This document shows, piece by piece, positions 1 to 64,000 of a stretch of 64,000 nt of DNA. The notes under the pieces are model-generated. The model was not told where the DNA came from. It did no database searches and was given only the letters and a program-made list of their open reading frames with translations. Each line of letters begins with the position of its first letter. Position 1 is the first letter of the stretch. Both the position numbers and the translations under genes were made by a program. This stretch comes from Prochlorothrix hollandica PCC 9006 = CALU 1027 (GTDB lineage Bacteria; Cyanobacteriota; Cyanobacteriia; Prochlorotrichales; Prochlorotrichaceae): the NCBI RefSeq assembly GCF_000332315.1, contig NZ_KB235944.1, positions 236,641 to 300,640 on the forward strand. The letters are read 5' to 3'.

Positions 1-135
1 GAAGAAAAAGCAAGGTTGTCTCTAAAAGTGAGGAAATGGTCGAACTGACCATGGCATTATTTGCGAAGTTTCACGTCAATGGCAGTATTGACTTGCTACG
101 CAACTGGCGACTCTCATTACTTACTTGAAACTCTC
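1..135 (+). mobile_element. IS1-family element, right end only
   Basis: This is the last part of an IS1-type element that enters from the left edge. The sequence matches almost base for base the ends of two further copies in this window (34421-35357 and 48264-49059). Codons 3-128 give the C-terminus of the InsB-type DDE transposase, ending with a TGA. The element ends in the right inverted repeat, whose complement starts GAGAGTTTCAA, the same as the left ends of the other copies. Seen directly; the family assignment rests on the complete copies. Confidence 0.85.
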
Positions 136-200
136 TGAAACCCTTGGTGTGGTGTGCGCCCTCCGGGCGCACACCACACAACCCATCTCGAACTGCTGTA
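136..200. repeat. Partial 103-bp TA-flanked palindromic element
   Basis: Contains the GTGTGGTGTGCGCCC palindrome core and the right end of the element seen whole at 3438-3540, 58419-58521 and 62692-62794. The left part is missing and IS1 sequence sits directly against it, so the IS1 copy or a rearrangement removed that half. Confidence 0.75.
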
Positions 201-412
201 TCTACACTCTAATTGAGATAAGCTGAAAATTTTTGTACTGATAAATAACCTGATTAATACTCTAAGTCGTGAAATTATCCATGATTTTATTTAAAGAATT
301 GTGTTCCATTCAGGGATTGTTTTGCAAACCTATCTCCTTGGTTTTAGCCTATACATTGGGGTTGTTATGATGGTCTCAATTCAACCAGGTTACTCTTGCT
401 AATTCGCTTGAT

Positions 413-964
413 GTGGACTTTGAAGATGATGAACAGCTATCAAGTATTCAGCCTACTACATGGTTAAACTTAGCTGAGAGACTTCTTGAGCTTCAGAAGG
501 CTGTTTATCTTGATTTTATTCCGGGTTCGTTGCCATTGCTACCATATGATCGGTTTGTACCTGAAGTAGAATCATCTGAAGTTAAGTTAGTTCTTGATCT
601 CAGTGATCGCTATGTTTATGTATATGTAAGTGATCAGCTTGTAGAACAATATAGAGTGGTAGTTGGTAAACCAGGATGGGATACACCCATAGGTGATTTC
701 TCTATCATTAAGTTACAGACTAACCCCACGTGGAGAAACCCATGGACACAAGAACTTGTCCCGTCTGGAGGTCTTAATCCTTTAGGTGTTGCCTGGATTA
801 GCTTTTGGTCAGATGGTTATACGGAGATTGGCTTCCATGGCACTCCATACCCAGAACTACTGGGTCAGGCCGTTTCTCATGGTTGTGTTCGGATGCATAA
901 CGATGATATTAGTGAGCTTTTTCAGAAAGTACAGTTGGGTACTCCTGTGCAAGTTATTCCGTAG
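413..964 (+). CDS. L,D-transpeptidase (YkuD domain), signal region interrupted
   Basis: A YkuD-family enzyme that would cross-link peptidoglycan stem peptides in the periplasm. The catalytic block is clear: HGTPYPELLG followed by SHGCVRMHNDD near residues 140-163, with the expected His and the SHGC nucleophile Cys. The reading frame from this GTG start continues upstream without a break to an ATG at 281, except for one TGA at 368-370. The upstream part encodes a hydrophobic stretch followed by LANS, which looks like a signal peptide. So either the gene has lost its export signal by a nonsense mutation, or the GTG start now gives an unexported protein. The stop codon TAG overlaps the TA/G junction of the small element at 964-1062. 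The domain call is firm; whether it functions is doubtful. Confidence 0.8.
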   Translation: MDFEDDEQLSSIQPTTWLNLAERLLELQKAVYLDFIPGSLPLLPYDRFVPEVESSEVKLVLDLSDRYVYVYVSDQLVEQYRVVVGKPGWDTPIGDFSIIKLQTNPTWRNPWTQELVPSGGLNPLGVAWISFWSDGYTEIGFHGTPYPELLGQAVSHGCVRMHNDDISELFQKVQLGTPVQVIP

Positions 965-1062
965 GGCACCTCGATTAATTGTGGCGGGCGGCGAAGCCGC
1001 TCGCCACAACCCTGATTCTTACGTTGGCACAGGGGCGAGAATTTGGATTTTTCGAGGTGCCC
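964..1062. repeat. MITE-like element with GGGCACCTCGA ends
   Basis: The outer ends GGGCACCTCGA and TCGAGGTGCCC are inverted repeats, with TA on each side (a possible TA target duplication). The interior carries a GGCGGGCGGCGAAGCCGC-type palindrome. Partial copies of the same end occur near 19243, 48206 and 63137. Confidence 0.7.
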
Positions 1063-1087
1063 TATCAGTAGAGATGCAAGGTAATGA

Positions 1088-1560
1088 TCAGCCAGTAAGA
1101 GAACGATTGTAGTGACGTAGGAAGTAGAGCAACGCTCCGAGGTGGTTGTCCAGCTTTTTCGAGAACGACAACGCCTTCCTGACCAAACGAGATACTCTCT
1201 CACGCAAGGTGTTTTTCAAGTGTTCGATGTGGTTGGTCTGACCACTCTCTTTGCCCACCGCTCGATGCCTGTTCTTCGGCAGCACGCAGCCATACGCATC
1301 CCAATAAGTAGGTCAGGATAATTAATCCGAGGTAGAGATGACGGCAGAGTAAGGGTTACAGCCGTTTTCAACCCTGTTTATTTTCCTCCATCTACTTAGT
1401 CGGTGTAACAGACCGCACACTCTCGATACACTCCTGGCAGCGACTCCCACAACTGCTGCACCGTTGCTTGGCTACGGTCTCCCAGAGCAAATCCCACCAC
1501 CTTGCGGGTCTCGCGATCCATGGCTAACCAGACCCACTGCTTGTTCTCTTTCCTGCCCAC
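1088..1560 (-). pseudogene. IS1-family InsB transposase remnant
   Basis: Two in-frame pieces of an IS1-type DDE transposase, read on the minus strand. The 5' piece gives VGRKENKQWVWLAMDRETRK... up to VCYTD followed by a TAA. The 3' piece gives YWDAYGCVLPKNRHRAVGKE... to the end, including the conserved GQTNHIEHLKNTLR block. About 75 bp of unrelated sequence separates the two, so the gene is dead. It differs in sequence from the IS1 copies at 1, 34421 and 48264, so a second IS1 lineage has been here. The zinc-ribbon (InsA) half is missing. Confidence 0.75.
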
Positions 1561-1568
1561 AGACTAAC

Positions 1569-1671
1569 TACAGCAACCCTAAATCAGTTGTAAGAATCTC
1601 GATAGCTGAAACCCCTTGTGTGGTGTGCGCCCTCCGGGCGCACACCACACGACCCATTTAGGACTACTGCA
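1569..1671. repeat. 103-bp TA-flanked palindromic element
   Basis: Starts TACAGCAACCCTAAATC, contains the GTGTGGTGTGC palindrome core, and ends near GGACTACTGCA. The right end has diverged from the consensus TACAGCAGTCCTAAAT. The following stretch to 1914 shows no gene that I can support. Confidence 0.75.
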
Positions 1672-1914
1672 TTGTACTCTATCGTTGTTTCTCTTTCCCC
1701 TTTTTTCGACCTTTGCCTCAGGACTACGACCTCCCTTCGGCTTGTGCCTCTCAACGCAAACACAAACCGCTGGAAACTCACATTGAGTTCTCTAAGGTGC
1801 TTGTCTTGCCTCCCTCTCCTCAACCTGCCTGACTTCCTGGAAAGCCTTCACTCACACAATTTTACGACTTTTCGGTACTACTAAGCCCATTACTCTTTAG
1901 GAGTGCAGTAATGT

Positions 1915-2850
1915 CTAGGCACGATCGTGCCCTATTGTCCCTGATCGATCAGGGGCTAGTGGCCGATAGGAGTCGATGGGAGTCGATAGGAGTCGATCGA
2001 TCAGGGCATTGGCTTGGGATTCATAGCTGCCGCCGAAGAGATTGAAGTGATTGAGGATGTGGTAGAGGTTGTAGAGGGGTTTGCGGCGATCGTAGCCCGA
2101 ATCCAAAGGCCACTCTGCCCGATAGCCCCCATAGAAAGCCGCCGAAAAGCCCCCAAACAGTTCCGTCATGGCCAGATCCACTTCCCGATCGCCGTAATAG
2201 ACCGCCGGATCAAAAATCACCGGTGCCCCCGATCGCAGCACCGCCCCATTGCCCCCCCACAGATCCCCATGGACCAGGCTGGCTTGGGGGTGGTGGTCGG
2301 CTAATAACTGGGGGATGCGATCCAGCAACCGGGACCCCTGGGGGAAATGCCCCCCCTGCCGTCGCCCCAGCTTGAGTTGATAGCCAATGCGCTGTTCAGC
2401 CCAGAACTCAGCCCAATCAGCGGTCCAGGGGTTGAGTTGGGGGGTGGAGCCGATGGTATTGTTGCGATCCCAGCCGAAGCCTTGGCCACTGACGGCCCTG
2501 CGGTGCAATTGGGCCAACTGTCGCCCCAGGGTTGCCGCCGCTGGGCCACTGCTCCCCCCCAGATCCAGCCATTCCAGCACGAGATAGGCCGCTTGATCCG
2601 TGCTACCCCAACAGATGGGGGTGGGCACCGTCACCGCTTGGGCGGCTTGGATCTGTTGTAACCCCAGGGCTTCGGCGGCGAACATCTCCGCCAGACCGGG
2701 GTTATTGAGTTTGGCGAAGTAGTTGCGGCCTTGGCTGTCCTGGAGGTGGTAGCCCCTATTAATGCAACCGCCGCTGACGGATCGGGGGGATTGCAGGTCA
2801 AAGGGTTGCTGGGTGGCGTGGCGAATGTGTTGGGCAATGGGTTCCCACAT
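1915..2850 (-). CDS. Fructosamine kinase-family protein
   Basis: A small-molecule kinase of the fructosamine/ketosamine-3-kinase family (aminoglycoside-phosphotransferase-like fold). These enzymes phosphorylate Amadori products on glycated amines, which destabilises the adduct. Family marks: the N-terminal glycine-rich segment VSGGCINRGYHL, the FAKLN lysine segment, the catalytic loop VHGDLWGGN, and the IFDPAVYYGDREVDLAM metal-binding block near the C-terminus. I chose the ATG at 2850 (MWEPIAQHI), which gives about 311 residues, close to the usual family length; the longer frame from 2913 adds low-quality residues. It stands alone, with debris on both sides. Confidence 0.85.
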   Translation of the reverse strand: MWEPIAQHIRHATQQPFDLQSPRSVSGGCINRGYHLQDSQGRNYFAKLNNPGLAEMFAAEALGLQQIQAAQAVTVPTPICWGSTDQAAYLVLEWLDLGGSSGPAAATLGRQLAQLHRRAVSGQGFGWDRNNTIGSTPQLNPWTADWAEFWAEQRIGYQLKLGRRQGGHFPQGSRLLDRIPQLLADHHPQASLVHGDLWGGNGAVLRSGAPVIFDPAVYYGDREVDLAMTELFGGFSAAFYGGYRAEWPLDSGYDRRKPLYNLYHILNHFNLFGGSYESQANALIDRLLSTPIDSYRPLAPDRSGTIGHDRA

Positions 2851-2904
2851 GGCGGTTCGGTGAATGGGTTGGGCACAGAGTTTAGGCACAGAGTTTAGGC
2901 ACAG

Positions 2905-2975
2905 TAGGGGCAATCCCCCCGTGGTTGCCCCGGTTGTTGACCACCAAGAGGGTCGGCACGGGGGCGAGAACCCTT
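2905..2975. repeat. Dispersed repeat, GGGGCAATCCCCCCGTGG type
   Basis: The same GGGGCAATCCCCCCGTGG ... GAGGGTCGGCACGGGGGC ... GAACCCT block occurs near 48030-48105 and 50927-51000. It is a palindromic, non-coding repeat. In the other two places it has replaced the middle of a coiled-coil gene. Confidence 0.6.
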
Positions 2976-3220
2976 GGGGGTTCTGATCAGGGATGGGGGA
3001 CTAAGACCATAAGAATCTCAACGATCTGCTGCAAAAGCCAGGGCGATCGCCCATCCTTAAACGGTTGGATTGGCAAGGATGAGGGTTACAACGATCGAGA
3101 TCCCAACGGTTAGGTTCGCCATCTGAGGGCAGGAATCTAGGGACTGTGGCCCGCTGTGTCCTGGTCGCTTGCTTGGTTCTGTGCTGTGGGACTTGCTCCC
3201 AGCCCCTCACCCTCAATCCC

Positions 3221-3684
3221 TCTTCCAGTGTGATCCTGGAGGGCTGGGCGGCTTCGGGCAAGGGAGCCTTAATGAAAAAGGTGGTGAAGTACATGGATCC
3301 CCGTGGGTTTCAGGTGCATTCCATGGGACCCGCCAACCCGGAAGAGCGATCCTATCCGTTTTTGTGGCGATTCTGGCAAAAAATGCCCCCTAAAGGTAAC
3401 ATCAACATTTTGTACCACAGTTGGTATACCCGCGTTCTACAGCAGTCCTAAATGGGTCGTGTGGTGTGCCCCCGGAGGGGGCACACCACACCAAGGGTTT
3501 CAGCCGTCGAGATCCTTACAACTGATTTAGGGTTGCTGTAGAGGATCGTCTCTTTCAACGCACCCATACGCCCCTAGCCCCCTGGACTTTAATCCCAGCC
3601 GATGATAAATACTATGCCCGTGTTAAGGTATTGCAGTCTGTGATCCAGGCCATCGCTACGGCCCTCAAATCTGGGTCTAAATAG
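3221..3684 (+). pseudogene. Polyphosphate kinase 2 (PPK2) family gene, broken
   Basis: PPK2 enzymes transfer phosphate between polyphosphate and nucleotides. The 5' piece holds the Walker A region VILEGWAASGKGAL, then DPRGFQVHSMGP, PEERSYPFLWRFW and SWYTRVL. The 3' piece after the small element at 3438-3540 gives RTHTPLAPWTLIPADDKYYA and VKVLQSVI, the normal PPK2 C-terminus. Removing the element and one TA joins RVL to EDRLFQR in frame. About 70-80 residues normally present between these blocks are still absent, including the second phosphate-binding region. So two events are needed: an internal deletion and an element insertion. The N-terminal part before 3221 is not readable as PPK2 either. 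Non-functional with high confidence. Confidence 0.8.
3438..3540. repeat. 103-bp TA-flanked palindromic element, inside PPK2
   Basis: Complete copy: TACAGCAGTCCTAAATGGG at the left, GATTTAGGGTTGCTGTA at the right, palindromic centre GTGTGGTGTGCCCCCGG. The TA at both ends fits a TA target duplication, as in Tc1/mariner/IS630-type elements (inference). It has no coding capacity. Confidence 0.85.
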
Positions 3685-3792
3685 CCTTGCCCCCAGGGTG
3701 TTTTCAGCCTTCGCCCCTTGCATCGTTTACGAGTCCCATGCCTGTTTGCAGCCCCTGCCCCGTTCCCCGTCTTATTGTGAGGAGTAACAGCC

Positions 3793-4881
3793 ATGTTTGA
3801 ACTACTGACTCAGGTTCTCTTGTGGCTGTTGATCTTTGTGATCCTCCGCTACCTCCTCAGTCAATTCATTAAGGTTCAGTTTTATACCACCCTAGGGTTT
3901 TTAGCCTTTCTAACCCTGATTGTGCTGGCCTTTTTCGACTCGGATCAAAGCATTGTCTCAGAAGCCTGGAGTATCCTCTCTTTGCCCTTCAGTCCCCTGG
4001 GCTTAGCCATTATCTTCCTGCTGAGTTTGGTGTCTTGGGCCGATGCCTTTAAGCCGGATAAACTGGGGGAAACAGCCCAAAACCGCACCTTGTGGGCTTT
4101 GGTGTTGTTGTGGGTCTGTAGCGCACCGGCCACGGCCCAAAATTTGAGTTTGGAGTTTGAGTCGAATTTGTCGGATGTGGTGGCGGGGTCTGACATTGCC
4201 CCGGCGACGGTGTTGGTGGTGTTGGCCCAGGGAACCACCCAACCGGGTTTGCCCCCCCGCACCCAAATTGAATTGACGGATTCCGGCGATCGCCTGCGGG
4301 CTGCGGCCAATATTTACCGACAACGGGCAGGGACTATGCAGCGGCTGATTATTTGTGCGGCGGAACGGCCTAATTTGAATTTGGCGGATGATGCCCCCAC
4401 GGGTGAGGGTGAGGTCGATCGGGTCACCAATGACGATCTCAAGGAAACGCGGGCGGTGCGACAAGTGCTCCAGGATTTTGGGGTTCCGGCCAGTGCCATT
4501 CTGGTGGGGGAAAGCAGTGATCAGGCTAGGGGTGTGCAGGAAAGTGCAGAATCTGTGAAGCGGCTGTTATCCAACGAAGACAATGGCCTGCGGGGTACCC
4601 AATCCCTGGTTTTAGTAACGTCTGCCCTGGAAATGCCCAGGGCGATGGCCACCTTTGAACGCAAGTTGGAGAATGTGGCTGAGGTTAATGGGGGCGATGG
4701 GGTGACCATTGTGCCGCGCCCCACGGATTTTGTGACGGTTCAAGATAACCGTTTTAACCTCACCACCCGTTATCCCTATGATCTGATGCCCAATGCCGAT
4801 GCGCTGGCCATCACCAGCCGGTTAATCCAGGAGCAACTCGTTTCGGTCTACTACTTCCTCCGGGGTTGGCTGGCCACTTAG
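3793..4881 (+). CDS. YdcF/ElyC-like (DUF218) membrane protein
   Basis: The first 120 residues hold about four hydrophobic segments (near 5-23, 32-50, 62-80 and 103-115). The rest is a soluble domain with DUF218 marks: the strand VLVVLAQG (normally a glycine-rich loop), DRLRAAANIYR, an ETRAV...FGVPASAI segment, EAMS-like GESSDQARG, and LVTSALEMPRAMATFERK. Members of this family (SanA, ElyC, YdcF) act in envelope integrity; the substrate is not established. The canonical GGG after the first strand is here QGT, so activity is uncertain. Start at ATG 3793, 12 bp after a GAGGAG ribosome site. Confidence 0.75.
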   Translation: MFELLTQVLLWLLIFVILRYLLSQFIKVQFYTTLGFLAFLTLIVLAFFDSDQSIVSEAWSILSLPFSPLGLAIIFLLSLVSWADAFKPDKLGETAQNRTLWALVLLWVCSAPATAQNLSLEFESNLSDVVAGSDIAPATVLVVLAQGTTQPGLPPRTQIELTDSGDRLRAAANIYRQRAGTMQRLIICAAERPNLNLADDAPTGEGEVDRVTNDDLKETRAVRQVLQDFGVPASAILVGESSDQARGVQESAESVKRLLSNEDNGLRGTQSLVLVTSALEMPRAMATFERKLENVAEVNGGDGVTIVPRPTDFVTVQDNRFNLTTRYPYDLMPNADALAITSRLIQEQLVSVYYFLRGWLAT

Positions 4882-4885
4882 TTGA

Positions 4886-5270
4886 TAGCAGCGACTTCAG
4901 TCGCTCAGGTTTATAGCTTCCTGGAGGGGAACGACGGGAACGACTGAAGTCGTTATTACGAACGGGGGGCAGCGACTTCAGTCGCTCAGGTTTGTAGTAG
5001 CGACTTCAGTCGCTCAGGTTTGTAGTAGCGACTTCAGTCGCTCAGGTTTGTAGTAGCGACTTCAGTCGCTCAGGTTTGTAGATTTCTGGAGGGGAACGAC
5101 TGAAGTCGTTATTACGAATGGGGGGCAACGGCTGAAGTCGATGGTTTGTAGTAGCGACTTCAGTCGCTCAGGTTTGTAGATTTCTGGAGGGGAACGACTG
5201 AAGTCGTTATTACGAACGGGGGGCAGCGACTTCAGTCGCTCAGGTTTGTAGTAGCGACTTTAGTCGCTAT
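4886..5270. repeat. Array of palindromic repeats, AGCGACTTCAGTCGCT and AACGACTGAAGTCGTT
   Basis: Eight copies of AGCGACTTCAGTCGCT (the last with a T change), four of them in direct tandem with a 28-bp period (unit AGCGACTTCAGTCGCT plus CAGGTTTGTAGT). Three copies of the related palindrome AACGACTGAAGTCGTT are followed by ATTACGAA and a G-run. Both motifs form 7-8 bp hairpins. The array fills the gap between a plus-strand and a minus-strand gene. It is not a CRISPR: the spacers are the same short sequence each time. It could act as a bidirectional transcription end. Confidence 0.85.
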
Positions 5271-5323
5271 GAGAATCTGGAGATTTGAAGTCTGGGGAAT
5301 ATTACGATCGGTGGCAAAAAAAC

Positions 5324-6217
5324 CTAGGGGGGAGAGTCTAGGGAAGCCTGATCGCTGTGGTCTGAACTGGGGGAATCATCACGGTTCAGGGCGATTTTCT
5401 CTAGTTCTGCCCGTTGTAGGGCTTCCGGTAAGGGCTGAAGGGCTGGCTCTAGGGGTTGCTCTGGGGGTTGCTCTGGGGGTTGGGCCAGGGGTTGGCTCAG
5501 TTTTTGGAGTTCTGGGTCCGTGGGTTCTGGATCGGTTGCGATCGGTTCAGCCTCGATCGCGGTGGGCACTGGGTCGGAGCTTCCCAGATCCAAGGGAACC
5601 TCAAGGGCTGGGGACTCAGCCACGGGTTCAGCTACAGGCTCTGGTATTGCTTCAGCCACGGGTTCAGCTACGGGTTCTGGTATTACTTCAGCAATAGGTT
5701 CTGCAATAGCTTCTGCAACAGGTTCCGCCACGGGTTCCAGTATTACGTCAGCTACGGGTTCTGGTATTACTTCAGCAATAGGTTCTGGTATTACTTCGGC
5801 CACGGGTTCAGCAACAGGTTCCGCCACGGGTTCTGGTATTACGTCAGCAATAGGTTCCGCCACGGGTTCTGGTATTGCTTCAGCCAGGGGTTCCGCCACG
5901 GGTTCTGGTATTGCTTCAGCAATAGGTTCCGCCACGGGTTCCGGGACGACTTCAGCCACGGGTTCGGCCACGGTGTCCAGCACTGCCGCCACGATCGCGT
6001 CCCCATCCACCATCGCCTCGATCCTCTCCGCCACCCTAGGGGTAAACCAAAGGGCTTCGCCCTCGGCGATCTTGCGTTTTTTCCAGTTCGCAATCCGTTC
6101 TTTGGCCTTGGGGTGCAAGGTATCGGCCAGATAGGCGGCAGTTAAGGTGGTTAGGCCCGCGATCGCCACCAAGTCAAAAGTGCCCGATAGGATAGCTTGG
6201 ACTGCGTAATAATTCAT
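5324..6217 (-). CDS. Membrane-anchored protein with long AEPV/PEPV repeat
   Basis: Function not recognised. From the ATG at 6217 (MNYYAVQAIL) the protein has one or two hydrophobic segments in residues 5-35, a short basic stretch (HPKAKERIANWKKRK), then about 130 residues built from PEPVAEPVAE-type units in which position four is V, I or L. The tail is proline/glutamine-rich (QPPEQPPEQPLEP). Such repeats form stiff, acidic extended rods, so this may span the periplasm or bind a partner; that is inference. A longer frame from 6322 exists but starts in poor sequence. Strong strand bias of the repeat produces open frames on the opposite strand that are not genes. Confidence 0.65.
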   Translation of the reverse strand: MNYYAVQAILSGTFDLVAIAGLTTLTAAYLADTLHPKAKERIANWKKRKIAEGEALWFTPRVAERIEAMVDGDAIVAAVLDTVAEPVAEVVPEPVAEPIAEAIPEPVAEPLAEAIPEPVAEPIADVIPEPVAEPVAEPVAEVIPEPIAEVIPEPVADVILEPVAEPVAEAIAEPIAEVIPEPVAEPVAEAIPEPVAEPVAESPALEVPLDLGSSDPVPTAIEAEPIATDPEPTDPELQKLSQPLAQPPEQPPEQPLEPALQPLPEALQRAELEKIALNRDDSPSSDHSDQASLDSPP

Positions 6218-6340
6218 TGAAACTATGCTCCCGTGCAGCGTTCCGAGGGATGGTGTTAAAAACGATACTTTGAGAGTGATTTTAGATTTGAGAGCGTCCC
6301 TAACACAATGCCCCCTGGCCAAATCGTCCCTAAATCGTCC

Positions 6341-8029
6341 CTAAGTCGTAAAGGCTTGGCCCAGATCCAGGGACGATGGTCGGGGTGGATTGCCGGGATC
6401 CAGAGTTGCCTGTTGCGCCAAGACCCCCAGGGCCAGATCCTGAGCCTCTGGCATTTGGCCATAGCAAAAGACCCCCGGCACCGTGGGGGGCAATAACTCC
6501 CGCCACTGTTCCCAGGCGTAGGGACTGCCATAGACCACCAGACCCCGCAAACACTGGTGTCGGATCAGGGCTTCTAGCCAGCGCTGTACCCGTTGGCTGG
6601 CGGCGGCACTGCCCCGGAAGGGGTTGCCTCGGATGAACAGTTGCAACAGGGTGGGATGGCGCAGATCCGGCTCCCCAGGGGTTTGGCCATCGATCCATTG
6701 GGTGTGATAGCCCCAAGCGTGGGGCAGGGCAATGGCCGGGGTCTGCATCCCCAAAAAGGGAGCCAACAGCAGGTTATCCACCCAAATTAAGTTAACGGCA
6801 TCAGCAGCCCCAGCGGGGTTGACTGGGGTTATGGTGCCAGGGCAGGGGTGAACTTGGAGGGAGTCCTGGAGAATGCTGCGGCAGAGGGGCAGGGCCGTGG
6901 CAGGGTTCACCTGTTCCAGTTGCAGAGCGGGGGAGGCTTCCCAGTCCCAACTGTGGCAGACCGTGGTGGCTTCCACGGGGGAACAGACCGCCAGCTTGGC
7001 CCGCCAGAGGCGCTCTAAGGATTGGTGGAGCCGCTGTTCACTGAGGCGACCCTGCTCCACGGCGGCGACAATGGCGGCGATCGCCTTGGGGGGATTGACC
7101 GGCATCAAGACCACATCGGCTCCCGCCTCCAAGGCCCGCACCGGTGCCTCCTCCGCCCCATAGTGTTGGGTAATGGCCTGCATCATCAGGGCATCGGTGA
7201 CAATGATGCCGTCAAAGCCCCAGTCCTGGCGCAAGATTTGGGTCAGCACCGCCGGGGACAGGGTGGCGGGATCCTGGGGATCGAGGCTGGGCACCCGCAG
7301 ATGGGCCGTCATGATACTGGACACTCCGGCGGCGATCGCGGCCCGGAAAGGCACCCATTCCAGGGCTTCCAGGCGATCGCGGCCCTGGGGCAACTGGGGC
7401 AATTCCAAATGGGAATCCATGGCCGTATCCCCATGGCCGGGGAAATGTTTGGCGGTGGTCAACACCCCCTGGCCTTGGGTTCCTGCGATAAAGGCCGCCA
7501 CTAAAGCCGCCACGGTGTCCGGGGTTTCCCCAAAGGCCCGCACATTGATCACGGGGTTGAGGGGGTTATTGTTGACATCAGCCACGGGGGCCAAGACCCA
7601 GTTCAACCCCAGGGCCACGGCTTCCTGGGCGGTGAGACGACCAAAGCGGCGGGCATAGTCCAGGGCTTGGGGTAAGTTGTGGCGGGCGATCGCCCCCAAG
7701 GCCAAGGGAGGCGGCATCCAGGTGGCCCCGGCAAAGCGTTGCCCCACCCCTTCCTCAATGTCAGCGGCCACCAGCAGGGGTACCTCGGCCCACTCCTGCA
7801 ACTGCTGGGTGCGCAGGGCCAACTCCGGCCCACTGCCCCCCAACAAAATCACCCCTCCCACCCCCAACTCTTCAATCCAAGGCCGTAGGGTGGCGGCGGG
7901 GGGTTCCCATTGGGGATAGGGAATTTGGGAGTCGAACCAATGGCCCGAAGCCCGCACCACCACTAATTGAGCCACCTGCTGGGCTAGGCTGAGGCTGTTC
8001 CAATCCGGTAACACGGGCTTCCAAACCAT
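6341..8029 (-). CDS. Glycoside hydrolase family 3 protein (NagZ-like beta-N-acetylhexosaminidase)
   Basis: Family 3 glycosidase of the NagZ type, which removes N-acetylglucosamine from muropeptides in peptidoglycan recycling. The signature KHFPGHGDTAMDSH is present near residue 193, followed by IMTAHLRVP and GFDGIIVTDALMMQAI, which carries the catalytic Asp. Residues 1-350 form the catalytic barrel. The extra 200 residues at the C-terminus match the second domain often found in cyanobacterial members. It lies 6 bp downstream of rbfA on the same strand, so they probably share a transcript. Confidence 0.88.
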   Translation of the reverse strand: MVWKPVLPDWNSLSLAQQVAQLVVVRASGHWFDSQIPYPQWEPPAATLRPWIEELGVGGVILLGGSGPELALRTQQLQEWAEVPLLVAADIEEGVGQRFAGATWMPPPLALGAIARHNLPQALDYARRFGRLTAQEAVALGLNWVLAPVADVNNNPLNPVINVRAFGETPDTVAALVAAFIAGTQGQGVLTTAKHFPGHGDTAMDSHLELPQLPQGRDRLEALEWVPFRAAIAAGVSSIMTAHLRVPSLDPQDPATLSPAVLTQILRQDWGFDGIIVTDALMMQAITQHYGAEEAPVRALEAGADVVLMPVNPPKAIAAIVAAVEQGRLSEQRLHQSLERLWRAKLAVCSPVEATTVCHSWDWEASPALQLEQVNPATALPLCRSILQDSLQVHPCPGTITPVNPAGAADAVNLIWVDNLLLAPFLGMQTPAIALPHAWGYHTQWIDGQTPGEPDLRHPTLLQLFIRGNPFRGSAAASQRVQRWLEALIRHQCLRGLVVYGSPYAWEQWRELLPPTVPGVFCYGQMPEAQDLALGVLAQQATLDPGNPPRPSSLDLGQAFTT

Positions 8030-8035
8030 GGGGTA

Positions 8036-8458
8036 TTAATCCTGCTCATCATCCCCGTCCGTCTCCTCGTCCCCGTCGGCGCTGGGGGGAGTGGCGGTGG
8101 CTTGGCGTTTTTGGCTCAGTTGGTTAATCAACGACAACACCCGACTGCCCCGCTCAATGCCCTCGTCTTCCACAAACGCAACCTCTGGGGTACGTCGCAG
8201 CCGCATCCGGTGCCCCAGCTCGCTGCGCACATAGTGGGTGGCGGATTGCAGCCCGTCCATGGTGATGGCTTTGGCTTCATCGTTGCCATAGATGCTGACA
8301 AAGATTTTGGCGTGTTGTAAGTCCCCCGACACCTCCACATCGGTGACACTGACCATGCCCATGCCCACGCGATCGTCCTTGATCCCGGACATTAGCATTT
8401 GGCTCACTTCCCGTTTAATTAATGATGCGACGCGAGACACGCGACGGTTAGTAGCCAT
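8036..8458 (-). CDS. rbfA: Ribosome-binding factor A
   Basis: RbfA assists late 30S subunit maturation by binding near the 5' end of 16S rRNA. Marks: [35 protein letters not shown] and the [18 protein letters not shown] block with the KH-like fold; the tail is acidic ([13 protein letters not shown]), as in many cyanobacterial copies. It is 140 residues, of usual length. The family 3 glycosidase follows 6 bp downstream on the minus strand. Confidence 0.92.
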
Positions 8459-8706
8459 AGGACTGCCTCTTTAAACAACAATGGGGAACGAGACCTGTGG
8501 AGTTTAGGGGATCTCAGAGGAACAGGGAACCCAAGAAGACCAGGGAACCCAACAAAAACTGCGGTCTAACTGCGGTTGATTGCAGCAGGGTATCAAGACA
8601 CTCTCCCCAGCCTTGTCCCCTGAGGTCTCCATGGCCCTCTCCCCTGACTAGCAGAGATTGCAGGCGAAGGCCAACACCGTTCTAGCCGTGCCAGCCCGAC
8701 CCTTCA

Positions 8707-8910
8707 CTAGGTGGGCACTAGCCCCAACATGGCCCGCAGGGTGAAGAAGACAAAGGCCAGGGCACTGGCCACAAAACCCACTAGGGCAGCGGCGGCAGTG
8801 CGGTTTTTGATTAAGGGTTGGATCCGTTGGAACAGAGCAAAGAAGATCCCCAAAATCAGGGCAATCATGTAGCGGGGGTAACGTAAAACGTTATCAAAAA
8901 ACTCTTTCAT
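8707..8910 (-). CDS. DUF751 (Ycf33-like) membrane protein
   Basis: A 67-residue protein of the DUF751 family, kept in cyanobacteria and some plastids (ycf33) and of unknown function. It has two hydrophobic stretches (YMIALILGIFFALFQ and AALVGFVASALAFVFF) separated by a short polar loop, so it probably lies in a membrane. The first 20 or so codons and the upstream 350 bp are duplicated at 17003-17428, where the copy has no gene body; the copy here is intact. Confidence 0.8.
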   Translation of the reverse strand: MKEFFDNVLRYPRYMIALILGIFFALFQRIQPLIKNRTAAAALVGFVASALAFVFFTLRAMLGLVPT

Positions 8911-9260
8911 CGTGGCAGTGGGGGGGCGTGATGTTCTTTAAAGTGATGTTCTGTAAAAACCTGGGTTAAAGGGGGGAATTTTGGCAGGCTGTCTTGGGGG
9001 CGATCGGTGGCTCTCCAGTCTGGGAGCCGATCGATCTCACCCCATCTTATCAGAGCAAGCAGCGGTCTCACCCTCTGCCCCAGCGATATAACTCAGCCTA
9101 GGGTTGTGACATCCTAGGCTGGGCACAGGAACAAAACCCAAAACGTCACCTGGCAAAACGTCTAAGCTCTCCTGAGATATGGGTATAGGTCGTATAGCTA
9201 AATATAAATAAAAGATCCGAAACCCTAGGGTACTGATGGGGGCACTCAGCGTCCTCGCCA
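8851..9260. repeat. Left copy of a long direct repeat bounding an island
   Basis: This segment, covering codons 1-20 of the DUF751 gene and its upstream region, recurs in the same orientation at 17003-17428 with only scattered changes and one extra CACCTGGCAAAACGT unit in the right copy. Both copies end at CGCCA. The 7.7 kb between them holds four genes and a transposase relic. Confidence 0.9.
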
Positions 9261-9286
9261 TAAATTTAGCAAAGCTTGCAAGATTT

Positions 9287-9331
9287 TTAGTTATTTTGGA
9301 TTTAGTTATTTTGGATTTAGTTATTTTGGAT
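9287..9331. repeat. Three tandem copies of TTAGTTATTTTGGAT
   Basis: A 15-bp unit is repeated three times at the 3' end of the TOPRIM-like gene. The gene's stop codon lies inside the last copies. Confidence 0.8.
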
Positions 9332-9811
9332 AAAGAGAAATGGTTTGACAGAAGTAGTCATGCGCTTCAATTCATCTTGGTTATGTCTAAGAAGATCATG
9401 TCTCCATAGTTCATCGGTATTGCTAGCACAATTAGCTGCAAGCTCCTCTCCGATCGCTTCAAAGTTCTTTCTAAGACATCCTTTTAATTTTTCTGGCTCA
9501 TTGAAGACACCTAGAATAAATACTCTATCTTTTAAGTCATCTGGAATCTGATTATTTATATGCTCAAGCCGGTCATCTCGGTTGTCGAAATCAATCAGCA
9601 ATACCATTTGTGTAAGTGGGTTCTGCTGCATTTTAGATATATGAGTCTTCTTGAATTTTTCTACCACTTTCTTCCAGCCGCCAGCATTGGGTAAAACCTG
9701 AATGCTTTTTGCCCTAAGTTGTGGGTGCAATAAAAAACCGTTGACTATGCTTGCATTGGCCTGATCTTCGGGTAATACCAGCAGGTGTGCTAAATCCCTA
9801 TTAATGCTCAT
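9317..9811 (-). CDS. TOPRIM-like nuclease partner of the upstream ATPase (putative)
   Basis: A 164-residue protein with no sure family assignment. Its layout fits a minimal TOPRIM fold: an acidic residue after the first strand (LLVLPEDQAN) and a DxD pair after a later strand (MVLLIDFDNRDD), then a strand VFILGVFNEPEKLKG. TOPRIM domains use these acids to bind metal for DNA cleavage or joining. The gene overlaps the ATPase gene by 4 bp (ATGA), so the two are co-translated. Paired ATPase and TOPRIM-type proteins occur in OLD-like anti-phage systems; this link is inference. The end of the gene is made of the 15-bp tandem repeat. Confidence 0.55.
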   Translation of the reverse strand: MSINRDLAHLLVLPEDQANASIVNGFLLHPQLRAKSIQVLPNAGGWKKVVEKFKKTHISKMQQNPLTQMVLLIDFDNRDDRLEHINNQIPDDLKDRVFILGVFNEPEKLKGCLRKNFEAIGEELAANCASNTDELWRHDLLRHNQDELKRMTTSVKPFLFIQNN

Positions 9812-10911
9812 AATTCTGCATCCCCAAGGATTAAGTTATCGATGAGATCGCCGTTGATAGGTACTTCGCTTAATAGTCGGATTAAAGTTGGCTCTAAATG
9901 GCTTTTTCTGTCCAGTAGAAAAATATTTTCACTTGAAAATTTCCGAATTGCTTCCTCATTGTGTGAAGTTGCTAAAAGCTGACTATCATTCTTAAAAGAA
10001 CGTCGTAGCGAAACAATAAAATGTCCAACTTCTGATAGAGAAAGGTAATTATCAGGTTCATCCCAAAAACAAAAAAGTGGGCCATAATATTTATTAGCAG
10101 CTAGGACAACTGCACAAAGAAAAAAACATTTCTCTCCATCAGATAAATCTTTGAACTCAATAGTCAGATTTGCATTATTTTTCTCAAACCTGACAATCAT
10201 ACTCTTAAAGTCTTTGCCGATTAATTCATTTTGAATGTCGCTAATATCAGGCATTACTGATTGGAGGTATTTATCTATTTCTTTATAAGCAGCAGGGTAG
10301 CGGCTTAGCAATCCTGAAAACCATTCTCCAAAATTTGATCCGTCTCGCTTTGGCTCCAACGTTTCACCATTAGAGTTGCCAGTGATCAAGCTTGGGATCG
10401 GGGCTAAAATAATCATATGTGCGAGCCAAGTCCTAAAAATACGGAGTGGATCGGTTTCTGATTGTTCCTGAATAACTGGAAGAGCAATAAGATGCCAAGC
10501 CACTAGAAATTGAGTGTCTCGACTTCGTGCAGTAAGATTAACTTGGGCTGCACTTCTAGAGAAAATAGTCTCTCCTGAAACTATCAATTTTTCTTCAAAT
10601 ACTCGAAGTTCTTTAAAGCCTTCTGGCAACTCCAATACAAGCACATACTGATACAACTTATTTTTCAGTAACACCTCTATTTCAAACCGAATTGGTACAG
10701 TAAATCTTTCGGGTACGAAATCCTTAGGTTGGACTAGATTCCCAACTCTATTGACACCTCGACCAATACTCTGAAGCAACTGTAGTGCATGAGCAATAGT
10801 TGATTTACCGACACCATTTTTCCCAATCATCAATGCAGATGACATGTCCTTAAGGGATAATTCAAAATTCTCTAAGCATCTGAAATTATGTACATAAAGT
10901 CTTTGGAGCAT
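9808..10911 (-). CDS. AAA (ABC-type, RecF/OLD-like) ATPase
   Basis: A chromosome-maintenance-type ATPase of about 367 residues. Marks in order: LYVHNFRCLENFELSL and Walker A GKNGVGKST in the first 40 residues, an ABC-like signature FKDLSDGEKCFFL near residue 270, Walker B LFCFWDEPDNYLS, and the switch histidine LLATSHNEEA. The start at 10911 (MLQRLYVHN) agrees with the family. An upstream in-frame start at 11034 lies inside a MITE and would add 41 residues of mobile-element sequence. It overlaps the TOPRIM-like gene downstream. Together they resemble two-gene DNA-targeting defence modules, but the exact type is not recognised. Confidence 0.75.
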   Translation of the reverse strand: MLQRLYVHNFRCLENFELSLKDMSSALMIGKNGVGKSTIAHALQLLQSIGRGVNRVGNLVQPKDFVPERFTVPIRFEIEVLLKNKLYQYVLVLELPEGFKELRVFEEKLIVSGETIFSRSAAQVNLTARSRDTQFLVAWHLIALPVIQEQSETDPLRIFRTWLAHMIILAPIPSLITGNSNGETLEPKRDGSNFGEWFSGLLSRYPAAYKEIDKYLQSVMPDISDIQNELIGKDFKSMIVRFEKNNANLTIEFKDLSDGEKCFFLCAVVLAANKYYGPLFCFWDEPDNYLSLSEVGHFIVSLRRSFKNDSQLLATSHNEEAIRKFSSENIFLLDRKSHLEPTLIRLLSEVPINGDLIDNLILGDAEL

Positions 10912-10990
10912 AGTAAAATAACTCTGATTTTTAGCAAATGAAAGGTTGGGTATCAACTTCAGGTAGGACAGCTTTAACAGTAAGAATTTT

Positions 10991-11122
10991 GGCTCTCTGG
11001 GGATCACGCCGAGGACTGTTAAATATGATACCATTTGAATGAAGGGTTATTATTGGAATCCTGTCTGTACAAAGCTTTTACGGATCATTACCCAAGCTTA
11101 TCAGCCTCATTCCCAGAGAGCC
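10991..11122. mobile_element. 132-bp MITE, GGCTCTCTGGG ends (copy 1)
   Basis: Terminal inverted repeats GGCTCTCTGGGGATCACGCC and GGCTCTCTGGGAATGAGGC. It has the same length and sequence as copies at 18963, 34843 and 59299. Here the 8-bp target duplication is not clear. It lies about 80 bp upstream of the ATPase start, oriented so that its internal ATG reads in frame into that gene. From 11123 to 11329 I see no gene. Confidence 0.85.
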
Positions 11123-11329
11123 GAGAAATTGTTTGGCACATTGATCATGGGGATTGTGGGGCAGGGGGAGGCAAGTCCTCGCTAATCCCTAAAGGGGTCT
11201 ACTGTCTTGCCAAGAGGGCAGATCAGTCACGCTTTCCAAGGGCACCCGATCGAGTGCTTGTGTTTTATCCTAGCCCCTGGCCCCCTGCCCCATCATCACC
11301 TTGACTCGTTTTCAAGTGGGCTAATGCCT

Positions 11330-12859
11330 TTACTTCACGGGTGCAAAGTCAAAGCCTGTACCAGAAGTCGATCCGGGTTGTACCGTGAGTAGCAAAACAC
11401 TAGCGTTGCGGTCTCCAGAAGGGGTAAATTGGATTGTCCCTGTGGCACCCGCAGCCTGGAAGTCTGATTGGGCAAGAGCTTGAGCAAATGCCGATCGCAG
11501 GCTAGGATCACCGGACGGGGTTAAATTAGCTTGCGTTTGGGCACTGCGAAACACTTGCCCTACATCGTAAGCCAACGCAGTCCGCCAGTTCACCAATCCA
11601 CCCCAAAGCGCCGTGGAAGTGCTAACAAACTCAGCATTAGGACTGGCTTGACCATGCCAAGGGACCGACAAAATCGCTCCTTCAAGTTCTGCGCCCGCCT
11701 GTTGCAAGCTTTCAATGCGATAAAAAGCATCCCCCGCTAAAATCGGCAGCTTTTTCTGATTCGCCTTGACCACAGCCACGGCTGGCTCAAAAGTGTCGGA
11801 ATTAGGCAACAGGACGATCAAGTCACCCGTTGCAGTAGCAACCGTTTCTGCCGGGTTGCCTTGGGAGAGATCCACCTCTTGGCTAATGCTACCGCCTTCT
11901 AAATTGAAGGTACTCACAAATGCATCCTTGAGAGACTGGCTGTAAGAATTCTGAGGATTAAAGAACACAACCGCATTCTTTTTGCCCATCGTGGTCAAGG
12001 CATAGCGGGCAAGGGCAGTCCCCGTAAATTGATCATTGGGAATGGTACGAAAGATGTAATTCACACCATCTTCTCCCTTGGCCAGTTGGGTGAGGTCCGT
12101 ACTCGTGGAAGTGGGCGCAATCATGGGCAGTTGACCACTGGTGTAGATGGGGGCTGCTGCAACAGAAGGATCGCTGCTGCCGTGACCTAAGACTGCAATG
12201 ACGCTGGGATCCGCCACCAATGCCTTGGCCACTTGCACGGCTAGATCCGCCTCATTAGCATCATCCGCAATCAGCACCTGCACCGGAATCCCTGCGGCCA
12301 CCATTTCTTCCTGGGCTTGAGCAACGCCACGCAGAATTTCCAAAGCAGGATTTGGGCTTTCGGCAATAGGCACTACTGCCGCCAGGGTAAAGCTCGGATT
12401 TGTACCTACCTTTGCATTATTCAGGTAAATACGGGCTTCAGGGTCGTTTCGTTGTTCTTGGAGTGAACTTTCAAACTGAGTCAGCGCTGTGGCAAAGTCC
12501 CCCGCAGCAAAGGCAACAGCCCCCGCTTCCTTAGCAGGAGTCACTAACTCTGGAAAGAGCAGCTTATCCCCTCGACTGAGGCGATCTGAGACCTGATTGT
12601 TGCCGAGCAAGCCCAAAAAACTGCTAATGGGACTACTAGCACCGCTAGTGATGCCACTGAGGAACGGGAGTTGATCCTTAAAGGCGATCGCTCCGGTCCC
12701 CAAGCCCAGCACAACGATCGTCCCCCCAATCAGGAGGAAGTTCGGTTTAGATTTTTGGAGGGGTTGGCCGCAGATTTCACATTTGCGGGCCGTGGACGGA
12801 TTATCCTCATGGCCACATTTGGGGCATTTGAGGGATTCTGCATCGTGGTCGTAGGTCAT
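11330..12859 (-). CDS. Zinc-ribbon, membrane-anchored periplasmic-binding-type protein
   Basis: A 509-residue protein in three parts. Residues 1-32 hold a zinc ribbon with two CxxC pairs (CPKCGHED...CEICGQPL). Residues 43-61 are a single membrane segment. A short TPR-like helical stretch (about 110-150) follows, then a branched-chain-amino-acid-receptor-like binding domain from about 155 (AAVVPIAESPNP, ILRGVAQAQEEMV, VLGHGSSDPSVAAAPIY, PTSTSTDLTQLA). The topology puts the ribbon in the cytoplasm and the binding domain outside, so it looks like a sensor and not a transport component; no permease or ATPase of a transporter is nearby. It follows the tubulin-like gene by 9 bp on the same strand. 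The ligand is unknown. Confidence 0.7.
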   Translation of the reverse strand: MTYDHDAESLKCPKCGHEDNPSTARKCEICGQPLQKSKPNFLLIGGTIVVLGLGTGAIAFKDQLPFLSGITSGASSPISSFLGLLGNNQVSDRLSRGDKLLFPELVTPAKEAGAVAFAAGDFATALTQFESSLQEQRNDPEARIYLNNAKVGTNPSFTLAAVVPIAESPNPALEILRGVAQAQEEMVAAGIPVQVLIADDANEADLAVQVAKALVADPSVIAVLGHGSSDPSVAAAPIYTSGQLPMIAPTSTSTDLTQLAKGEDGVNYIFRTIPNDQFTGTALARYALTTMGKKNAVVFFNPQNSYSQSLKDAFVSTFNLEGGSISQEVDLSQGNPAETVATATGDLIVLLPNSDTFEPAVAVVKANQKKLPILAGDAFYRIESLQQAGAELEGAILSVPWHGQASPNAEFVSTSTALWGGLVNWRTALAYDVGQVFRSAQTQANLTPSGDPSLRSAFAQALAQSDFQAAGATGTIQFTPSGDRNASVLLLTVQPGSTSGTGFDFAPVK

Positions 12860-12868
12860 GCTAGGCTC

Positions 12869-15800
12869 CTAGGAAAGGCTCAATTCAGCCTGGATTTGTG
12901 ATTCAATCGCTGCAACTTGCTCATTGCTGAGGTTTAGATCCTCTTGAAGCTCTAGTAATTGAGCTTGCTCTTCTAAGTCGATTTCTCCATCATTTTCTAG
13001 AAAGGCTCGATACATTAAAGCATATTCCTCCAGGGCATCGGCAGCAGAACTGCTCAGGCTAAACTCAGAAATCAGCGCATCCGCCGTGGCCCGATCGATT
13101 TGATACCGTTGCTGGAAGCGATCGAGCAAGGCTCTTTCTGAGGCTGAGGGTTCCCCATTTCTGTAGCAAGTGGCAACTAGCTTGCGGAAACGCTCGATAT
13201 TTTCAGAGAAAGCCGGACTACTGCTAGCTGGCGGAGGTGAGACCATGGGCGATCGAGCCATGGGCATCACGGGTGTTGTTGGCTGGATCGGTTCCACCAT
13301 CAAGTTGTGGGTCTTGACATAGCCCTCGATCGCAACCTCAGCCTTACCATAGACGGGGTTATCTTTGCCACCCGGCAGGCTATTCTCAATCTCCTGCAAA
13401 CACTGCACGAGTTTACGGTAAAGTTCCTGCTTTTGCGGCTTCGTGGTGGCAGCTTCACCAATCTGCCGCAGCATATCGGCTAGCAAATCTCGAATCTTAC
13501 GATTTTCATCCGCCATGAGGTTTTCCTCGGCATGCTCCCAACTGGTGCCGATCGTTGCCACCTTGTTCAGCCCCGTTTTCGGATCAATATAGTTGAATCG
13601 AATCTCGGTAAACTGAGTAACCTGATTCTCGGTTGCCACCAGAATCCCAAATACCTTGGCCAGTAAACAGTTATTTCGGGCTTGGGTTTCCTCCTGACTG
13701 AACGGCATAATATCCTGAAACTGCCGATAGTCCTGGTGAGTATGGAGCGGATTCTTATCAGATTGGCTCACAGAACGATAGACTGAGCGCATTTTCTCTA
13801 GCCCTTCAATCAAACGAAGGGGAAATGCGCCTGTTTCCTGGATAAAGAAGACATGATTTAAGTCATTGAGGGGCCGAATATCCTTATCCGTGAGCGTGCT
13901 ACTCTTACGAACCATAGGCAGCAGTGCGCTGACGGCTGCATCGGTGGGATGGTTGCCCCCATGAATGCCCACTAGGGACTGTCGCTTCTCCGCACGATTA
14001 TCCCAACTTAAGTTAACCTGTTCCTGGCTAAAGCGCAGGAATGGCTCACTTTTCTCAAAGGTAATCTTAATTTGAGCCTCTTGCTGCTCCAGGGTAGGGT
14101 ACTCCTCCAGAAACTTACGGGCAACGGAAGCTTGGAGATGGGTTTTATCCAAAAACTCGCCCACACAGGCATTCAGCAGTCGCTCAAACAGATCCTGAAC
14201 TCGTAGGGTGTCAAAGGTTGCCAAAGCAAAAAGTGTGGTATTAATTTCCCCCAAACATGCATCTCCAATCGTTTGATACAGGCTGTCTCCCTTGTTGTTG
14301 ACAATTTGCGCAAAGATTGTGTCCACATCCTTGGCGTTGTAGAGCAAGATACCGTTTACGGTGAGCGTACCCGTTTCCTTGAGGTAAGTTTGCTCCCGAT
14401 CGATCAGTTTTTGCCGCAGTTGCTCCAAAACCTTATCAAGCCTGCCTAACTGTACCAATAGGCGACTGGCTTCTTCCTTGAGTGTATCAATGAGATCTAC
14501 CCCTAAGGCCCGCGATTTAATCTCAACCTTGGCAGTATACAGGGATCCCATCGCAAGCATAACGTTATTAAAGTCTTTGTCCAGAACCGCCTTACGGTTC
14601 ATGAGCATAAACTTACCCACATGTTCCTCAAGCTGAGACAAAAGGGTTTGGAGATTATTGCTGGCGGTGCGCTCCTTAGCAAGCCACACTTTCTGACGAT
14701 CTTGGTCAAAGCGGCTGCGATAGTCACTGAGGACTGTTAATAGAGTTTCTAAAAAGACCCGTGTAAAACGGGGGCCTTTAGTGCGATCGGCCACCATGCT
14801 TTGAACCAGTTGGGCCAGTTCACCCGTCTTTTGGGTTTTGAGATAGGCCAGGTTATCCCACATTTTCTGGAAATAGTCACTCCAGCGGCGAGGATCCGGG
14901 TCCGTATCGTGGAAATGAGGACTAAACTTCTCTTCTTCTACGTTAATGAAGCGGCGTAGGTTCTCAGGGGGAATCTCAAGATCATTGCGACGCTTGCGAA
15001 TGCTAGCAACCCAACTCGCCACTTCCTTCGACAGAGGCTTCAGATTATTGCCCAAGCTGATGCCATCCAGGACTTGGTGCTGGTTTTCGGACTCCGCCAG
15101 TTGCAAATTGGGCAAAATTTCTGTTTGGATCAGATCGCGCATGGCACCGGGAACGCGATTCGCATTTTCCCATTGGGCTACTACCTGAGCTGCTAACCGG
15201 GAAGAACAAGCCTGAGAGACCCGCCGCACTGGAAACTGAATACTGGACAGGCCGAAGGAAATAAAGTTTTGGGGATAGCCCAGCGTATCGGGGGATGCCC
15301 AATGTTTGCGAATATTGTCCCTTACCAGCTTTTTGTACTGGCTAAAGCCAGAGCTAAAGTCCAAAAAGATATTCTGAGCCACCATTTCCAAGGTCGCCCC
15401 TAAGGTTGGAAGCGTGACTTTTTCGTTGCTATTGCCCACCAAATAGCAAAAATTAAAGGGAACGTCTTGCCCGCTCTGGCTCGTAATCCGTTCTGAAGCA
15501 CTAGAGCTATATTGACACTCAAAGCGGGTATTAGTCTTAGAGTAGTGGTTTAACTCCATCAAGGCAGAATAGGCATTGGCAATGACCCGATCGCCCAAGC
15601 CCGAAAATGCACCGGGTAACAGCAAATAGGCAGATGTTTGGGGCAAAAGGGAAGCAGGGAGCCAATCTCGCAGATTATAGGCCAAATCCAGGACCATTCC
15701 CGATCCCGTACCACCGGACAGGGAGCAGACGATGAAACAGTTCACCCCCTTATCCAGTTGTACCCCCTGATCGAGCATGAATTTTTCATGGCCAATGATT

Positions 15801-16222
15801 CGACCCTTGGCATTCTCAAAGGTACTTTTGATCGCCGGATAGTTGAGCGAGAAAGCAAACCGCCCAAGAGCACGAATTTGACCAGCACCCGCTAAAATTG
15901 AGTCTGTTCCCCGTAATTCACTGGGAAACCACTCTTCCAAGTAAGGATAAGATGCAATGGAGTTGAGCAGAGCCTTGGCATTTTCGACTTTGGCCCAAAC
16001 TTGCTCTACGGGTTTTAGAGAAATATCTTGCTTGAGGACCGTCTGGGGTTCGGAAACCTTAGCATTTTGTTCTGTGTCAATGTGGACGAAGGAGACGATC
16101 GGGAGATGATCCAGGGATCCATAAGACTCAACGATCATTCGCCGGATCTTAATTAGGATCTCCTTTCCCGTCCCGCCCAAACCTACGATCACCGTGGGGG
16201 TCATACCGACATATTCAGCCAT
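12869..16222 (-). CDS. Large tubulin-like (FtsZ-superfamily) GTPase
   Basis: A 1117-residue protein of the tubulin-like family sometimes labelled Tubulin_2. The N-terminus starts TPTVIVGLGGTGKEIL, the G-box SLSGGTGSGMV lies at residues 168-178, and DTEQN (about 49-53) sits where tubulins contact the nucleotide. The middle 600 residues are largely helical with long charged segments. The last 115 residues form a helical module with GEPSASERALLDRFQQ and ENDGEIDLEEQAQL, a TerB/EF-hand-like pattern common at the ends of cyanobacterial proteins. Known relatives (FtsZ-like proteins described in gene clusters with membrane or von Willebrand proteins) are thought to remodel membranes. Here the partner is the zinc-ribbon receptor-like protein 9 bp downstream. 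Function is unknown. Confidence 0.75.
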   Translation of the reverse strand: MAEYVGMTPTVIVGLGGTGKEILIKIRRMIVESYGSLDHLPIVSFVHIDTEQNAKVSEPQTVLKQDISLKPVEQVWAKVENAKALLNSIASYPYLEEWFPSELRGTDSILAGAGQIRALGRFAFSLNYPAIKSTFENAKGRIIGHEKFMLDQGVQLDKGVNCFIVCSLSGGTGSGMVLDLAYNLRDWLPASLLPQTSAYLLLPGAFSGLGDRVIANAYSALMELNHYSKTNTRFECQYSSSASERITSQSGQDVPFNFCYLVGNSNEKVTLPTLGATLEMVAQNIFLDFSSGFSQYKKLVRDNIRKHWASPDTLGYPQNFISFGLSSIQFPVRRVSQACSSRLAAQVVAQWENANRVPGAMRDLIQTEILPNLQLAESENQHQVLDGISLGNNLKPLSKEVASWVASIRKRRNDLEIPPENLRRFINVEEEKFSPHFHDTDPDPRRWSDYFQKMWDNLAYLKTQKTGELAQLVQSMVADRTKGPRFTRVFLETLLTVLSDYRSRFDQDRQKVWLAKERTASNNLQTLLSQLEEHVGKFMLMNRKAVLDKDFNNVMLAMGSLYTAKVEIKSRALGVDLIDTLKEEASRLLVQLGRLDKVLEQLRQKLIDREQTYLKETGTLTVNGILLYNAKDVDTIFAQIVNNKGDSLYQTIGDACLGEINTTLFALATFDTLRVQDLFERLLNACVGEFLDKTHLQASVARKFLEEYPTLEQQEAQIKITFEKSEPFLRFSQEQVNLSWDNRAEKRQSLVGIHGGNHPTDAAVSALLPMVRKSSTLTDKDIRPLNDLNHVFFIQETGAFPLRLIEGLEKMRSVYRSVSQSDKNPLHTHQDYRQFQDIMPFSQEETQARNNCLLAKVFGILVATENQVTQFTEIRFNYIDPKTGLNKVATIGTSWEHAEENLMADENRKIRDLLADMLRQIGEAATTKPQKQELYRKLVQCLQEIENSLPGGKDNPVYGKAEVAIEGYVKTHNLMVEPIQPTTPVMPMARSPMVSPPPASSSPAFSENIERFRKLVATCYRNGEPSASERALLDRFQQRYQIDRATADALISEFSLSSSAADALEEYALMYRAFLENDGEIDLEEQAQLLELQEDLNLSNEQVAAIESQIQAELSLS

Positions 16223-16562
16223 AGCCCTTTCCTTAGTTCAGAAGCAGCATCTCAGAGTCATTGAATCAGGGAATCAGGACAGTGTGGAAAAACTTTAAGG
16301 GAAACTTAGGATACGCTTCTGTCCTCCTTACAGTTAATTGGGCGTTGGTAAATCAAAAGCTGAAACCGAACGAGGTTATAGGGGTTTCAGCCCCAATTCA
16401 ACCCGTCGTTTATCAACGCAGTCAATTGAGTCTTCCCCATAGCGCTTTTTCCGCTGGCTATCATCCCGAGACAGTTACTTCAGCGTAGCATCAGCGTCAG
16501 CCTTATAATTGCTGTAGTCTAGCGCATGTTCCCCGTCTAATCAATGACAGTCAATCAAATAC

Positions 16563-17000
16563 CTAAGTATAAGACAAAAAAGAGGGGGATTGTCGAAAAG
16601 CGAGGCGGTGTGCTGGAGAAGGATTCAACAGGGGGTGCCGAAGGCGATCGAGGCCAGTCCGAAAAATACTCTTGGCTTTGCATCCATGGTTTTGGAGAGG
16701 GATAGGAGTGTGCTCAGCCTCAAAGATCCCCGTTTGTATAGCCCAGCAGAGGGCTAAGGTGAGGAGAGCAAATAACTGGCTCAGGCGCTCTGGGTCCTGG
16801 AAATGGGTAGATTCCAGACAAAAGCTGTGCGTTTTGAAAGCACCAAAGAGGGTTCCAATGGCCTAGTGCTGGCCATAGTCCTGAATGAGCTGAGGGGTAT
16901 CAACAGGAGCAATGACCGCGAGGAGTTTGCCATCGGGCAAGCGTAAGGCGGCGACCGTCACACGACAGCCCCAGGCTGTATTCGGCAGCGGATCCAAATC
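16563..17000 (-). pseudogene. IS4-family transposase, C-terminal relic
   Basis: Read on the minus strand, an open frame gives LRLPDGKLLAVIAPVDTPQL, IQDYGQH, a TAG, then AIGTLFGAFKTHSFCLEST, HFQDPERLSQLFALLTLALC and KAKSIFRTGLDRLRH, ending at a TAG. This is the C-terminal half of an IS4-type DDE transposase, including the YREK-like region (YGQ-stop-AIGTLFG...K). The in-frame TAG and the missing N-terminal half show it is dead. It abuts the right copy of the long direct repeat at 17003. The gap 16223-16562 holds only the upstream region of the tubulin-like gene. Confidence 0.8.
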
Positions 17001-17002
17001 CT

Positions 17003-17428
17003 CAAAATCAGGGCAATCATGTAGCGGGGGTAACGTAAAACGTTATCAAAAAACTCTTTCATCGTGGCAGTGGGGGGGCGTGATGTTCTTTAAGGTGATG
17101 TTCTGTAAAAACCTGGGTTAAAGGGGGGAATTTTGGCAGGCTGTCTTGGGGGCGATCGGTGGCTATCCAGTCTGGGAGCCGATCGACCTCACCCCATCTT
17201 ATCAGAGCGAGCAGCGGTCTCACCCTCTGCCCCAGCGATATAACTCAGCCTAGGGTTGTGACATCCTAGGCTGGGCACAGGAACAAAACCCAAAACGTCA
17301 CCTGGCAAAACGTCACCTGGCAAAACGTCTAAGTTCTCCTGAGATATGGGTATAGATTGTATAGCCAAATATAAATCAAAGATCCGAAACCCTAGGGTGC
17401 TGATGGGGGCACTCAGCGTCCCCGCCAC
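17003..17428. repeat. Right copy of the long direct repeat bounding the island
   Basis: Matches 8851-9260 in the same orientation. It contains the start and first codons of a second DUF751 gene (ATG complement at 17060-17062), which run straight into IS4 debris, so no protein results. It differs from the left copy by an added CACCTGGCAAAACGT unit and a few substitutions. Confidence 0.9.
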
Positions 17429-17431
17429 AAC

Positions 17432-17480
17432 AAAGACGATCGCTTTTCACAAAACACTGAGAAGCGATCGTCTTTTTTAT
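17432..17480. terminator. Rho-independent-type hairpin, probably bidirectional
   Basis: AAGACGATCGCTT pairs with AAGCGATCGTCTT across a 16-base loop and is followed by TTTTTATT. The T-run is on the plus side, but the weaker TTTG on the other side could also end the minus-strand ATPase transcript that stops at 17499. Confidence 0.7.
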
Positions 17481-17498
17481 TGCCACTTTCCCTAAATA

Positions 17499-19191
17499 TT
17501 AACCCCGAATGACAACGATCGCTCTGCCCCCTGGACTGACCACTTCCTCCGTAGTCGTGCGTTCTTCAATGGGGGGTAGATCGGGACGACGATCGAAAAT
17601 CACTAACCAACCCGTATCGAGTCCTAGCCCTGCGAGATATTGATCTAATTGTTGGAGTCCCTGGGGGAGTGGATCTTTCTTACCCGGTTTCCACACCTTC
17701 AGTTCCATGCCCATCACCACTGCACCATAACGCAAACAAATATCCATGCGACCCGAACCGATCGCATACTCCCGCTCTAACGTACCGCCACCATTCACTA
17801 CGCGATGTAAGAACGCCATTAACACCAGATGGGGGGCAATTTCATGGTAGGGCGCACTCTTCAAAAGAGATTCACCATGTTGTCGCCAAAACTGAAGAAA
17901 AGCGGCCAATAATTCATCGGGTAATAACTCTCCTTTGTCATTCAGCCAGCGAGGTTCAATCCTCCCAAGAGAAGCGCGAGTGGTGTAGCTCAATACTAAT
18001 GGTAGAACCTCTCTATAAATCGGATTAGCAATTTCTAACCCTCGATAGTTATTGTCTCGACACAGCCCTAAATCGAGGAGATAGCGAATATCATCGGGTG
18101 GCACATTGGGTAACTCTTCACCCGCTAACATTGGCTAAATAATCGCCTTGACCCGATCTTCCCGTAAGCGCTCCCCTAGGCTATCTAAATGGGTATCTTG
18201 ACGCTGAATAAGGATTTCTTTCGCTTGTTTAATCACATCGATCGTAATGGGTTGAGTAACTTCTTTCACTAAAATAGTTGTGGCTTGACGTGCTAAAGCA
18301 TTCACTAACCAGGGTTGTCCATCAGTTAAATAAAAGGCATGGCAAATCGCTTCTAGTGTAAAGATTTGTCCCGTCGCTTCTGTGTGTTGTAAGTAGAGTT
18401 CTTGAACTTCTTCAAAACTAAAATTAGAGAGGGTTAAGGACTCTGCTTTAATATTAAAAGGACTGGCAGTATTGAGACGATCGCTATCCCTAGATCGTAC
18501 TTTGTAATCTCGCACATCCCGCATTCCAATTAACCCTAAAGCATGGGGAAATCCCTGGGGACGACGGGGGAAACCATCTCGTAATTGTCGTAAAATAGAA
18601 ATCAGAGTTTGATTTTGTAGGGAATCAATTTCATCAATAAGCACCACCAAAGGCCGAGGAGAGGTCTGTGCCCAATAGCTCAATGCAGCATTAATTTTAC
18701 GTCCTGAAGGAGCTTCTGGCCAGACTGGAGGATGGAGATCTATAGGGAGCCAAAATTTACTGGCATCCTGCCAAACATCCAGAATAGCCGCCTCCGCAAT
18801 ATCGGGTTGATCTGGAAAAGCGCTCCCTACTTCCACCGACAGCATCACGGCAGCATAATCACCACGATTAGTGAGTTCCTTTGCCAGATCTATCATGGCG
18901 GTGGTTTTACCCACTTGCCGAGGGGCATGGATGATGAAGTAATTTCGTCCGTCAATTAAAGCGGCTCTCTGGGAATGAGGCTGATAAGCTTGGGTAATGA
19001 CCCGTGAAAGCCTTATATAGACAGGATTTCAATAACGATCCTTCATGCAAATGGTATCATTTACTACACAGTCTTCGGCGTGATCCCCAGAGAGCCATTA
19101 AAGCCTTCAACTCCGGCAGTCGTGCTGTGGGGGAGAGCATATAGTGGATGTCGGATTGGCAGGGTCCAGCGGTGTTGAAGTGTTTATACAT
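17499..19191 (-). pseudogene. AAA ATPase-PD-(D/E)XK gene (copy 1), broken twice
   Basis: Same family as the intact copies at 46311, 49206 and 61032. The upper fragment (18135-18914) holds the ATPase part after Walker A with Walker B LVVLIDEIDSL; the lower fragment (17499-18131) holds the winged-helix-like part and the nuclease-like core GSGRMDICLRYG...ELKVW. Between them the codon CAG of the intact copies (A-I-I-Q-P-M-L-A) is TAG. A 134-bp MITE with a clean 8-bp ATTAAAGC duplication splits the gene after residue 34 or so. The original start (MYKHFNTAGPCQ) is still readable at 19191. The central block resembles copy 4 while the C-terminal block resembles copy 3. Confidence 0.9.
18963..19096. 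mobile_element. 132-134-bp MITE, GGCTCTCTGGG ends (copy 2)
   Basis: Ends GGCTCTCTGGGAATGAGGC and GGCGTGATCCCCAGAGAGCC; flanked on both sides by ATTAAAGC, a perfect 8-bp target duplication. It is the most diverged copy. It interrupts the ATPase-nuclease gene. Confidence 0.92.
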
Positions 19192-19240
19192 TTAGTTTTT
19201 AGTTTTTAGTTTTTAATTTTTAATTTTTAATTTTTAGTAG
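19192..19240. repeat. Short tandem repeat of AGTTTTT/AATTTTT
   Basis: A 7-bp T-rich unit repeated about seven times just upstream of the broken ATPase start. It is followed by a partial GGGCACCTCGA-type element (19241-19285). Confidence 0.75.
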
Positions 19241-19314
19241 AGCACCTCGAAAAATCCAAATTTTCGCCCAGTGTCCCACGTAAAAAATTGATCACAATCT
19301 CACCATCAGACAGA

Positions 19315-19569
19315 TCAGGCATTTTCCAAGTCCGACAACAGTTCCGTTTCTGGCAGATCAATCATCGGCACCCCATAATCACCCAACTTCAGCAAAAAAG
19401 TGACCCGCTCAACCCCTAGCAGCACTGCGGCCATCCCTGAAGAAATTTGCCCTAACTCAACAAGCTTAACCGCCATAGCCCATCGCGCCTCCTGCTCAAA
19501 CTGAGCGCGAGTTCGCCCAACTGCATCCGGTAAAGTTTCAGGGTATTCGATCGTGAGATGTAAAGACAT
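19315..19569 (-). CDS. UPF0175 family protein
   Basis: An 84-residue protein of the UPF0175 family, thought to act as the antitoxin or DNA-binding partner of small PIN-type (DUF3368) toxins. Marks: LPDAVGRTRAQFEQEARWAMA, VKLVELGQISSGMAAVLLGV and the end GVPMIDLPETELLSDLENA. No PIN-domain gene follows; the sequence downstream is element debris, so this may be an orphan antitoxin. Confidence 0.8.
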   Translation of the reverse strand: MSLHLTIEYPETLPDAVGRTRAQFEQEARWAMAVKLVELGQISSGMAAVLLGVERVTFLLKLGDYGVPMIDLPETELLSDLENA

Positions 19570-19629
19570 CTTGCCAGATTCCTTGCGATTCCGTCTCTAG
19601 TGTACTTTACTCCAAGGCAACTTGATATC

Positions 19630-19746
19630 GAAGACCTCATCGATCGCGGCATCCCCGCTACCGCCTTTCTTCAGGCCACCGCCCAACACCCGCCCCGATC
19701 GACCGCGCTACAATAAAACCCACTACCCCACCTTCTCCGACCCTCC
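19630..19746 (+). repeat. xisI-tail repeat, copy 1 (gene fragment)
   Basis: Encodes EDLIDRGIPATAFLQATAQ then the stop, identical in sense to the last 31 codons of the xisI gene at 20148. It is followed by the same leader (AAAACCCAC...) that precedes the next gene. Other copies: 20413-20524, 20962-21056, 21509-21634. Confidence 0.8.
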
Positions 19747-20160
19747 ATGCCCCGCCGTGACTTCTACCATGACAGCGTAAAAAACGCCCTCACAAAAGAA
19801 GGGTGGCGGATTACCCATGATCCCCTAATTTTAGGAGACCTAGAACTGCGCGTCTATCCCGATCTTGGTGCTGAGAAAAACGTAGCAGAGCGTGGGATGC
19901 GCACCCTAGCAATTGAGATCAAGGTATTTGGAGCAGTGGGACAAATCTCAGAACTCCAAAAAGCGATCGGACAGTATGTTCTCTATCGCTCTATCCTCCG
20001 CCGTCAAGACCTTATCCGTTTACTCTATCTCGCTGTTTCTGCGGAAATTTACAGCACTCTATTTCAAAAACAGATCATTCTAAACTTAATTCAAGATGAG
20101 AATATCCGTTTACTAGTTTTTAATCCACTTACCGGGGAAATAGAACAATGGATCGACTAG
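19747..20160 (+). CDS. xisH: XisH family protein
   Basis: XisH was named as a factor needed for excision of the fdxN element in heterocyst-forming cyanobacteria, but xisH/xisI pairs are widespread in genomes without that element. The protein has the expected MPRRDFYHDSVKNALTKEGW start and a nuclease-like core (LAIEIKVFG, QYVLYRSIL) that looks like a PD-(D/E)XK fold with the ExK at IEIK. It is 137 residues, full length. The start of xisI overlaps its end by 13 bp. Confidence 0.9.
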   Translation: MPRRDFYHDSVKNALTKEGWRITHDPLILGDLELRVYPDLGAEKNVAERGMRTLAIEIKVFGAVGQISELQKAIGQYVLYRSILRRQDLIRLLYLAVSAEIYSTLFQKQIILNLIQDENIRLLVFNPLTGEIEQWID

Positions 20161-20498
20161 AGCAGTACCGATCGACCTTGGAAACCGTCCTGAACGAACA
20201 CGCCCAACTTGCGGCCCAAGTCAGAGCCGAACATCCCAACGCTCCTGATACTCCTGCCGAAACGATCGCCATCTGTGACCCTAAAACCGACAATTATCTG
20301 CTGATCACCACAGGCTGGACCTCAAAGCAGCGCATTCATAGTATTTTAGCTCACTTTCGTATTATTAACGCCAGCATCTGCATCGAGTGGAACGGCATCG
20401 AAAACCTGATTGAAGACCTCATCGATCGCGGCATCCCTGCCACCGCCTTTCTTCAGGCCACCGCCCAACACCCGCCCCGATCGACCGCGCTACAATAA
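20148..20498 (+). CDS. xisI: XisI family protein
   Basis: Partner of XisH. Marks: MDRLEQYRSTLETVLNEHA, the NYLLITTGW strand, RIHSILAHFRIINASICIEW and the tail EDLIDRGIPATAFLQATAQ. It is 116 residues, full length. Its 3' end is the same sequence that recurs three more times around here as a repeat. It is co-translated with xisH. Whether the pair acts as a toxin-antitoxin or a recombination accessory is not known from the sequence. Confidence 0.9.
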   Translation: MDRLEQYRSTLETVLNEHAQLAAQVRAEHPNAPDTPAETIAICDPKTDNYLLITTGWTSKQRIHSILAHFRIINASICIEWNGIENLIEDLIDRGIPATAFLQATAQHPPRSTALQ

Positions 20499-20524
20499 AA
20501 CCCACCGTTCCCTCCTCCCCCACC
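20413..20524 (+). repeat. xisI-tail repeat, copy 2 (inside xisI)
   Basis: The functional source copy: the last third of xisI plus the leader up to the ATG of the next gene. The matching copies nearby place the same leader in front of other small genes. Confidence 0.8.
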
Positions 20525-20881
20525 ATGCAAATCACCCTCAACATCCCCGATCAGCTAGCCCAACAACTCCAGCCCTACCACGATCGACTCCCTGAAATCC
20601 TGGAACGCGGTCTTGCCACCTTTCCCGCCTTCGATCGACCCCTCGACCTTGACGAACAAACCATCATCACCCTTCTCGCCAGCCGTCCCACTCCTGAACA
20701 AATCCTTGCCATTCGCCCCTCCTCGGCTCTTCAGGACCGTATGAGCGAGCTACTTGCCCAAAATAAAGCTGGCTCCCTCTCCCCAGCCCAGGAAGCAGAA
20801 CTCGAACGTTATCTGACCCTAGAGCATCTTGTGCGCCTTGCCAAAGCCCACGCCTACAGCCTCTTGCAAGCCGACCCATGA
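20525..20881 (+). CDS. Small cyanobacterial protein, probable partner of an HNH gene
   Basis: A 118-residue protein of a family I know from cyanobacteria only by its pattern: MQITLNIPDQLAQQL, LPEILERGL, LLASRPTPEQILAIRPSSALQ, LERYLTLEHLVRLAKAHAY. It is commonly followed by an HNH endonuclease gene. Here the overlapping ATGA at 20878 starts such a gene, but that gene is truncated after 13 recognisable codons. The arrangement resembles a toxin-antitoxin pair with the antitoxin first (inference). Confidence 0.7.
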   Translation: MQITLNIPDQLAQQLQPYHDRLPEILERGLATFPAFDRPLDLDEQTIITLLASRPTPEQILAIRPSSALQDRMSELLAQNKAGSLSPAQEAELERYLTLEHLVRLAKAHAYSLLQADP

Positions 20882-20970
20882 CCTACATTTCCCCTATAAT
20901 CCGCCGCCAAGCGTCAACAACTAATTCAAGCGCAGCAGTACCCTTGATTCCTTGGCTCTTCACGGCTTAA
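20878..20970 (+). pseudogene. HNH endonuclease gene, 5' stub
   Basis: Starts MTYISPIIRRQA, the usual beginning of the small cyanobacterial HNH proteins that follow the upstream gene, then turns into unrelated residues and stops at 20970, where the third xisI-tail repeat begins. The catalytic HNH part is gone. Confidence 0.65.
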
Positions 20971-21056
20971 CACCCGCCCCGATCTACCGCGCTACCATAA
21001 AACCCACCGTTCCCTCCTCCCCTACCCTGCCAATCACCCTCGACATCCCCGATTAG
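20962..21056 (+). repeat. xisI-tail repeat, copy 3
   Basis: Shares AACACCCGCCCCGATC, TAAAACCCACCGTTCCC and the first codons of the gene at 20525 (CCAATCACCCTCGACATC), but ends in a stop (GATTAG) after eight codons. It is a dead copy of the leader and gene start. Confidence 0.75.
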
Positions 21057-21105
21057 CCATTGTTTGGTATGAGTCATTCACCATTATTCTTACTTTTCTC
21101 CTCTG

Positions 21106-21423
21106 TCACGCGCTATTAATTGCAATCATCGCTTGTAAACTAGAAACTTCTTGACGTAAATTGTTATTTTCAGCAGTTATTGCCTTGATTTGCTCTAAAC
21201 TCGTCATAATCTGACTTAAAACAGTATCAATCTGTATTTGCAGTCTAGAGCGAAGCGCCGCGACACTCTCTTGCTCTTGACTCGTGATCCCAAAGTTCAG
21301 GCACTCCTGAGCATCCGTCTCAGCATACCAAGCCTCTAACTGCTCCATCTCCAGATCGCTCAAAACCTCACCCAGAGAAGCCCGATCGTGCAGCGTCAGC
21401 ATCATGTCTTGATCCATTGCCAT
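21106..21423 (-). CDS. Small coiled-coil protein, unknown function
   Basis: About 106 residues from MAMDQDMML. The first half is helical (LGEVLSDLEMEQLEAWYAE), the second half a coiled coil (LRSRLQIQIDTVLSQIMTSL...AENNNLRQEVSSLQAM). Proteins with this layout are common in filamentous cyanobacteria and often lie beside small nuclease or toxin genes. No enzyme motif is visible. The longer frame from 21513 runs into the fourth xisI-tail repeat, so I prefer the internal start. Confidence 0.6.
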   Translation of the reverse strand: MAMDQDMMLTLHDRASLGEVLSDLEMEQLEAWYAETDAQECLNFGITSQEQESVAALRSRLQIQIDTVLSQIMTSLEQIKAITAENNNLRQEVSSLQAMIAINSA

Positions 21424-21508
21424 CGCTCTCTTCCCCTCGCATCGATAGATTGCTCCTCCGAGTGTAACACTTTCCCCATCAGCAAAAAATGCTGACGATC
21501 TCTTTCTC

Positions 21509-21634
21509 GACATCCCCGCAGCCGCCTTCCTTCAGGCCACGGCTCAACACCCGCCCCGATCGACCGCGCTACCATAAAACCCACCGTTCCCTCCTCCCCC
21601 ACCACGCAAATCACCCTCAACATCCCCGATCGGC
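21509..21634 (+). repeat. xisI-tail repeat, copy 4
   Basis: Encodes DIPAAAFLQATAQHPPRSTA before a stop, then the leader and a dead start of the 20525-type gene (ACG in place of ATG). The four copies divide this region into small cassettes. Confidence 0.75.
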
Positions 21635-21691
21635 TTGTCTAACCACCCTAGCCACCCCTTACCCAAATCTACGACATTGGGCTTAAAAAAG

Positions 21692-22075
21692 TCAAAGCCT
21701 GCCCAAAATCGCCTCATTGCTTCCCAGATCGAGCTTCACTTGCATCTCCAGATTGCGCTCCTTAAACACCTGCTGGGTCACTTCCCGCGTCCCCGATCCC
21801 TGCTCCCGCAGAATCAGCGGCTCCTGTGCCAGTTGCTCCAGGGAGCCGATCGGCTCCTGCGCCACCGGATGATCACTGGGAGCCACCACCACCAGCGGAT
21901 GATCCAAAAACGGCGTGACCTCCAGATCTTCCCCCGCAGGGGGGCGACTGAGGATATAGAGATCATCCTGGTTGTCCCCCATGCGCTCCAGCAGTCCCCC
22001 ATGGTTGCTGACCTGGAGCGACACATTAGCACCGGGGTAACCCTGGCAAAATGGGCCTAAACGTCGGGGAATAAA
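21692..22075 (-). pseudogene. LysR-type regulator, ligand-domain fragment
   Basis: About 127 residues of the substrate-binding half of a LysR regulator of the CmpR/RbcR sort: FIPRRLGPFCQGYPGANVSLQ, ERMGDNQDDLYILSRPP, LVVVAPSDHPVAQ, PLILREQGSGTREVTQQVF. The HTH domain and the first part of the ligand domain are missing; a TAG lies immediately before the fragment. The C-terminus is also cut after GSNEAILGRL. A relic of a gene deletion between the cassette region and GUN4. Confidence 0.8.
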
Positions 22076-22081
22076 CTACTT

Positions 22082-22798
22082 TCAGAAGGTGGAGGGATTA
22101 AAGGCGGGATGGGTCATCAGGGAGTCCATCACCCGCACCCCCCGCAGTTGATTGGTTAAGGGCAAGTGGCCCTTGGGGGCCGACAGATCCCAGGTGAAAC
22201 CACCGGGGTAACGGGTCCAAATATTTTCCTTTTTCCAGCCCATTTTGGGCCACAGCTTCTCCCACACCTTGCCCACCCCCAGCCACATCTCCCGCTGTAC
22301 CGAGAAGCCAAATTTCCCCTCGGAATACACCAACCAGAGGGTATCCAGGGTTTGCAGATCAGTCACCGGAAACTGATTAACCTCAGAGAAATAAACCCAT
22401 TTGCGCTGCACGGCGCTATCCCCCGCCAACTCACACATTTTTTGGAGGGTCAGGCGATCGGCCAGTTCATACACCTCATCCAACAATGCCGCCTCGATGG
22501 GGCTATAGTCAATGCCCGCCTCGGAGGTGAGGGGCACAAAGCCTTGGGGAAAATGCTCGTCTAAAAAGTCCTGAATTTTGAGGTTATCCCCTTGCCACAG
22601 GGCACGGTAAACTTTTGCCCCCCGCCAGTTCACCGCCTGGGACTTAAAGGACAACAGAAACTCCTGGAGCAGGGTCCAATGATCCCCGTGGCTGGGATCG
22701 CTCAACAGGGTGTCGATCGCCTGCAACTGGCGTTTTTCAGACTCAGAAAAAAGGGAATCGCGTAATTCGGAACTATCCACGGTTAAGGCAGGGGGCAT
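22082..22798 (-). CDS. gun4: GUN4 domain protein (Mg-chelatase activator)
   Basis: GUN4 binds porphyrins and stimulates magnesium chelatase in chlorophyll synthesis. From the ATG at 22798 (MPPALTVDSSELRDSL) the protein has an N-terminal helical domain and then the GUN4 core: LADRLTLQKMCELAGDS, VYFSEVNQFPVTDLQTLDTL, WLVYSEGKFGFSVQ, and FTWDLSAPKGHLP. About 238 residues, the size of cyanobacterial GUN4. The longer frame from 22906 reads through IS200/IS605 debris. It is alone on its strand. Confidence 0.88.
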   Translation of the reverse strand: MPPALTVDSSELRDSLFSESEKRQLQAIDTLLSDPSHGDHWTLLQEFLLSFKSQAVNWRGAKVYRALWQGDNLKIQDFLDEHFPQGFVPLTSEAGIDYSPIEAALLDEVYELADRLTLQKMCELAGDSAVQRKWVYFSEVNQFPVTDLQTLDTLWLVYSEGKFGFSVQREMWLGVGKVWEKLWPKMGWKKENIWTRYPGGFTWDLSAPKGHLPLTNQLRGVRVMDSLMTHPAFNPSTF

Positions 22799-22835
22799 AG
22801 CTGGGAAACAGGATGAATGGCAGGATAGACATTGA

Positions 22836-22867
22836 CATGCTCCCCGACCTGAAGGTGCGGGGATTCT
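22836..22867. mobile_element. IS200/IS605-type end hairpin (relic)
   Basis: ATGCTCCCCGACCTGAAGGT followed by GCGGGGATTCT is the hairpin typical of the end of many IS200/IS605 elements in cyanobacteria. No transposase remains beside it. Confidence 0.6.
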
Positions 22868-23078
22868 CCGACTAGGCGAATAGTCTAGGCTATTCGCTGC
22901 TAGCAAGGCAAGACAAACGCCACAACCGCAGGGATCCTCCCTAAGCGACTATACCGTTCTTGGGGACCCTTGGGATAATGGACCCAGGAAAATTTCCCCT
23001 TTCTCCAGCCTGGGACACGGCCCTGCCGCCCCCGTCCTCGAATCCTTCCCTGTCCTTGATTAGCGTTACGGTGACCCC

Positions 23079-23723
23079 ATGATCGATCCCTTGGCCCTCC
23101 CCCCCGACCATCCCATCGTCCACCAAAGCTTTGCCATGATTGATGGGGAAATCGGTGCCCATGGCTTCAGCCCCGCCGAATATGCCATTGTCCAGCGCAT
23201 GATCCACAGCACCGCTGATTTTGACCTAAAAGACCAGGTGGTGTTCCAAGGGGATGCCATCGATCGGGGCATCGCAGCCCTCCGGGAACGCCGGGTCATT
23301 GTCACCGATGTTACCATGGTGCGCCAAGGCATTGCGGGGCTGGTGAAGCGCACCCTGGGTAATCCCTTGGTGGCGGCGATCGACCACGGCAACTCGGCCA
23401 TCCCTGGCAAAACCCGCAGCGAAACCGGCATGGCCCACTGCATTGCCCACCACCCCCGCGCCATTTACGTCATTGGCAATGCCCCCACGGCTCTGCTGGC
23501 GCTCTGTGAGGCGATCGCCCAGGGACAGGCGGCTCCCGCCTTGGTGGTGGGGGTGCCCGTGGGATTTGTGGCGGTCACAGAATCCAAAGCCGCCCTAGCC
23601 CAGTTATCGGTGCCCCAAATTCGGGTGGATGGCCGTAAAGGGGGATCCCCGGTGGCCGCCGCGATCGTCAATGCCCTGGTGCGCTTAGCCTTGGCCGATG
23701 GGCCTATGCCACCTTCACCATGA
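23079..23723 (+). CDS. cobH: Precorrin-8X/cobalt-precorrin-8 methylmutase
   Basis: Moves a methyl group from C-11 to C-12 of precorrin-8 in cobalamin synthesis. Marks: HPIVHQSFAMIDGEIG, VIQRM-like IVQRMIHSTADFD, VTDVTMVRQGIAG, SAIPGKTRSETGMA and PALVVGVPVGFVAVTESK. At 214 residues it is the usual length. Its 3' end overlaps the end of the convergent Rieske gene by 20 bp. Confidence 0.92.
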   Translation: MIDPLALPPDHPIVHQSFAMIDGEIGAHGFSPAEYAIVQRMIHSTADFDLKDQVVFQGDAIDRGIAALRERRVIVTDVTMVRQGIAGLVKRTLGNPLVAAIDHGNSAIPGKTRSETGMAHCIAHHPRAIYVIGNAPTALLALCEAIAQGQAAPALVVGVPVGFVAVTESKAALAQLSVPQIRVDGRKGGSPVAAAIVNALVRLALADGPMPPSP

Positions 23724-24186
23724 CCTGATCCCCTTCCACCTTAGACTCATAGGCAGGTAGCCCAGCGGTGGCCGGTCCTTTCTGTAGCTCGCCCGTAGCG
23801 GTGAATACTGAATCATGACAGGCGCAGAAAAAGATACCTTGATCCCCCTTCCAGTCCACATTGCACTGCTTATGATTACAAACGCTGTTGAAGGCCACCA
23901 CCTGGGTTGCATCCGCCGGATTGCGAATGACAATCACCGGAGCCGGATCCTGAATGGCCAAAAAGCCCGCTGCATCCAAGGCAGCTACGGTGCCAACGCT
24001 GATGAACCCCCCGCCGGTTTCCAGGGTATCCGCTGCCCCTTGGGCGGCATCAATGGCTTTGCCCACCCCCGTTTGGGGATCGGCGGAGGTTTCCGAAGGA
24101 GGACTGGAGCAGGCCGCTAAGATCACGGGCAGGGAGGTGGCCAAGGTACCCACACCAACCCAATTGATAAATTCGCGTCGTTTCAT
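23704..24186 (-). CDS. Rieske [2Fe-2S] protein, lipoprotein/Tat type
   Basis: A 160-residue Rieske protein. The N-terminus MKRREFINWVGVGTLATSL has a Tat-like RR and a hydrophobic run ending in AAC, a likely lipobox. The cluster-binding boxes are CNHKQC and CACHDSVF, giving the two His and two Cys ligands and the disulphide Cys pair. The usual leucine-glycine after the first His (CTHLGC) is replaced by lysine-glutamine, which may change the redox potential. It is too short and lacks the membrane helix of PetC of cytochrome b6f, so it is an accessory Rieske protein with unknown partner. Confidence 0.85.
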   Translation of the reverse strand: MKRREFINWVGVGTLATSLPVILAACSSPPSETSADPQTGVGKAIDAAQGAADTLETGGGFISVGTVAALDAAGFLAIQDPAPVIVIRNPADATQVVAFNSVCNHKQCNVDWKGDQGIFFCACHDSVFTATGELQKGPATAGLPAYESKVEGDQVMVKVA

Positions 24187-24367
24187 GGCAATTATGCTCC
24201 TGAGTAAGGAAATATCACAACTTATGACCTATCAAAGCTTTGGCCTACACTGACCATTGCGGGATCCCAAACCTGGGAAAAACTAGGGTCTGACCGATGT
24301 TCAAGACTTGCCGCGATTGTACATGGCTCAACGGTTTGAGGCTAGGCCAGCAGAGTTCATCCCCTGG

Positions 24368-24638
24368 TTGACTGACACAAGAGGGTCGCTGTAGGTTGGG
24401 TAGAGCCTTGCGAAACCCAACAGCCACAAGGCTCTACCCAACCTAGGGAGGTTTTTCATCGTGTAGGTTGGGTAGAGGAACGAAACCCAACGAGGGACCT
24501 TGCAATAGGCAGAGGTTGGGGCGATCGCCCAAGTGCTCGTTGGGTTTCGCCCGCTAGGTCGGGGCGGTGTGCCTGGGGTGTTGGGCAGCTCAACCCAACC
24601 TACGGAAACATCAGCCTTTCAGAAGTTGTGTCAGTCAA
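24368..24638. repeat. Inverted-repeat element, TGACTGACACAA ends
   Basis: TTGACTGACACAA at the left pairs with TTGTGTCAGTCAA at the right. The interior holds several copies of a GTAGGTTGGGTAGAG / CGAAACCCAAC palindrome. GTTCATCCCC occurs outside both ends. It has no coding capacity. The rest of 24187-24973 shows nothing else I can support. Confidence 0.65.
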
Positions 24639-24973
24639 TCAGGTTCATCCCCCATAGTCCGGTTCCCAAGCCTGGGTTCCCGGCTAGGAAGGCCACTGTT
24701 TCTCGCCGCTGTCTCTCGCCGCTGTTTCTGCCGAACCTCTTAAAATAAGAACACCCCAAGGCAATAACCCAAGGCCACACACTTGGATGAGACCCACCCC
24801 ACCCCCATCAGATCCATCCCAGGCGTAACCGGGGAACAGCCCCCCCGCGAAACGGCTCCCTTGCCCGGGTCCTCCCCGCATCCACCCCTGACCCTCCGAA
24901 ACCAGCGAGGTTAAACCCTAGCCCGCCCTAGTAATGAATGCCCTAATCCTGTCCTCTCGCCCTTAGGTTTCCC

Positions 24974-26557
24974 GTGAAGCGTCGATCGTCCTCCCGCCGG
25001 ATCCTGTCCCGTTCTCCGTCCCGTTCTCGATCCCGTCATGCCGCCCGGTCTAGCTCCCGTGGTGCCTTGGCGGACATAACCCCTCTGCCTGTCCCAGGGT
25101 CGCCGATCGCTGAATCCACAGACTTTCAGCAGCTTCAAACGGAATTGCAGTATCGCCAAGCCCAAGACATCCTCAAGGGACTGGTCACAAACCTCGACCT
25201 CAGCCAACGGGAGCAGAGTCAACTGGCCTCAGCGGTGCGGGGCTTACAGCGGATGTTGGCGAAACTAGAGGGCGAGGTGGTACAAATTGCTGTTTTTGGG
25301 CTGGTGGGGCGGGGTAAGTCCTCCTTGCTCAATGGCTTGCTGGGGGAATCGGTCTTTGTGACCGGGGCAACCCATGGGGTCACCCAGCAGGTGCAGGCGT
25401 GTCCCTGGCTGGGGGCAGAGGCGGCGGCAGCAGCAGACACCAACCCAGAGGCTGGAACCGCAGCAGACTTTCGGGGCGTGACGCGGGTGGCAGTCCCCAA
25501 TGTGGGATCATCCCCCCCAGTCCCCGGTTTGGGGTTAGCCCGCATTGAGTTGGTGGATACCCCCGGCTTGGATGAGGTCAGCGGCGAGGAACGGGAACGG
25601 CTGGCGCGGCGGGTGGCCAAACGGGTAGACCTGTTACTGTTTGTGGTGTCTGGGGATATTACCCAGGTGGAATATGAGGCGCTGCTCAGTTTGCGACAGG
25701 CCAGTAAGCCTATGTTGCTGGTGTTTAACAAGGTGGATCAATATCCGGAGGTGGATCGCCAAGCCATTTACGAGAAAATTCGGGACGATCGCCTGCGGGA
25801 TCTTCTCTCCCCCGATGAAATCGTCATGGCCGCTGCCGCCCCCTTGGTGACCATCGCCCAGCGGGGTCTGGATGGCCGGGTGACCCTCCAGCGCCACAGT
25901 GGAGAACCCCAGGTGGCTGACCTCAAGCTCAAAATCTTGAACCTGCTCCACCGGGAAGGGAAAGCCCTGGTGGCCCTCAATTCCATGCTCTACGCCGATG
26001 CAGCCCATAGCCACATTGTCAGCCGCAAACTGGAGATCCGAGACCATGCCGCCGACCAACTGATCTGGAATGCGGCCCTGACCAAAGCCGTGGCGGTGGC
26101 CTTGAATCCCTTGACCCTGTTAGATATGGTCAGCGGGGCGGCGATCGATGTCATCCTGATCCTCTCCCTGTCGCGGCTCTATGGCTTGCCCCTGACGCAG
26201 TATGGAGCCGCCAGCCTCCTCCAAAAAATCGCCCTCAGCATGGGCAGTCTCACCGCCACCGACCTCTTAACCAACCTGGGTCTTAGTTCCCTCAAGGGAC
26301 TGTTGGGGGCCGCAGCCCCAGCCACGGGGGGCGCAAGTCTGGTGCCCTATGTGCCCATCGCCACCACCCAAGCCACGATCGCCGGTCTGTCTTCCTACGG
26401 CATTGGTCGCGTCACCAAAACCTATTTGGCCCAGGGAGCCACCTGGGGAGCCGATGGACCCAAGGCCATGGTGCAAACCCTCCTCAGTTCCCTGGATCAA
26501 GGGTCGATTTTGGCACGGTTACGCCAAGAGCTAGAGGCCAAGCTGTACCGATCCTGA
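24974..26557 (+). CDS. Dynamin-like/Era-type GTPase with DUF697 domain
   Basis: A 527-residue GTPase. Residues 1-30 are an arginine/serine-rich basic stretch. The G domain has P-loop GLVGRGKSSLLN near residue 110, switch threonines GATHGVTQQ, G3 DTPGLDE and G4 NKVDQ. The C-terminal third is a DUF697-type membrane-associated region (VALNPLTLLDMVSGAAI, LILSLSRLYGLPLTQYG, TKTYLAQGA). Such proteins are probably membrane-bound and of unknown role. Start is GTG at 24974; the basic N-terminus could be partly over-called. Confidence 0.8.
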   Translation: MKRRSSSRRILSRSPSRSRSRHAARSSSRGALADITPLPVPGSPIAESTDFQQLQTELQYRQAQDILKGLVTNLDLSQREQSQLASAVRGLQRMLAKLEGEVVQIAVFGLVGRGKSSLLNGLLGESVFVTGATHGVTQQVQACPWLGAEAAAAADTNPEAGTAADFRGVTRVAVPNVGSSPPVPGLGLARIELVDTPGLDEVSGEERERLARRVAKRVDLLLFVVSGDITQVEYEALLSLRQASKPMLLVFNKVDQYPEVDRQAIYEKIRDDRLRDLLSPDEIVMAAAAPLVTIAQRGLDGRVTLQRHSGEPQVADLKLKILNLLHREGKALVALNSMLYADAAHSHIVSRKLEIRDHAADQLIWNAALTKAVAVALNPLTLLDMVSGAAIDVILILSLSRLYGLPLTQYGAASLLQKIALSMGSLTATDLLTNLGLSSLKGLLGAAAPATGGASLVPYVPIATTQATIAGLSSYGIGRVTKTYLAQGATWGADGPKAMVQTLLSSLDQGSILARLRQELEAKLYRS

Positions 26558-26578
26558 GGGTGCATCCCCCATTTTGGG

Positions 26579-26651
26579 TACGGGCGAAGCATGGGCGCAG
26601 GTATTCTCTGGGTGATCGCCCCAAGTTTTGCCGCCCATGCTTCGCCCCTAC
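26579..26651. repeat. Palindromic repeat, GGGCGAAGCATGGGCG
   Basis: CGGGCGAAGCATGGGCG pairs with CGCCCATGCTTCGCCC across a loop. It lies between the GTPase gene and the cyclophilin gene and may end the upstream transcript. Confidence 0.65.
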
Positions 26652-26794
26652 GATTGAACCCAACCGTCCCTAAAGCTGATGTTGTCTAGGGTCTGGGGGC
26701 AGCCTGCCGACCCAGATTTCCTGCGGTGCTGTCGCCGTGGTATGGGAAGATAAAACTTTGGTGCAGCAAAGATGGGTTAAGGATTCTGCCCCTT

Positions 26795-27979
26795 ATGGTT
26801 AGTCAACTCTTTCGTCACATTCGCCGTCGGATCACTGACACGATAACAAGCTTTATTAACATCAATCCCTTAAATGTCCGGACTCCCCTAGGTCGTCCCC
26901 AGGGTCAGCGGTTGGTGCAGGGGTTCGCCGCCCTCTGCTGTGGGATCGCCCTCGGATTCTTCAGCCTGCCCTCTGTTGCGGAAGCAGCCCTGCCCTCCGG
27001 CAATGCCATTAAGGATGGTGCGTCTTTATTACGCTATGCCCTGCCGATCGCCAACGACGATATTCGCAAGGTTCAAGGGGAAATCGAAGCCATTTCCTAC
27101 AGTTTACGGGGACTACGCTGGAGCTTTGCCCAGAAAAACGTCAGTAACGCCATCCGTACCTATTCCCTCTACAATCGCCGGATTTTAGAGGCTGTTCCCG
27201 CCGATCGACAGGCCGAAGCAGTGCCCCTCTTGGAGCAGATCAACACCGACCTCCTAGCCCTCAAAGCCGCCGTCGCCGAGGAACGGGGGGACGAAACCTT
27301 TGCCACACGGGCCGAAATCCTGAGCCTCATCGGCCAGGTGGAAACCCTGATGGTGGATGGCTTCCCCTTCGAGGTTCCCTCAGAATACAGCGACTTACCC
27401 TACCTCAAGGGTCGCGCCACCGTTGCCCTGGACACAAGCCAAGGTCCCATCACCGCTATCCTCGATGGCTACAGCGCCCCCGTGACCGCCGGAAACTTTG
27501 TGGATTTAGTCCAGCGGGGTTTCTATGATGGCTTGCCCATCACCCGTGCCGAAGAGTTTTACGTGGTGCAGTTTGGGGATCCCCCCGGTTCGGCTGATGG
27601 TTTTGTCGATCCAGACACCGGACTCAGTCGTACCATTCCCTTTGAAGTCATGGTGCAAGGGGATTCGGAACCCATCTATGAATTCACCTTAGATTCCCTG
27701 GGTATCTACCCCATTGAACCCCTGTTGCCCTTTTCCGCCTATGGCACCCTGGGCATGGCCTATCCCTCTGGGGATCCCAATGGTGGGTCTTCCCAGGTTT
27801 TCTTTTTCCTCTATGAACCAGAGCTAACCCCCGCCGGTTCCAACCTGCTGGATGGGCGCTATGCCGGGTTCGGCTATGTGGTGGAGGGCCAAGACACCTT
27901 GAGACGGCTCCAGGTGGGGGATGTGATCCAAAAGGCTACCGTCGTAGAGGGGCTAGAAAACCTAGTCCAACCCTCCTAG
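26795..27979 (+). CDS. Cyclophilin-type peptidyl-prolyl isomerase, TLP40/CYP38-like
   Basis: A lumenal or periplasmic isomerase. From the ATG at 26795 there is a positively charged start, then a hydrophobic core (GFAALCCGIALGFFS) ending in VAEAALPSG, a likely signal cleavage site. An N-terminal helical bundle (KDGASLLRYALPIANDDIRK, AQKNVSNAIRTYSLYNR, AAVAEERGDETFATRAEI) precedes a cyclophilin domain (VALDTSQGPITAILDGYSAP, FVDLVQRGFYDGLPITR, QVFFFLYEPEL). The layout matches the chloroplast TLP40/CYP38 protein of photosystem II assembly. Twelve bp before mutS, so the two may share a transcript. Confidence 0.88.
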   Translation: MVSQLFRHIRRRITDTITSFININPLNVRTPLGRPQGQRLVQGFAALCCGIALGFFSLPSVAEAALPSGNAIKDGASLLRYALPIANDDIRKVQGEIEAISYSLRGLRWSFAQKNVSNAIRTYSLYNRRILEAVPADRQAEAVPLLEQINTDLLALKAAVAEERGDETFATRAEILSLIGQVETLMVDGFPFEVPSEYSDLPYLKGRATVALDTSQGPITAILDGYSAPVTAGNFVDLVQRGFYDGLPITRAEEFYVVQFGDPPGSADGFVDPDTGLSRTIPFEVMVQGDSEPIYEFTLDSLGIYPIEPLLPFSAYGTLGMAYPSGDPNGGSSQVFFFLYEPELTPAGSNLLDGRYAGFGYVVEGQDTLRRLQVGDVIQKATVVEGLENLVQPS

Positions 27980-27991
27980 CGTCCCCAGCCC

Positions 27992-30745
27992 ATGACCTCC
28001 CCCCCCTCTCCCCCCGCAGACTTGCCCCAGCGCTTGGTGAAGCACGCCGTCAAACATACCCACCACCAGGACGTGGACTGGGAGCAACTGACCCCCATGA
28101 TGCGCCATTACGTGGAGGTCAAGTCTCAGCACAAAGATGCCCTGTTGCTGTATCGCATGGGGGACTTTTTTGAGTGCTTTTTGGAAGATGCCATCACCGT
28201 GGCGCGGGAACTGGAACTGGTGCTGACCAGCAAAGAAGGGGGCGGCGAGGTGGGGCGGGTGCCCATGGCGGGGATTCCCCACAAAGCCCTGGATGGCTAC
28301 TGCGCCAAATTGGTGGACAAGGGCTATGCCGTGGCCATTTGCGACCAAGTGGAAGACGCAGCCCAGGCCAAGGGTCCCTTGGTGCGGCGGGCCATTACCC
28401 GCATTATTACCCCCGGCACCATCCTGGAAGATGGGATGCTCCAGGGACGGCGCAATAACTTCCTGGGGGCGGTGGTGTTGGCGGGGAACCATTGGGGGCT
28501 GGCCTTTGCCGATGTCTCCACGGGGGAGTTTGCCACCACCCAAAGCAGTGATCTGGACCAACTGAACCAGGAACTCCAGCGCCTCAGCCCCTCCGAAGTG
28601 CTGTTGCCCACCCCAGCCCCGGATTTGGTGGGATTACTGCGCCCGGACCAAAAAAGTCAGTATTTGCCGGAGGGGTTGCCCCCCCAGTTGTGTTACACCC
28701 TCCGCCCCCAAAAAGCCTTTGACACCACGGAAGCCCGCCAGCGGTTGTTACAGCGGTTCCGGGTGCGATCGCTGGAGGGCATGGGCTGCGAGGGTTTGCC
28801 CCTGGCGATTCGGGCGGCGGGGGGACTGCTGAGCTATTTGGAAGACACATCCGAGGGGCGGGTGCAGCGGCTGCAAGCGGAGGATCCCGACTGTCATCTC
28901 CACCCCGCTGCCATTACCGCCATTCCCCTGCAACCCCTCCACACCTACGCCATTACCGCCTATTTGATTTTGGATGCCCAAACCCGGCGCAATTTGGAGA
29001 TTGTGCAGACGGTGCGGGATGGGTCGTTCCATGGGTCGTTGCTGTGGGCGCTGGATGCCACGGTGACCACCATGGGGGGCCGATCGCTGCGGCGCTGGCT
29101 GTTGCAGCCCTTGCTGGATCCCAGGGCCATCGCTGCCCGCCATGACACGGTGCAGGAGTTGCTGGAACGGGGCAATCTGCGGGGGGACTTGCGGCAGATT
29201 TTAGGGCAAATTTATGATTTGGAGCGCCTGACGGGGCGGGCGGGGTCAGGGACAGCCAATGGGCGTGATTTGGTGGCCCTAGCTGATTCCTTTGCCAAAT
29301 TACCCGACATTGCCCAGTTGCTGGCGGACACCACCTCCCCTTACCTGGCTCCCCTCAAAACCCTGGATCCCAGCCTGGAAGCCCTGGGGCAACGGATCCA
29401 TGGCTGTTTGGTGGCGGAACCGCCCTTGCTGTTGCTGGAGGGGGGGCTGATTCGATCGGGGGTGCATCCGGAACTGGATGCCCTGCGCCAGGAAAGCGAG
29501 GACGATCGCCAGTGGGTGGCCAACTTGGAAAGCCTGGAACGGGAGCGCACCGGCATTAACACCCTCAAGGTGGGCTATAACAAGACCTTTGGCTACTATT
29601 TGGCCATTACCCGCAGCAAAACGGATCAGGTGCCGGAGGACTATATCCGCAAGCAAACCCTCACCAATGAGGAGCGCTACATTACCCCAGAACTGAAAGA
29701 ACGGGAAACCCGCCTCGCCACGGCCCAAAGTCAACTCAATCTGTTGGAGTATGAGATTTTCAGCCAGTTACGGGCAGCGGTGGGGGAACAGGCCGAGTTA
29801 ATTCGCCAAGTGGCCCAACGGGTCGCGGCCCTTGATGTTTTGGCGGCTTTTGCTGAATTGGCCCAATTTCGCAACTATTGCCGTCCCCAGATGCGGGACG
29901 ATCGCCCCTTGGCCATTCACCAGGGTCGTCATCCGGTGGTGGAGCGATCGTTGCCCCCCGGTTTTTTTGTACCCAACTCCACGGCCCTGGGCTATGGCAC
30001 TCCCCTCGACCCGCCCGTTCCCGGTATCCCCACGGCTTTCCCCACCCCCGATCTGGTGATTCTCACGGGTCCCAATGCCAGCGGTAAAAGCTGCTATTTG
30101 CGCCAGGTGGGGCTGATCCAACTCATGGCCCAGGTGGGCAGTTTTGTCCCAGCCACGGCGGCCAGTTTGGGCATCTGCGATCGCATTTTCACCCGGGTCG
30201 GCGCAGTGGATGATCTGGCCACGGGGCAATCTACGTTTATGGTGGAAATGAACGAAACCGCCAATATTCTCCACCATGCCACCCCCCAGTCCCTGGTGTT
30301 GTTGGATGAAATTGGCCGGGGCACCGCCACCTTTGATGGCCTGTCCATTGCCTGGGCAGTGGCGGAATATTTGGCCAGTGAAATCCGCGCCCGTAGTATT
30401 TTTGCCACCCACTACCATGAAATGAACGAATTAGCCTCCCTGTTGCCCAATGTGGCCAATTTCCAGGTGACGGTCAAGGAATTGCCCGATGACATTGTTT
30501 TTCTGCATCAGGTGCAACCGGGGGGGGCCGATCGATCCTATGGCATTGAGGCGGCGCGGTTGGCGGGGTTGCCCCGATCGGTCATCGATCGGGCGCGGCA
30601 GGTGATGACCCAAATCGAAAAGCACAGCAAAATTGCCATGGGCCTGCGCAAGGGTGCCCCAGGGGACTCCCCCCACCCTAGCCGCAAAGCCCAACCAGGA
30701 TCCCCTGAACCGCCCCAGGGCCAACAGCAGTTGGATATGTTTTAA
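27992..30745 (+). CDS. mutS: DNA mismatch repair protein MutS
   Basis: Recognises mismatches and recruits MutL. Residues 40-60 hold [20 protein letters not shown] then MGDFFECF, the mismatch-binding Phe-x-Glu (as [10 protein letters not shown]). The ATPase has Walker [14 protein letters not shown] near residue 692, then [20 protein letters not shown], Walker [17 protein letters not shown] and FATHYHEM. The C-terminus has a low-complexity linker and ends QQQLDMF, a possible beta-clamp binding peptide (QxxLxF type). 917 residues, typical for cyanobacteria. It converges on ileS. Confidence 0.95.
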
Positions 30746-30773
30746 GCCGTTAACCCCCAGGTTCCCAAAGCCC

Positions 30774-33722
30774 TTAGAACTCCCCTGCTAAGGCTGGGAC
30801 GCAGCGATCGCACAGATCGGGATGCTCGGCACTGTGGCCCACTGAGGGGGAATAATTCCAGCAGCGATCGCACTTGTGGCCGTCCGCCGGTAACACCGCC
30901 ACCCCCCGATCCGCCGTCAGGCTGTGGTAATCCGCCGCCGCGATCGTCGTCAGATCCGACAGGATCTCCACCTGGGACACCATCAGCCAATAGCGCAACT
31001 CATCCACTCCATTGCCCACTCCATTGCCCACTCCATTGCCCACCCCATTGCCCACCCCATTGCCCTGGAGACCGGGGGGATTGAACTGCTGGAGGCGATC
31101 GCAGAATTCCCCCCCTGGCACCACCACCTGGAGCTTCGCCCCCAGGGATGCCCCCATCAGCTTGGCGGTGCGGGCCTGTTCCAAGACCTTGTTGGACTGA
31201 TCCCGCAGCCCCCGCAAGGGGTGCCAGAACTCCGTCAGATCCGGTTGCTGCCACTGGGGATCCAAGGTCACCCAGCCCGCCTCAAACACCGACTTCTGGG
31301 CCACGGGGTAGGGCAGGTTTTGCCAAATATCCTCCGCCATGTGGCACAGCACCGGGGCAATGGCCTTCGTCAGGTTCTCCAAAATTAGGGCCATCACCGT
31401 TTGGCAACTGCGGCGGCGGAAGCCCTGGGGACTGCTGATGTAGAGGCGATCCTTGGCAATATCCAAATAGAAATTAGACAGATCGACCACACAGAAATTT
31501 TGCACCGCCTGGAAAAAGCGGAAAAACTGGTAGGAGTCATAGGCTGCGGTAATTTCCTCAAACACCTCCGTGGAGCGGTGCAGCATATAGCGATCCAGTT
31601 CCGGCAATTGGTCGTAGGCGACTGCATCGGTTGCTGGATTGAAATCATGGAGATTGCCCAGTAAATACCGAGCCGTATTGCGAATCTTGCGGTAAATATC
31701 CGCCAACTGCTTGAGGATGGTTTTGCCAAAGGGAACATCATTGCTGTAGTCCACGGAGGACACCCACAGCCGCAGCACATCGGCCCCATAGGGGGGATCC
31801 TGCTTCTGGTTTTTGCCCCCCTCAATCACCAACCCCGGCGCAATGATGTTGCCCAGGGACTTGCTCATTTTGTAGCCCTTTTCATCCAGGGTAAAGCCAT
31901 GGGTCAGCACGGTTTTATAGGGGGCTTGGCCCTGCACCGCCACACTGGTGAGCAGGCTGGACTGGAACCAACCCCGGTGTTGATCGGAGCCTTCCAAGTA
32001 CAGATCCGCTGGATAGCCTAGGTTCCGTTGTTGCGCCACCGCCGCCCAGGAGCTGCCCGAATCAAACCAGACATCCATGGTGTCGCTGCCTTTGCGGTAG
32101 CGATCGGCCTCGGCCCGGTAGGATTCCGGCAATAATTCCGCCACCGATCGGCTCCACCAGGCATCGGATCCCGCCTCCGCCACCACCGCCTGCACCTGGG
32201 CCAGGGTTTCGGCATTGATCAGGGCTTCCCCCGTCTCCCGGTCATAGAACACCGGAATCGGCACCCCCCAACTGCGCTGGCGGGAAATGCACCAATCGGA
32301 GCGTTCGCTGACCATGGAGGTAATGCGGGTTTTGCCCGTGGCCGGGAGCCACTGCACCGTCTCAATGGCTGCCATGGCGGCGGCCCGGAAGCCATCCACG
32401 GAGGCAAACCACTGCTCCGTTGCCCGGAAAATGGTGGGCTTTTTGGTGCGCCAATCGTAGGGGTAGCGGTGGGGATAGGGTTCCCGCAAGATCAGGGATC
32501 CCGCCGCTTCCAGGGCATCGGTCACCGCTGTGTTGGCGGTTTTCAGCACATTCAGCCCCGCAAAGGGACCCGCCTCCGCCGTAAAGTCCCCCCGCTCATC
32601 CACGGGACACAGCACCGGCAACCCATAGCGCTGCCCCACGATGAAGTCATCTTGACCATGGCCGGGGGCCGTATGCACTAAGCCGGTGCCGGACTCTGTG
32701 GTGATGTAGTCGCCGCCGATGACCACGGGACTGTCCCGATCGAAGAGGGGATGGCGATAGGTGGCTCCTTCCAAGGCACTGCCCATGATCCGCGCCACCA
32801 CCGCCAGGGGCTGATCCCATTTGGCCGCCAGGGTTTCCACCAAGTCCGAGGCCACGATCAGGTATTTGGGCAGGCGGGTCTTGGATCCGGGAGCCAGGTT
32901 GTCCGCCCCCGTATCCACCAGGGCATAGGCGATCGCCCCATTGACCGCCACCGCCAAGTTACCGGGAATCGTCCAGGGGGTGGTGGTCCAGATGGCTAAA
33001 CCCAGGTCGGGCACATAGTCTTGGAGGATCGATCGCAGACCCTCCGGCAAACTGGTCACCCGAAACGCGGCGTAGAGGCTGGGGGACACATGGCCATCGG
33101 GATACTCCAGTTCCGCCTCCGCCAAGGCCGTTTGGGAGCTGGGACTCCAGTGAACCGGCTTCAGTCCCCGATAGATATAGCCCTTGAGGAACATCTGGCT
33201 AAACACCTCCAACTGGGCCGCTTCATAGGCGGGTTCCAGGGTCAAATAGGGGTGTTCCCAGTCGCCCCAAATGCCGTAGCGCTGGAAGCCTTGGCGTTGC
33301 TGATCCACCTGCCCTAGGGCGTAGGCATGGGCCTTGGCCCGTAGATCCAGGGGGCTGAGGTTGCGGCGATCGTCCCCCTTCATGGCTTGCAGCACTTTGA
33401 CTTCGATGGGCAGGCCATGGCAGTCCCAACCGGGCACATAGGCCGCTTTCCGCCCCCGCAGCAGTTGATATTTATTGATGATGTCCTTCAGTACCTTGTT
33501 GAGGGCATGGCCCATGTGGAGTTCCCCGTTGGCGTAGGGGGGACCGTCGTGGAGCAGGAAGGGTTCGCCGGGGTTTTCCTGGGACAACCGCTCGTAAATC
33601 TGCTGATCCTGCCAAAATTGCTGAATTTCCGGCTCCCGCACCACGGCGTTGGCCCGCATGTTGAAGTCGGTTTGCAGTAAGTTCAGGCTGTCTTTGTAGC
33701 GTCCAGGATCGGCTTTACTCAC
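30774..33722 (-). CDS. ileS: Isoleucine-tRNA ligase
   Basis: Class I aminoacyl-tRNA synthetase. HIGH motif as ELHMGHALN near residue 70, editing domain in the middle (GLVHTAPGHGQDDF), KMSKS motif as GYKMSKSLGN near residue 615, anticodon domain, and a C-terminal zinc finger CDRCWNYSPSVGHSAEH...CDRC. I prefer the GTG start at 33722 (VSKADPGRYKD), since the longer frame adds 15 residues without similarity. A 12-bp tandem repeat (31007-31066) adds a GNGV repeat just before the zinc finger. Confidence 0.95.
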   Translation of the reverse strand: MSKADPGRYKDSLNLLQTDFNMRANAVVREPEIQQFWQDQQIYERLSQENPGEPFLLHDGPPYANGELHMGHALNKVLKDIINKYQLLRGRKAAYVPGWDCHGLPIEVKVLQAMKGDDRRNLSPLDLRAKAHAYALGQVDQQRQGFQRYGIWGDWEHPYLTLEPAYEAAQLEVFSQMFLKGYIYRGLKPVHWSPSSQTALAEAELEYPDGHVSPSLYAAFRVTSLPEGLRSILQDYVPDLGLAIWTTTPWTIPGNLAVAVNGAIAYALVDTGADNLAPGSKTRLPKYLIVASDLVETLAAKWDQPLAVVARIMGSALEGATYRHPLFDRDSPVVIGGDYITTESGTGLVHTAPGHGQDDFIVGQRYGLPVLCPVDERGDFTAEAGPFAGLNVLKTANTAVTDALEAAGSLILREPYPHRYPYDWRTKKPTIFRATEQWFASVDGFRAAAMAAIETVQWLPATGKTRITSMVSERSDWCISRQRSWGVPIPVFYDRETGEALINAETLAQVQAVVAEAGSDAWWSRSVAELLPESYRAEADRYRKGSDTMDVWFDSGSSWAAVAQQRNLGYPADLYLEGSDQHRGWFQSSLLTSVAVQGQAPYKTVLTHGFTLDEKGYKMSKSLGNIIAPGLVIEGGKNQKQDPPYGADVLRLWVSSVDYSNDVPFGKTILKQLADIYRKIRNTARYLLGNLHDFNPATDAVAYDQLPELDRYMLHRSTEVFEEITAAYDSYQFFRFFQAVQNFCVVDLSNFYLDIAKDRLYISSPQGFRRRSCQTVMALILENLTKAIAPVLCHMAEDIWQNLPYPVAQKSVFEAGWVTLDPQWQQPDLTEFWHPLRGLRDQSNKVLEQARTAKLMGASLGAKLQVVVPGGEFCDRLQQFNPPGLQGNGVGNGVGNGVGNGVGNGVDELRYWLMVSQVEILSDLTTIAAADYHSLTADRGVAVLPADGHKCDRCWNYSPSVGHSAEHPDLCDRCVPALAGEF
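31007..31066. repeat. 12-bp tandem repeat inside ileS (GNGV)
   Basis: About five copies of CATTGCCCACTC/C code GNGVGNGVGNGV on the minus strand. The insertion is in frame, between the anticodon-binding part and the zinc finger, and looks like a recent slippage expansion. Confidence 0.85.
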
Positions 33723-34420
33723 GGTGGTGGCCCTTGGGTGAACGAAATGATGGTGTGACCAAATCATGATGTTAGCAACCCATGGGTTTCAACCCATGGC
33801 TTTAACACTTGTGCCCATTATCCCTGACCAAGACCGGCTTGTTCAAGCTGATCCCTGGGATGGCTAAGGTCCGGGGGCGATCGCGTCCCTTCTCTGCCCT
33901 CGATCGGCGATCGTGGCTGGGTTAGCGGAACGAAACCCAACGAGCAACCCTGGGTTCTGCCAAGCTGGGTCCAACCCAGGAAGCAACATCGGAGGCAATG
34001 GTTTTCTCGGCTGTGCCTGTCTCCCCGCGTCAGGCTTTGACTATGGGGGCTGCGATCGGGTAAGCAGCGGTTACCCGCCAGTTACTTCAGAAATTTCTAT
34101 AAAAGCAGGTAGCATAAATCATTAATTGCATAATTGCGCAAGTAAGGTTAACATAGAAAAATCTAATTGAATCACCATGACTAACTCGGATCTACCCCGA
34201 TCGCCACCGCCCCGGCAACACCCCCCTAGCCCCCCCTAGCTATATTGCACTGTGTTCCCCCTGAATCAAGGGTTTGAGCCTGTTTCAGTATAGGGAGTTA
34301 GGCTGCTGACTGCTGACTAATTAATAGTTAGACTGTGCTGAAGCCAAGGGCACAATGGGACAAGTCTAAACTCGTGTAAAATTCTCAATGGACTATCTTG
34401 AAAGGCACGGTATAGATTAC
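33723..34420. other. Intergenic region, no gene seen
   Basis: Contains the ileS upstream region, a palindrome around AACCCATGGGTT near 33780, a CGAAACCCAACGAG repeat near 33930, and A/T-rich sequence before the IS1 element. I find no supported gene. Confidence 0.5.
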
Positions 34421-34485
34421 GAGAGTTTCAATCAGATAATGATGAGCTAAAATAGATTACGGAGTTTAGCGTAAAGGAGAGTCTC

Positions 34486-35350
34486 ATGCCTAAGTGCTGC
34501 CCGAAATGTGATCACCCTCACTTTGTGAAAAATGGGTTTGTTGGGGAAACTCAGCGGTTTAAGTGTAAATCCTGTCACTACCAGTTCACGACGGAGCAAC
34601 TGGAGCGAGGAAAACCGTTGTGGATGAAGTTAGAAGCAGTCCTGCTCTATCTCGGCGGTTTGTCCCTGAATGCCACGGCGAAGCATCTCGACGTATCCGT
34701 GCAGTCCGTGCTGAACTGGGTTCGAGACTTTGCCAAAGCAAACTATGAGAAGCCAGAACCTGAGAAAGTGGTTGTGGTCGAGTTAGATGAGTTCTGGCAT
34801 TTTGTGGGGTCAAAAAAAAACGAGTTTGGATCTGGAAAGCATGGCTCTCTGGGAATGAGGCTGATAAGCTTGGGTAATGATCCGTAAAAGCTTTGTACAG
34901 ACAGGATTCCAATAACAACCCTTCATTCAAATGGTATCATATTTAACAGTCCTCGGCGTGATCCCCAGAGAGCCGAAAGCATATGACCGTGATCATGGGC
35001 GACTCATTGACTGGGAACTGGGGGATCGTGATCGTGAGACCTTAGAAAAACTGTTGGAGCGTTTAAGCCAATGGGAGGTCACCGTATACTGTACAGACCA
35101 TTGGAAAGGCTTTGAAGCCCCTCTGGGGAATCATTCGGAGGCCCATCATGTGGCCACCAAGACCGAGACTCTAGCCATTGAACGGAACAACTCAGACCAG
35201 CGCCATTGGTTTGCTCGCTTCAGAAGAAAAAGCAAGGTTGTCTCTAAAAGTGAGGAAATGGTCGAACTGACCATGGCATTATTTGCGAAGTTTCACGTCA
35301 ATGGCAGTATTGACTTGCTACGCAACTGGCGACTCTCATTACTTACTTGA
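34486..35350 (+). pseudogene. IS1 transposase, split by MITE and frameshift
   Basis: The 5' half encodes the zinc ribbon CPKCDHPHFVKNGF...CKSCHYQF and HTH of InsA; the 3' half encodes the InsB DDE domain from AYDRDHGRLIDWELGDRD to the end. The join is lost: a run of nine A's follows GGGGTC (seven would be in frame), and the MITE at 34843-34974 interrupts the gene. The MITE supplies an ATG at 34931 that reads VSYLTVLGVIPREP and then continues in frame through the DDE half, so a truncated product could be made. Confidence 0.88.
34843..34974. mobile_element. 132-bp MITE, GGCTCTCTGGG ends (copy 3)
   Basis: Flanked by GAAAGCAT on both sides (34835-34842 and 34975-34982), which is present once in IS1 copy 3 at the same place. 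This proves a clean insertion with an 8-bp target duplication. Confidence 0.97.
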
Positions 35351-35396
35351 AACTCTCCTCTATTGAATCTCCTGATAGCTTAGCCATAGAATTACC

Positions 35397-36779
35397 CAGG
35401 GTAAGCGCGTCTGGAACGCCCTTGTCAGGGAGAGTCTAGGATGCTGGGGTCTGGGAGAAAGCTTGAGTGATCAAGGAGGTCATATAGGAATCATCCATAG
35501 CTGCTCGCTTACTTTTCTGTCGCAAGCTCCCCTTCACAGTGGTGTCACTGCGCAGAATATTGAGGGCATAGCGTCGAATGAGAGCGAGATTACGAGTCGC
35601 ATGGAGGGAGCGAACGCGACAATCATCTTCGCCAAAATTGACATCTAAAACCCAATGGAGAGAGTTTTCAATGCCCCAATGAGACCGGATCGCGGGGGCG
35701 ATGCGAGGGGAGTCCGCAGGCAAGCTGGAGAGGTAAAACTGAACCTCCTCGGTGGAACGGTTCCAAAGCAGTCGCTGTCGTCGGACGACAACGATGGACG
35801 ACAGATTCGGCCACAGATGGGCTTCATGCAAGGGGGGCAAGTCGTGGAGCGAAAAGGCCCAGACCTGTCGTGTGTCACGACGGTGATGCCCACCTTCAAC
35901 CTTAAACTGCAAGGGTTCTGGTAAGCCTTTGTAGGCGTTAGCCGTCTCAAAGAAAGCCTGAACTTGTTTAAATAGAGTCGGATGGTTGGCTTTGAGACTG
36001 AGAATGTAGTCGCCCTGAGCCTCCGCAATCTGAGCGGCAATAGTCTTCTGGGTTCCCATGGCATCCAGGGTAACCACAGTTCCTTTTAGCTCTAAACTCT
36101 CCAAAATAATTGGAATTGCCGTTATTTCGTTAGACTTCTCGTCTACTGCCTCTTGGGCCAAGACGATTTGATGCTGGCTCGACCAGGCACTGACCAGATG
36201 CAGGGCTGGGGTCTCCTGCTCTCGGTCATAAGACCCTCTGAGGGTTTTGCCATCTATGGCGATTACGTCTAGCGGCTGTCCTTGGGTCAGTCCCTGGACC
36301 CAACAGCGGAATGCCTCCTCCCACAACCCAGCATGCAGACACTCAAAGACTCGACGAAACGTGTCTGCGCTGGGAACCCCCTCGGACAGGTCTAGACACT
36401 TGGATAACCACTCTCTCTTACACTGACCATACAACTGCATATCTTCCCATCCTTTCCCTCCCGCAATGATGGTCAGGACTGCGATCCCAATCACGCTCAA
36501 GAGCGGGTGCTTACACCGGTAGGGACGACGACGGGGATCCGGTAACCTCTCAAATCCACTTTCCAAGCTCTCTTTGAGACGGTGAGGACTGAGCTGTTCT
36601 AACTCGCTCTCGAAGGACACTGAACTGACTTTGCTGGACATTGGGCTTCTCAAACACTACAACGGCGGTTGTCCCCTAGGAGGCACTGGAGTCTCTCAGG
36701 GGACACCCCAGTCTCTCTCCCTCTGAACCCTGATGGCTGTATCCCTTGTGTCAAAAACATTCTAGACGCGCTTACCCTG
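35397..36779 (-). mobile_element. ISAs1-family insertion sequence
   Basis: Bounded by CAGGGTAAGCGCGTCTGGAA at the left and, at the right, the complement CAGGGTAAGCGCGTCTAGAA. It contains one intact transposase gene. No target duplication is apparent. The right end lies directly against an 18-bp tandem repeat. Confidence 0.9.
35436..36653 (-). CDS. ISAs1-family transposase
   Basis: A 405-residue DDE transposase of the ISAs1 (H-repeat-associated) group. N-terminal DDE_Tnp_1-associated part (LPDPRRRPYRCKHPLLSVIGI), then DVIAIDGKTLRGS with the first Asp, VVTLDAMGTQKTIA with the second, and RSHWGIENSLHWVLDVNFGED with the catalytic Glu. It appears intact; an internal start at 36641 (MSSKVSSVSF) is equally possible. 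Confidence 0.93.
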   Translation of the reverse strand: MRSPMSSKVSSVSFESELEQLSPHRLKESLESGFERLPDPRRRPYRCKHPLLSVIGIAVLTIIAGGKGWEDMQLYGQCKREWLSKCLDLSEGVPSADTFRRVFECLHAGLWEEAFRCWVQGLTQGQPLDVIAIDGKTLRGSYDREQETPALHLVSAWSSQHQIVLAQEAVDEKSNEITAIPIILESLELKGTVVTLDAMGTQKTIAAQIAEAQGDYILSLKANHPTLFKQVQAFFETANAYKGLPEPLQFKVEGGHHRRDTRQVWAFSLHDLPPLHEAHLWPNLSSIVVVRRQRLLWNRSTEEVQFYLSSLPADSPRIAPAIRSHWGIENSLHWVLDVNFGEDDCRVRSLHATRNLALIRRYALNILRSDTTVKGSLRQKSKRAAMDDSYMTSLITQAFSQTPAS

Positions 36780-36932
36780 CAATACTGGCAGTGGCAGCAA
36801 TACTGGCAATGGCAGCAATACTGGCAGTGGCAGCAATACTGGCAGTGACAGCAATACTGGCAGTGGCAGCAATACTGGCAATGGCAGCAATACTGGCAAT
36901 GGCAGCAATACTGGCAATGGCAGCAATACTGG
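36780..36932. repeat. 18-bp tandem repeat, about 8.5 copies
   Basis: Unit CAATACTGGCAGTGGCAG, with G/A variation at two places. The ISAs1 element is joined to its left edge. Open frames through it (cysteine-rich on one strand, alanine-rich on the other) follow from the 18-bp period and are not taken as genes. Confidence 0.9.
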
Positions 36933-37098
36933 TACTCAAACCAGCAATCCGTGTTCTCCCCAAACCAGAGGGACGAATCAAGGAAAGCCAACAACAGGCC
37001 CTGCCATCCCTGCTTGTTGGTGAATAGCCCCATGGTGGTGGTCTCCCTTAGTCTGATTTGCCCAATAACAGTTAACCTTCCCCCTTACTGAACTAGCC

Positions 37099-37956
37099 AT
37101 GAGTTTATCTAATTATCAATTCTTACACCACAGAATAAAAGCTACGTTGCTAGCTATCGTTGGCTCTTGCTTGATACAACCACAAGCTGTAGCACAGGAC
37201 TCAAATACAGAACCAGTGTCAGAGACTCTGCCAACTTTACAGATTGATCATGCCCAGGGAGACAACCCAGATACTTTCACCCTGACACTTACTTCTGACC
37301 AAGCCTTTACTAATCCACCTCAAGCTTGTATGTCTAGCTCTAGTAACCAGTCTAGTCAAGCTTACATACAGTTAGGTGGTGCCTTCGATTTATTATCCGC
37401 AGACAGGATCGATCTCAAAGATGATCAACTTTTTGTTCTCACAAAGCTACATGGGGAACAAAATGATGAGCAGTACGTTGAAATATTACTTGCATCTCCT
37501 GATAGATATATAGAATGTGAAATACTTGGCCAAAAGTCTAGTGATACCATTACTATCTTATTGACTTTATCTGGCCGTTCCTATCCTTCTTTTGGTCAGA
37601 AGCTAGAAGGTAATTGGGAACGAGTTCAAGATGATCCCAGCGGGTTAACGAATCGTCTTCAGATCGCTGAAATTGGATTTGAGATCGATACAGGGACTAG
37701 TATTTTCTATTACAAGTCATCTTCCAGATCATCTGAAAATAAGTATACTTTCAATGTTGCAGATATTGGCCTTGGCCGCCAAAACAATGTCTATAAAATT
37801 GAGTTCTTCCGTGATGATGAACCGTTTTTTGAGACCTTGTATCGAGTAACCGAAAGTGATAACGGATCAGAAACTCTTGAACTTCAGAATGTGCTTGCAG
37901 GGTCATCTCTCCCAGAACAATTTGAGCCTGATTTAACCTTTCAAAAATCTGAATAG
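37099..37956 (+). CDS. Secreted protein, unknown function
   Basis: 285 residues. The N-terminus (RIKATLLAIVGSCLIQPQAVAQDSN) is a signal peptide with a likely cut after AVAQ. The mature part is rich in beta-strand-like segments (DTFTLTLTSDQAF, YVEILLASPDRYIEC, NVADIGLGRQNNVYKIEFF) and has two Cys in the first half. Several AxQ, DxxE segments suggest a soluble periplasmic or outer-membrane-associated protein. No family recognised. Base composition is lower in GC than neighbouring core genes. Confidence 0.6.
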   Translation: MSLSNYQFLHHRIKATLLAIVGSCLIQPQAVAQDSNTEPVSETLPTLQIDHAQGDNPDTFTLTLTSDQAFTNPPQACMSSSSNQSSQAYIQLGGAFDLLSADRIDLKDDQLFVLTKLHGEQNDEQYVEILLASPDRYIECEILGQKSSDTITILLTLSGRSYPSFGQKLEGNWERVQDDPSGLTNRLQIAEIGFEIDTGTSIFYYKSSSRSSENKYTFNVADIGLGRQNNVYKIEFFRDDEPFFETLYRVTESDNGSETLELQNVLAGSSLPEQFEPDLTFQKSE

Positions 37957-37974
37957 ATAAGTAGTCAGCGGATA

Positions 37975-38198
37975 GTAACTGTTCATCAGGGAAGGGGTAT
38001 CAACTTAAGCCGGGACAGTGGGGCGCGCAGCGCCCCACTGTCCCGTTAATCCTGTCCCGCTTAAAGCGGGAACCCCAGGGAAGTACGGAATTAGTGCGTT
38101 TCAGCCTTATCTCTTCGCGCATATTGGCAAAAATTAGCTTATTAAAGTCATATTGCAGCCTGAAATCCTGATTATCTTGTTAACCCCTGAACAGTTAC
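37975..38198. repeat. GTAAC-ended element with a nested palindrome
   Basis: Ends GTAACTGTTCA and TGAACAGTTAC are inverted repeats of the same type as the element at 41719-41852. Inside it is a TTAAGCCGGGACAG / GGGGCGCGCAGCGCCCC palindrome of another repeat family, so one element seems to have inserted into another. The 38199-38263 stretch has no gene. Confidence 0.65.
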
Positions 38199-38263
38199 CA
38201 GCGAAGATGGATAGGGCATATCGAAACAGAAGCCTACAAGTCTGAAAAATCAATGGCTAAGAA

Positions 38264-39019
38264 TTAAGGGCGATCGTCCGCATTGGGCAGATTATCGGGT
38301 TCAATGCCCAGGGATCGCAGATAGGCGGCTAGCTTTTGGGCCTGGTGTTCTGCCGCCGTTGCCCGCCGTTGTTCCCGCAGCAACTCCTCCCGACTGAACT
38401 CTGGGGGGGCGTGGACTCGTCCGGTGTCGTCACACCACAGCAGCATTTCCTGCTCCATGCCTAAATAAGTCTGGGTAGCGCGACCAATGCCTAGGCCAAT
38501 TTCCGGCATCCAGACGGGTTCCCCGCTTTGGCGTTGATACCCTCCGCCCTCCAGACGGTAGACCTCCAAGGGGTCATGGTGATCCCGTTGCCAAAACTCA
38601 GGGTTATAGACCACGTAATAGAGAACCCCCAGCTTGGCGTAGAGGTGGAGTTTCTCCCCATATTCCTCCCGGGCTTGGAACGATACCATTTCCAGCACAA
38701 AACTGGGAACTACGCCCCCCTCAGCCCAGACCGCATAGCTCCGGCGGGACTTGCCGTTCTTTTTCCGTTCCACCCCCAGACTGAGGAAGGCATCGGGCAC
38801 AATGGGAACCCTGGGATTAGCCCCTGCGGTGTGGTAGAGGGCCATATCGACGGCAAAGAACCAGTCCTGGCGCTGTTGCCAGATGCGATAGAGGGTGGTC
38901 AGCAGGAGGTTGGGCAGCAGGTTTTGGTCTTCGTTGTCCACGGGGGTATCGTCGGAACAGGGTAGCTCCTCAGGAGAGGGAAGGGGGCGGCGTTGGGCTT
39001 GGGGATCAGTGATCAACAT
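38264..39019 (-). CDS. Uma2-family (DUF820) protein, copy 1
   Basis: Uma2 proteins have a PD-(D/E)XK endonuclease-like fold and are greatly expanded in cyanobacteria. Marks: VPDAFLSLGVERKKNGKSR, VPSFVLEMVS and the YAKLGVLYYVVYNPEF segment; the acidic pair DAFLS/FVLEMVS is the presumed metal site. The C-terminus is a charged helix (REELLREQRRATAAEHQAQK). About 90 percent identical to the next gene. Substrate unknown. Start at the ATG 39019 (MLITDPQAQ). Confidence 0.82.
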   Translation of the reverse strand: MLITDPQAQRRPLPSPEELPCSDDTPVDNEDQNLLPNLLLTTLYRIWQQRQDWFFAVDMALYHTAGANPRVPIVPDAFLSLGVERKKNGKSRRSYAVWAEGGVVPSFVLEMVSFQAREEYGEKLHLYAKLGVLYYVVYNPEFWQRDHHDPLEVYRLEGGGYQRQSGEPVWMPEIGLGIGRATQTYLGMEQEMLLWCDDTGRVHAPPEFSREELLREQRRATAAEHQAQKLAAYLRSLGIEPDNLPNADDRP

Positions 39020-39081
39020 GGGCAGGGGAAACCGCAACGGCAGGGTGTGGTTTGATTGTAGCGAACTCAGCCCTGTTGGCA

Positions 39082-39186
39082 GACCACTGCCGCCGGGGTC
39101 AGCGGGTAGTCCGGCTTAAAAGTAGTCCGGCTCAAACGTGGCGATCCCTTTATCTTTGGCCGTGCCCTGGCGAAAATCCAAGACTT
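39082..39186 (+). pseudogene. cobA fragment between the two Uma2 genes
   Basis: GACCACTGCCGCCGGGGTCA, then TAGTCCGGCTTAAAAG, then CCTTTATCTTTGGCCGTGCC, matches the cobA gene around 42573-42660 with a short internal duplication of TAGTCCGGCT. It lies on the plus strand between two tandem Uma2 genes on the minus strand, at the edge of the duplicated unit. It makes no protein. Confidence 0.8.
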
Positions 39187-39218
39187 GACCGCCGCCCACT
39201 GGGCCTTGGAGGAGAAAA

Positions 39219-40016
39219 TTAAGGGTTACTATCCGAATTTGGTAGATTATCGGGGTCAACTCCCAGGGAGCGTAGGTAGTCTGCCAGCTTCTGGGCCTGG
39301 TGTTCTGCCGCCGTTGCCCGCCGTTGTTCTTGATCAGCCCGTAGCCGTTCCCGCTGCGATCGCCGTTGTTCCCGCAGCAACTCCTCCCGACTGACCTCTG
39401 GGGGGGCGTGGACTCGTCCGGTGTCGTCACACCACAGCAGCATTTCCTGCTCCATGCCTAAATAAGCCTGGGTAGCGCGACCAATGCCTAGGCCAATTTC
39501 CGGCATCCAGACGGGTTCCCCGCTTTGGCGTTGATACCCTCCGCCCTCCAAACGGTAGACCTCCAAGGGGTCATGGTGATCCCGTTGCCAAAACTCAGGG
39601 TTATAGACCACGTAATAGAGAACCCCCAGCTTGGCGTAGAGGTGGAACTTTTCGCCATATTCCTCCCGGGCTTGGAACGACACCATCTCCAGCACAAAAC
39701 TGGGAACTACGCCCCCCTCAGCCCAGACCGCATAGCTCCGGCGGGACTTGCCGTTCTTTTTCCGTTCCACCCCCAGGCTAAGGAAGGCATCGGGCACAAT
39801 GGGAACCCTGGGGTTAGCCCCTGCGGTGTGGTAGAGGGCCATATCGACGGCAAAGAACCAGTCCTGGCGCTGTTGCCAGATGCGATAGAGGGTGGTCAGC
39901 AGGAGGTTGGGCAGCAGGTTTTGGTCTTCGTTATCTACGGGGGTATCGTCGGAACAGGGTAGCTCCTCAGGAGACGGAAGGGGGCGGCGTTGGGCTTGGG
40001 GATCAGTGATCAGCAT
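39219..40016 (-). CDS. Uma2-family (DUF820) protein, copy 2
   Basis: A paralogue of the gene at 38264. Same core (VPDAFLSLGVERKKNGKSR, VLEMVSFQAREEYGEKFH). It differs by a longer charged helix at the C-terminus (an extra RSQRERLRADQEQ) and scattered substitutions. The start at 40016 matches that of copy 1; the 5' frame to 40127 overlaps a repeat and is not used. Confidence 0.82.
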   Translation of the reverse strand: MLITDPQAQRRPLPSPEELPCSDDTPVDNEDQNLLPNLLLTTLYRIWQQRQDWFFAVDMALYHTAGANPRVPIVPDAFLSLGVERKKNGKSRRSYAVWAEGGVVPSFVLEMVSFQAREEYGEKFHLYAKLGVLYYVVYNPEFWQRDHHDPLEVYRLEGGGYQRQSGEPVWMPEIGLGIGRATQAYLGMEQEMLLWCDDTGRVHAPPEVSREELLREQRRSQRERLRADQEQRRATAAEHQAQKLADYLRSLGVDPDNLPNSDSNP

Positions 40017-40047
40017 GGGCAGGCGAGACGGCGCTGGTAAACTACCA

Positions 40048-40148
40048 TACAGCGGTCCTAAGTCAGTTGTAAGTTTTAGATCGCTGAAACCCTCACACAG
40101 ATAGACTTGAATCTGAAAAATCTGCACAGCTCATTTAGGATCGCTGTA
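40048..40148. repeat. Diverged TA-flanked palindromic element
   Basis: TACAGCGGTCCTAAGTCAG at the left and GGATCGCTGTA at the right match the 103-bp element ends, but the central GTGTGGTGTGC palindrome has been lost. An old copy. Confidence 0.55.
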
Positions 40149-40168
40149 CATTATTGTGTTTTTCAATA

Positions 40169-41482
40169 CTATATTTGTAATACCTTAGACCAGCTTGGCG
40201 ATGATTCTCCCAAGCGATATCCTAAAATCTCAACATTTTCAACAGAGTCAATATTTAGTTCCATTGTTCCTTTATGAAGGATCGGAACTAAATCATCTGG
40301 ATTGGGAGGATTTTCTGATGCGAGGGTAATTCTTAACGTATTTCCTTGTATTCTAGCCTTGGCTGTAATTCCTTTTTTCTTAAGAGACCGATTTAACAAA
40401 GATGTAATGGCTCCAGGATCACCACTTTTAGCTAGCTCTAAAATATCTGCTTTTTGTTCTATAGGGAGGACTGGATTAATATTTTGAGACTCTGCAATTC
40501 TATCCTCATCATCTGCTCGTTTCATTAAAACTTTAATTAACCCAATCAGGTTATTAGCCTTATTCGCAGCTTTTTGATAGAGTTGGCTTTTTTTAGGGGT
40601 TTCAGATCGAATAAAAGCAATCGACCAAATTGGTGACTGAGTATTATTTATAACCAACCTAACTTCAAGACTGCTTACTGTTTCTGATATTTTTTTCGAC
40701 CCAGTAAGAGCACCAATAAGTAAGCCTGTACCCCCTAGCATGATGTTACCAATAATAGCCCCAGCTACTTGGCTTTTCCTGGATGTGGTGGTAATTGAGT
40801 TACCATCCTCAAAAACAGAAACTTCGAGAATGTCTCTATAAGAAATTATTTTTCTCCCAATAGATCTTCTGTCAAAGAAATTCAATGATTTTCCTTTAGG
40901 ATTGCTCAGAAGACAGACATTGTTTGAGTTTTTGTCAATTGATATAGCTGATCGATCATCAACTGAAAATATTGTACGTGATGGAGAAAAGTTATCTAGC
41001 TCACTAAATGCCTGGTCTCTAGTTATATAGTATTCTTTAATTTCTTTAGCTTGTTCTTCTAATAATTTTTGTTGTTCAGCGTTATACTTTCGAGCAAAAG
41101 ATTTTCCATTTGAAGTAAAAAATATCCAATAAACTGCCCTTACAGAAAAACCGAGAAAAAGCATGGAAAATATTAGCAAAAATCCGACATTGAAAGTTGG
41201 ATTACTAATAAGAATCATGTAGGTTGTCAAAATTGCTGCTAAGAATAACAATATGGTGAGGATTTGTAGTTGCCCCATATCAGAATTTTGCTTCCGAGCA
41301 AAAGATCTTCCATTTGGGGTATAAAGTAGCCAGTAAGTTGCCCAAACAGATGAGAATAGAAAGAGTATAGTAAATATTGGCGTAAATCCAACATTGAATT
41401 CCGAGCTGCTAATAAGAACTATATAGTTCATTAAAACTGCTACTATTAGCATAATTACAGAAATGATTTCTAGTTGTCCCAT
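40169..41482 (-). CDS. Membrane protein with a duplicated N-terminal unit, unknown function
   Basis: 437 residues. Residues 1-70 and 69-135 are two copies of one unit: MGQLEI/QIxxxI then two membrane segments, NVGF...I and a GRSFARK/GKSFARK ending. A helical linker and a possible membrane-surface domain follow (RTIFSVDDRSAISIDKNS, DILEVSVFEDGNSITTTS, a glycine-rich hydrophobic loop AGAIIGNIMLGGTGLLIGAL). The last 90 residues (AKSGDPGAITSLLNRSLKKK, GITAKARIQGNTLRI) are a domain of unknown function widespread in cyanobacteria, also seen in other membrane proteins. AT-rich compared with its neighbours, so perhaps acquired. Confidence 0.65.
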   Translation of the reverse strand: MGQLEIISVIMLIVAVLMNYIVLISSSEFNVGFTPIFTILFLFSSVWATYWLLYTPNGRSFARKQNSDMGQLQILTILLFLAAILTTYMILISNPTFNVGFLLIFSMLFLGFSVRAVYWIFFTSNGKSFARKYNAEQQKLLEEQAKEIKEYYITRDQAFSELDNFSPSRTIFSVDDRSAISIDKNSNNVCLLSNPKGKSLNFFDRRSIGRKIISYRDILEVSVFEDGNSITTTSRKSQVAGAIIGNIMLGGTGLLIGALTGSKKISETVSSLEVRLVINNTQSPIWSIAFIRSETPKKSQLYQKAANKANNLIGLIKVLMKRADDEDRIAESQNINPVLPIEQKADILELAKSGDPGAITSLLNRSLKKKGITAKARIQGNTLRITLASENPPNPDDLVPILHKGTMELNIDSVENVEILGYRLGESSPSWSKVLQI

Positions 41483-41718
41483 ATTAGTTATATAGAGAAG
41501 AAGTTAACCGACAAAACATCATTAACAGAGATTCAAAAGAATATCTGTTAGTAACAATGTATCTAATCTTTACTTGAAATCAATGTGTCTTGATATTTTG
41601 ACATCGCTGATAAGTTATCGCAACTCAAAAAAGGCATTGGTGAACAATGGAATGAATTAGGACTAGAAACCCTATATACTAAGGCTCATTAAAGGTAAAG
41701 ACTTATCTACGATAAATC

Positions 41719-41852
41719 GTAACCGTTCAGGGGGGGTACGAAGTTAGTGCGTTTCAGCCCTGCGATCGAGGGTTAAAATGGCCCGAAGTGGGACGATCCT
41801 AGATGTTCAGAGCCTGAAACCCGCATTCCCCCGTTGACCCCTGAATAGTTAC
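41719..41852. repeat. MITE-like element with GTAAC ends and 8-bp duplication
   Basis: Ends GTAACCGTTCAGGGGG and complement GTAACTATTCAGGGGT; flanked by GATAAATC on both sides (41711-41718 and 41853-41860), a clear target duplication. Parts of the same sequence occur at 37975-38198 and, as half copies, near 47926, 50822 and 51340. No gene is seen in the rest of 41483-42286. Confidence 0.8.
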
Positions 41853-42286
41853 GATAAATCTAGGAGTTAACATAACACTAGAACTATCGAGGTGTCAAGA
41901 ACGGCTAGATAATCGACATACAGAAATATACGCTGAGTTCAGCGCTTCTAAACAACCCAAGTGCAGAATAAGACAGAAGCTGCAAGATCTACAGAACCCA
42001 GCTTAAGGAAATTGGCTAGAGAGCAGGGGATCTTGAATTAGCCTTATCCTGGAGGAAGTTGTCAATCCATCATCTTAGTTTAGTGATACCAATGGTAAGG
42101 GGCGGGGGTTACCCTGTCAATGCCCATAGTAGAGATAGGCTAGAGGCTCATGCCGATAGGTTTTGTCTCCTGGTTTTACTCCGGATCAGGTAAGACTACC
42201 CTGACAAATCAACACCGCTTTTTCTGATCGTGAACTAATGTTAAAGGCCGTCGAGCCTCAACGATCGACCCGTCCCCCTTATCCCA

Positions 42287-43066
42287 TTGGACTTGTTTGT
42301 GAACCCAGAAGCCGCCGTTAATCCTGAAACCGTCGTTAACCCTGAACCGAGCCGGGGCAAAGTCTACCTGGTGGGAGCCGGACCGGGGGAACTGCGGCAC
42401 CTGACCCTAGCGGCCCAGGACTGCCTGCGCCAGGGGGAGGTGTTGGTGTACGATGCCCTCGCCGACGATCGCCTCCACAGCCTAGTCTCCCCCACCTGCC
42501 AGTTAATCCAGGTCGGCAAACGGGGGGGACAGCCCAGCACCCCCCAAGCGGAGATCAACGCCCTGCTGGTGGACCACTGCCGCCGGGGTCAGCAGGTAGT
42601 CCGGCTTAAAAGTGGTGATCCCTTTATCTTTGGCCGTGCCCTGGCGGAAATCCAAGCCTTAACCGGTGCAAACTGTGCTTTTGAGGTCATTCCGGGGCTA
42701 TCCTCCGCCCTGACTGCCCCCCTGCTGGCGGGGATTCCCCTGACGGATCCGGTGCTGAGTCGGGGCTTCGGAGTCTTCACCGCCCATGATCCCGATGCCT
42801 TAAATTGGGCCGCGATCGCCGCCATCGACACCCTAGTATTTTTAATGGGGGGGCAACAACTGGAGGAAATCATTCGCCAACTGCTGCGCCACCACCGATC
42901 CCAGCACACCCCCATCGCCCTGATCCGCTGGGCCAGCCAACCCCAACAGCAGGTGTGGACCGGCACCCTGTTAACCCTGGTGCAAACCCTAGGCCGCACC
43001 CCCCGATCGCCCTGCGTGATTGTGGTGGGGGAAGTGGTGCGATTGCGGGAGTTTATGGGGGGATAA
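42287..43066 (+). CDS. cobA: Uroporphyrinogen-III C-methyltransferase
   Basis: Adds two methyl groups to uroporphyrinogen III for sirohaem and cobalamin. Marks: VYLVGAGPGELRHLTLAA, VVRLKSGDPFIFGRALAE, VIPGLSSALTAPLLAG and the NxR-like ALIRWASQPQQQVWTG. Start is TTG at 42287; a GTG four codons later is another option. The N-terminus carries an irregular NPEAAVNPETVVNPEP repeat, not typical for the family. hemD follows 68 bp downstream, so the two likely share a transcript. Confidence 0.92.
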   Translation: MDLFVNPEAAVNPETVVNPEPSRGKVYLVGAGPGELRHLTLAAQDCLRQGEVLVYDALADDRLHSLVSPTCQLIQVGKRGGQPSTPQAEINALLVDHCRRGQQVVRLKSGDPFIFGRALAEIQALTGANCAFEVIPGLSSALTAPLLAGIPLTDPVLSRGFGVFTAHDPDALNWAAIAAIDTLVFLMGGQQLEEIIRQLLRHHRSQHTPIALIRWASQPQQQVWTGTLLTLVQTLGRTPRSPCVIVVGEVVRLREFMGG

Positions 43067-43134
43067 GGTGTCGGTGGGGTGACTTTTTGGGATGATGGAC
43101 AGATGAACCCCTGTTTACCCGTTTCCTTTGCCCC

Positions 43135-43947
43135 ATGCTGCCCCTAAACCCCCACACCATTCTCGTCACCCGATCGGCCAGTCAATCCCCCCAGTTCCGC
43201 CAACTCCTGGAAGCCCAAGGGTCCACAGTGCTGGAGATGCCCGCCCTGACCATTGGTCCTCCCTCCAGTTGGGCCGCCTTGGATCAAGCCCTCGATCGCA
43301 TCCAGGAGTTTCAGTGGCTGATCCTCACCTCCGCCAATGGGGTCACTGCCTGGTTTGAGCGCTTAGCAGCCCAGGGCATCACCTTGGATCAGTGTCCATC
43401 CCTCAAAATCGCTGTCGTGGGCCAAAAAACCGCCGCTGTACTCCAGCGTTACGGCAAAACCCCCGATTTTATTCCCCCAGACTTCGTGGCAGATTCCCTA
43501 GTCAGCCATTTCCCCGAACCCTTACGGGACCAGTCGGTCCTGTTTCCCCGGGTGGAGACAGGGGGCCGCACCCTCTTGGCCGAGGAATTTCGCCAGCAGG
43601 GGTCCACGGTGACGGAGGTGCCCGCCTATGAGTCCCGCTGTCCCAGCCACCTGGAACCCCCCATTGCTGCCGCCTTGGCCCAGGGCCGAGTTACGGTGGT
43701 GACCTTTGCCAGTTCCAAAACGGTGACCTATTTTAACCAGTTGATCACAGCCCAGTTTGGGGAGTCGGCGGGGGACTTGCTCCGGGGCATGGCGATCGCC
43801 TCGATCGGTCCCCAAACCTCCCACACCTGCCGGGATCTGTGGAACCGGGTGGACATAGAGGCCCAAGACTACACCTTGGAGGGACTGACGGCGGCGATCG
43901 TTGCCTGGGCGATGGCCACACCAACGCGATCGACCGGATTGATCTAG
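43135..43947 (+). CDS. hemD: Uroporphyrinogen-III synthase
   Basis: Closes and inverts ring D of hydroxymethylbilane to make uroporphyrinogen III. The usual two-domain architecture is visible: TILVTRSASQSPQFRQLLEA at the start, WLILTSANGVTAWFERL, IAVVGQKTAAVL, VLFPRVETGGRTLLAEEF, and the second lobe VVTFASSKTVTYF...IASIGPQTSHT. 270 residues, normal. Follows cobA on the same strand. Confidence 0.9.
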   Translation: MLPLNPHTILVTRSASQSPQFRQLLEAQGSTVLEMPALTIGPPSSWAALDQALDRIQEFQWLILTSANGVTAWFERLAAQGITLDQCPSLKIAVVGQKTAAVLQRYGKTPDFIPPDFVADSLVSHFPEPLRDQSVLFPRVETGGRTLLAEEFRQQGSTVTEVPAYESRCPSHLEPPIAAALAQGRVTVVTFASSKTVTYFNQLITAQFGESAGDLLRGMAIASIGPQTSHTCRDLWNRVDIEAQDYTLEGLTAAIVAWAMATPTRSTGLI

Positions 43948-43979
43948 AATTGGGGGGCTGGTGGACTGACAAAAGATTC

Positions 43980-44065
43980 TACTGTAGGCATCTCGATGGC
44001 TGAAACCCTTGGTGTGGTGTGCCCCCGGAGGGGGCACACCATACGACCCATTTAGGACTGCTGTA
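43980..44065. repeat. TA-flanked palindromic element, left end shortened
   Basis: Contains GGCATCTCGATGGCTGAAAC, the GTGTGGTGTGCCCCCGG palindrome and the right end TTTAGGACTGCTGTA; about 17 bp of the left end are missing. Confidence 0.75.
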
Positions 44066-44129
44066 GCGTGTACACATCACTCGAATCACCCTATAGGTTC
44101 TTGGGGTATCAGGTTCTTGGGATGTCAAC

Positions 44130-44192
44130 TTAAGCCGGGACAGTTAAGCGCGGATCGCCTATTTTCGTTCATCTTGTCCCGTCTTAAGCGGA
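44130..44192. repeat. Palindromic repeat TTAAGCCGGGACAG ... CTTAAGCGG
   Basis: Member of a dispersed palindrome family also seen inside 37975-38198, at 62601-62690 and near 63177-63252. Here the middle has diverged. Confidence 0.6.
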
Positions 44193-44241
44193 AACACGGT
44201 ACTTATTGCAGAATAAACTGATTACGAAATGGCATATCAGC

Positions 44242-46314
44242 ATGAATTCTACCTCAGACCCTCGCCATATTCAGATCTTAGATACCGTCACTGCCCAACT
44301 GCAACTTCAGATTTCCGACCATTTCGGAGACTGGTTACAGCAAGAGCAGATTAGCTTTGCCTTTACCACCTATCAAACCAATCGCCTGATGTTGGTGGGG
44401 AGTAAACCCCAGGGCAGAATTACCATTAACGAACGCCTCTTTGATAAGCCAATGGGGCTATTTATCCAAGGGGAAACCCTGTACATGAGTACTCGGTATC
44501 AAATTTGGCAACTGGAAAACCGCTTAGCAGCCGGAGAAATCTATCAGGACTGCGATCGCCTCTATGTACCGAGCATCAGTTACACCACGGGTAATCTAAA
44601 TGTTCATGATGTAGTCCTGGATGCCACGGGTAAATTGTTATTTGTCAACACAGATTTTAGTTGTTTAGGAACTCTACAGCCTCCCTATCATTTTGCACCA
44701 GTGTGGCACCCCCCATTTATTAACAAGCTGGCAGCGGAAGATCGCTGTCACCTCAACGGATTGGCCATGGTGGATGGTCAACCCATCTACATGACCGCTT
44801 GTAGTGCTACCAATAATCCAGCCGGTTGGCGGGCGCATCGACACCAGGGGGGCATTCTGTTGCACCTGCCCAGTCGTGAAATTATCGCCACGGGACTCTC
44901 TATGCCCCACTCGCCTCGGTGGTATCAGGGCAAATTGTGGCTACTCAACTCCGGCACCGGGGAGTTAGGTTATCTGGATCAGGAGCAATTTATTCCCTTG
45001 ACCTTCTGTCCCGGATTTGTTCGCGGTTTGGCGTTCTGGAAAGACTATGCTTTTGTAGGACTATCGAAGTTGCGATCGTCTAACTTTACGGGCTTAGCAT
45101 TAGAAGATCGTTTGACCCAAGAAGGGACCGTTGCTCAATGCGGGCTGATGGTGATTGATCTGCGCACGGGCGACATTATCCACCGCCTGATGCTCGAAGG
45201 AGTAGTGGAGGAGTTATTTGATGTCGTGGTGCTACCAGCGGTGTTACGCCCCAGAGCCTTAGGGTTTCAGGATGAAGACATTGAACGACTGATCACCTTC
45301 CCAGGTTCTCTCGGACTGATTACCACTAAGCCCACCGTGAAACGCCCTAGCCTGGGTCCAGTGGCTCCCATTGCGGGACTTCCCACTAAGGAGCGGGTCG
45401 CCCAGGAAAATGAAGCAGCGAGAATGCTAGAAGCATTGGAAGTTCGTTCTACTTTAGGGTCTAAACTAGACTCGGTGGAGATTAAATTTCAGCGGGTTTA
45501 TCATCTCAATCCAGAAAGCTTAGAACCCTATGATGGGATGACGTTTCCCAGACTGCAACAACGTTGGCAACATCAACCTCAACGGGGCGAAGTGATCGGG
45601 GTTTCGGCTTCGGTATTGGGGGAGATGATCGGCTTTATCATTGCAGAGCTATTACCAGACTCCAAGGCGGAAATCATTTCGTTTTTCGTCGATCCTGGGT
45701 ATCGACAAGGGGGTGTGGGCACAAAGATGCTGGCTTTCTTGGAGCGGGAGATAGAGTCCCAGAAGTTTGATCAAATTACCTTAGTTTACCCTCCGTCTCC
45801 GTTGGCCGAAAAGGCATTGACGGCAATGTTCCGTAAGTTGGGATGGTCATTACCCAGGGATCATTTTGATGGCTTAAAATCTTCTCAAAAGGTGTTATCG
45901 CCAAAAAATAGTGCTGTCGATGCACCGGCTAAACTAAAGTTTGAGGAGGGTAAACAAAAGGTTAAGGAGCAGAACTTAGAACAGGCGATCGTGTCTTTCC
46001 AATCCGCGATCGCGTTGCAACCGGATTATATTGCTGCCTATAATCAATTGGGAAATGTGCTGCAATTATTGGGTCGGTCTGAAGAAGCGATCGGTGCTTA
46101 TCAAACAATATTGGAGATAAACCCTAATGTTGCGGTGGCCCATTGCAACTTGGGTAGTATTAGGCAAATGCAAGGGAAGGTTGCGGAGGCGATCGCTGCT
46201 TATCAACGGGCGATCCAACTCAAGCCTGATTTTACTTTGGCCCATCGCAATTTAAGCGGACTATTGGCGAGTCAAGGCAATTTACCGAAGCCAGGAAATA
46301 ATTTCACGACTTAA
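44242..46314 (+). CDS. TIGR03032 domain fused to GNAT and TPR domains
   Basis: About 690 residues. Residues 1-360 are a TIGR03032-type domain, related to the gene at 51393 (shared DRCHLNGLA, LHLPS-like EVPSG, LSMPHSPR, GFVRGLAFW, AFVGLSKLR, VEELFDVVVLP). Residues about 420-570 look like a GNAT acetyltransferase (VIGVSASVLGEMIGFIIAEL, ISFFVDPGYRQGGVGTKML, LVYPPSPLAEKAL). Two to three TPR units close the protein (AIVSFQSAIALQPDYIAAYN, EAIGAYQTILEINPNVAVAH, EAIAAYQRAIQLKPDFTLAH). The last residues come from sequence shared with the ATPase-nuclease module that converges on it, so the TPR part may be truncated. I prefer the ATG at 44242; a TTG at 44206 is also open. Confidence 0.75.
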   Translation: MNSTSDPRHIQILDTVTAQLQLQISDHFGDWLQQEQISFAFTTYQTNRLMLVGSKPQGRITINERLFDKPMGLFIQGETLYMSTRYQIWQLENRLAAGEIYQDCDRLYVPSISYTTGNLNVHDVVLDATGKLLFVNTDFSCLGTLQPPYHFAPVWHPPFINKLAAEDRCHLNGLAMVDGQPIYMTACSATNNPAGWRAHRHQGGILLHLPSREIIATGLSMPHSPRWYQGKLWLLNSGTGELGYLDQEQFIPLTFCPGFVRGLAFWKDYAFVGLSKLRSSNFTGLALEDRLTQEGTVAQCGLMVIDLRTGDIIHRLMLEGVVEELFDVVVLPAVLRPRALGFQDEDIERLITFPGSLGLITTKPTVKRPSLGPVAPIAGLPTKERVAQENEAARMLEALEVRSTLGSKLDSVEIKFQRVYHLNPESLEPYDGMTFPRLQQRWQHQPQRGEVIGVSASVLGEMIGFIIAELLPDSKAEIISFFVDPGYRQGGVGTKMLAFLEREIESQKFDQITLVYPPSPLAEKALTAMFRKLGWSLPRDHFDGLKSSQKVLSPKNSAVDAPAKLKFEEGKQKVKEQNLEQAIVSFQSAIALQPDYIAAYNQLGNVLQLLGRSEEAIGAYQTILEINPNVAVAHCNLGSIRQMQGKVAEAIAAYQRAIQLKPDFTLAHRNLSGLLASQGNLPKPGNNFTT

Positions 46315-47861
46315 CCCCGAATCACCACGATCGCCCGTCCCCCTCCAGTGGTTGCCGCTTCTGTGGTCGTCCGATCGGCTAGGGGAGGGAGATGGGGACG
46401 ACGATCGAAAATGACGAGCCAACCCGTGTTTAAGCCTAGACCGGATAAATATTTGTCGATCTGCTCTAAGCCTTTGGCTAGGGGATCGGGCTTGCCGGGG
46501 TGCCACACTTTCAGTTCCATCCCTAAGGTCACTGCACCGTAACGCAAACACAAATCCATGCGACCCGACCCGATCGCATATTCGCGTTCCAAACTACCAC
46601 CCCCATTAACCACCCGATGCAGAAACGCCATCAACACCAAATGGGGCGCAATTTCATGGTACGGAACACTCTTGAACAAGGGTTCCCCATGTTGTCGCCA
46701 AAAATCCAGGAATGAATCCAGTAAAGATTGAGCATTGAGTGTACCGTCAGGACTGAGCCAGGAGGGAGTAATTGAGGTTAATGAGGCGATCGTAATGGCC
46801 GATAAAACCTTGGGTAAGACCTCTCGATAAATGGGGTTGGCAATTTGCAAACCACCCCCTTGATCACGGGTGCATAAGCCCAAATCTAAGACATATCGTA
46901 AATTATCTTCCGTCGTATCGGATAAGTTGTCACCCGCTAACATTGGCTGAATAATGGCTTTAACTCGATCTTCCCGCAAGCGCTCCGCAAGGCTGTCGAG
47001 GTGAGTATCTTGGCGTTTAATCAGAATTTCTTTAGCGTGTTTAATGACTTCGATCGTAATAGGTTTCGTAACATCTTTCACTAAATATTGTATAGCTTGA
47101 CGGGCTAAAGCATTGACGAGCCAAGGTTGTCCATCGGTTAAATAAAAGGTGTGTTGAACCGCATCAGGAGTAAAGATTTGCCCAGTGGCTTCGGTGTGTT
47201 GTTGATAGAGGTTTTTGACCTCCTCAAAACTAAAATTGGCCAGGGTCAAAGATTCAGATTTAATGTTAAAAGGGCTGGCAGTATTGAGGCGATCGCGTCC
47301 TCCAGACTTAACTTTATAGTCTCGTATATCCCGCATTCCAATCAATGCTAAAGAATGGGGAAAGCCCTTAGGACGACGGGGGAAACCCGATCGCAATTGT
47401 CTTAAAATAGAAATCAACATATTATCCATCAAAGAATCAATTTCATCCAAAAAGATCACAAGAGGTCTGGGGGAGTGCGCAGCCCACTCACTTAACGTTG
47501 TACCTAGGGCTGAGTCAGTTTCACTATCTGGCCAGTACGGTGGATGCAGATCTTTGGGTAAGTAGAATTTGATGGCTTGTTTCCATTCTTCTAAAATAGC
47601 TTGCTCGCCTTTATGGGGATCTTGGGAAAACGGTGCCCCCACTTCCAAGGACAACATCACGGCGGTATAGTCCCCACTGTTGGTTAACTCTTGCGCTAGG
47701 GCTAACATGGCGGTGGTTTTGCCCACCTGTCGGGGAGCATGGATCACAAAGTAATTCCGTTGATCAATCAGCGATCGTAACTCCGGGAGTCGCGCTGTGG
47801 GGGAGAGCATATAGTGGATGTCGGCTTGGCAGGGTCCAGCGGTGTTAAATGATTTGGACAT
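46311..47861 (-). CDS. AAA ATPase fused to PD-(D/E)XK-like domain (copy 2)
   Basis: 516 residues. Walker A is HAPRQVGKTT at 41-50 and Walker B LVIFLDEID at about 133-142. A sensor region follows (LALIGMRDIRDYKVKSGG), then a winged-helix-like part. The C-terminal third holds SLEREYAIGSGRMDLCLRYG and GMELKVW, the D...ExK pattern of a PD-(D/E)XK nuclease fold. Compared with copies 3 and 4 the first 60 residues and the C-terminal 100 are almost the same, while residues about 76-130 and 315-395 differ completely; this gives a mosaic structure. Role unknown; such genes are found in many copies in cyanobacteria. Confidence 0.78.
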   Translation of the reverse strand: MSKSFNTAGPCQADIHYMLSPTARLPELRSLIDQRNYFVIHAPRQVGKTTAMLALAQELTNSGDYTAVMLSLEVGAPFSQDPHKGEQAILEEWKQAIKFYLPKDLHPPYWPDSETDSALGTTLSEWAAHSPRPLVIFLDEIDSLMDNMLISILRQLRSGFPRRPKGFPHSLALIGMRDIRDYKVKSGGRDRLNTASPFNIKSESLTLANFSFEEVKNLYQQHTEATGQIFTPDAVQHTFYLTDGQPWLVNALARQAIQYLVKDVTKPITIEVIKHAKEILIKRQDTHLDSLAERLREDRVKAIIQPMLAGDNLSDTTEDNLRYVLDLGLCTRDQGGGLQIANPIYREVLPKVLSAITIASLTSITPSWLSPDGTLNAQSLLDSFLDFWRQHGEPLFKSVPYHEIAPHLVLMAFLHRVVNGGGSLEREYAIGSGRMDLCLRYGAVTLGMELKVWHPGKPDPLAKGLEQIDKYLSGLGLNTGWLVIFDRRPHLPPLADRTTTEAATTGGGRAIVVIRG

Positions 47862-47878
47862 ATTTGTAAGATAAAATA

Positions 47879-48142
47879 TTATTTTCGTAAAACCGAGGTA
47901 ATAATGACAGTAATTGTTGCACGTAATTATTCAGGGGGTCACGGGAGAATGAGGGTTTCAGGCTTCAGAAAACAGACCTGAGGCGATTAGAGAGGGTCTA
48001 TTTCACCTTGGCAGATTCCCCGATTTTGGTAGGGGCAATCCCCCCGTGGTTGCCCCGGCTGTGGGTCGCGAAGAGGGTCGGCACGGGGGCAAGAACCCTA
48101 CCCGAGATCGAGGCGATCGTCACTGATGGTTGATTGTGTCAT
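47879..48142 (-). pseudogene. Coiled-coil/membrane gene, remnant with replaced middle (copy 2)
   Basis: The start MTQSTISDDRLD and the end ATITVIITSVLRK match the intact gene at 62795-63076, but the middle is replaced by a GTAAT...CAGGGGG half element and the GGGGCAATCCCCCC repeat, with a stop 14 codons in. It lies directly upstream of the ATPase-nuclease gene, as at the other copies. Confidence 0.8.
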
Positions 48143-48263
48143 AGTTGAATTTCTATACAGGGTCTAATGACCCCATGGTAACATTTTTCACTTCTACCCC
48201 CTTAGGGCACCTCGAAAAATCCAAATTCTCGCCCCTGTAGCAACGCAAGTTAAGCCGGAACCG

Positions 48264-49059
48264 GAGAGTTTCAATCAGATAATGATGAGCTAAAATAGGT
48301 TACGGAGTTTAGCGTAAAGGAGAGTCTCATGCCTAAGTGCTGCCCGAAATGTGATCACCCTCACTTTGTGAAAAATGGGTTTGTTGGGGAAACTCAGCGG
48401 TTTAAGTGTAAATCCTGTCACTACCAGTTCACGACGGAGCAACTGGAGCGAGGAAAACCGTTGTGGATGAAGTTAGAAGCAGTCCTGCTCTATCTCGGCG
48501 GTTTGTCCCTTAATGCCACGGCGAAGCATCTCGACGTATCCGTGCAGTCCGTGCTGAACTGGGTTCGAGACTTTGCTAAAGCGAACTATGAGAAGCCAGA
48601 ACCTGAGAAAGTGGTTGTGGTCGAGTTAGATGAGTTCTGGCATTTTGTGGGGTCAAAAAAAACGAGTTTGGATCTGGAAAGCATATGACCGTGATCATGG
48701 GCGACTCATTGACTGGGAACTGGGGGATCGTGATCGTGAGACCTTAGAAAAACTGTTGGAGCGTTTAAGCCAATGGGAGGTCACCGTATACTGTACAGAC
48801 CATTGGAAAGGCTTTGAAGCTCCTCTGGGGAATCATTCGGAGGCCCATCATGTAGCCATCAAGACCGAGACTCTAGCCATTGAACGGAACAACTCAGACC
48901 AGCGCCATTGGTTTGCTCGCTTCAGAAGAAAAAGTAAGGTTGTCTCTAAAAGTGAGGAAATGGTCGAACTGACCATGGCATTATTTGCGAAGTTTCACGT
49001 CAAGGGCAGTATTGACTTGCTACGCAACTAGCGACTCTCATTACTTACTTGAAACTCTC
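48264..49059 (+). mobile_element. IS1-family insertion sequence (copy 3), 796 bp
   Basis: Left end GAGAGTTTCAATCAGATAAT, right end complement GAGAGTTTCAAGTAAGTAAT. It sits inside a partial TTAAGCCGG palindromic repeat. No MITE is present here. No target duplication is visible. Confidence 0.93.
48329..49031 (+). CDS. IS1 transposase, two overlapping frames
   Basis: The first frame (48329-48688) encodes InsA with the zinc ribbon and HTH; the second (48630-49031) encodes the InsB DDE domain. The frames meet at GGGGTC followed by eight A's; seven A's would give one continuous protein (GSKKRVWIWKAYDRDHG). Transcription slippage on the A-run or +1 frameshifting could fuse them. The last residues differ from copy 2: a TGG-to-TAG change after LLRN removes six C-terminal residues. 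Confidence 0.85.
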
Positions 49060-49205
49060 CATTTATTTGCGGGCGAGTGTGGACGCTCAGGCTTATCGTG
49101 CCTTGCCAGTTCAGGAGAACGATCGCTTCACCCTCCACTAGTTCTCCACATTGGTCTAGATCATTCCAATTTCAAACACGATCGCTCATTTTAAGCGGGT
49201 TTGGG

Positions 49206-50756
49206 CTAACCCCGAATCACAACGATCGTTTTGCCCCCTGGACTGACCACTTCTTCCGTAGTTGTGCGCTCTTCAATGGGAGATAAATCAGGACGACGAT
49301 CGAAGATCACTAACCAACCTGTATCGAGTCCCAGTCCTGCCAGATATCGATCTAACTGTTGCAGTCCCTGGGGGAGTGGATCTTTCTTACCGGGCTTCCA
49401 TACCTTCAGTTCCATGCCCATTACCACTGCACCGTAACGCAAACAAAGATCCATACGCCCCGAACCGATCGCGTACTCCCGCTCTAACGTACCCCCACCA
49501 TTCATAACCCGATGCAAGAACGCCATTAACACTAAATGGGGGGCAATTTCATGGTACGGCGCACTCTTGAGTAACGGCTCTCCATGTTGTCGCCAGAAGT
49601 CTAGAAAGGCATTTAAGAGTTTTTCAGGATTTAAGCTATGGTCAGCGTTTAACCAACTGGGTTGAATTTGGGGCAAGCTATCTTGACTGCCTTGAGATAA
49701 TACGCGGGGAATCACTTCCTGGTAAATGGGATTGGCAATGACTAATCCACCCAGTGGACTACGTTTGACTAAGCCTAAATCTAGTAGAAAACGGCGATCG
49801 TCCTCCGGGGTATCCGGTAAGTCTGATCCCGCTAACATGGGTTGAATAATCGCTTTGACCCGATCTTCCCGCAAGCGCTCTGCAAGGCTATCGAGGTGAG
49901 TATCTTGACGCTGAATCAGAATTTCTTTAGCTTGGTTAATCACTTCAAGGGTAATGGGTTGATTGATATCTTTTACTAAAACAGTTGTGGCTTGACGCGC
50001 TAAAGCATTCACTAACCAGGGTTGTCCATCGGTTAAATAAAAGGCGTGGTGAATGGCTTCCGGTGTAAAGATTTGTCCCGTAGCTTCCGTGTGTTGTAGA
50101 TAGAGTTCCTGGACTTCTTCAAAACTAAAATTAGAGAGGGTTAAAGACTCTGCCTTAATATTAAAAGGACTGGCAGTATTCAGGCGCTCACTTCCTCCAG
50201 ATTTTACTTTATAATCTCGCACATCCCGCATTCCAATTAAGCCTAAAGAATGGGGAAATCCCTGGGGACGACGGGGGAAACCGTCTCGCAATTGTCGTAA
50301 AACAGAAATCAGAGTTTGATTTTGTAGGGAATCAATTTCATCAATAAGCACTACCAAAGGACGAGGAGAGGTCTGTGCCCAATAGCCCAATGCAGCATTA
50401 ATTTTACGTCCTGAAGGAGCTTCTGGCCAGACTGGAGGATGGAGATCTATAGGGAGCCAAAATTTACTGGCATCCTGCCAGACATCCAGAATAGCCGCTT
50501 CTGCCATATCGGGTTGATCGGGAAAAGCACTCCCTACTTCCACCGACAGCATCACGGCAGCATAATCGCCACGATCAGTTAGTTCCTTTGCCAGAGCTAT
50601 CATGGCGGTAGTTTTACCCACTTGTCGCGGGGCGTGGATGATGAAGTAATTGCGTCCATCAATTAAGGCTTTCAACTCCGGGAGTCGCGCTGTGGGAGAG
50701 AGCATATAGTGGATATCGGCTTGGCAGGGTCCAGCGGTGTTAAATGATTTGGACAT
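49206..50756 (-). CDS. AAA ATPase fused to PD-(D/E)XK-like domain (copy 3)
   Basis: 516 residues; Walker A HAPRQVGKTT, Walker B LVVLIDEIDSL, nuclease-like core GSGRMDLCLRYGAVVMGMEL. In the first variable block (about 76-130: EVGSAFPDQPDMAEAAIL, ASKFWLPIDLHPPVWPEAPS) it matches the broken copy 1, while in the second (315-395: SDLPDTPEDDRRFLLDLGL) it matches none of the others closely. The C-terminal end (PPIEERTTTEEVVSPGG type) matches copy 1. Apparently intact. Confidence 0.78.
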   Translation of the reverse strand: MSKSFNTAGPCQADIHYMLSPTARLPELKALIDGRNYFIIHAPRQVGKTTAMIALAKELTDRGDYAAVMLSVEVGSAFPDQPDMAEAAILDVWQDASKFWLPIDLHPPVWPEAPSGRKINAALGYWAQTSPRPLVVLIDEIDSLQNQTLISVLRQLRDGFPRRPQGFPHSLGLIGMRDVRDYKVKSGGSERLNTASPFNIKAESLTLSNFSFEEVQELYLQHTEATGQIFTPEAIHHAFYLTDGQPWLVNALARQATTVLVKDINQPITLEVINQAKEILIQRQDTHLDSLAERLREDRVKAIIQPMLAGSDLPDTPEDDRRFLLDLGLVKRSPLGGLVIANPIYQEVIPRVLSQGSQDSLPQIQPSWLNADHSLNPEKLLNAFLDFWRQHGEPLLKSAPYHEIAPHLVLMAFLHRVMNGGGTLEREYAIGSGRMDLCLRYGAVVMGMELKVWKPGKKDPLPQGLQQLDRYLAGLGLDTGWLVIFDRRPDLSPIEERTTTEEVVSPGGKTIVVIRG

Positions 50757-50773
50757 ATTTGCAAGATAAAATA

Positions 50774-51037
50774 TTATTTTCGTAAAACCGAGGTAATAAT
50801 GACAGTAATTGTTGCACGTAATTATTCAGGGGGTCACGGGAGAATGAGGGTTTCAGGCTTCAGAAAACAGACCTGAGGCGATTGGAGAGGGTCTATTTCA
50901 CCTTGGCAGATTCCCCGATTTTGGTAGGGGCAATCCCCCCGTGGTTGCCCCGGCTGTGGGTCGCGAAGAGGGTCGGCACGGGGGCAAGAACCCTACCCGA
51001 GATCGAGGCGATCGTCACTGATGGTTGATTGTGTCAT
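50774..51037 (-). pseudogene. Coiled-coil/membrane gene, remnant with replaced middle (copy 3)
   Basis: Nearly identical to the remnant at 47879-48142: MTQSTISDDRLDLG then a stop, and the ATITVIITSVLRK end. The shared damage shows that copies 2 and 3 of the module arose by duplication after the middle had been replaced. Confidence 0.8.
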
Positions 51038-51151
51038 AGTTGAATTTCTATACAGGGTCTAATGACCCCATGGTAACATTTTTTATTTCTACCCCTTGCC
51101 TGGGGATCCCTGCCCCTTACTTTGGGATCCCCCAAAACGATCGTTTGATGC

Positions 51152-51249
51152 TGAGTAGCTGAGGCTGAGTAGCTGAGGCTGAGTAGCTGAGGCTGAGTAG
51201 CTGAGGCTGAGTAGCTAAGGCTGAGTAGCTGAGGCTGAGTAGCTGAGGA
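51152..51249. repeat. 14-bp tandem repeat, 7 copies, inside a hairpin
   Basis: Unit TGAGTAGCTGAGGC. The array is flanked by CCCAAAACGATCGTTT and AAGCGATCGTTTTTGGG, which pair with each other, so the whole array can be the loop of one large hairpin. It lies 140 bp upstream of the TIGR03032 gene. Confidence 0.9.
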
Positions 51250-51392
51250 AGCGATCGTTTTTGGGATTGCTGGGGCGCTCCCCTCATTTGAGGCCGCTAC
51301 AAAACGATCGTTCCTGATTTCGGAGTGGACCTCTGAATAGTTACAAGGAGAGGGGAGACTCAGTATAAATTTTTTCTAGGGTCTTAGTCTTC

Positions 51393-52484
51393 ATGTCATC
51401 AAACGTTATCTCAGAGAAGACCCCGGCACAGCCTGACGATCGGGCTGTGCCGGTTAACTATGAATACAGCCGAACCTTCCCGGAGCTACTCTCCCGGTTA
51501 GATCTTTCTATTGTGTTGTCCACTTACCAGGCGGGGCGGGTGGTCAGTATTGGGGTCAATCGGGGCGAGTTACGGGTGGGGTTTGCCCATTTTGAGCAGG
51601 CCATGGGCTTAACCCGAACCCCTACAGGCTTGACCGTGGGGAGTCGGCAAGCGATCTGGAACCTGCCCGCCTATCGAGATATAGCCCCCCAACTTAAACC
51701 CGAAGGGGAATATGATATTGCTTTTCTGAACCGTTCTTGCCACTGGACGGGACCGCTCATGGTTCACGATCTGGCGTTTTGTGATCAGCGTCTTTGGGTG
51801 GTGAATACCCTGTTCAATTGTTTGGCCACCATTGAAGGCGATTGGAGCTTTATGCCCCAGTGGAAACCGCCCTTTATCTCCACTCTCACCTCAGGCGATC
51901 GATGCCATCTTAACGGGCTGGCGATTCGGGAGGATGGCAGTACCCCCGCCTACGTTACGGCCCTGGGGGAAACGGATACGGAAAACGGCTGGCGGGAGAA
52001 CAAGGTCAATGGGGGCTGCCTGATGGAGGTTCCCAGCGGCAAAGTGTTGTTGCGGGGTCTATCTATGCCCCACTCCCCTCGTCTGTACCGGGGCAACTTA
52101 TATTTCCTGGATTCTGGTTATGGGCGCTTAAACCGGTATGACCCTGTTCAGAATCGCGCAGAGGTTATTGCCGAGCTACCGGGCTTTACCCGTGGGCTGG
52201 AGTGCTGGGGCGACCATGCTTTTGTGGGGCTGTCTCGCATTCGAGAAACGGCAATTTTTGGCGGCTTGCCCTTGCAGGATCGCCATGACTCCCTGCGCTG
52301 CGGCTTAGGCGTTGTCAACCTTAGCACCCAGGAAGTAGTGGGCAGTTTCTGGTTCAACAGCGGGGTAGAAGAAGTCTTTGCGGTGATAGTGCTGCCCGGT
52401 TACCGCAACCCTATCCTAATCGGGCCAGATACCGATCTGGATGCCACCCAGACCACTTGGATAGTGCCCGCCTTGCTTCCCTAG
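51393..52484 (+). CDS. TIGR03032 family protein
   Basis: 363 residues, one complete TIGR03032 domain of unknown function. Marks shared with the fusion protein at 44242: STYQAGRVVSIG, HFEQAMGLTRTPTGL, CHWTGPLMVHDLAF, GDRCHLNGLAI, VTALGETDTENGWR, LSMPHSPRLYRGNLYFLDSG and EVFAVIVLPG. The repeated YFLDSGYG/FVGLSRIR segments suggest a beta-propeller-like or repeated-strand fold (inference). No signal peptide. It stands 55 bp before the giant adhesin gene on the same strand, so the two are probably co-transcribed. Confidence 0.8.
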   Translation: MSSNVISEKTPAQPDDRAVPVNYEYSRTFPELLSRLDLSIVLSTYQAGRVVSIGVNRGELRVGFAHFEQAMGLTRTPTGLTVGSRQAIWNLPAYRDIAPQLKPEGEYDIAFLNRSCHWTGPLMVHDLAFCDQRLWVVNTLFNCLATIEGDWSFMPQWKPPFISTLTSGDRCHLNGLAIREDGSTPAYVTALGETDTENGWRENKVNGGCLMEVPSGKVLLRGLSMPHSPRLYRGNLYFLDSGYGRLNRYDPVQNRAEVIAELPGFTRGLECWGDHAFVGLSRIRETAIFGGLPLQDRHDSLRCGLGVVNLSTQEVVGSFWFNSGVEEVFAVIVLPGYRNPILIGPDTDLDATQTTWIVPALLP

Positions 52485-52539
52485 GAGCCTCTACCGATCA
52501 ACGTTTCTTCATCTTTGTAAAAAAAGTGAGTTTTAACTT

Positions 52540-55500
52540 ATGACTGCACCACTTTCTCAGTCCGTCCTCACCGGTGAATTTCCGCTTCTGGTGGAGAGCC
52601 TGAACTCAGCCACCACGCTGCTGCAAAATCTGGCTCAGGATAGCAGCCGTTTTTACAGCGTCTTTGGTCAAGCGTTTGCTGGTAGCTACGACACCGCGAA
52701 GGCTGAAGCCATCCGTAGCCAATGGGCTAAGGGCGACGGGAGCCAATGGGTTCAAATTTCCGTGTTGCCCGCTACGGATATGAACGGTGCCCTGGGAGCC
52801 TACGCCCGCAGCACCGACACGATTTATATTTCTCAAGCCCTAGTGAATGAAGGTTCTGAGGCGACCCTGCTCTCTGTCTTGTTAGAAGAGCTAGGCCATG
52901 CCGTGGATGCCCAAATTAAGAGCGCCGATACCCCAGGGGATGAAGGGGAACTTTTTGCCGCCCTGGTGCAGGGGCAGCCCTTGAGCGATGCCCAGCTTGC
53001 TCGCCTGCAATCCGAGGACGATCGGGGCACCGTGTTCGTGAATGGCCAGCCCCTGACCGTAGAGCAAGCCACTACTATTATCGAAAGTATCTTTCCCACA
53101 GGTGGTTCCACCCCCTCTTATCTGACGAATGTGAATGGCACGTTGTATTTCCGTGCGAATGACGGGGTGAATGGCGATGAACTGTGGAAGAGTGACGGCA
53201 CCGCAGCGGGCACTGTCCTGGTCAAGGATATTTTCTCCGGCAGCAGCGGTTCCAGTCCCACTAACCTGACGAATGTGAATGGCACTTTGTATTTCCGTGC
53301 GAATGACGGGGTGAATGGCGAGGAACTGTGGAAAAGTGACGGCACCGCAGCGGGCACTGTCCTGGTCAAGGATATTCGCTCCGGCAGCAGCAGTTCCTAC
53401 CTCACTAACCTGACGAATGTGAATGGCACCTTGTATTTCCGTGCGACTGACGGGGTGAATGGCTATGAACTGTGGAAAAGTGACGGCACTGCGGCAGGCA
53501 CTGTTCTGGTCAAGAATATTCACTCCGGCAGCTACTACAACAGCTACTACGGCTACAGCTACGGCGTAGGTTCCGATCTCAATAATCTGACGAATGTGAA
53601 TGGCACCTTGTTTTTCCGTGCTTTTGACGGGGTGAATGGCTATGAACTGTGGAAGAGTGACGGCACCGCAGCGGGCACAGTCCTGGTCAAGGATATTCGC
53701 TCCGGCAGCTACGGTTCCTTCCCCAATAACCTGACGAATGTGAATGGCACCTTGTATTTCACTGCTGATGACGGGGTGAATGGCACAAAAATCTGGCAGA
53801 GTGATGGCACTGCGGCGGGGACGGTGGTTGCTGATGCAGCAGTCTTACCCTCTGATTTGGTCAGTTTCTTAGGGGATTTGTATTTCTCTGCGGTAGATCC
53901 CAGTGGTAATGGACGGGGGTTACAACGTCTAGGAAGCTCTAATGCAGCGCCAGCGGCGGTGGTTCTGAATAATACAACCACAACGATCGCTGAAAACACC
54001 GACACCACCACCCGCATCAAAGTCGCTGACATTGCCATTACCGATGATGCTGTAGGGATAGAAACGATCGTTCTCAGTGGTGCCGATGCCGCTAGTTTTG
54101 AAGTAGATGGCACCGAGCTTTATCTCAAAGCAGGTGTTGCTCTTGACTTTGAAACCCAGTCTAGTTATGCCGTCACAGTGAATGTGGATGACACCACCGT
54201 TGGTACTACGCCTGATGTAACCGCTAACTACACTCTGACCGTCACTGATGTTAATGAAGCGCCCACCGCCGTTGTCTTAAATAATCAAACCACGGCGATC
54301 GCTGAAAACACCAGCACCACCACCCGCATCAAAGTAGCCGACATTGCCATCACCGATGATGCTTTTGGGACAGAAACGATCGCTCTTAGTGGTGCAGATG
54401 CAGCTTTGTTTGAGGTGGATGGCACAGAACTTTATCTCAAGGCAGGTACTAGCCTCGACTTTGAAACTAAGTCCAGTTATGCCGTGACAGTAGAAGTAGA
54501 TGACACTACGGTTGGTAGCACTCCCGATGTTTCTGCTAACTTCACCCTCACCATCAGCGATGTCAACGAAGCACCGCCTTTAGCTCCGATTATCTCAACT
54601 TCGGCAGACTTTGCGCCCCAAGGGTCAGAGTTTGTGGTTAATACCTTCACCGCCTCCAATCAACACGACCCGACAATAACCACCCTTACCAATGGTGATT
54701 TTGTTGTTGCCTGGTCTTCCTTTATGCAAGATGGCAGTGTAAATGGTATTTATGCCCAACGTTACAATGCCAGCGGCACCGCCCAAGGCTCAGAATTTCG
54801 AGCCAATACCACCACAACTGATTGGCAATCGTTCCCAACCATAACAGCCCTAAGTAACGGTGGTTTCGTCATTTCTTGGGAATCAAACCGACAGGATGGT
54901 AGCGGTTATGGCATCTATGCCCAACGTTATGATTCTACTGGCACCGCCCAAGGCTCGGAATTTCGGGTTAATACCACCACCAACAGCCATCAACAAGACT
55001 CCACAATTACAGCCTTAACCAATGGCGGCTTTGTGGTTGCCTGGGAGTCGAACCTACAGGATGGCAGTGGTTATGGCATTTATGCCCAACGCTATGATTC
55101 TACTGGCATCGCCCAAGGCTCAGAATTTCAGGTTAATATCACCACCGCTAGCCACCAAGATAACCCTGCGGTTGCAGCACTCAGCAACGGTGGTTTTGTC
55201 ATCACTTGGCAATCGTTCCTCGAAGATGGTCAAGACTATAGCATTTTTGCCCGCCGCTATGATGCCAGTGGCGTTGCCCAAGGCTCGCCATCTCTCGTTA
55301 ATATCATTGCTGTTGGCGATCAATCCAAACCCGCTGTTACTGGTTTAAGCAACGGTGACTTTGTCATTGCTTGGCAGTCTAATAATAACGATGGCTTCAC
55401 CAGTCTAGATGGTGATGGCTACGGGATTTTTGCTCAACGGTATAACGCTTCTGGTGGCAAAATAGGTGGTCAATTTCAAGTCAATACCTACACGACTAGC

Positions 55501-57579
55501 GATCAATACGATCCTGTTGTCACCAGTTTGTCTGATGGGGGCTTCCTCATTGCTTGGACATCCTACGGTCAAGACGGCGACAGCGACGGGGTGTACGCTC
55601 AACGCTACGATGCAACTGGCACCAAACAAGGGTCTGAATTTCGCGTCAATGTCAACACGGCTGGGGCACAGAACGATCAAACCATCACTGCATTGGACAA
55701 CGGTGGCTTTGTTGCCGCCTGGAGCAAGGTAATCAGTTGGAGCAATACTGATGTCCATACTCAGATTTATGGACTTAATGTTCAGCAAAATCAAGCACCA
55801 ACGATTACCAGTAGTGTTTCTGCTTCCTTTAATGAAAATGGAACCGGCACAGCTTATACCATTGCCGCCACTGATCCTGAAAATGACCCATTAACTTACA
55901 GCATCTCCGGTGGGGATGACGCTGGGTTATTTAATGTGGATAGCACAACGGGAGCAGTAACCTTTATTACTCCCCCCGACTTTGAGAACCCAGCAGATGC
56001 CAATGGCGATAACGTTTATCAACTCACCGTTTTGGCTAACGATGGCACCCTCAATTCTGCTCCAGTGCCAGTGGCCATCACCATTACCAATTTAATCGAA
56101 AATCTTGCTCCCACTGACCTCACAATAGATAACACCAGCATTAATGAAAATGTGGCGGCGGGAACAGTAGTGGGAACCTTCAGTACCACTGACCCCGATG
56201 CCGGTGATACCTTTACCTATGAATTGGTTGTTAGTGGAACAGGTGACGCGGATAATGGAGCCTTCACCATTGTCGGTAATTCTCTGCAAATCAATGCTCC
56301 CCCCGATTTTGAAACCCAGTCTAGCTACAGCATCCGAGTTAAAACCAGCGATCAAGAGGGAGGAAGCTATGAGGAAGCATTTACCATCAATGTCATCGAT
56401 CGCGCTGTCTTTGCGATCGACGATGTAACCGTTGGTGAAGCAGCAGGAACAGCCTCCTTTACGGTCACGACCACCGATCCCATTGCCACAGGTACCGTAA
56501 CGGTAAATTATGCCACCGCTAACGGCACCGCCTTTGCCAGTCCCTACGACTACACGGCCACTAGTGGAACCCTAACCTTTACCGGTGGTGGTGCCACAAC
56601 CCAAACGATCGCCGTGACTATCAACAACGATAGTTACTATGAGGAGCTTGACGAAACCTTTACCGTAAATCTCAGTAACCCGACAGATGGAACGATCGCT
56701 GATGCCCAAGGTATTGGCACCATTCAAGACGACGATCCCGCTGTCACCGTGAGTGTGTTGGATGCCAGTATCCCCGAAGGCAACAGTGGCACTAAAAACC
56801 TCGCTTTCCTGATTGCGCTCTCTGCCCCCAGTGGTCAGGTAGTTACAGTGGATTATGCCACCGCTAACAATACTGCCACCGCCGGAGACGACTACACCAC
56901 CACCACCGGAACGATCGCTATTCAAGCAGGTGCCACCAGTGCTGTTGTCATCGTTCCTGTTTTGGGTGACAACACGGACACAACGGACGAAACCTTCTTC
57001 CTAAACATTGCCAATGCCACGGGCGGGGTAACGATTGCGGATAACCAGGGAACCGGAACCATTATCAATGACGATGGTTTGTCTGGTGGTCTGACCCTAA
57101 CGGGAACGGCGGGCAACGATATTCTCACCGGCTCCACCACCAATGACACCCTCACCGGTTTAGCCGGAGCCGATAGCCTGGATGGTCAAGGGGGGGCGGA
57201 TACCTTTGTCTACACTGCCTTGACGCATTCTCTGCTAGGCGGGCGGGATGCCCTTCGTAGCTTTAATCCGGGCGATGGCGATCGCATTGATCTCACTAGC
57301 CTTCCCACCGCTGCGTTCTATGTGGGCAGTGTTGGCTCGTCCATCAGTGCCACGACAGTCCAAGCTGCTTATGCCGCTGCGGATGGCAATACGGGCTTGG
57401 CGGCCAATGAAGCCCTGTTCTTGGCCACCGGTTCTGGACGCAGCCGACGGTTGTATCTATCGGTTAACGATGGCACTGCGGCCTTTGATCAAAACAGTGA
57501 TTTAGTGATGGAAGTTACTGGCATGATCGGGGCACCTTCTGTAGTGGGGGCTTTGACTGTGGCTAACTACTTTGTATAA
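52540..57579 (+). CDS. Giant RTX-type secreted protein with cadherin-like and Calx-beta domains
   Basis: 1679 residues, no N-terminal signal peptide; the C-terminus is of the type I secretion kind. Residues 1-185 form a domain common in cyanobacterial surface proteins with LLEELGHAVDA (112-122), a metalloprotease-like helix lacking the first His of HExxH. Then five ELWKSDGTAAGT repeats (about 190-430), two cadherin-like repeats (470-680), about seven repeats ending in GIYAQRY (700-1070), cadherin-like units (1085-1285), two Calx-beta domains (1288-1515), and a short RTX calcium-binding stretch GTAGNDILTGS...GADSLDGQGGADTF (1523-1560). Probably a large calcium-dependent adhesin. No ABC/MFP secretion genes are in the window. 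Confidence 0.85.
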   Translation: MTAPLSQSVLTGEFPLLVESLNSATTLLQNLAQDSSRFYSVFGQAFAGSYDTAKAEAIRSQWAKGDGSQWVQISVLPATDMNGALGAYARSTDTIYISQALVNEGSEATLLSVLLEELGHAVDAQIKSADTPGDEGELFAALVQGQPLSDAQLARLQSEDDRGTVFVNGQPLTVEQATTIIESIFPTGGSTPSYLTNVNGTLYFRANDGVNGDELWKSDGTAAGTVLVKDIFSGSSGSSPTNLTNVNGTLYFRANDGVNGEELWKSDGTAAGTVLVKDIRSGSSSSYLTNLTNVNGTLYFRATDGVNGYELWKSDGTAAGTVLVKNIHSGSYYNSYYGYSYGVGSDLNNLTNVNGTLFFRAFDGVNGYELWKSDGTAAGTVLVKDIRSGSYGSFPNNLTNVNGTLYFTADDGVNGTKIWQSDGTAAGTVVADAAVLPSDLVSFLGDLYFSAVDPSGNGRGLQRLGSSNAAPAAVVLNNTTTTIAENTDTTTRIKVADIAITDDAVGIETIVLSGADAASFEVDGTELYLKAGVALDFETQSSYAVTVNVDDTTVGTTPDVTANYTLTVTDVNEAPTAVVLNNQTTAIAENTSTTTRIKVADIAITDDAFGTETIALSGADAALFEVDGTELYLKAGTSLDFETKSSYAVTVEVDDTTVGSTPDVSANFTLTISDVNEAPPLAPIISTSADFAPQGSEFVVNTFTASNQHDPTITTLTNGDFVVAWSSFMQDGSVNGIYAQRYNASGTAQGSEFRANTTTTDWQSFPTITALSNGGFVISWESNRQDGSGYGIYAQRYDSTGTAQGSEFRVNTTTNSHQQDSTITALTNGGFVVAWESNLQDGSGYGIYAQRYDSTGIAQGSEFQVNITTASHQDNPAVAALSNGGFVITWQSFLEDGQDYSIFARRYDASGVAQGSPSLVNIIAVGDQSKPAVTGLSNGDFVIAWQSNNNDGFTSLDGDGYGIFAQRYNASGGKIGGQFQVNTYTTSDQYDPVVTSLSDGGFLIAWTSYGQDGDSDGVYAQRYDATGTKQGSEFRVNVNTAGAQNDQTITALDNGGFVAAWSKVISWSNTDVHTQIYGLNVQQNQAPTITSSVSASFNENGTGTAYTIAATDPENDPLTYSISGGDDAGLFNVDSTTGAVTFITPPDFENPADANGDNVYQLTVLANDGTLNSAPVPVAITITNLIENLAPTDLTIDNTSINENVAAGTVVGTFSTTDPDAGDTFTYELVVSGTGDADNGAFTIVGNSLQINAPPDFETQSSYSIRVKTSDQEGGSYEEAFTINVIDRAVFAIDDVTVGEAAGTASFTVTTTDPIATGTVTVNYATANGTAFASPYDYTATSGTLTFTGGGATTQTIAVTINNDSYYEELDETFTVNLSNPTDGTIADAQGIGTIQDDDPAVTVSVLDASIPEGNSGTKNLAFLIALSAPSGQVVTVDYATANNTATAGDDYTTTTGTIAIQAGATSAVVIVPVLGDNTDTTDETFFLNIANATGGVTIADNQGTGTIINDDGLSGGLTLTGTAGNDILTGSTTNDTLTGLAGADSLDGQGGADTFVYTALTHSLLGGRDALRSFNPGDGDRIDLTSLPTAAFYVGSVGSSISATTVQAAYAAADGNTGLAANEALFLATGSGRSRRLYLSVNDGTAAFDQNSDLVMEVTGMIGAPSVVGALTVANYFV

Positions 57580-57593
57580 ATAGCGATAGACCT

Positions 57594-57629
57594 AGCCAAC
57601 CGTTTGTTATACGATGCAAACGGTTGGCT
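57594..57629. terminator. Hairpin after the giant adhesin gene
   Basis: AGCCAACCGTTTG pairs perfectly with CAAACGGTTGGCT across a 10-base loop, 15 bp after the stop codon. No T-run follows, so it may end transcription by another route or stabilise the mRNA end. Confidence 0.65.
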
Positions 57630-57715
57630 CATGTAAAGCTCGCCCAAATGACATAGTGGCATCTTCCTGAAGACCCCTGACATGCCTTGCAACGTACTGT
57701 TTATTAAGATCGAAA

Positions 57716-58369
57716 ATGTTAAAAGCCGTCATCCCCTCTTTAATCGGACTAAGTACAACGATCGCCATTTTTGCACCATCTTCTGCCCTTGCCATCTCAG
57801 GTTTTACTGGAGAATATGCCCCTGGTAACTTTACCTTTTCGACCAGTCCTGGTGGTGCAGGGACTGTAGCTGACGTAGACACCCCCAATGCTGCAACCGG
57901 GACAATCATTTTTTATGGCCCGGATAATGGGGTTAACTCTTTAGGAGACTTGACCGGAACAGGTGCCCAGAGCGACTGGACTATTAACATTACAACCACA
58001 AGGGCCGGTAATATTACCTTTACCTGGGCATATACCCCCTTTGATAGTGCGATCTCAGACGACACCGCCTACTATCTTTTGAATGGCACCCCAACGACTA
58101 TTGCTACCAATGATGGTACTTTCAATACCCAAACCAGTGGTTCTCCAATTAGTTTAACCGTCGCCAATGGAGATACCTTTGGTTTCCGAGTAGGTACCCT
58201 TAGCAATACTAGCGGGTCAGGAGAATTTACGGTTAATACCTTTGACTTCACACCTACGCCTGTTCCCTTTGATGTCAATTCAAACCTTGGCTTGTTTGCA
58301 TTAGCGACATTATATGGCGGACATCGCTGGTACAAACGATGCAAATTTAACCGGATCAACTTAGACTAG
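57716..58369 (+). CDS. Small exported protein with PEP-CTERM-like tail
   Basis: 217 residues. Signal peptide LKAVIPSLIGLSTTIAIFAP with a likely cut after SSALA. The middle is strand-rich, low in charge, and rich in Asn/Thr/Gly. The tail PTPVPFDVNSNLGLFALATL followed by GGHRWYKRCK is a proline start, hydrophobic segment and basic end, the cyanobacterial variant of the PEP-CTERM sorting signal handled by exosortase. The cyanoexosortase-A gene is 0.9 kb downstream, so this is its probable substrate. Function is unknown. Confidence 0.75.
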   Translation: MLKAVIPSLIGLSTTIAIFAPSSALAISGFTGEYAPGNFTFSTSPGGAGTVADVDTPNAATGTIIFYGPDNGVNSLGDLTGTGAQSDWTINITTTRAGNITFTWAYTPFDSAISDDTAYYLLNGTPTTIATNDGTFNTQTSGSPISLTVANGDTFGFRVGTLSNTSGSGEFTVNTFDFTPTPVPFDVNSNLGLFALATLYGGHRWYKRCKFNRINLD

Positions 58370-58418
58370 TTTTTCGTTTATTGAATTGACATATAAACCT
58401 ACTCTCGCTTTGTGTTGA

Positions 58419-58521
58419 TACAGCAGTCCTAAATAGGTCGTGTGGTGTGCCCCCTCCGGGGGCACACCACACCAAGGGTTTCAGCCATCGAGATGCCTAC
58501 AACTGATTTAGGGTTGCTGTA
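58419..58521. repeat. 103-bp TA-flanked palindromic element
   Basis: Complete copy: TACAGCAGTCCTAAATAGG ... GATTTAGGGTTGCTGTA with the GTGTGGTGTGCCCCCTCC centre. It lies 31 bp upstream of the HpsJ-like gene and may displace its promoter. Confidence 0.88.
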
Positions 58522-58552
58522 GCCCTGGATATCAAACCTAGTTATAGCTTAA

Positions 58553-59260
58553 ATGAATCTGGTTCATTACTTTCGTCTACTGGGAGTCGGGATTTTAGCC
58601 TTACTCCTCCTCGATTACGCCGCCCTCCTCATCCCGCCCCAATTCACAAACCCCGTTTGGGAGTTTCAGACCGTTGGCCAAATTGTTGAAAGGATATGGG
58701 CACCTGTTCTAGCCTATGTCCTTTTCTTTATCCCCTTTATTCCCTCGATCCCCTTAAAGTTTGATGGTCCCTGGTTAATCAGGAAATGGTCAATGCAGAC
58801 GGCTCGTTTCTTATCCCATCTCGCCTTGGCTTGGGCAATTGTGTATCTGCTCATGATGCCTCTGCTTCTGAACAATTCTATTCGCATTTACCGCAATAAC
58901 CAGGCAGGCTTAGCTCAACAGAGTAGCCAACAAAAGACTCAATTAGCCGCGATCGAGGAACAAATTGAACAACTGACCGATCGTAATCTAGAATCGATGA
59001 TCGAACAGGCTCAAGCCACTTCAGACGAGGCTAATAGAGAAGCCAGTAATCCAGGAGAGATCCGTCAGCAACTTTTAGATCAGACACAGCAACGGTTTAT
59101 CCAAGGGCAACAACAGCTCCAAAATAGCTTTGAAGATCAACAACGGAATCTAATTAAGTCAACCGTTAAATGGTTTTTTGGTGCAATCATTGGATCCGCT
59201 TTAATGTTTACGGTCTGGAGACTGAGTAATGAACTCCTGGGATATTGGCCAATGCAGTAG
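58553..59260 (+). CDS. HpsJ-like membrane protein
   Basis: 235 residues. Four membrane segments (about 10-28, 48-68, 85-110, 205-225) and a charged coiled coil (about 118-195: QQKTQLAAIEEQIEQLTDR, SDEANREASNPGEIRQQLLD). The opening MNLVHYFRLLGVGILALLLL and WAPVLAYVLFFIPFIP match HpsJ-family proteins of the hormogonium-polysaccharide gene cluster. These occur beside cyanoexosortase A in other genomes. It is the gene before the exosortase here. Confidence 0.7.
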   Translation: MNLVHYFRLLGVGILALLLLDYAALLIPPQFTNPVWEFQTVGQIVERIWAPVLAYVLFFIPFIPSIPLKFDGPWLIRKWSMQTARFLSHLALAWAIVYLLMMPLLLNNSIRIYRNNQAGLAQQSSQQKTQLAAIEEQIEQLTDRNLESMIEQAQATSDEANREASNPGEIRQQLLDQTQQRFIQGQQQLQNSFEDQQRNLIKSTVKWFFGAIIGSALMFTVWRLSNELLGYWPMQ

Positions 59261-59284
59261 CTGCTGCCATCAGAATGGGTTGTC

Positions 59285-60243
59285 ATGAAAGTATTTTAGG
59301 CTCTCTGGGAATGAGGCTGATAAGCTTGGGTAATGATCCGTAAAAGCTTTGTACAGACAGGATTCCAATAATAACCCTTCATTCAAATGGTATCATATTT
59401 AACAGTCCTCGGCGTGATCCCCAGAGAGCCGTATTTTACCCTGTCAAGTGGAATACCCCTGATCCTTGGTTAGGTTGCATTGGGGTCGCCATTATTCTGT
59501 TCTATTTACGCTGGGATGCCACCGTATTTCAGGCAGAACAACTGATGCTCTCCGCCACCAGTGTTATTTTAGTGTGGAGAAGGCGATCGGTTCTCTCGTT
59601 TCAGGCTTCCCCTGAGGCAACGGGGTTTGCTGCCCTTTTTTTGATGTGGAATTTAGTGCGTCGATCCCTACAACCGACTGGAGATATCCTGGGTACTTTT
59701 TCTCCAGTCTTAGTGGGTTTAGCCCTGGCTATCTTAGCCTCTGGCTTCCGAGGTTTAGGACAATATATTAAATCGTTATTGTGTCTATTCCTCTCTTGTT
59801 TTCCTGTTGGGATATTACTTCGTTTACCTGATGTCAGCCTTTTAGATGCACGATTTGCCCATGTCATTCTTTGGTATTTTGGTTTTGATGTTGTACGGGA
59901 TGGAACAATTGTTTTATTACCCAAGGGTGGCATTCATATTTTCGCAGGTTGCTCTAGCATTGCGTTGATTTTAGTATTACTAAAATTAATTGTTGCCTTT
60001 TATTTTCTATTTCAACTAACCCTGGCCCAGACTATGAAAATGATAGGGCTGGCGATCGTCACGGCGTTTACGGTCAATGCCTTTAGGCTGTGTCTTTTGG
60101 CAATTTTAGTTGCTCATCAGGACTGGAATAATTTTGAATATTTTCACAGTGGCAATGGTGTTAACTTAATCACAACGATGGTCATCGTAGGTTTTGGGAT
60201 TGTTAACTATCAACAACTTAAAGCTAATCAACAATTTCTATGA
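59285..60243 (+). pseudogene. crtA: Cyanoexosortase A, interrupted by a MITE
   Basis: Exosortase processes proteins with a PEP-CTERM tail at the inner membrane. The downstream open frame (59545-60243) keeps the catalytic residues: Cys in FAGCSSIAL, Arg in VNAFRLCLL, His in YFHSGNGVN, and at least six membrane segments. The original start (MKVFYPVKWNTP) is at 59285, but a 132-bp MITE sits after its fourth codon, with GTATTTTA on both sides. Removing the MITE and one copy of the duplication restores one frame. From inside the MITE no ATG reads into the right frame; the next start gives a protein lacking about 40 residues and the first membrane segment. I call it damaged; partial function cannot be excluded. 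Confidence 0.8.
59299..59430. mobile_element. 132-bp MITE, GGCTCTCTGGG ends (copy 4)
   Basis: Flanked by GTATTTTA at 59291-59298 and 59431-59438. Sequence almost identical to copy 3, so the insertion is recent. Confidence 0.95.
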
Positions 60244-60974
60244 AACTGCAACCTCGGATTATTTTGCTCGGAACGACCCTAGGCGGTATTCTCCTTTTAC
60301 TGGGCATACCTAAAGGCTGGATGACTGCCAAACCGGTGCAATTACCCGATCGGCTGGATCTGACTTCCAGCTCTTTTTCATTAGAATGGCAAGAGAAAGA
60401 AACACTTAAGCTTGATATTGATTCCGAACCAACTGCGCAGTATAACTTAGAGCCTTGGGAAGGCAAACGCTATATTTTTCGATCATCTTTAGAAAACCAT
60501 CACGATGATCAGGCAGAACTATTTGTAGATGTTTTTTTCCCCAACTTTGACCAACAAGCACCGCTTGCAACTCAGAGTTTCTTAAAACTCATCTTAAAAG
60601 ATTTGGGTTCAGACGTTGAGCTAGATTTGAAGACAGACTATCATTCTTTAATGGGCAACTATGTAGAATTTATTTATCAAGATCGAGCCTATTTAACCAC
60701 TTGTATTCCTCCCCAAGGTCAAACTTTGATTAATACTCAACAACAGTTTGAAGCTCAAGGGTTACAGAACAAGACTCCGATCGATTGGTTGCAATGGTTA
60801 GCCGGTATAAAAGACTTAAGAGATTGGCGTTGCATCTGGATCAACATATCGATTCCCATCTCCTCAGAGCAGTCTGATCCTCAAGTTGAGTTGTTGCAAC
60901 AGCTAGGACTATTCCTCTACCAAAAATGGTCAAATCTAAACTTTGATGCAGGATCTTTCACCATTGCGCCATAG
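60240..60974 (+). CDS. Cyanoexosortase A system-associated protein
   Basis: 244 residues, overlapping the exosortase stop by 4 bp. N-terminal membrane segment (IILLGTTLGGILLLLGIP), then a soluble extracytoplasmic domain with WQEKETLKLDID, PWEGKRYIFRSSLEN, LIPxxQ-like LTTCIPPQGQTLINT and RDWRCIWINISIP. It matches in size and place the protein that accompanies cyanoexosortase A, of unknown function. Translational coupling to a damaged exosortase may reduce its synthesis. Confidence 0.75.
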   Translation: MKLQPRIILLGTTLGGILLLLGIPKGWMTAKPVQLPDRLDLTSSSFSLEWQEKETLKLDIDSEPTAQYNLEPWEGKRYIFRSSLENHHDDQAELFVDVFFPNFDQQAPLATQSFLKLILKDLGSDVELDLKTDYHSLMGNYVEFIYQDRAYLTTCIPPQGQTLINTQQQFEAQGLQNKTPIDWLQWLAGIKDLRDWRCIWINISIPISSEQSDPQVELLQQLGLFLYQKWSNLNFDAGSFTIAP

Positions 60975-61031
60975 TCGTCTTATGGCTAGCGCTCGTACTC
61001 TCGGAGAGAATTGCAAAAACGACTTCACGAC

Positions 61032-62588
61032 TTAACCCCGAATCACTACGATCGCCCGTCCCCCTGCGGTGGTTGCCGCTTCTGTGGTTGTCCGATCTGC
61101 TAGGGGAGGGAGATGGGGACGACGATCGAAAATGACGAGCCAACCCGTGTCTAAGCCTAGACCAGATAAATATTTGTCGATCTGCTCTAAGCCTTTGGCT
61201 AGGGGATCGGGCTTGCCGGGGTGCCACACTTTCAGTTCCATCCCTAAGGTCACTGCACCGTAACGCAAACACAAATCCATGCGACCCGACCCGATCGCAT
61301 ATTCGCGTTCCAAACTGCCACCCCCATTAACCACCCGATGCAGAAACGCCATCAACACCAAATGGGGCGCAATTTCTGGGTAGGAGGTACTTCTCAAGAG
61401 CGGCTCTCCATGTTGCCGCCAAAAATCCAGAAAGGCTTCTAACAATTCAGTGGGTAATAATTGTCCCTGATCATTTAACCAACGGGGTTCAAGGACTCCA
61501 ATAGAAGCGCGGGTCGTGTAACTTAATACGAGTGGAAGAACTTCTTTATAAATGGGATTGGCAATTTCTAGCCCCTGATGATTGCCATCTTTACAAAGCC
61601 CTAAGTCAAGCAGGTAACGAATATCATCCGGCGGTACGTTCGGCAACTCTTCCCCCGCTAAAATCGGTTCAATAATGTTTTTAACTCTGGTTTCCCGTAG
61701 CCTTTCCACAAGGCTATCAAGGTGAGTGTCTTGGCGCTTAATTAGAATTTCTTTGGCGTGTTTAATGACTGCGATCGTAATGGGTTTCGTAAAATCTTTC
61801 ACTAAATATTGTGTGGCTTGACGGGCTAAAGCATTGACGAGCCAAGGTTGTCCATCGGTTAAATAAAAGGCGTGTTGAACCGCATCAGGAGTAAAGACTT
61901 GCCCAGTGGCTTCGGTGTGTTGTTGATAGAGGTTTTTGACCTCCTCAAAACTAAAATTGGCTAGGGTCAAAGATTCAGATTTAATATTAAAAGGGCTAGC
62001 AGTATTGAGGCGATCGCTGCCCCCGGATTTGACTTTATAATCCCGCACATCCCGCATCCCAATTAAGCCTAAAGAATGGGGGAATCCCTGGGGGCGGTTG
62101 GGGAAACCTGCCCGCAATTGTCGTAAAACCGAGGTGAGGGTTTGGTCTTGTAAAGCATCGACTTCATCTAAAAAGACAACCAAGGGACGTGGCGATACCA
62201 TGGCCCAGGCTTGGAACACTGTTTGAAGGTCTAAGTCAGGATCTTCAGTCTCTGCTTTAATCTGAGCCAAGCTAGGCAAAGGCAGTTTTCTAAAGCGGAT
62301 TTCATTCTGCCAACGCCGGAGGATACTGTTTTGGGCTTGAGCCGGATCATCGGGAAACGCTGCGCCGGTTTCTAGGGTTAACATCACTGCCATATATGGC
62401 CCGCTCTCGGTCAGTTCCTGGGCCAGGGCTAACATGGCGGTGGTTTTGCCCACTTGTCGGGGAGCATGGATCACAAAGTAATTCCGTTGATCAATCAGCG
62501 ATCGTAACTCCGGGAGTCGCGCTGTGGGGGAGAGCATATAGTGGATATCGGCTTGGCAGGGTCCAGCGGTGTTAAATGATTTGGACAT
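61032..62588 (-). CDS. AAA ATPase fused to PD-(D/E)XK-like domain (copy 4)
   Basis: 518 residues. The first 60 residues are identical to copy 2 (HAPRQVGKTTAM) and the last 110 almost so (HLPPLADRTTTEAAT). The first variable block (about 75-135: LETGAAFPDDPAQAQNSIL, RKLPLPSLAQIKAETEDP) is unique, and the second (EELPNVPPDDIRYLLDLGLC) matches the broken copy 1. Walker B is LVVFLDEVDAL, nuclease-like core GSGRMDLCLRYG...MELKVW. The intact coiled-coil gene is upstream, separated from it by repeats. It converges on the exosortase-associated gene. Confidence 0.78.
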   Translation of the reverse strand: MSKSFNTAGPCQADIHYMLSPTARLPELRSLIDQRNYFVIHAPRQVGKTTAMLALAQELTESGPYMAVMLTLETGAAFPDDPAQAQNSILRRWQNEIRFRKLPLPSLAQIKAETEDPDLDLQTVFQAWAMVSPRPLVVFLDEVDALQDQTLTSVLRQLRAGFPNRPQGFPHSLGLIGMRDVRDYKVKSGGSDRLNTASPFNIKSESLTLANFSFEEVKNLYQQHTEATGQVFTPDAVQHAFYLTDGQPWLVNALARQATQYLVKDFTKPITIAVIKHAKEILIKRQDTHLDSLVERLRETRVKNIIEPILAGEELPNVPPDDIRYLLDLGLCKDGNHQGLEIANPIYKEVLPLVLSYTTRASIGVLEPRWLNDQGQLLPTELLEAFLDFWRQHGEPLLRSTSYPEIAPHLVLMAFLHRVVNGGGSLEREYAIGSGRMDLCLRYGAVTLGMELKVWHPGKPDPLAKGLEQIDKYLSGLGLDTGWLVIFDRRPHLPPLADRTTTEAATTAGGRAIVVIRG

Positions 62589-62600
62589 ATTTGTCAGATA

Positions 62601-62690
62601 AAATACTAGGCTTACCGCTTAAACGGGACAAGATTAACGGGACAGTGGGGCGATCCGCGTCCCACTGTCTCGGCTTAAGTTGATACCCAA
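62601..62690. repeat. Palindromic repeat, GGGACAGTGGGGCG type
   Basis: CCGCTTAAACGGGACAAG ... GGCTTAAGTTGATACC, a member of the family seen at 44130 and inside 37975-38198. It sits between the ATPase gene and the coiled-coil gene. Confidence 0.65.
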
Positions 62691-62691
62691 C

Positions 62692-62794
62692 TACAGCAAC
62701 CCTAAATCAGTTGTAGGCATCTCGATGGCTGAAACCCTTGGTGTGGTGTGCCCCCGGAGGGGGCACACCACACGACCTATTTAGGACTGCTGTA
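62692..62794. repeat. 103-bp TA-flanked palindromic element
   Basis: Complete copy from TACAGCAACCCTAAATC to TTTAGGACTGCTGTA. It ends exactly where the stop codon of the coiled-coil gene begins, so that gene's 3' flank was displaced. Confidence 0.88.
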
Positions 62795-63076
62795 TTATTT
62801 TCGTAAAACCGAGGTGATAATAACAGTAATTGTTGCACTGGCAATCAACGTAAAGGCAAGTTGCACAACCCACTGGGTCGCCTGTTGATAGTTACTAAAG
62901 CGATCGTTGAATTTCTCATTATCTGCGGATAGCTTATCCACAGTGGTGGACAAAGTACCCACAGTGGTGGACAACGTATCCACAGTGGTGGACAGCGTAT
63001 CCACAGTGGTGGACAGGTGATCTAGTTTTTGTTCAATGCGATCGAGGCGATCGTCACTGATGGTTGATTGTGTCAT
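62795..63076 (-). CDS. Coiled-coil protein with C-terminal membrane anchor
   Basis: 93 residues from the ATG at 63076 (MTQSTISDDRLDRIEQ). A heptad region with four LSTTVDT/LSTTVGT units (about 22-50) forms a coiled coil; one membrane segment (about 70-90: WVVQLAFTLIASATITVII) ends the protein. It is the intact version of the gene whose remnants precede ATPase copies 2 and 3. Its constant place upstream of the ATPase-nuclease gene suggests a membrane-tethered partner, but repeats now separate the two here. The longer frame from 63277 runs through repeats and is not used. Confidence 0.65.
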   Translation of the reverse strand: MTQSTISDDRLDRIEQKLDHLSTTVDTLSTTVDTLSTTVGTLSTTVDKLSADNEKFNDRFSNYQQATQWVVQLAFTLIASATITVIITSVLRK

Positions 63077-63297
63077 AGTTGAACTTCTATACAGGGTCTC
63101 ATGACCCCATAGTAACATTTTTATTTCTACCCCCTTAGGGCACCTCGAAAAATCCCAATTCTCGCCCCTGTAGCAACACAAGTTAAGCCGGAACCGTGGA
63201 GCGCGGAGTGCCCTACTGTCCCGTTCATCTTGTCTCGCTTTCAGCGGTAAGCCCTCGATCGTTGCCAGAGGGGGCATTTCCTTGATCTTTTACCCAT

Positions 63298-63345
63298 ACA
63301 GTAATCCTAAATCAGTTGTAAGGATCTCAATGGCTGAAACCCTTT
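63298..63345. repeat. Left half of a TA-flanked palindromic element
   Basis: TACAGTAATCCTAAATCAG through GGCTGAAACCC, then unrelated sequence. The rest of 63077-63297 carries partial GGGCACCTCGA- and TTAAGCCGG-type repeats and no gene. Confidence 0.65.
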
Positions 63346-63355
63346 GCGTAATCGA

Positions 63356-64000
63356 CTAGGGATTGAGGATGCGGCGGATGCGATCGCGGCTTCCCTCCAA
63401 ATGGGTGCGGGTGGTTAAGGACAAATTGCCCTGGTTCAGGGACGAAGTAATGGCCTGATCCAACTGGTTCAACTGATAGCGGGCCAAACTGCGGGCCTCC
63501 TCCGGCGCATCGTAGGTAAAAATCCAGGAAATAATATCCGGTAGGGAGGTGGCGGTTTCCAGGGCCGTGGGATCCGTAATGCTCAGCAACGTACTCACAT
63601 ACTGGTTCTGCAAACGCCGTTGCAACAGGGGCAGATCCGAACCCCGATCGGCCAGGGGGTCCAACCAAATATGGGCCTGGAGGGAGTCAAACAACTCCGG
63701 CAGAGTCAAGCTTTCCTGGGTGGGATACATCACTTCCCCATCCCGCAACCGTTCCAGGCGATCGGCCATCAGCAAATTGCCCAAAATAAAGGTTTGGCGA
63801 ATCAAAATACTGTCCGCCAAGGGATATTCCAGATCTTGGATAGCCGGAAAACTGCCCTGGTGGAACCAGCGGGACACCCCCAACTTACTGGGCAACTCCG
63901 GGGGAAATTCAAAGGCATCGGCACTAAAGACCCGATCCTCCAGCAAGGCTAGGGCTTGGCGCTGGGTTTCGACGGGAATGGGTTCAAAGGGGCGGCGATC
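63356..64000 (-). CDS. Zinc-dependent metalloprotease, C-terminal part (partial)
   Basis: At least 214 residues, running off the right edge (the frame continues upstream as PFEPIPVETQRQALALLEDRVF). The sequence matches the C-terminal region of the cyanobacterial zinc-dependent metalloproteases of the DUF5117/DUF4953 type: SADAFEFPPELPSKLGVSRW, DSILIRQTFILGNLLMADRLE, WLDPLADRGSDLPLLQRRLQ, THLEGSRDRIRRIL. The catalytic HExxH lies in the part outside the window. Confidence 0.75.
   Translation of the reverse strand, partial: DRRPFEPIPVETQRQALALLEDRVFSADAFEFPPELPSKLGVSRWFHQGSFPAIQDLEYPLADSILIRQTFILGNLLMADRLERLRDGEVMYPTQESLTLPELFDSLQAHIWLDPLADRGSDLPLLQRRLQNQYVSTLLSITDPTALETATSLPDIISWIFTYDAPEEARSLARYQLNQLDQAITSSLNQGNLSLTTRTHLEGSRDRIRRILNP

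Follow-up and report, generated by a model that had tools for sequence, protein, structure and literature searches.

The 64,000-nucleotide stretch of Prochlorothrix hollandica DNA analysed here (the window) encodes a giant tubulin-like GTPase of the FtsZ-like 1 (FtsZl1; Pfam Tubulin_2) family and, immediately downstream, a receptor that joins a zinc ribbon, a membrane helix and a periplasmic binding-protein domain. This pair is real and conserved, and constitutes a variant of the known FtsZl1 systems. We infer, going past the pairing, co-inheritance and fold themselves, that a receptor-to-GTPase mechanism fits these observations best: the two proteins would form a transmembrane receptor and its dedicated cytoplasmic FtsZl1 GTPase, gated by ligand through the zinc ribbon (probability about 0.5).

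When the FtsZl1 family was defined in 2010, the neighbours listed for it were vWA, GTPase, kinase and OmpA genes, and a role in membrane remodelling was proposed (Makarova and Koonin, PMC2875224). In the review correspondence, G. Jekely drew attention to neighbouring genes for binding proteins in Arthrospira and Polaromonas and suggested a function in transport or signalling, to which the authors replied that such neighbours were restricted to one or a few related organisms (PMC2875224). A reviewer's query of how a cytoplasmic FtsZ-like protein can act with periplasmic partners dates from the same exchange, and the authors likewise left the formation of filaments by FtsZl1 open (PMC2875224).

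Results

The GTPase and receptor genes lie 9 bp apart

The GTPase gene (12869..16222; 1117 aa) was identified from its ORF, Pfam match, conservation, AlphaFold model and Foldseek search, and the receptor gene (11330..12859; 509 aa) from its ORF, Pfam match and hydropathy; both, and all features of them given below, are on the minus strand. The two ORFs confirm the arrangement put forward in an earlier, sequence-only reading of this DNA, with 9 bp between the end of the GTPase gene and the start of the receptor gene. A Shine-Dalgarno AGGAG (12866..12870) lies across the GTPase stop codon (tAGGAGcctagcATG), six bases ahead of the receptor ATG, an overlap that likely couples translation of the two genes. 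Co-directional long ORFs with such domain scores are not chance. Promoter and terminator scans gave nothing better than chance level; upstream of the GTPase gene, a hairpin of 18 pairs is followed by a T-rich stretch (17432-17475, plus strand). The source genome holds a single Tubulin_2 gene and encodes FtsZ separately.

The GTPase has invariant GTP-binding loops and a predicted tubulin-type fold

The Tubulin_2 domain of the GTPase (residues 11-348; 15179..16192) matches PF13809 with an E value of 3e-95 (320 bits, cut-off 27). It contains a T1-like glycine loop, GLGGTG (residues 14-19; 16166..16183), and a T4-like tubulin signature, SLSGGTGSGM (residues 167-176; 15695..15724), which aligns with the GGGTGTG of FtsZ in a profile alignment (E 0.007) and includes, as SGGTGSG (residues 169-175), the (G)GGTG(S/T)G signature loop of FtsZl1. 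Conservation of the GTP-binding residues, on which the sequence-only reading had made its interpretation depend, is evident in 47 homologues with identity as low as 19%: G14, G16, G17 and G19 of the glycine loop, together with S167 and G170-G175 of the signature, are invariant. When an AlphaFold model of the protein (mean pLDDT 85) was compared by Foldseek, CetZ and tubulins ranked first (probability 1.0, best E 3e-5, target TM-score up to ~0.5), and the GTP-binding half is thus tubulin-like; a sequence search found no relatives of the GTPase in the PDB. GTP binding is a well-supported prediction from the invariant loops and this fold.

Downstream of this domain, the model places a long helical or coiled-coil region (residues 449-618; 14369..14878), a mixed alpha/beta part (residues 747-892) and helices at residues 905-1113, giving the extended coiled coil and mostly helical C-terminus that are traits of FtsZl1. 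The C-terminal helical domain (residues 1003-1117; 12872..13216) may be TerB-like, the last 115 residues matching TerB weakly (E 7e-4, below the Pfam cut-off). A second AlphaFold model, of residues 620-975, had no fold match in the PDB. The search for a tubulin C-terminal domain after the coiled coil likewise came up empty, the hhalign match to the C-terminal part of FtsZ being insignificant (E 0.43).

The receptor is predicted to span the membrane once

The receptor begins with a CxxC..CxxC zinc ribbon (residues 12-30; 12770..12826), predicted from sequence and hydropathy to be cytoplasmic, followed by a membrane helix (residues 41-59; 12683..12739; mean hydropathy 2.1), a short TPR-like segment (residues 112-146; 12422..12526; weak TPR_14 and TPR_19 matches) and a Peripla_BP_6 domain (residues 177-483; 11411..12331; Pfam E 1e-21). 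The presence of one strong helix, with K/R in excess on its N-terminal side, supports the predicted topology in which the sensor lies outside the membrane and the GTPase inside, as had been supposed from the sequence; a weaker hydropathy peak at residues 206-224 falls within the binding-protein domain. In the PDB, the closest relatives of that domain are 3hut (E 4e-20) and 3td9 (E 2e-19), both annotated as branched-chain amino-acid binding proteins, and judged from these relatives the ligand is likely to be amino-acid-like. Other cyanobacteria fuse Peripla_BP_6 proteins of this family to STAND-like NTPases or encode them beside a 4-Cys protein kinase, a usage consistent with a predicted sensing role. 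At locus L152 (1827-4897), for instance, the gene of a protein kinase with a 4-Cys prefix precedes that of a membrane-anchored Peripla_BP_6 protein, forming a parallel receptor pair.

The zinc-ribbon/helix module is co-inherited with two FtsZl1 subfamilies

Tubulin_2 genes occur in 71 of 386 cyanobacterial genomes. Comparing the neighbourhoods of 100 loci and the window sorted them into clear sets, backed by a tree (a quick one, with some long branches): subfamily A, the window's own, in which a zinc-ribbon receptor gene is usually next; subfamily B, its sister on the tree, with a zinc-ribbon receptor and a membrane vWA gene; subfamily C, ordered vWA, FtsZl1, MotA/ZorA-like, OmpA/ZorB-like; and subfamily D, ordered vWA, FtsZl1, 1000-aa protein. 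The vWA gene seen in B, C and D is absent among the window neighbours, and as this gene is a frequent rather than universal operon partner of FtsZl1, its absence is not disqualifying. Subfamilies C and D function without the zinc-ribbon/helix module, which weighs against the receptor reading. In most subfamily C loci (for example L066, 6177-7724, and L072, 5340-6143), the two terminal genes match ZorA (E 4e-14) and ZorB (E 1.5e-6) models of PADLOC; a Zorya-type motor pair combined with a tubulin-like GTPase is possibly undescribed in such form.

Among 28 subfamily A loci, four end at the GTPase gene; in the 24 with downstream sequence, the receptor gene is immediately next in 15, including the window, and at most four genes away in 2 more. 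Genomes of a separate sample supplied two additional adjacent pairs. The module itself was found in 27 of 27 genomes with subfamily A or B FtsZl1, as against 0 of the remaining 359 cyanobacteria at a similar score (nominal p 4e-42, which ignores kinship, the phylogenetic control being 7 within-genus contrasts). These 27 genomes span 12 families and 17 genera, and 7 genera hold both states, some genomes having both genes and others neither. Adjacency and co-occurrence together bear out the conserved link between GTPase and receptor that the sequence-only reading had envisaged. They also reverse, for cyanobacteria, the 2010 reply to Jekely: on present counts, binding-protein partners are no longer rare.

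How the module was recovered depended on its form. With the B-type zinc-ribbon/helix segment alone, strong matches were obtained in 21 of the 386 genomes, each of which belongs to the 23 that carry subfamily B (two marginal matches, E ~1e-3, were disregarded), and the module of the other two B genomes, G207 and G298, was found by full-length search. The A-type segment gave strong matches only in the four subfamily A genomes, including those of Gloeomargarita type, where the module is present and no receptor lies beside the GTPase locus; its weaker matches (E above 1e-7) fall on the zinc ribbon of other proteins. Full-length receptor searches miss the PstS-like, phosphonate-type, coiled-coil and unlinked Gloeomargarita-type forms, which zinc-ribbon-only searches recover. 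The module is unlinked to the GTPase gene in 14 of the 27 genomes (12 with subfamily B and both of Gloeomargarita type), so linkage alone cannot explain the co-occurrence.

Outer domains are exchanged on a constant inner end

The outer domains carried by the zinc-ribbon/helix end are diverse: Peripla_BP_6, PBP_like_2 (PstS-like), NMT1 with OmpA, Phosphonate-bd with SNase, WD40 and coiled coil. They include four classes of binding protein, and the type of binding protein changed at least four times on the subfamily A tree, while the inner end does not vary, as in a receptor family whose members share one cytoplasmic target. Some of the attached domains, namely WD40, coiled coil, OmpA and SNase, are no receptors for solutes, and some family members may therefore act as anchors or adhesins. 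Individual proteins display these combinations in full: L082 (11641-13497) encodes a zinc ribbon, membrane helix, phosphonate-binding domain and staphylococcal-nuclease-like domain in a single protein, and the Gloeomargarita-type L176 (1144-2301) and L178 (1544-2680) encode a zinc ribbon, membrane helix and WD40 propeller, unlinked to the GTPase.

Discussion

In the mechanism we favour, the binding-protein domain would capture a small solute in the periplasm, and the single membrane helix would connect this outer domain to the constant cytoplasmic zinc ribbon, which would dock the FtsZl1 GTPase at the cytoplasmic side of the membrane. When the outer domain closes on its ligand, this docking would change, and with it the GTPase's GTP-dependent state or assembly. 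By fitting various outer domains to one zinc-ribbon/helix plug, different lineages could couple one machine to different cues.

The strongest competitor, which we nevertheless think unlikely, is that the zinc-ribbon/helix protein is an anchor rather than a sensor: it would hold FtsZl1, assembled as a filament or sheet, at the membrane, much as ZipA and FtsA hold FtsZ, with its outer domain gripping the wall or outer envelope, and the whole would serve to remodel or stiffen the envelope. An OmpA peptidoglycan-binding domain is indeed present on two receptors, subfamily C has OmpA/ZorB-like and MotA-like partners, and membrane remodelling was the original proposal for FtsZl1 (PMC2875224). However, most of the outer domains are solute-binding folds, of four classes, for which an anchor would have no need, and filament formation is a putative property of FtsZl1.

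That the binding protein feeds an ABC or TRAP transporter, which FtsZl1 would organise or regulate, seems to us improbable. The receptor domain is homologous to ABC substrate-binding proteins, the next genes at L004 resemble those for a binding protein, a permease and an ATPase, and transport was raised alongside signalling by the 2010 reviewer (PMC2875224); yet no permease or ATPase gene lies beside the window pair, nor in most loci. The binding proteins of ABC importers are exported or are lipoproteins, whereas in this receptor a zinc ribbon, predicted to be cytoplasmic, precedes an internal N-terminal helix that would hold the protein in the membrane, and relatives of its domain sit on signalling NTPases.

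A role in conflict with phages, in which an infection sensor would be joined to an effector that depends on NTP, along the lines suggested for GTPase-tubulin-vWA systems, is in our judgement a long shot. Those related tubulin/vWA systems have been proposed to be conflict systems (PMC7159879), the partners in subfamily C match ZorA and ZorB, and one receptor carries a nuclease-like domain on its predicted outer side. The sequence-only reading had considered defence because the pair shares its island with an AAA ATPase and a 164-aa partner (9317-11034), but these are absent from all other FtsZl1 loci, and the suggestion is not supported: in Nodosilinea-type and Gloeomargarita-type genomes, homologues keep conserved chromosomal surroundings without common defence neighbours, and the best match of the pair to PADLOC models (E 0.014 over 41 residues) is unconvincing. 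The neighbouring ATPase, an AAA_21 protein whose best PADLOC match is AbiLi (E 3.5e-26), and its 164-aa partner look like a separate defence-type pair. On the other side of the GTPase gene, at 19747-20498, lies an XisH gene (PF08814, E 2e-41), and the next gene, also small, may encode XisI. That the two genes are merely chance neighbours, for which their lack of linkage in 14 genomes might speak, we reject on the co-occurrence of 27/27 versus 0/359.

If receptor and GTPase do act together, the output is probably an envelope process, and type IV pilus motility is the best current lead, a tentative one. In two subfamily B loci of small genomes, L058 (7166-16203) and L059, CheY, CheW, MCP and CheA genes lie upstream of FtsZl1 and a pilin gene downstream; a PilA-like neighbour in Thermosynechococcus was already remarked upon in the 2010 correspondence (PMC2875224). 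In Synechocystis, the Tubulin_2 gene sll0445 and two neighbours are required for normal phototaxis, and the Sll0445-Sll0446-Sll0447 proteins were placed in complexes with pilus assembly proteins (PMC9880817). Judged from its described partners and from locus L111, sll0445 appears to lie on a branch distant from the window GTPase, so this link, which stands on one clade and one apparently distant paralogue, is a lead and not proof.

One-helix proteins with a fixed inner end and variable outer sensors, co-inherited with the GTPase, offer a concrete answer to the 2010 reviewer's query about periplasmic partners, and reduce a question open since then to a two-protein binding test. If the answer is correct, a relative of tubulin would be a direct receptor target in bacteria. 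It is possible, although the odds are against it, that this is a new type of signal transduction in bacteria: transmembrane receptors, interchangeable but for their constant zinc-ribbon plug, would signal straight to a tubulin-superfamily GTPase, and nutrient sensing would thereby control a cytoskeletal assembly with neither a kinase nor a chemotaxis array between.

The proposal that the pair belongs to no described system holds in part. Its GTPase belongs to the FtsZl1 family of 2010, whose binding-protein neighbours were mentioned in review correspondence (PMC2875224), whereas no paper describing the zinc-ribbon receptor family was found in the open-access journal literature searched. Like the FtsZl1 systems of that study, the window pair combines an N-terminal Tubulin_2 domain, central coiled coil and helical C-terminus with a membrane-bound partner that has an outer domain; unlike them, it has no vWA gene, and its partner is a zinc-ribbon receptor that does not feature in the 2010 main text (PMC2875224). 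The Synechocystis Sll0445-Sll0446-Sll0447 set is similarly a cyanobacterial Tubulin_2 protein encoded with partner genes (PMC9880817). Locus L111 (4714-11012), which we infer to correspond to sll0445, resembles the description of that set, encoding a 500-aa Tubulin_2 protein, a large actin/HSP70-like protein and a zinc-ribbon coiled-coil protein; in contrast to the window, its ~500-aa Tubulin_2 protein is missed by phmmer with the window GTPase, and no binding-protein receptor is adjacent. The GAP1-N2 GTPase-tubulin-vWA conflict systems also unite a tubulin-family protein with membrane components and, in their case, outer vWA domains, but are defined by TRAFAC double GTPases and GAP1 (PMC7159879), none of which was seen among the neighbouring ORFs examined, part of them scanned with Pfam. 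Zorya is approached by subfamily C, whose operons end in ZorA-like and ZorB-like genes; the window locus has neither, and vWA and FtsZl1 are no parts of Zorya. Finally, the cyanobacterial STAND-NTPase and 4-Cys kinase receptors share with the window pair a Peripla_BP_6 outer domain and a cytoplasmic signalling protein, but they combine that domain with a fused NTPase or a kinase instead of a tubulin-like GTPase.
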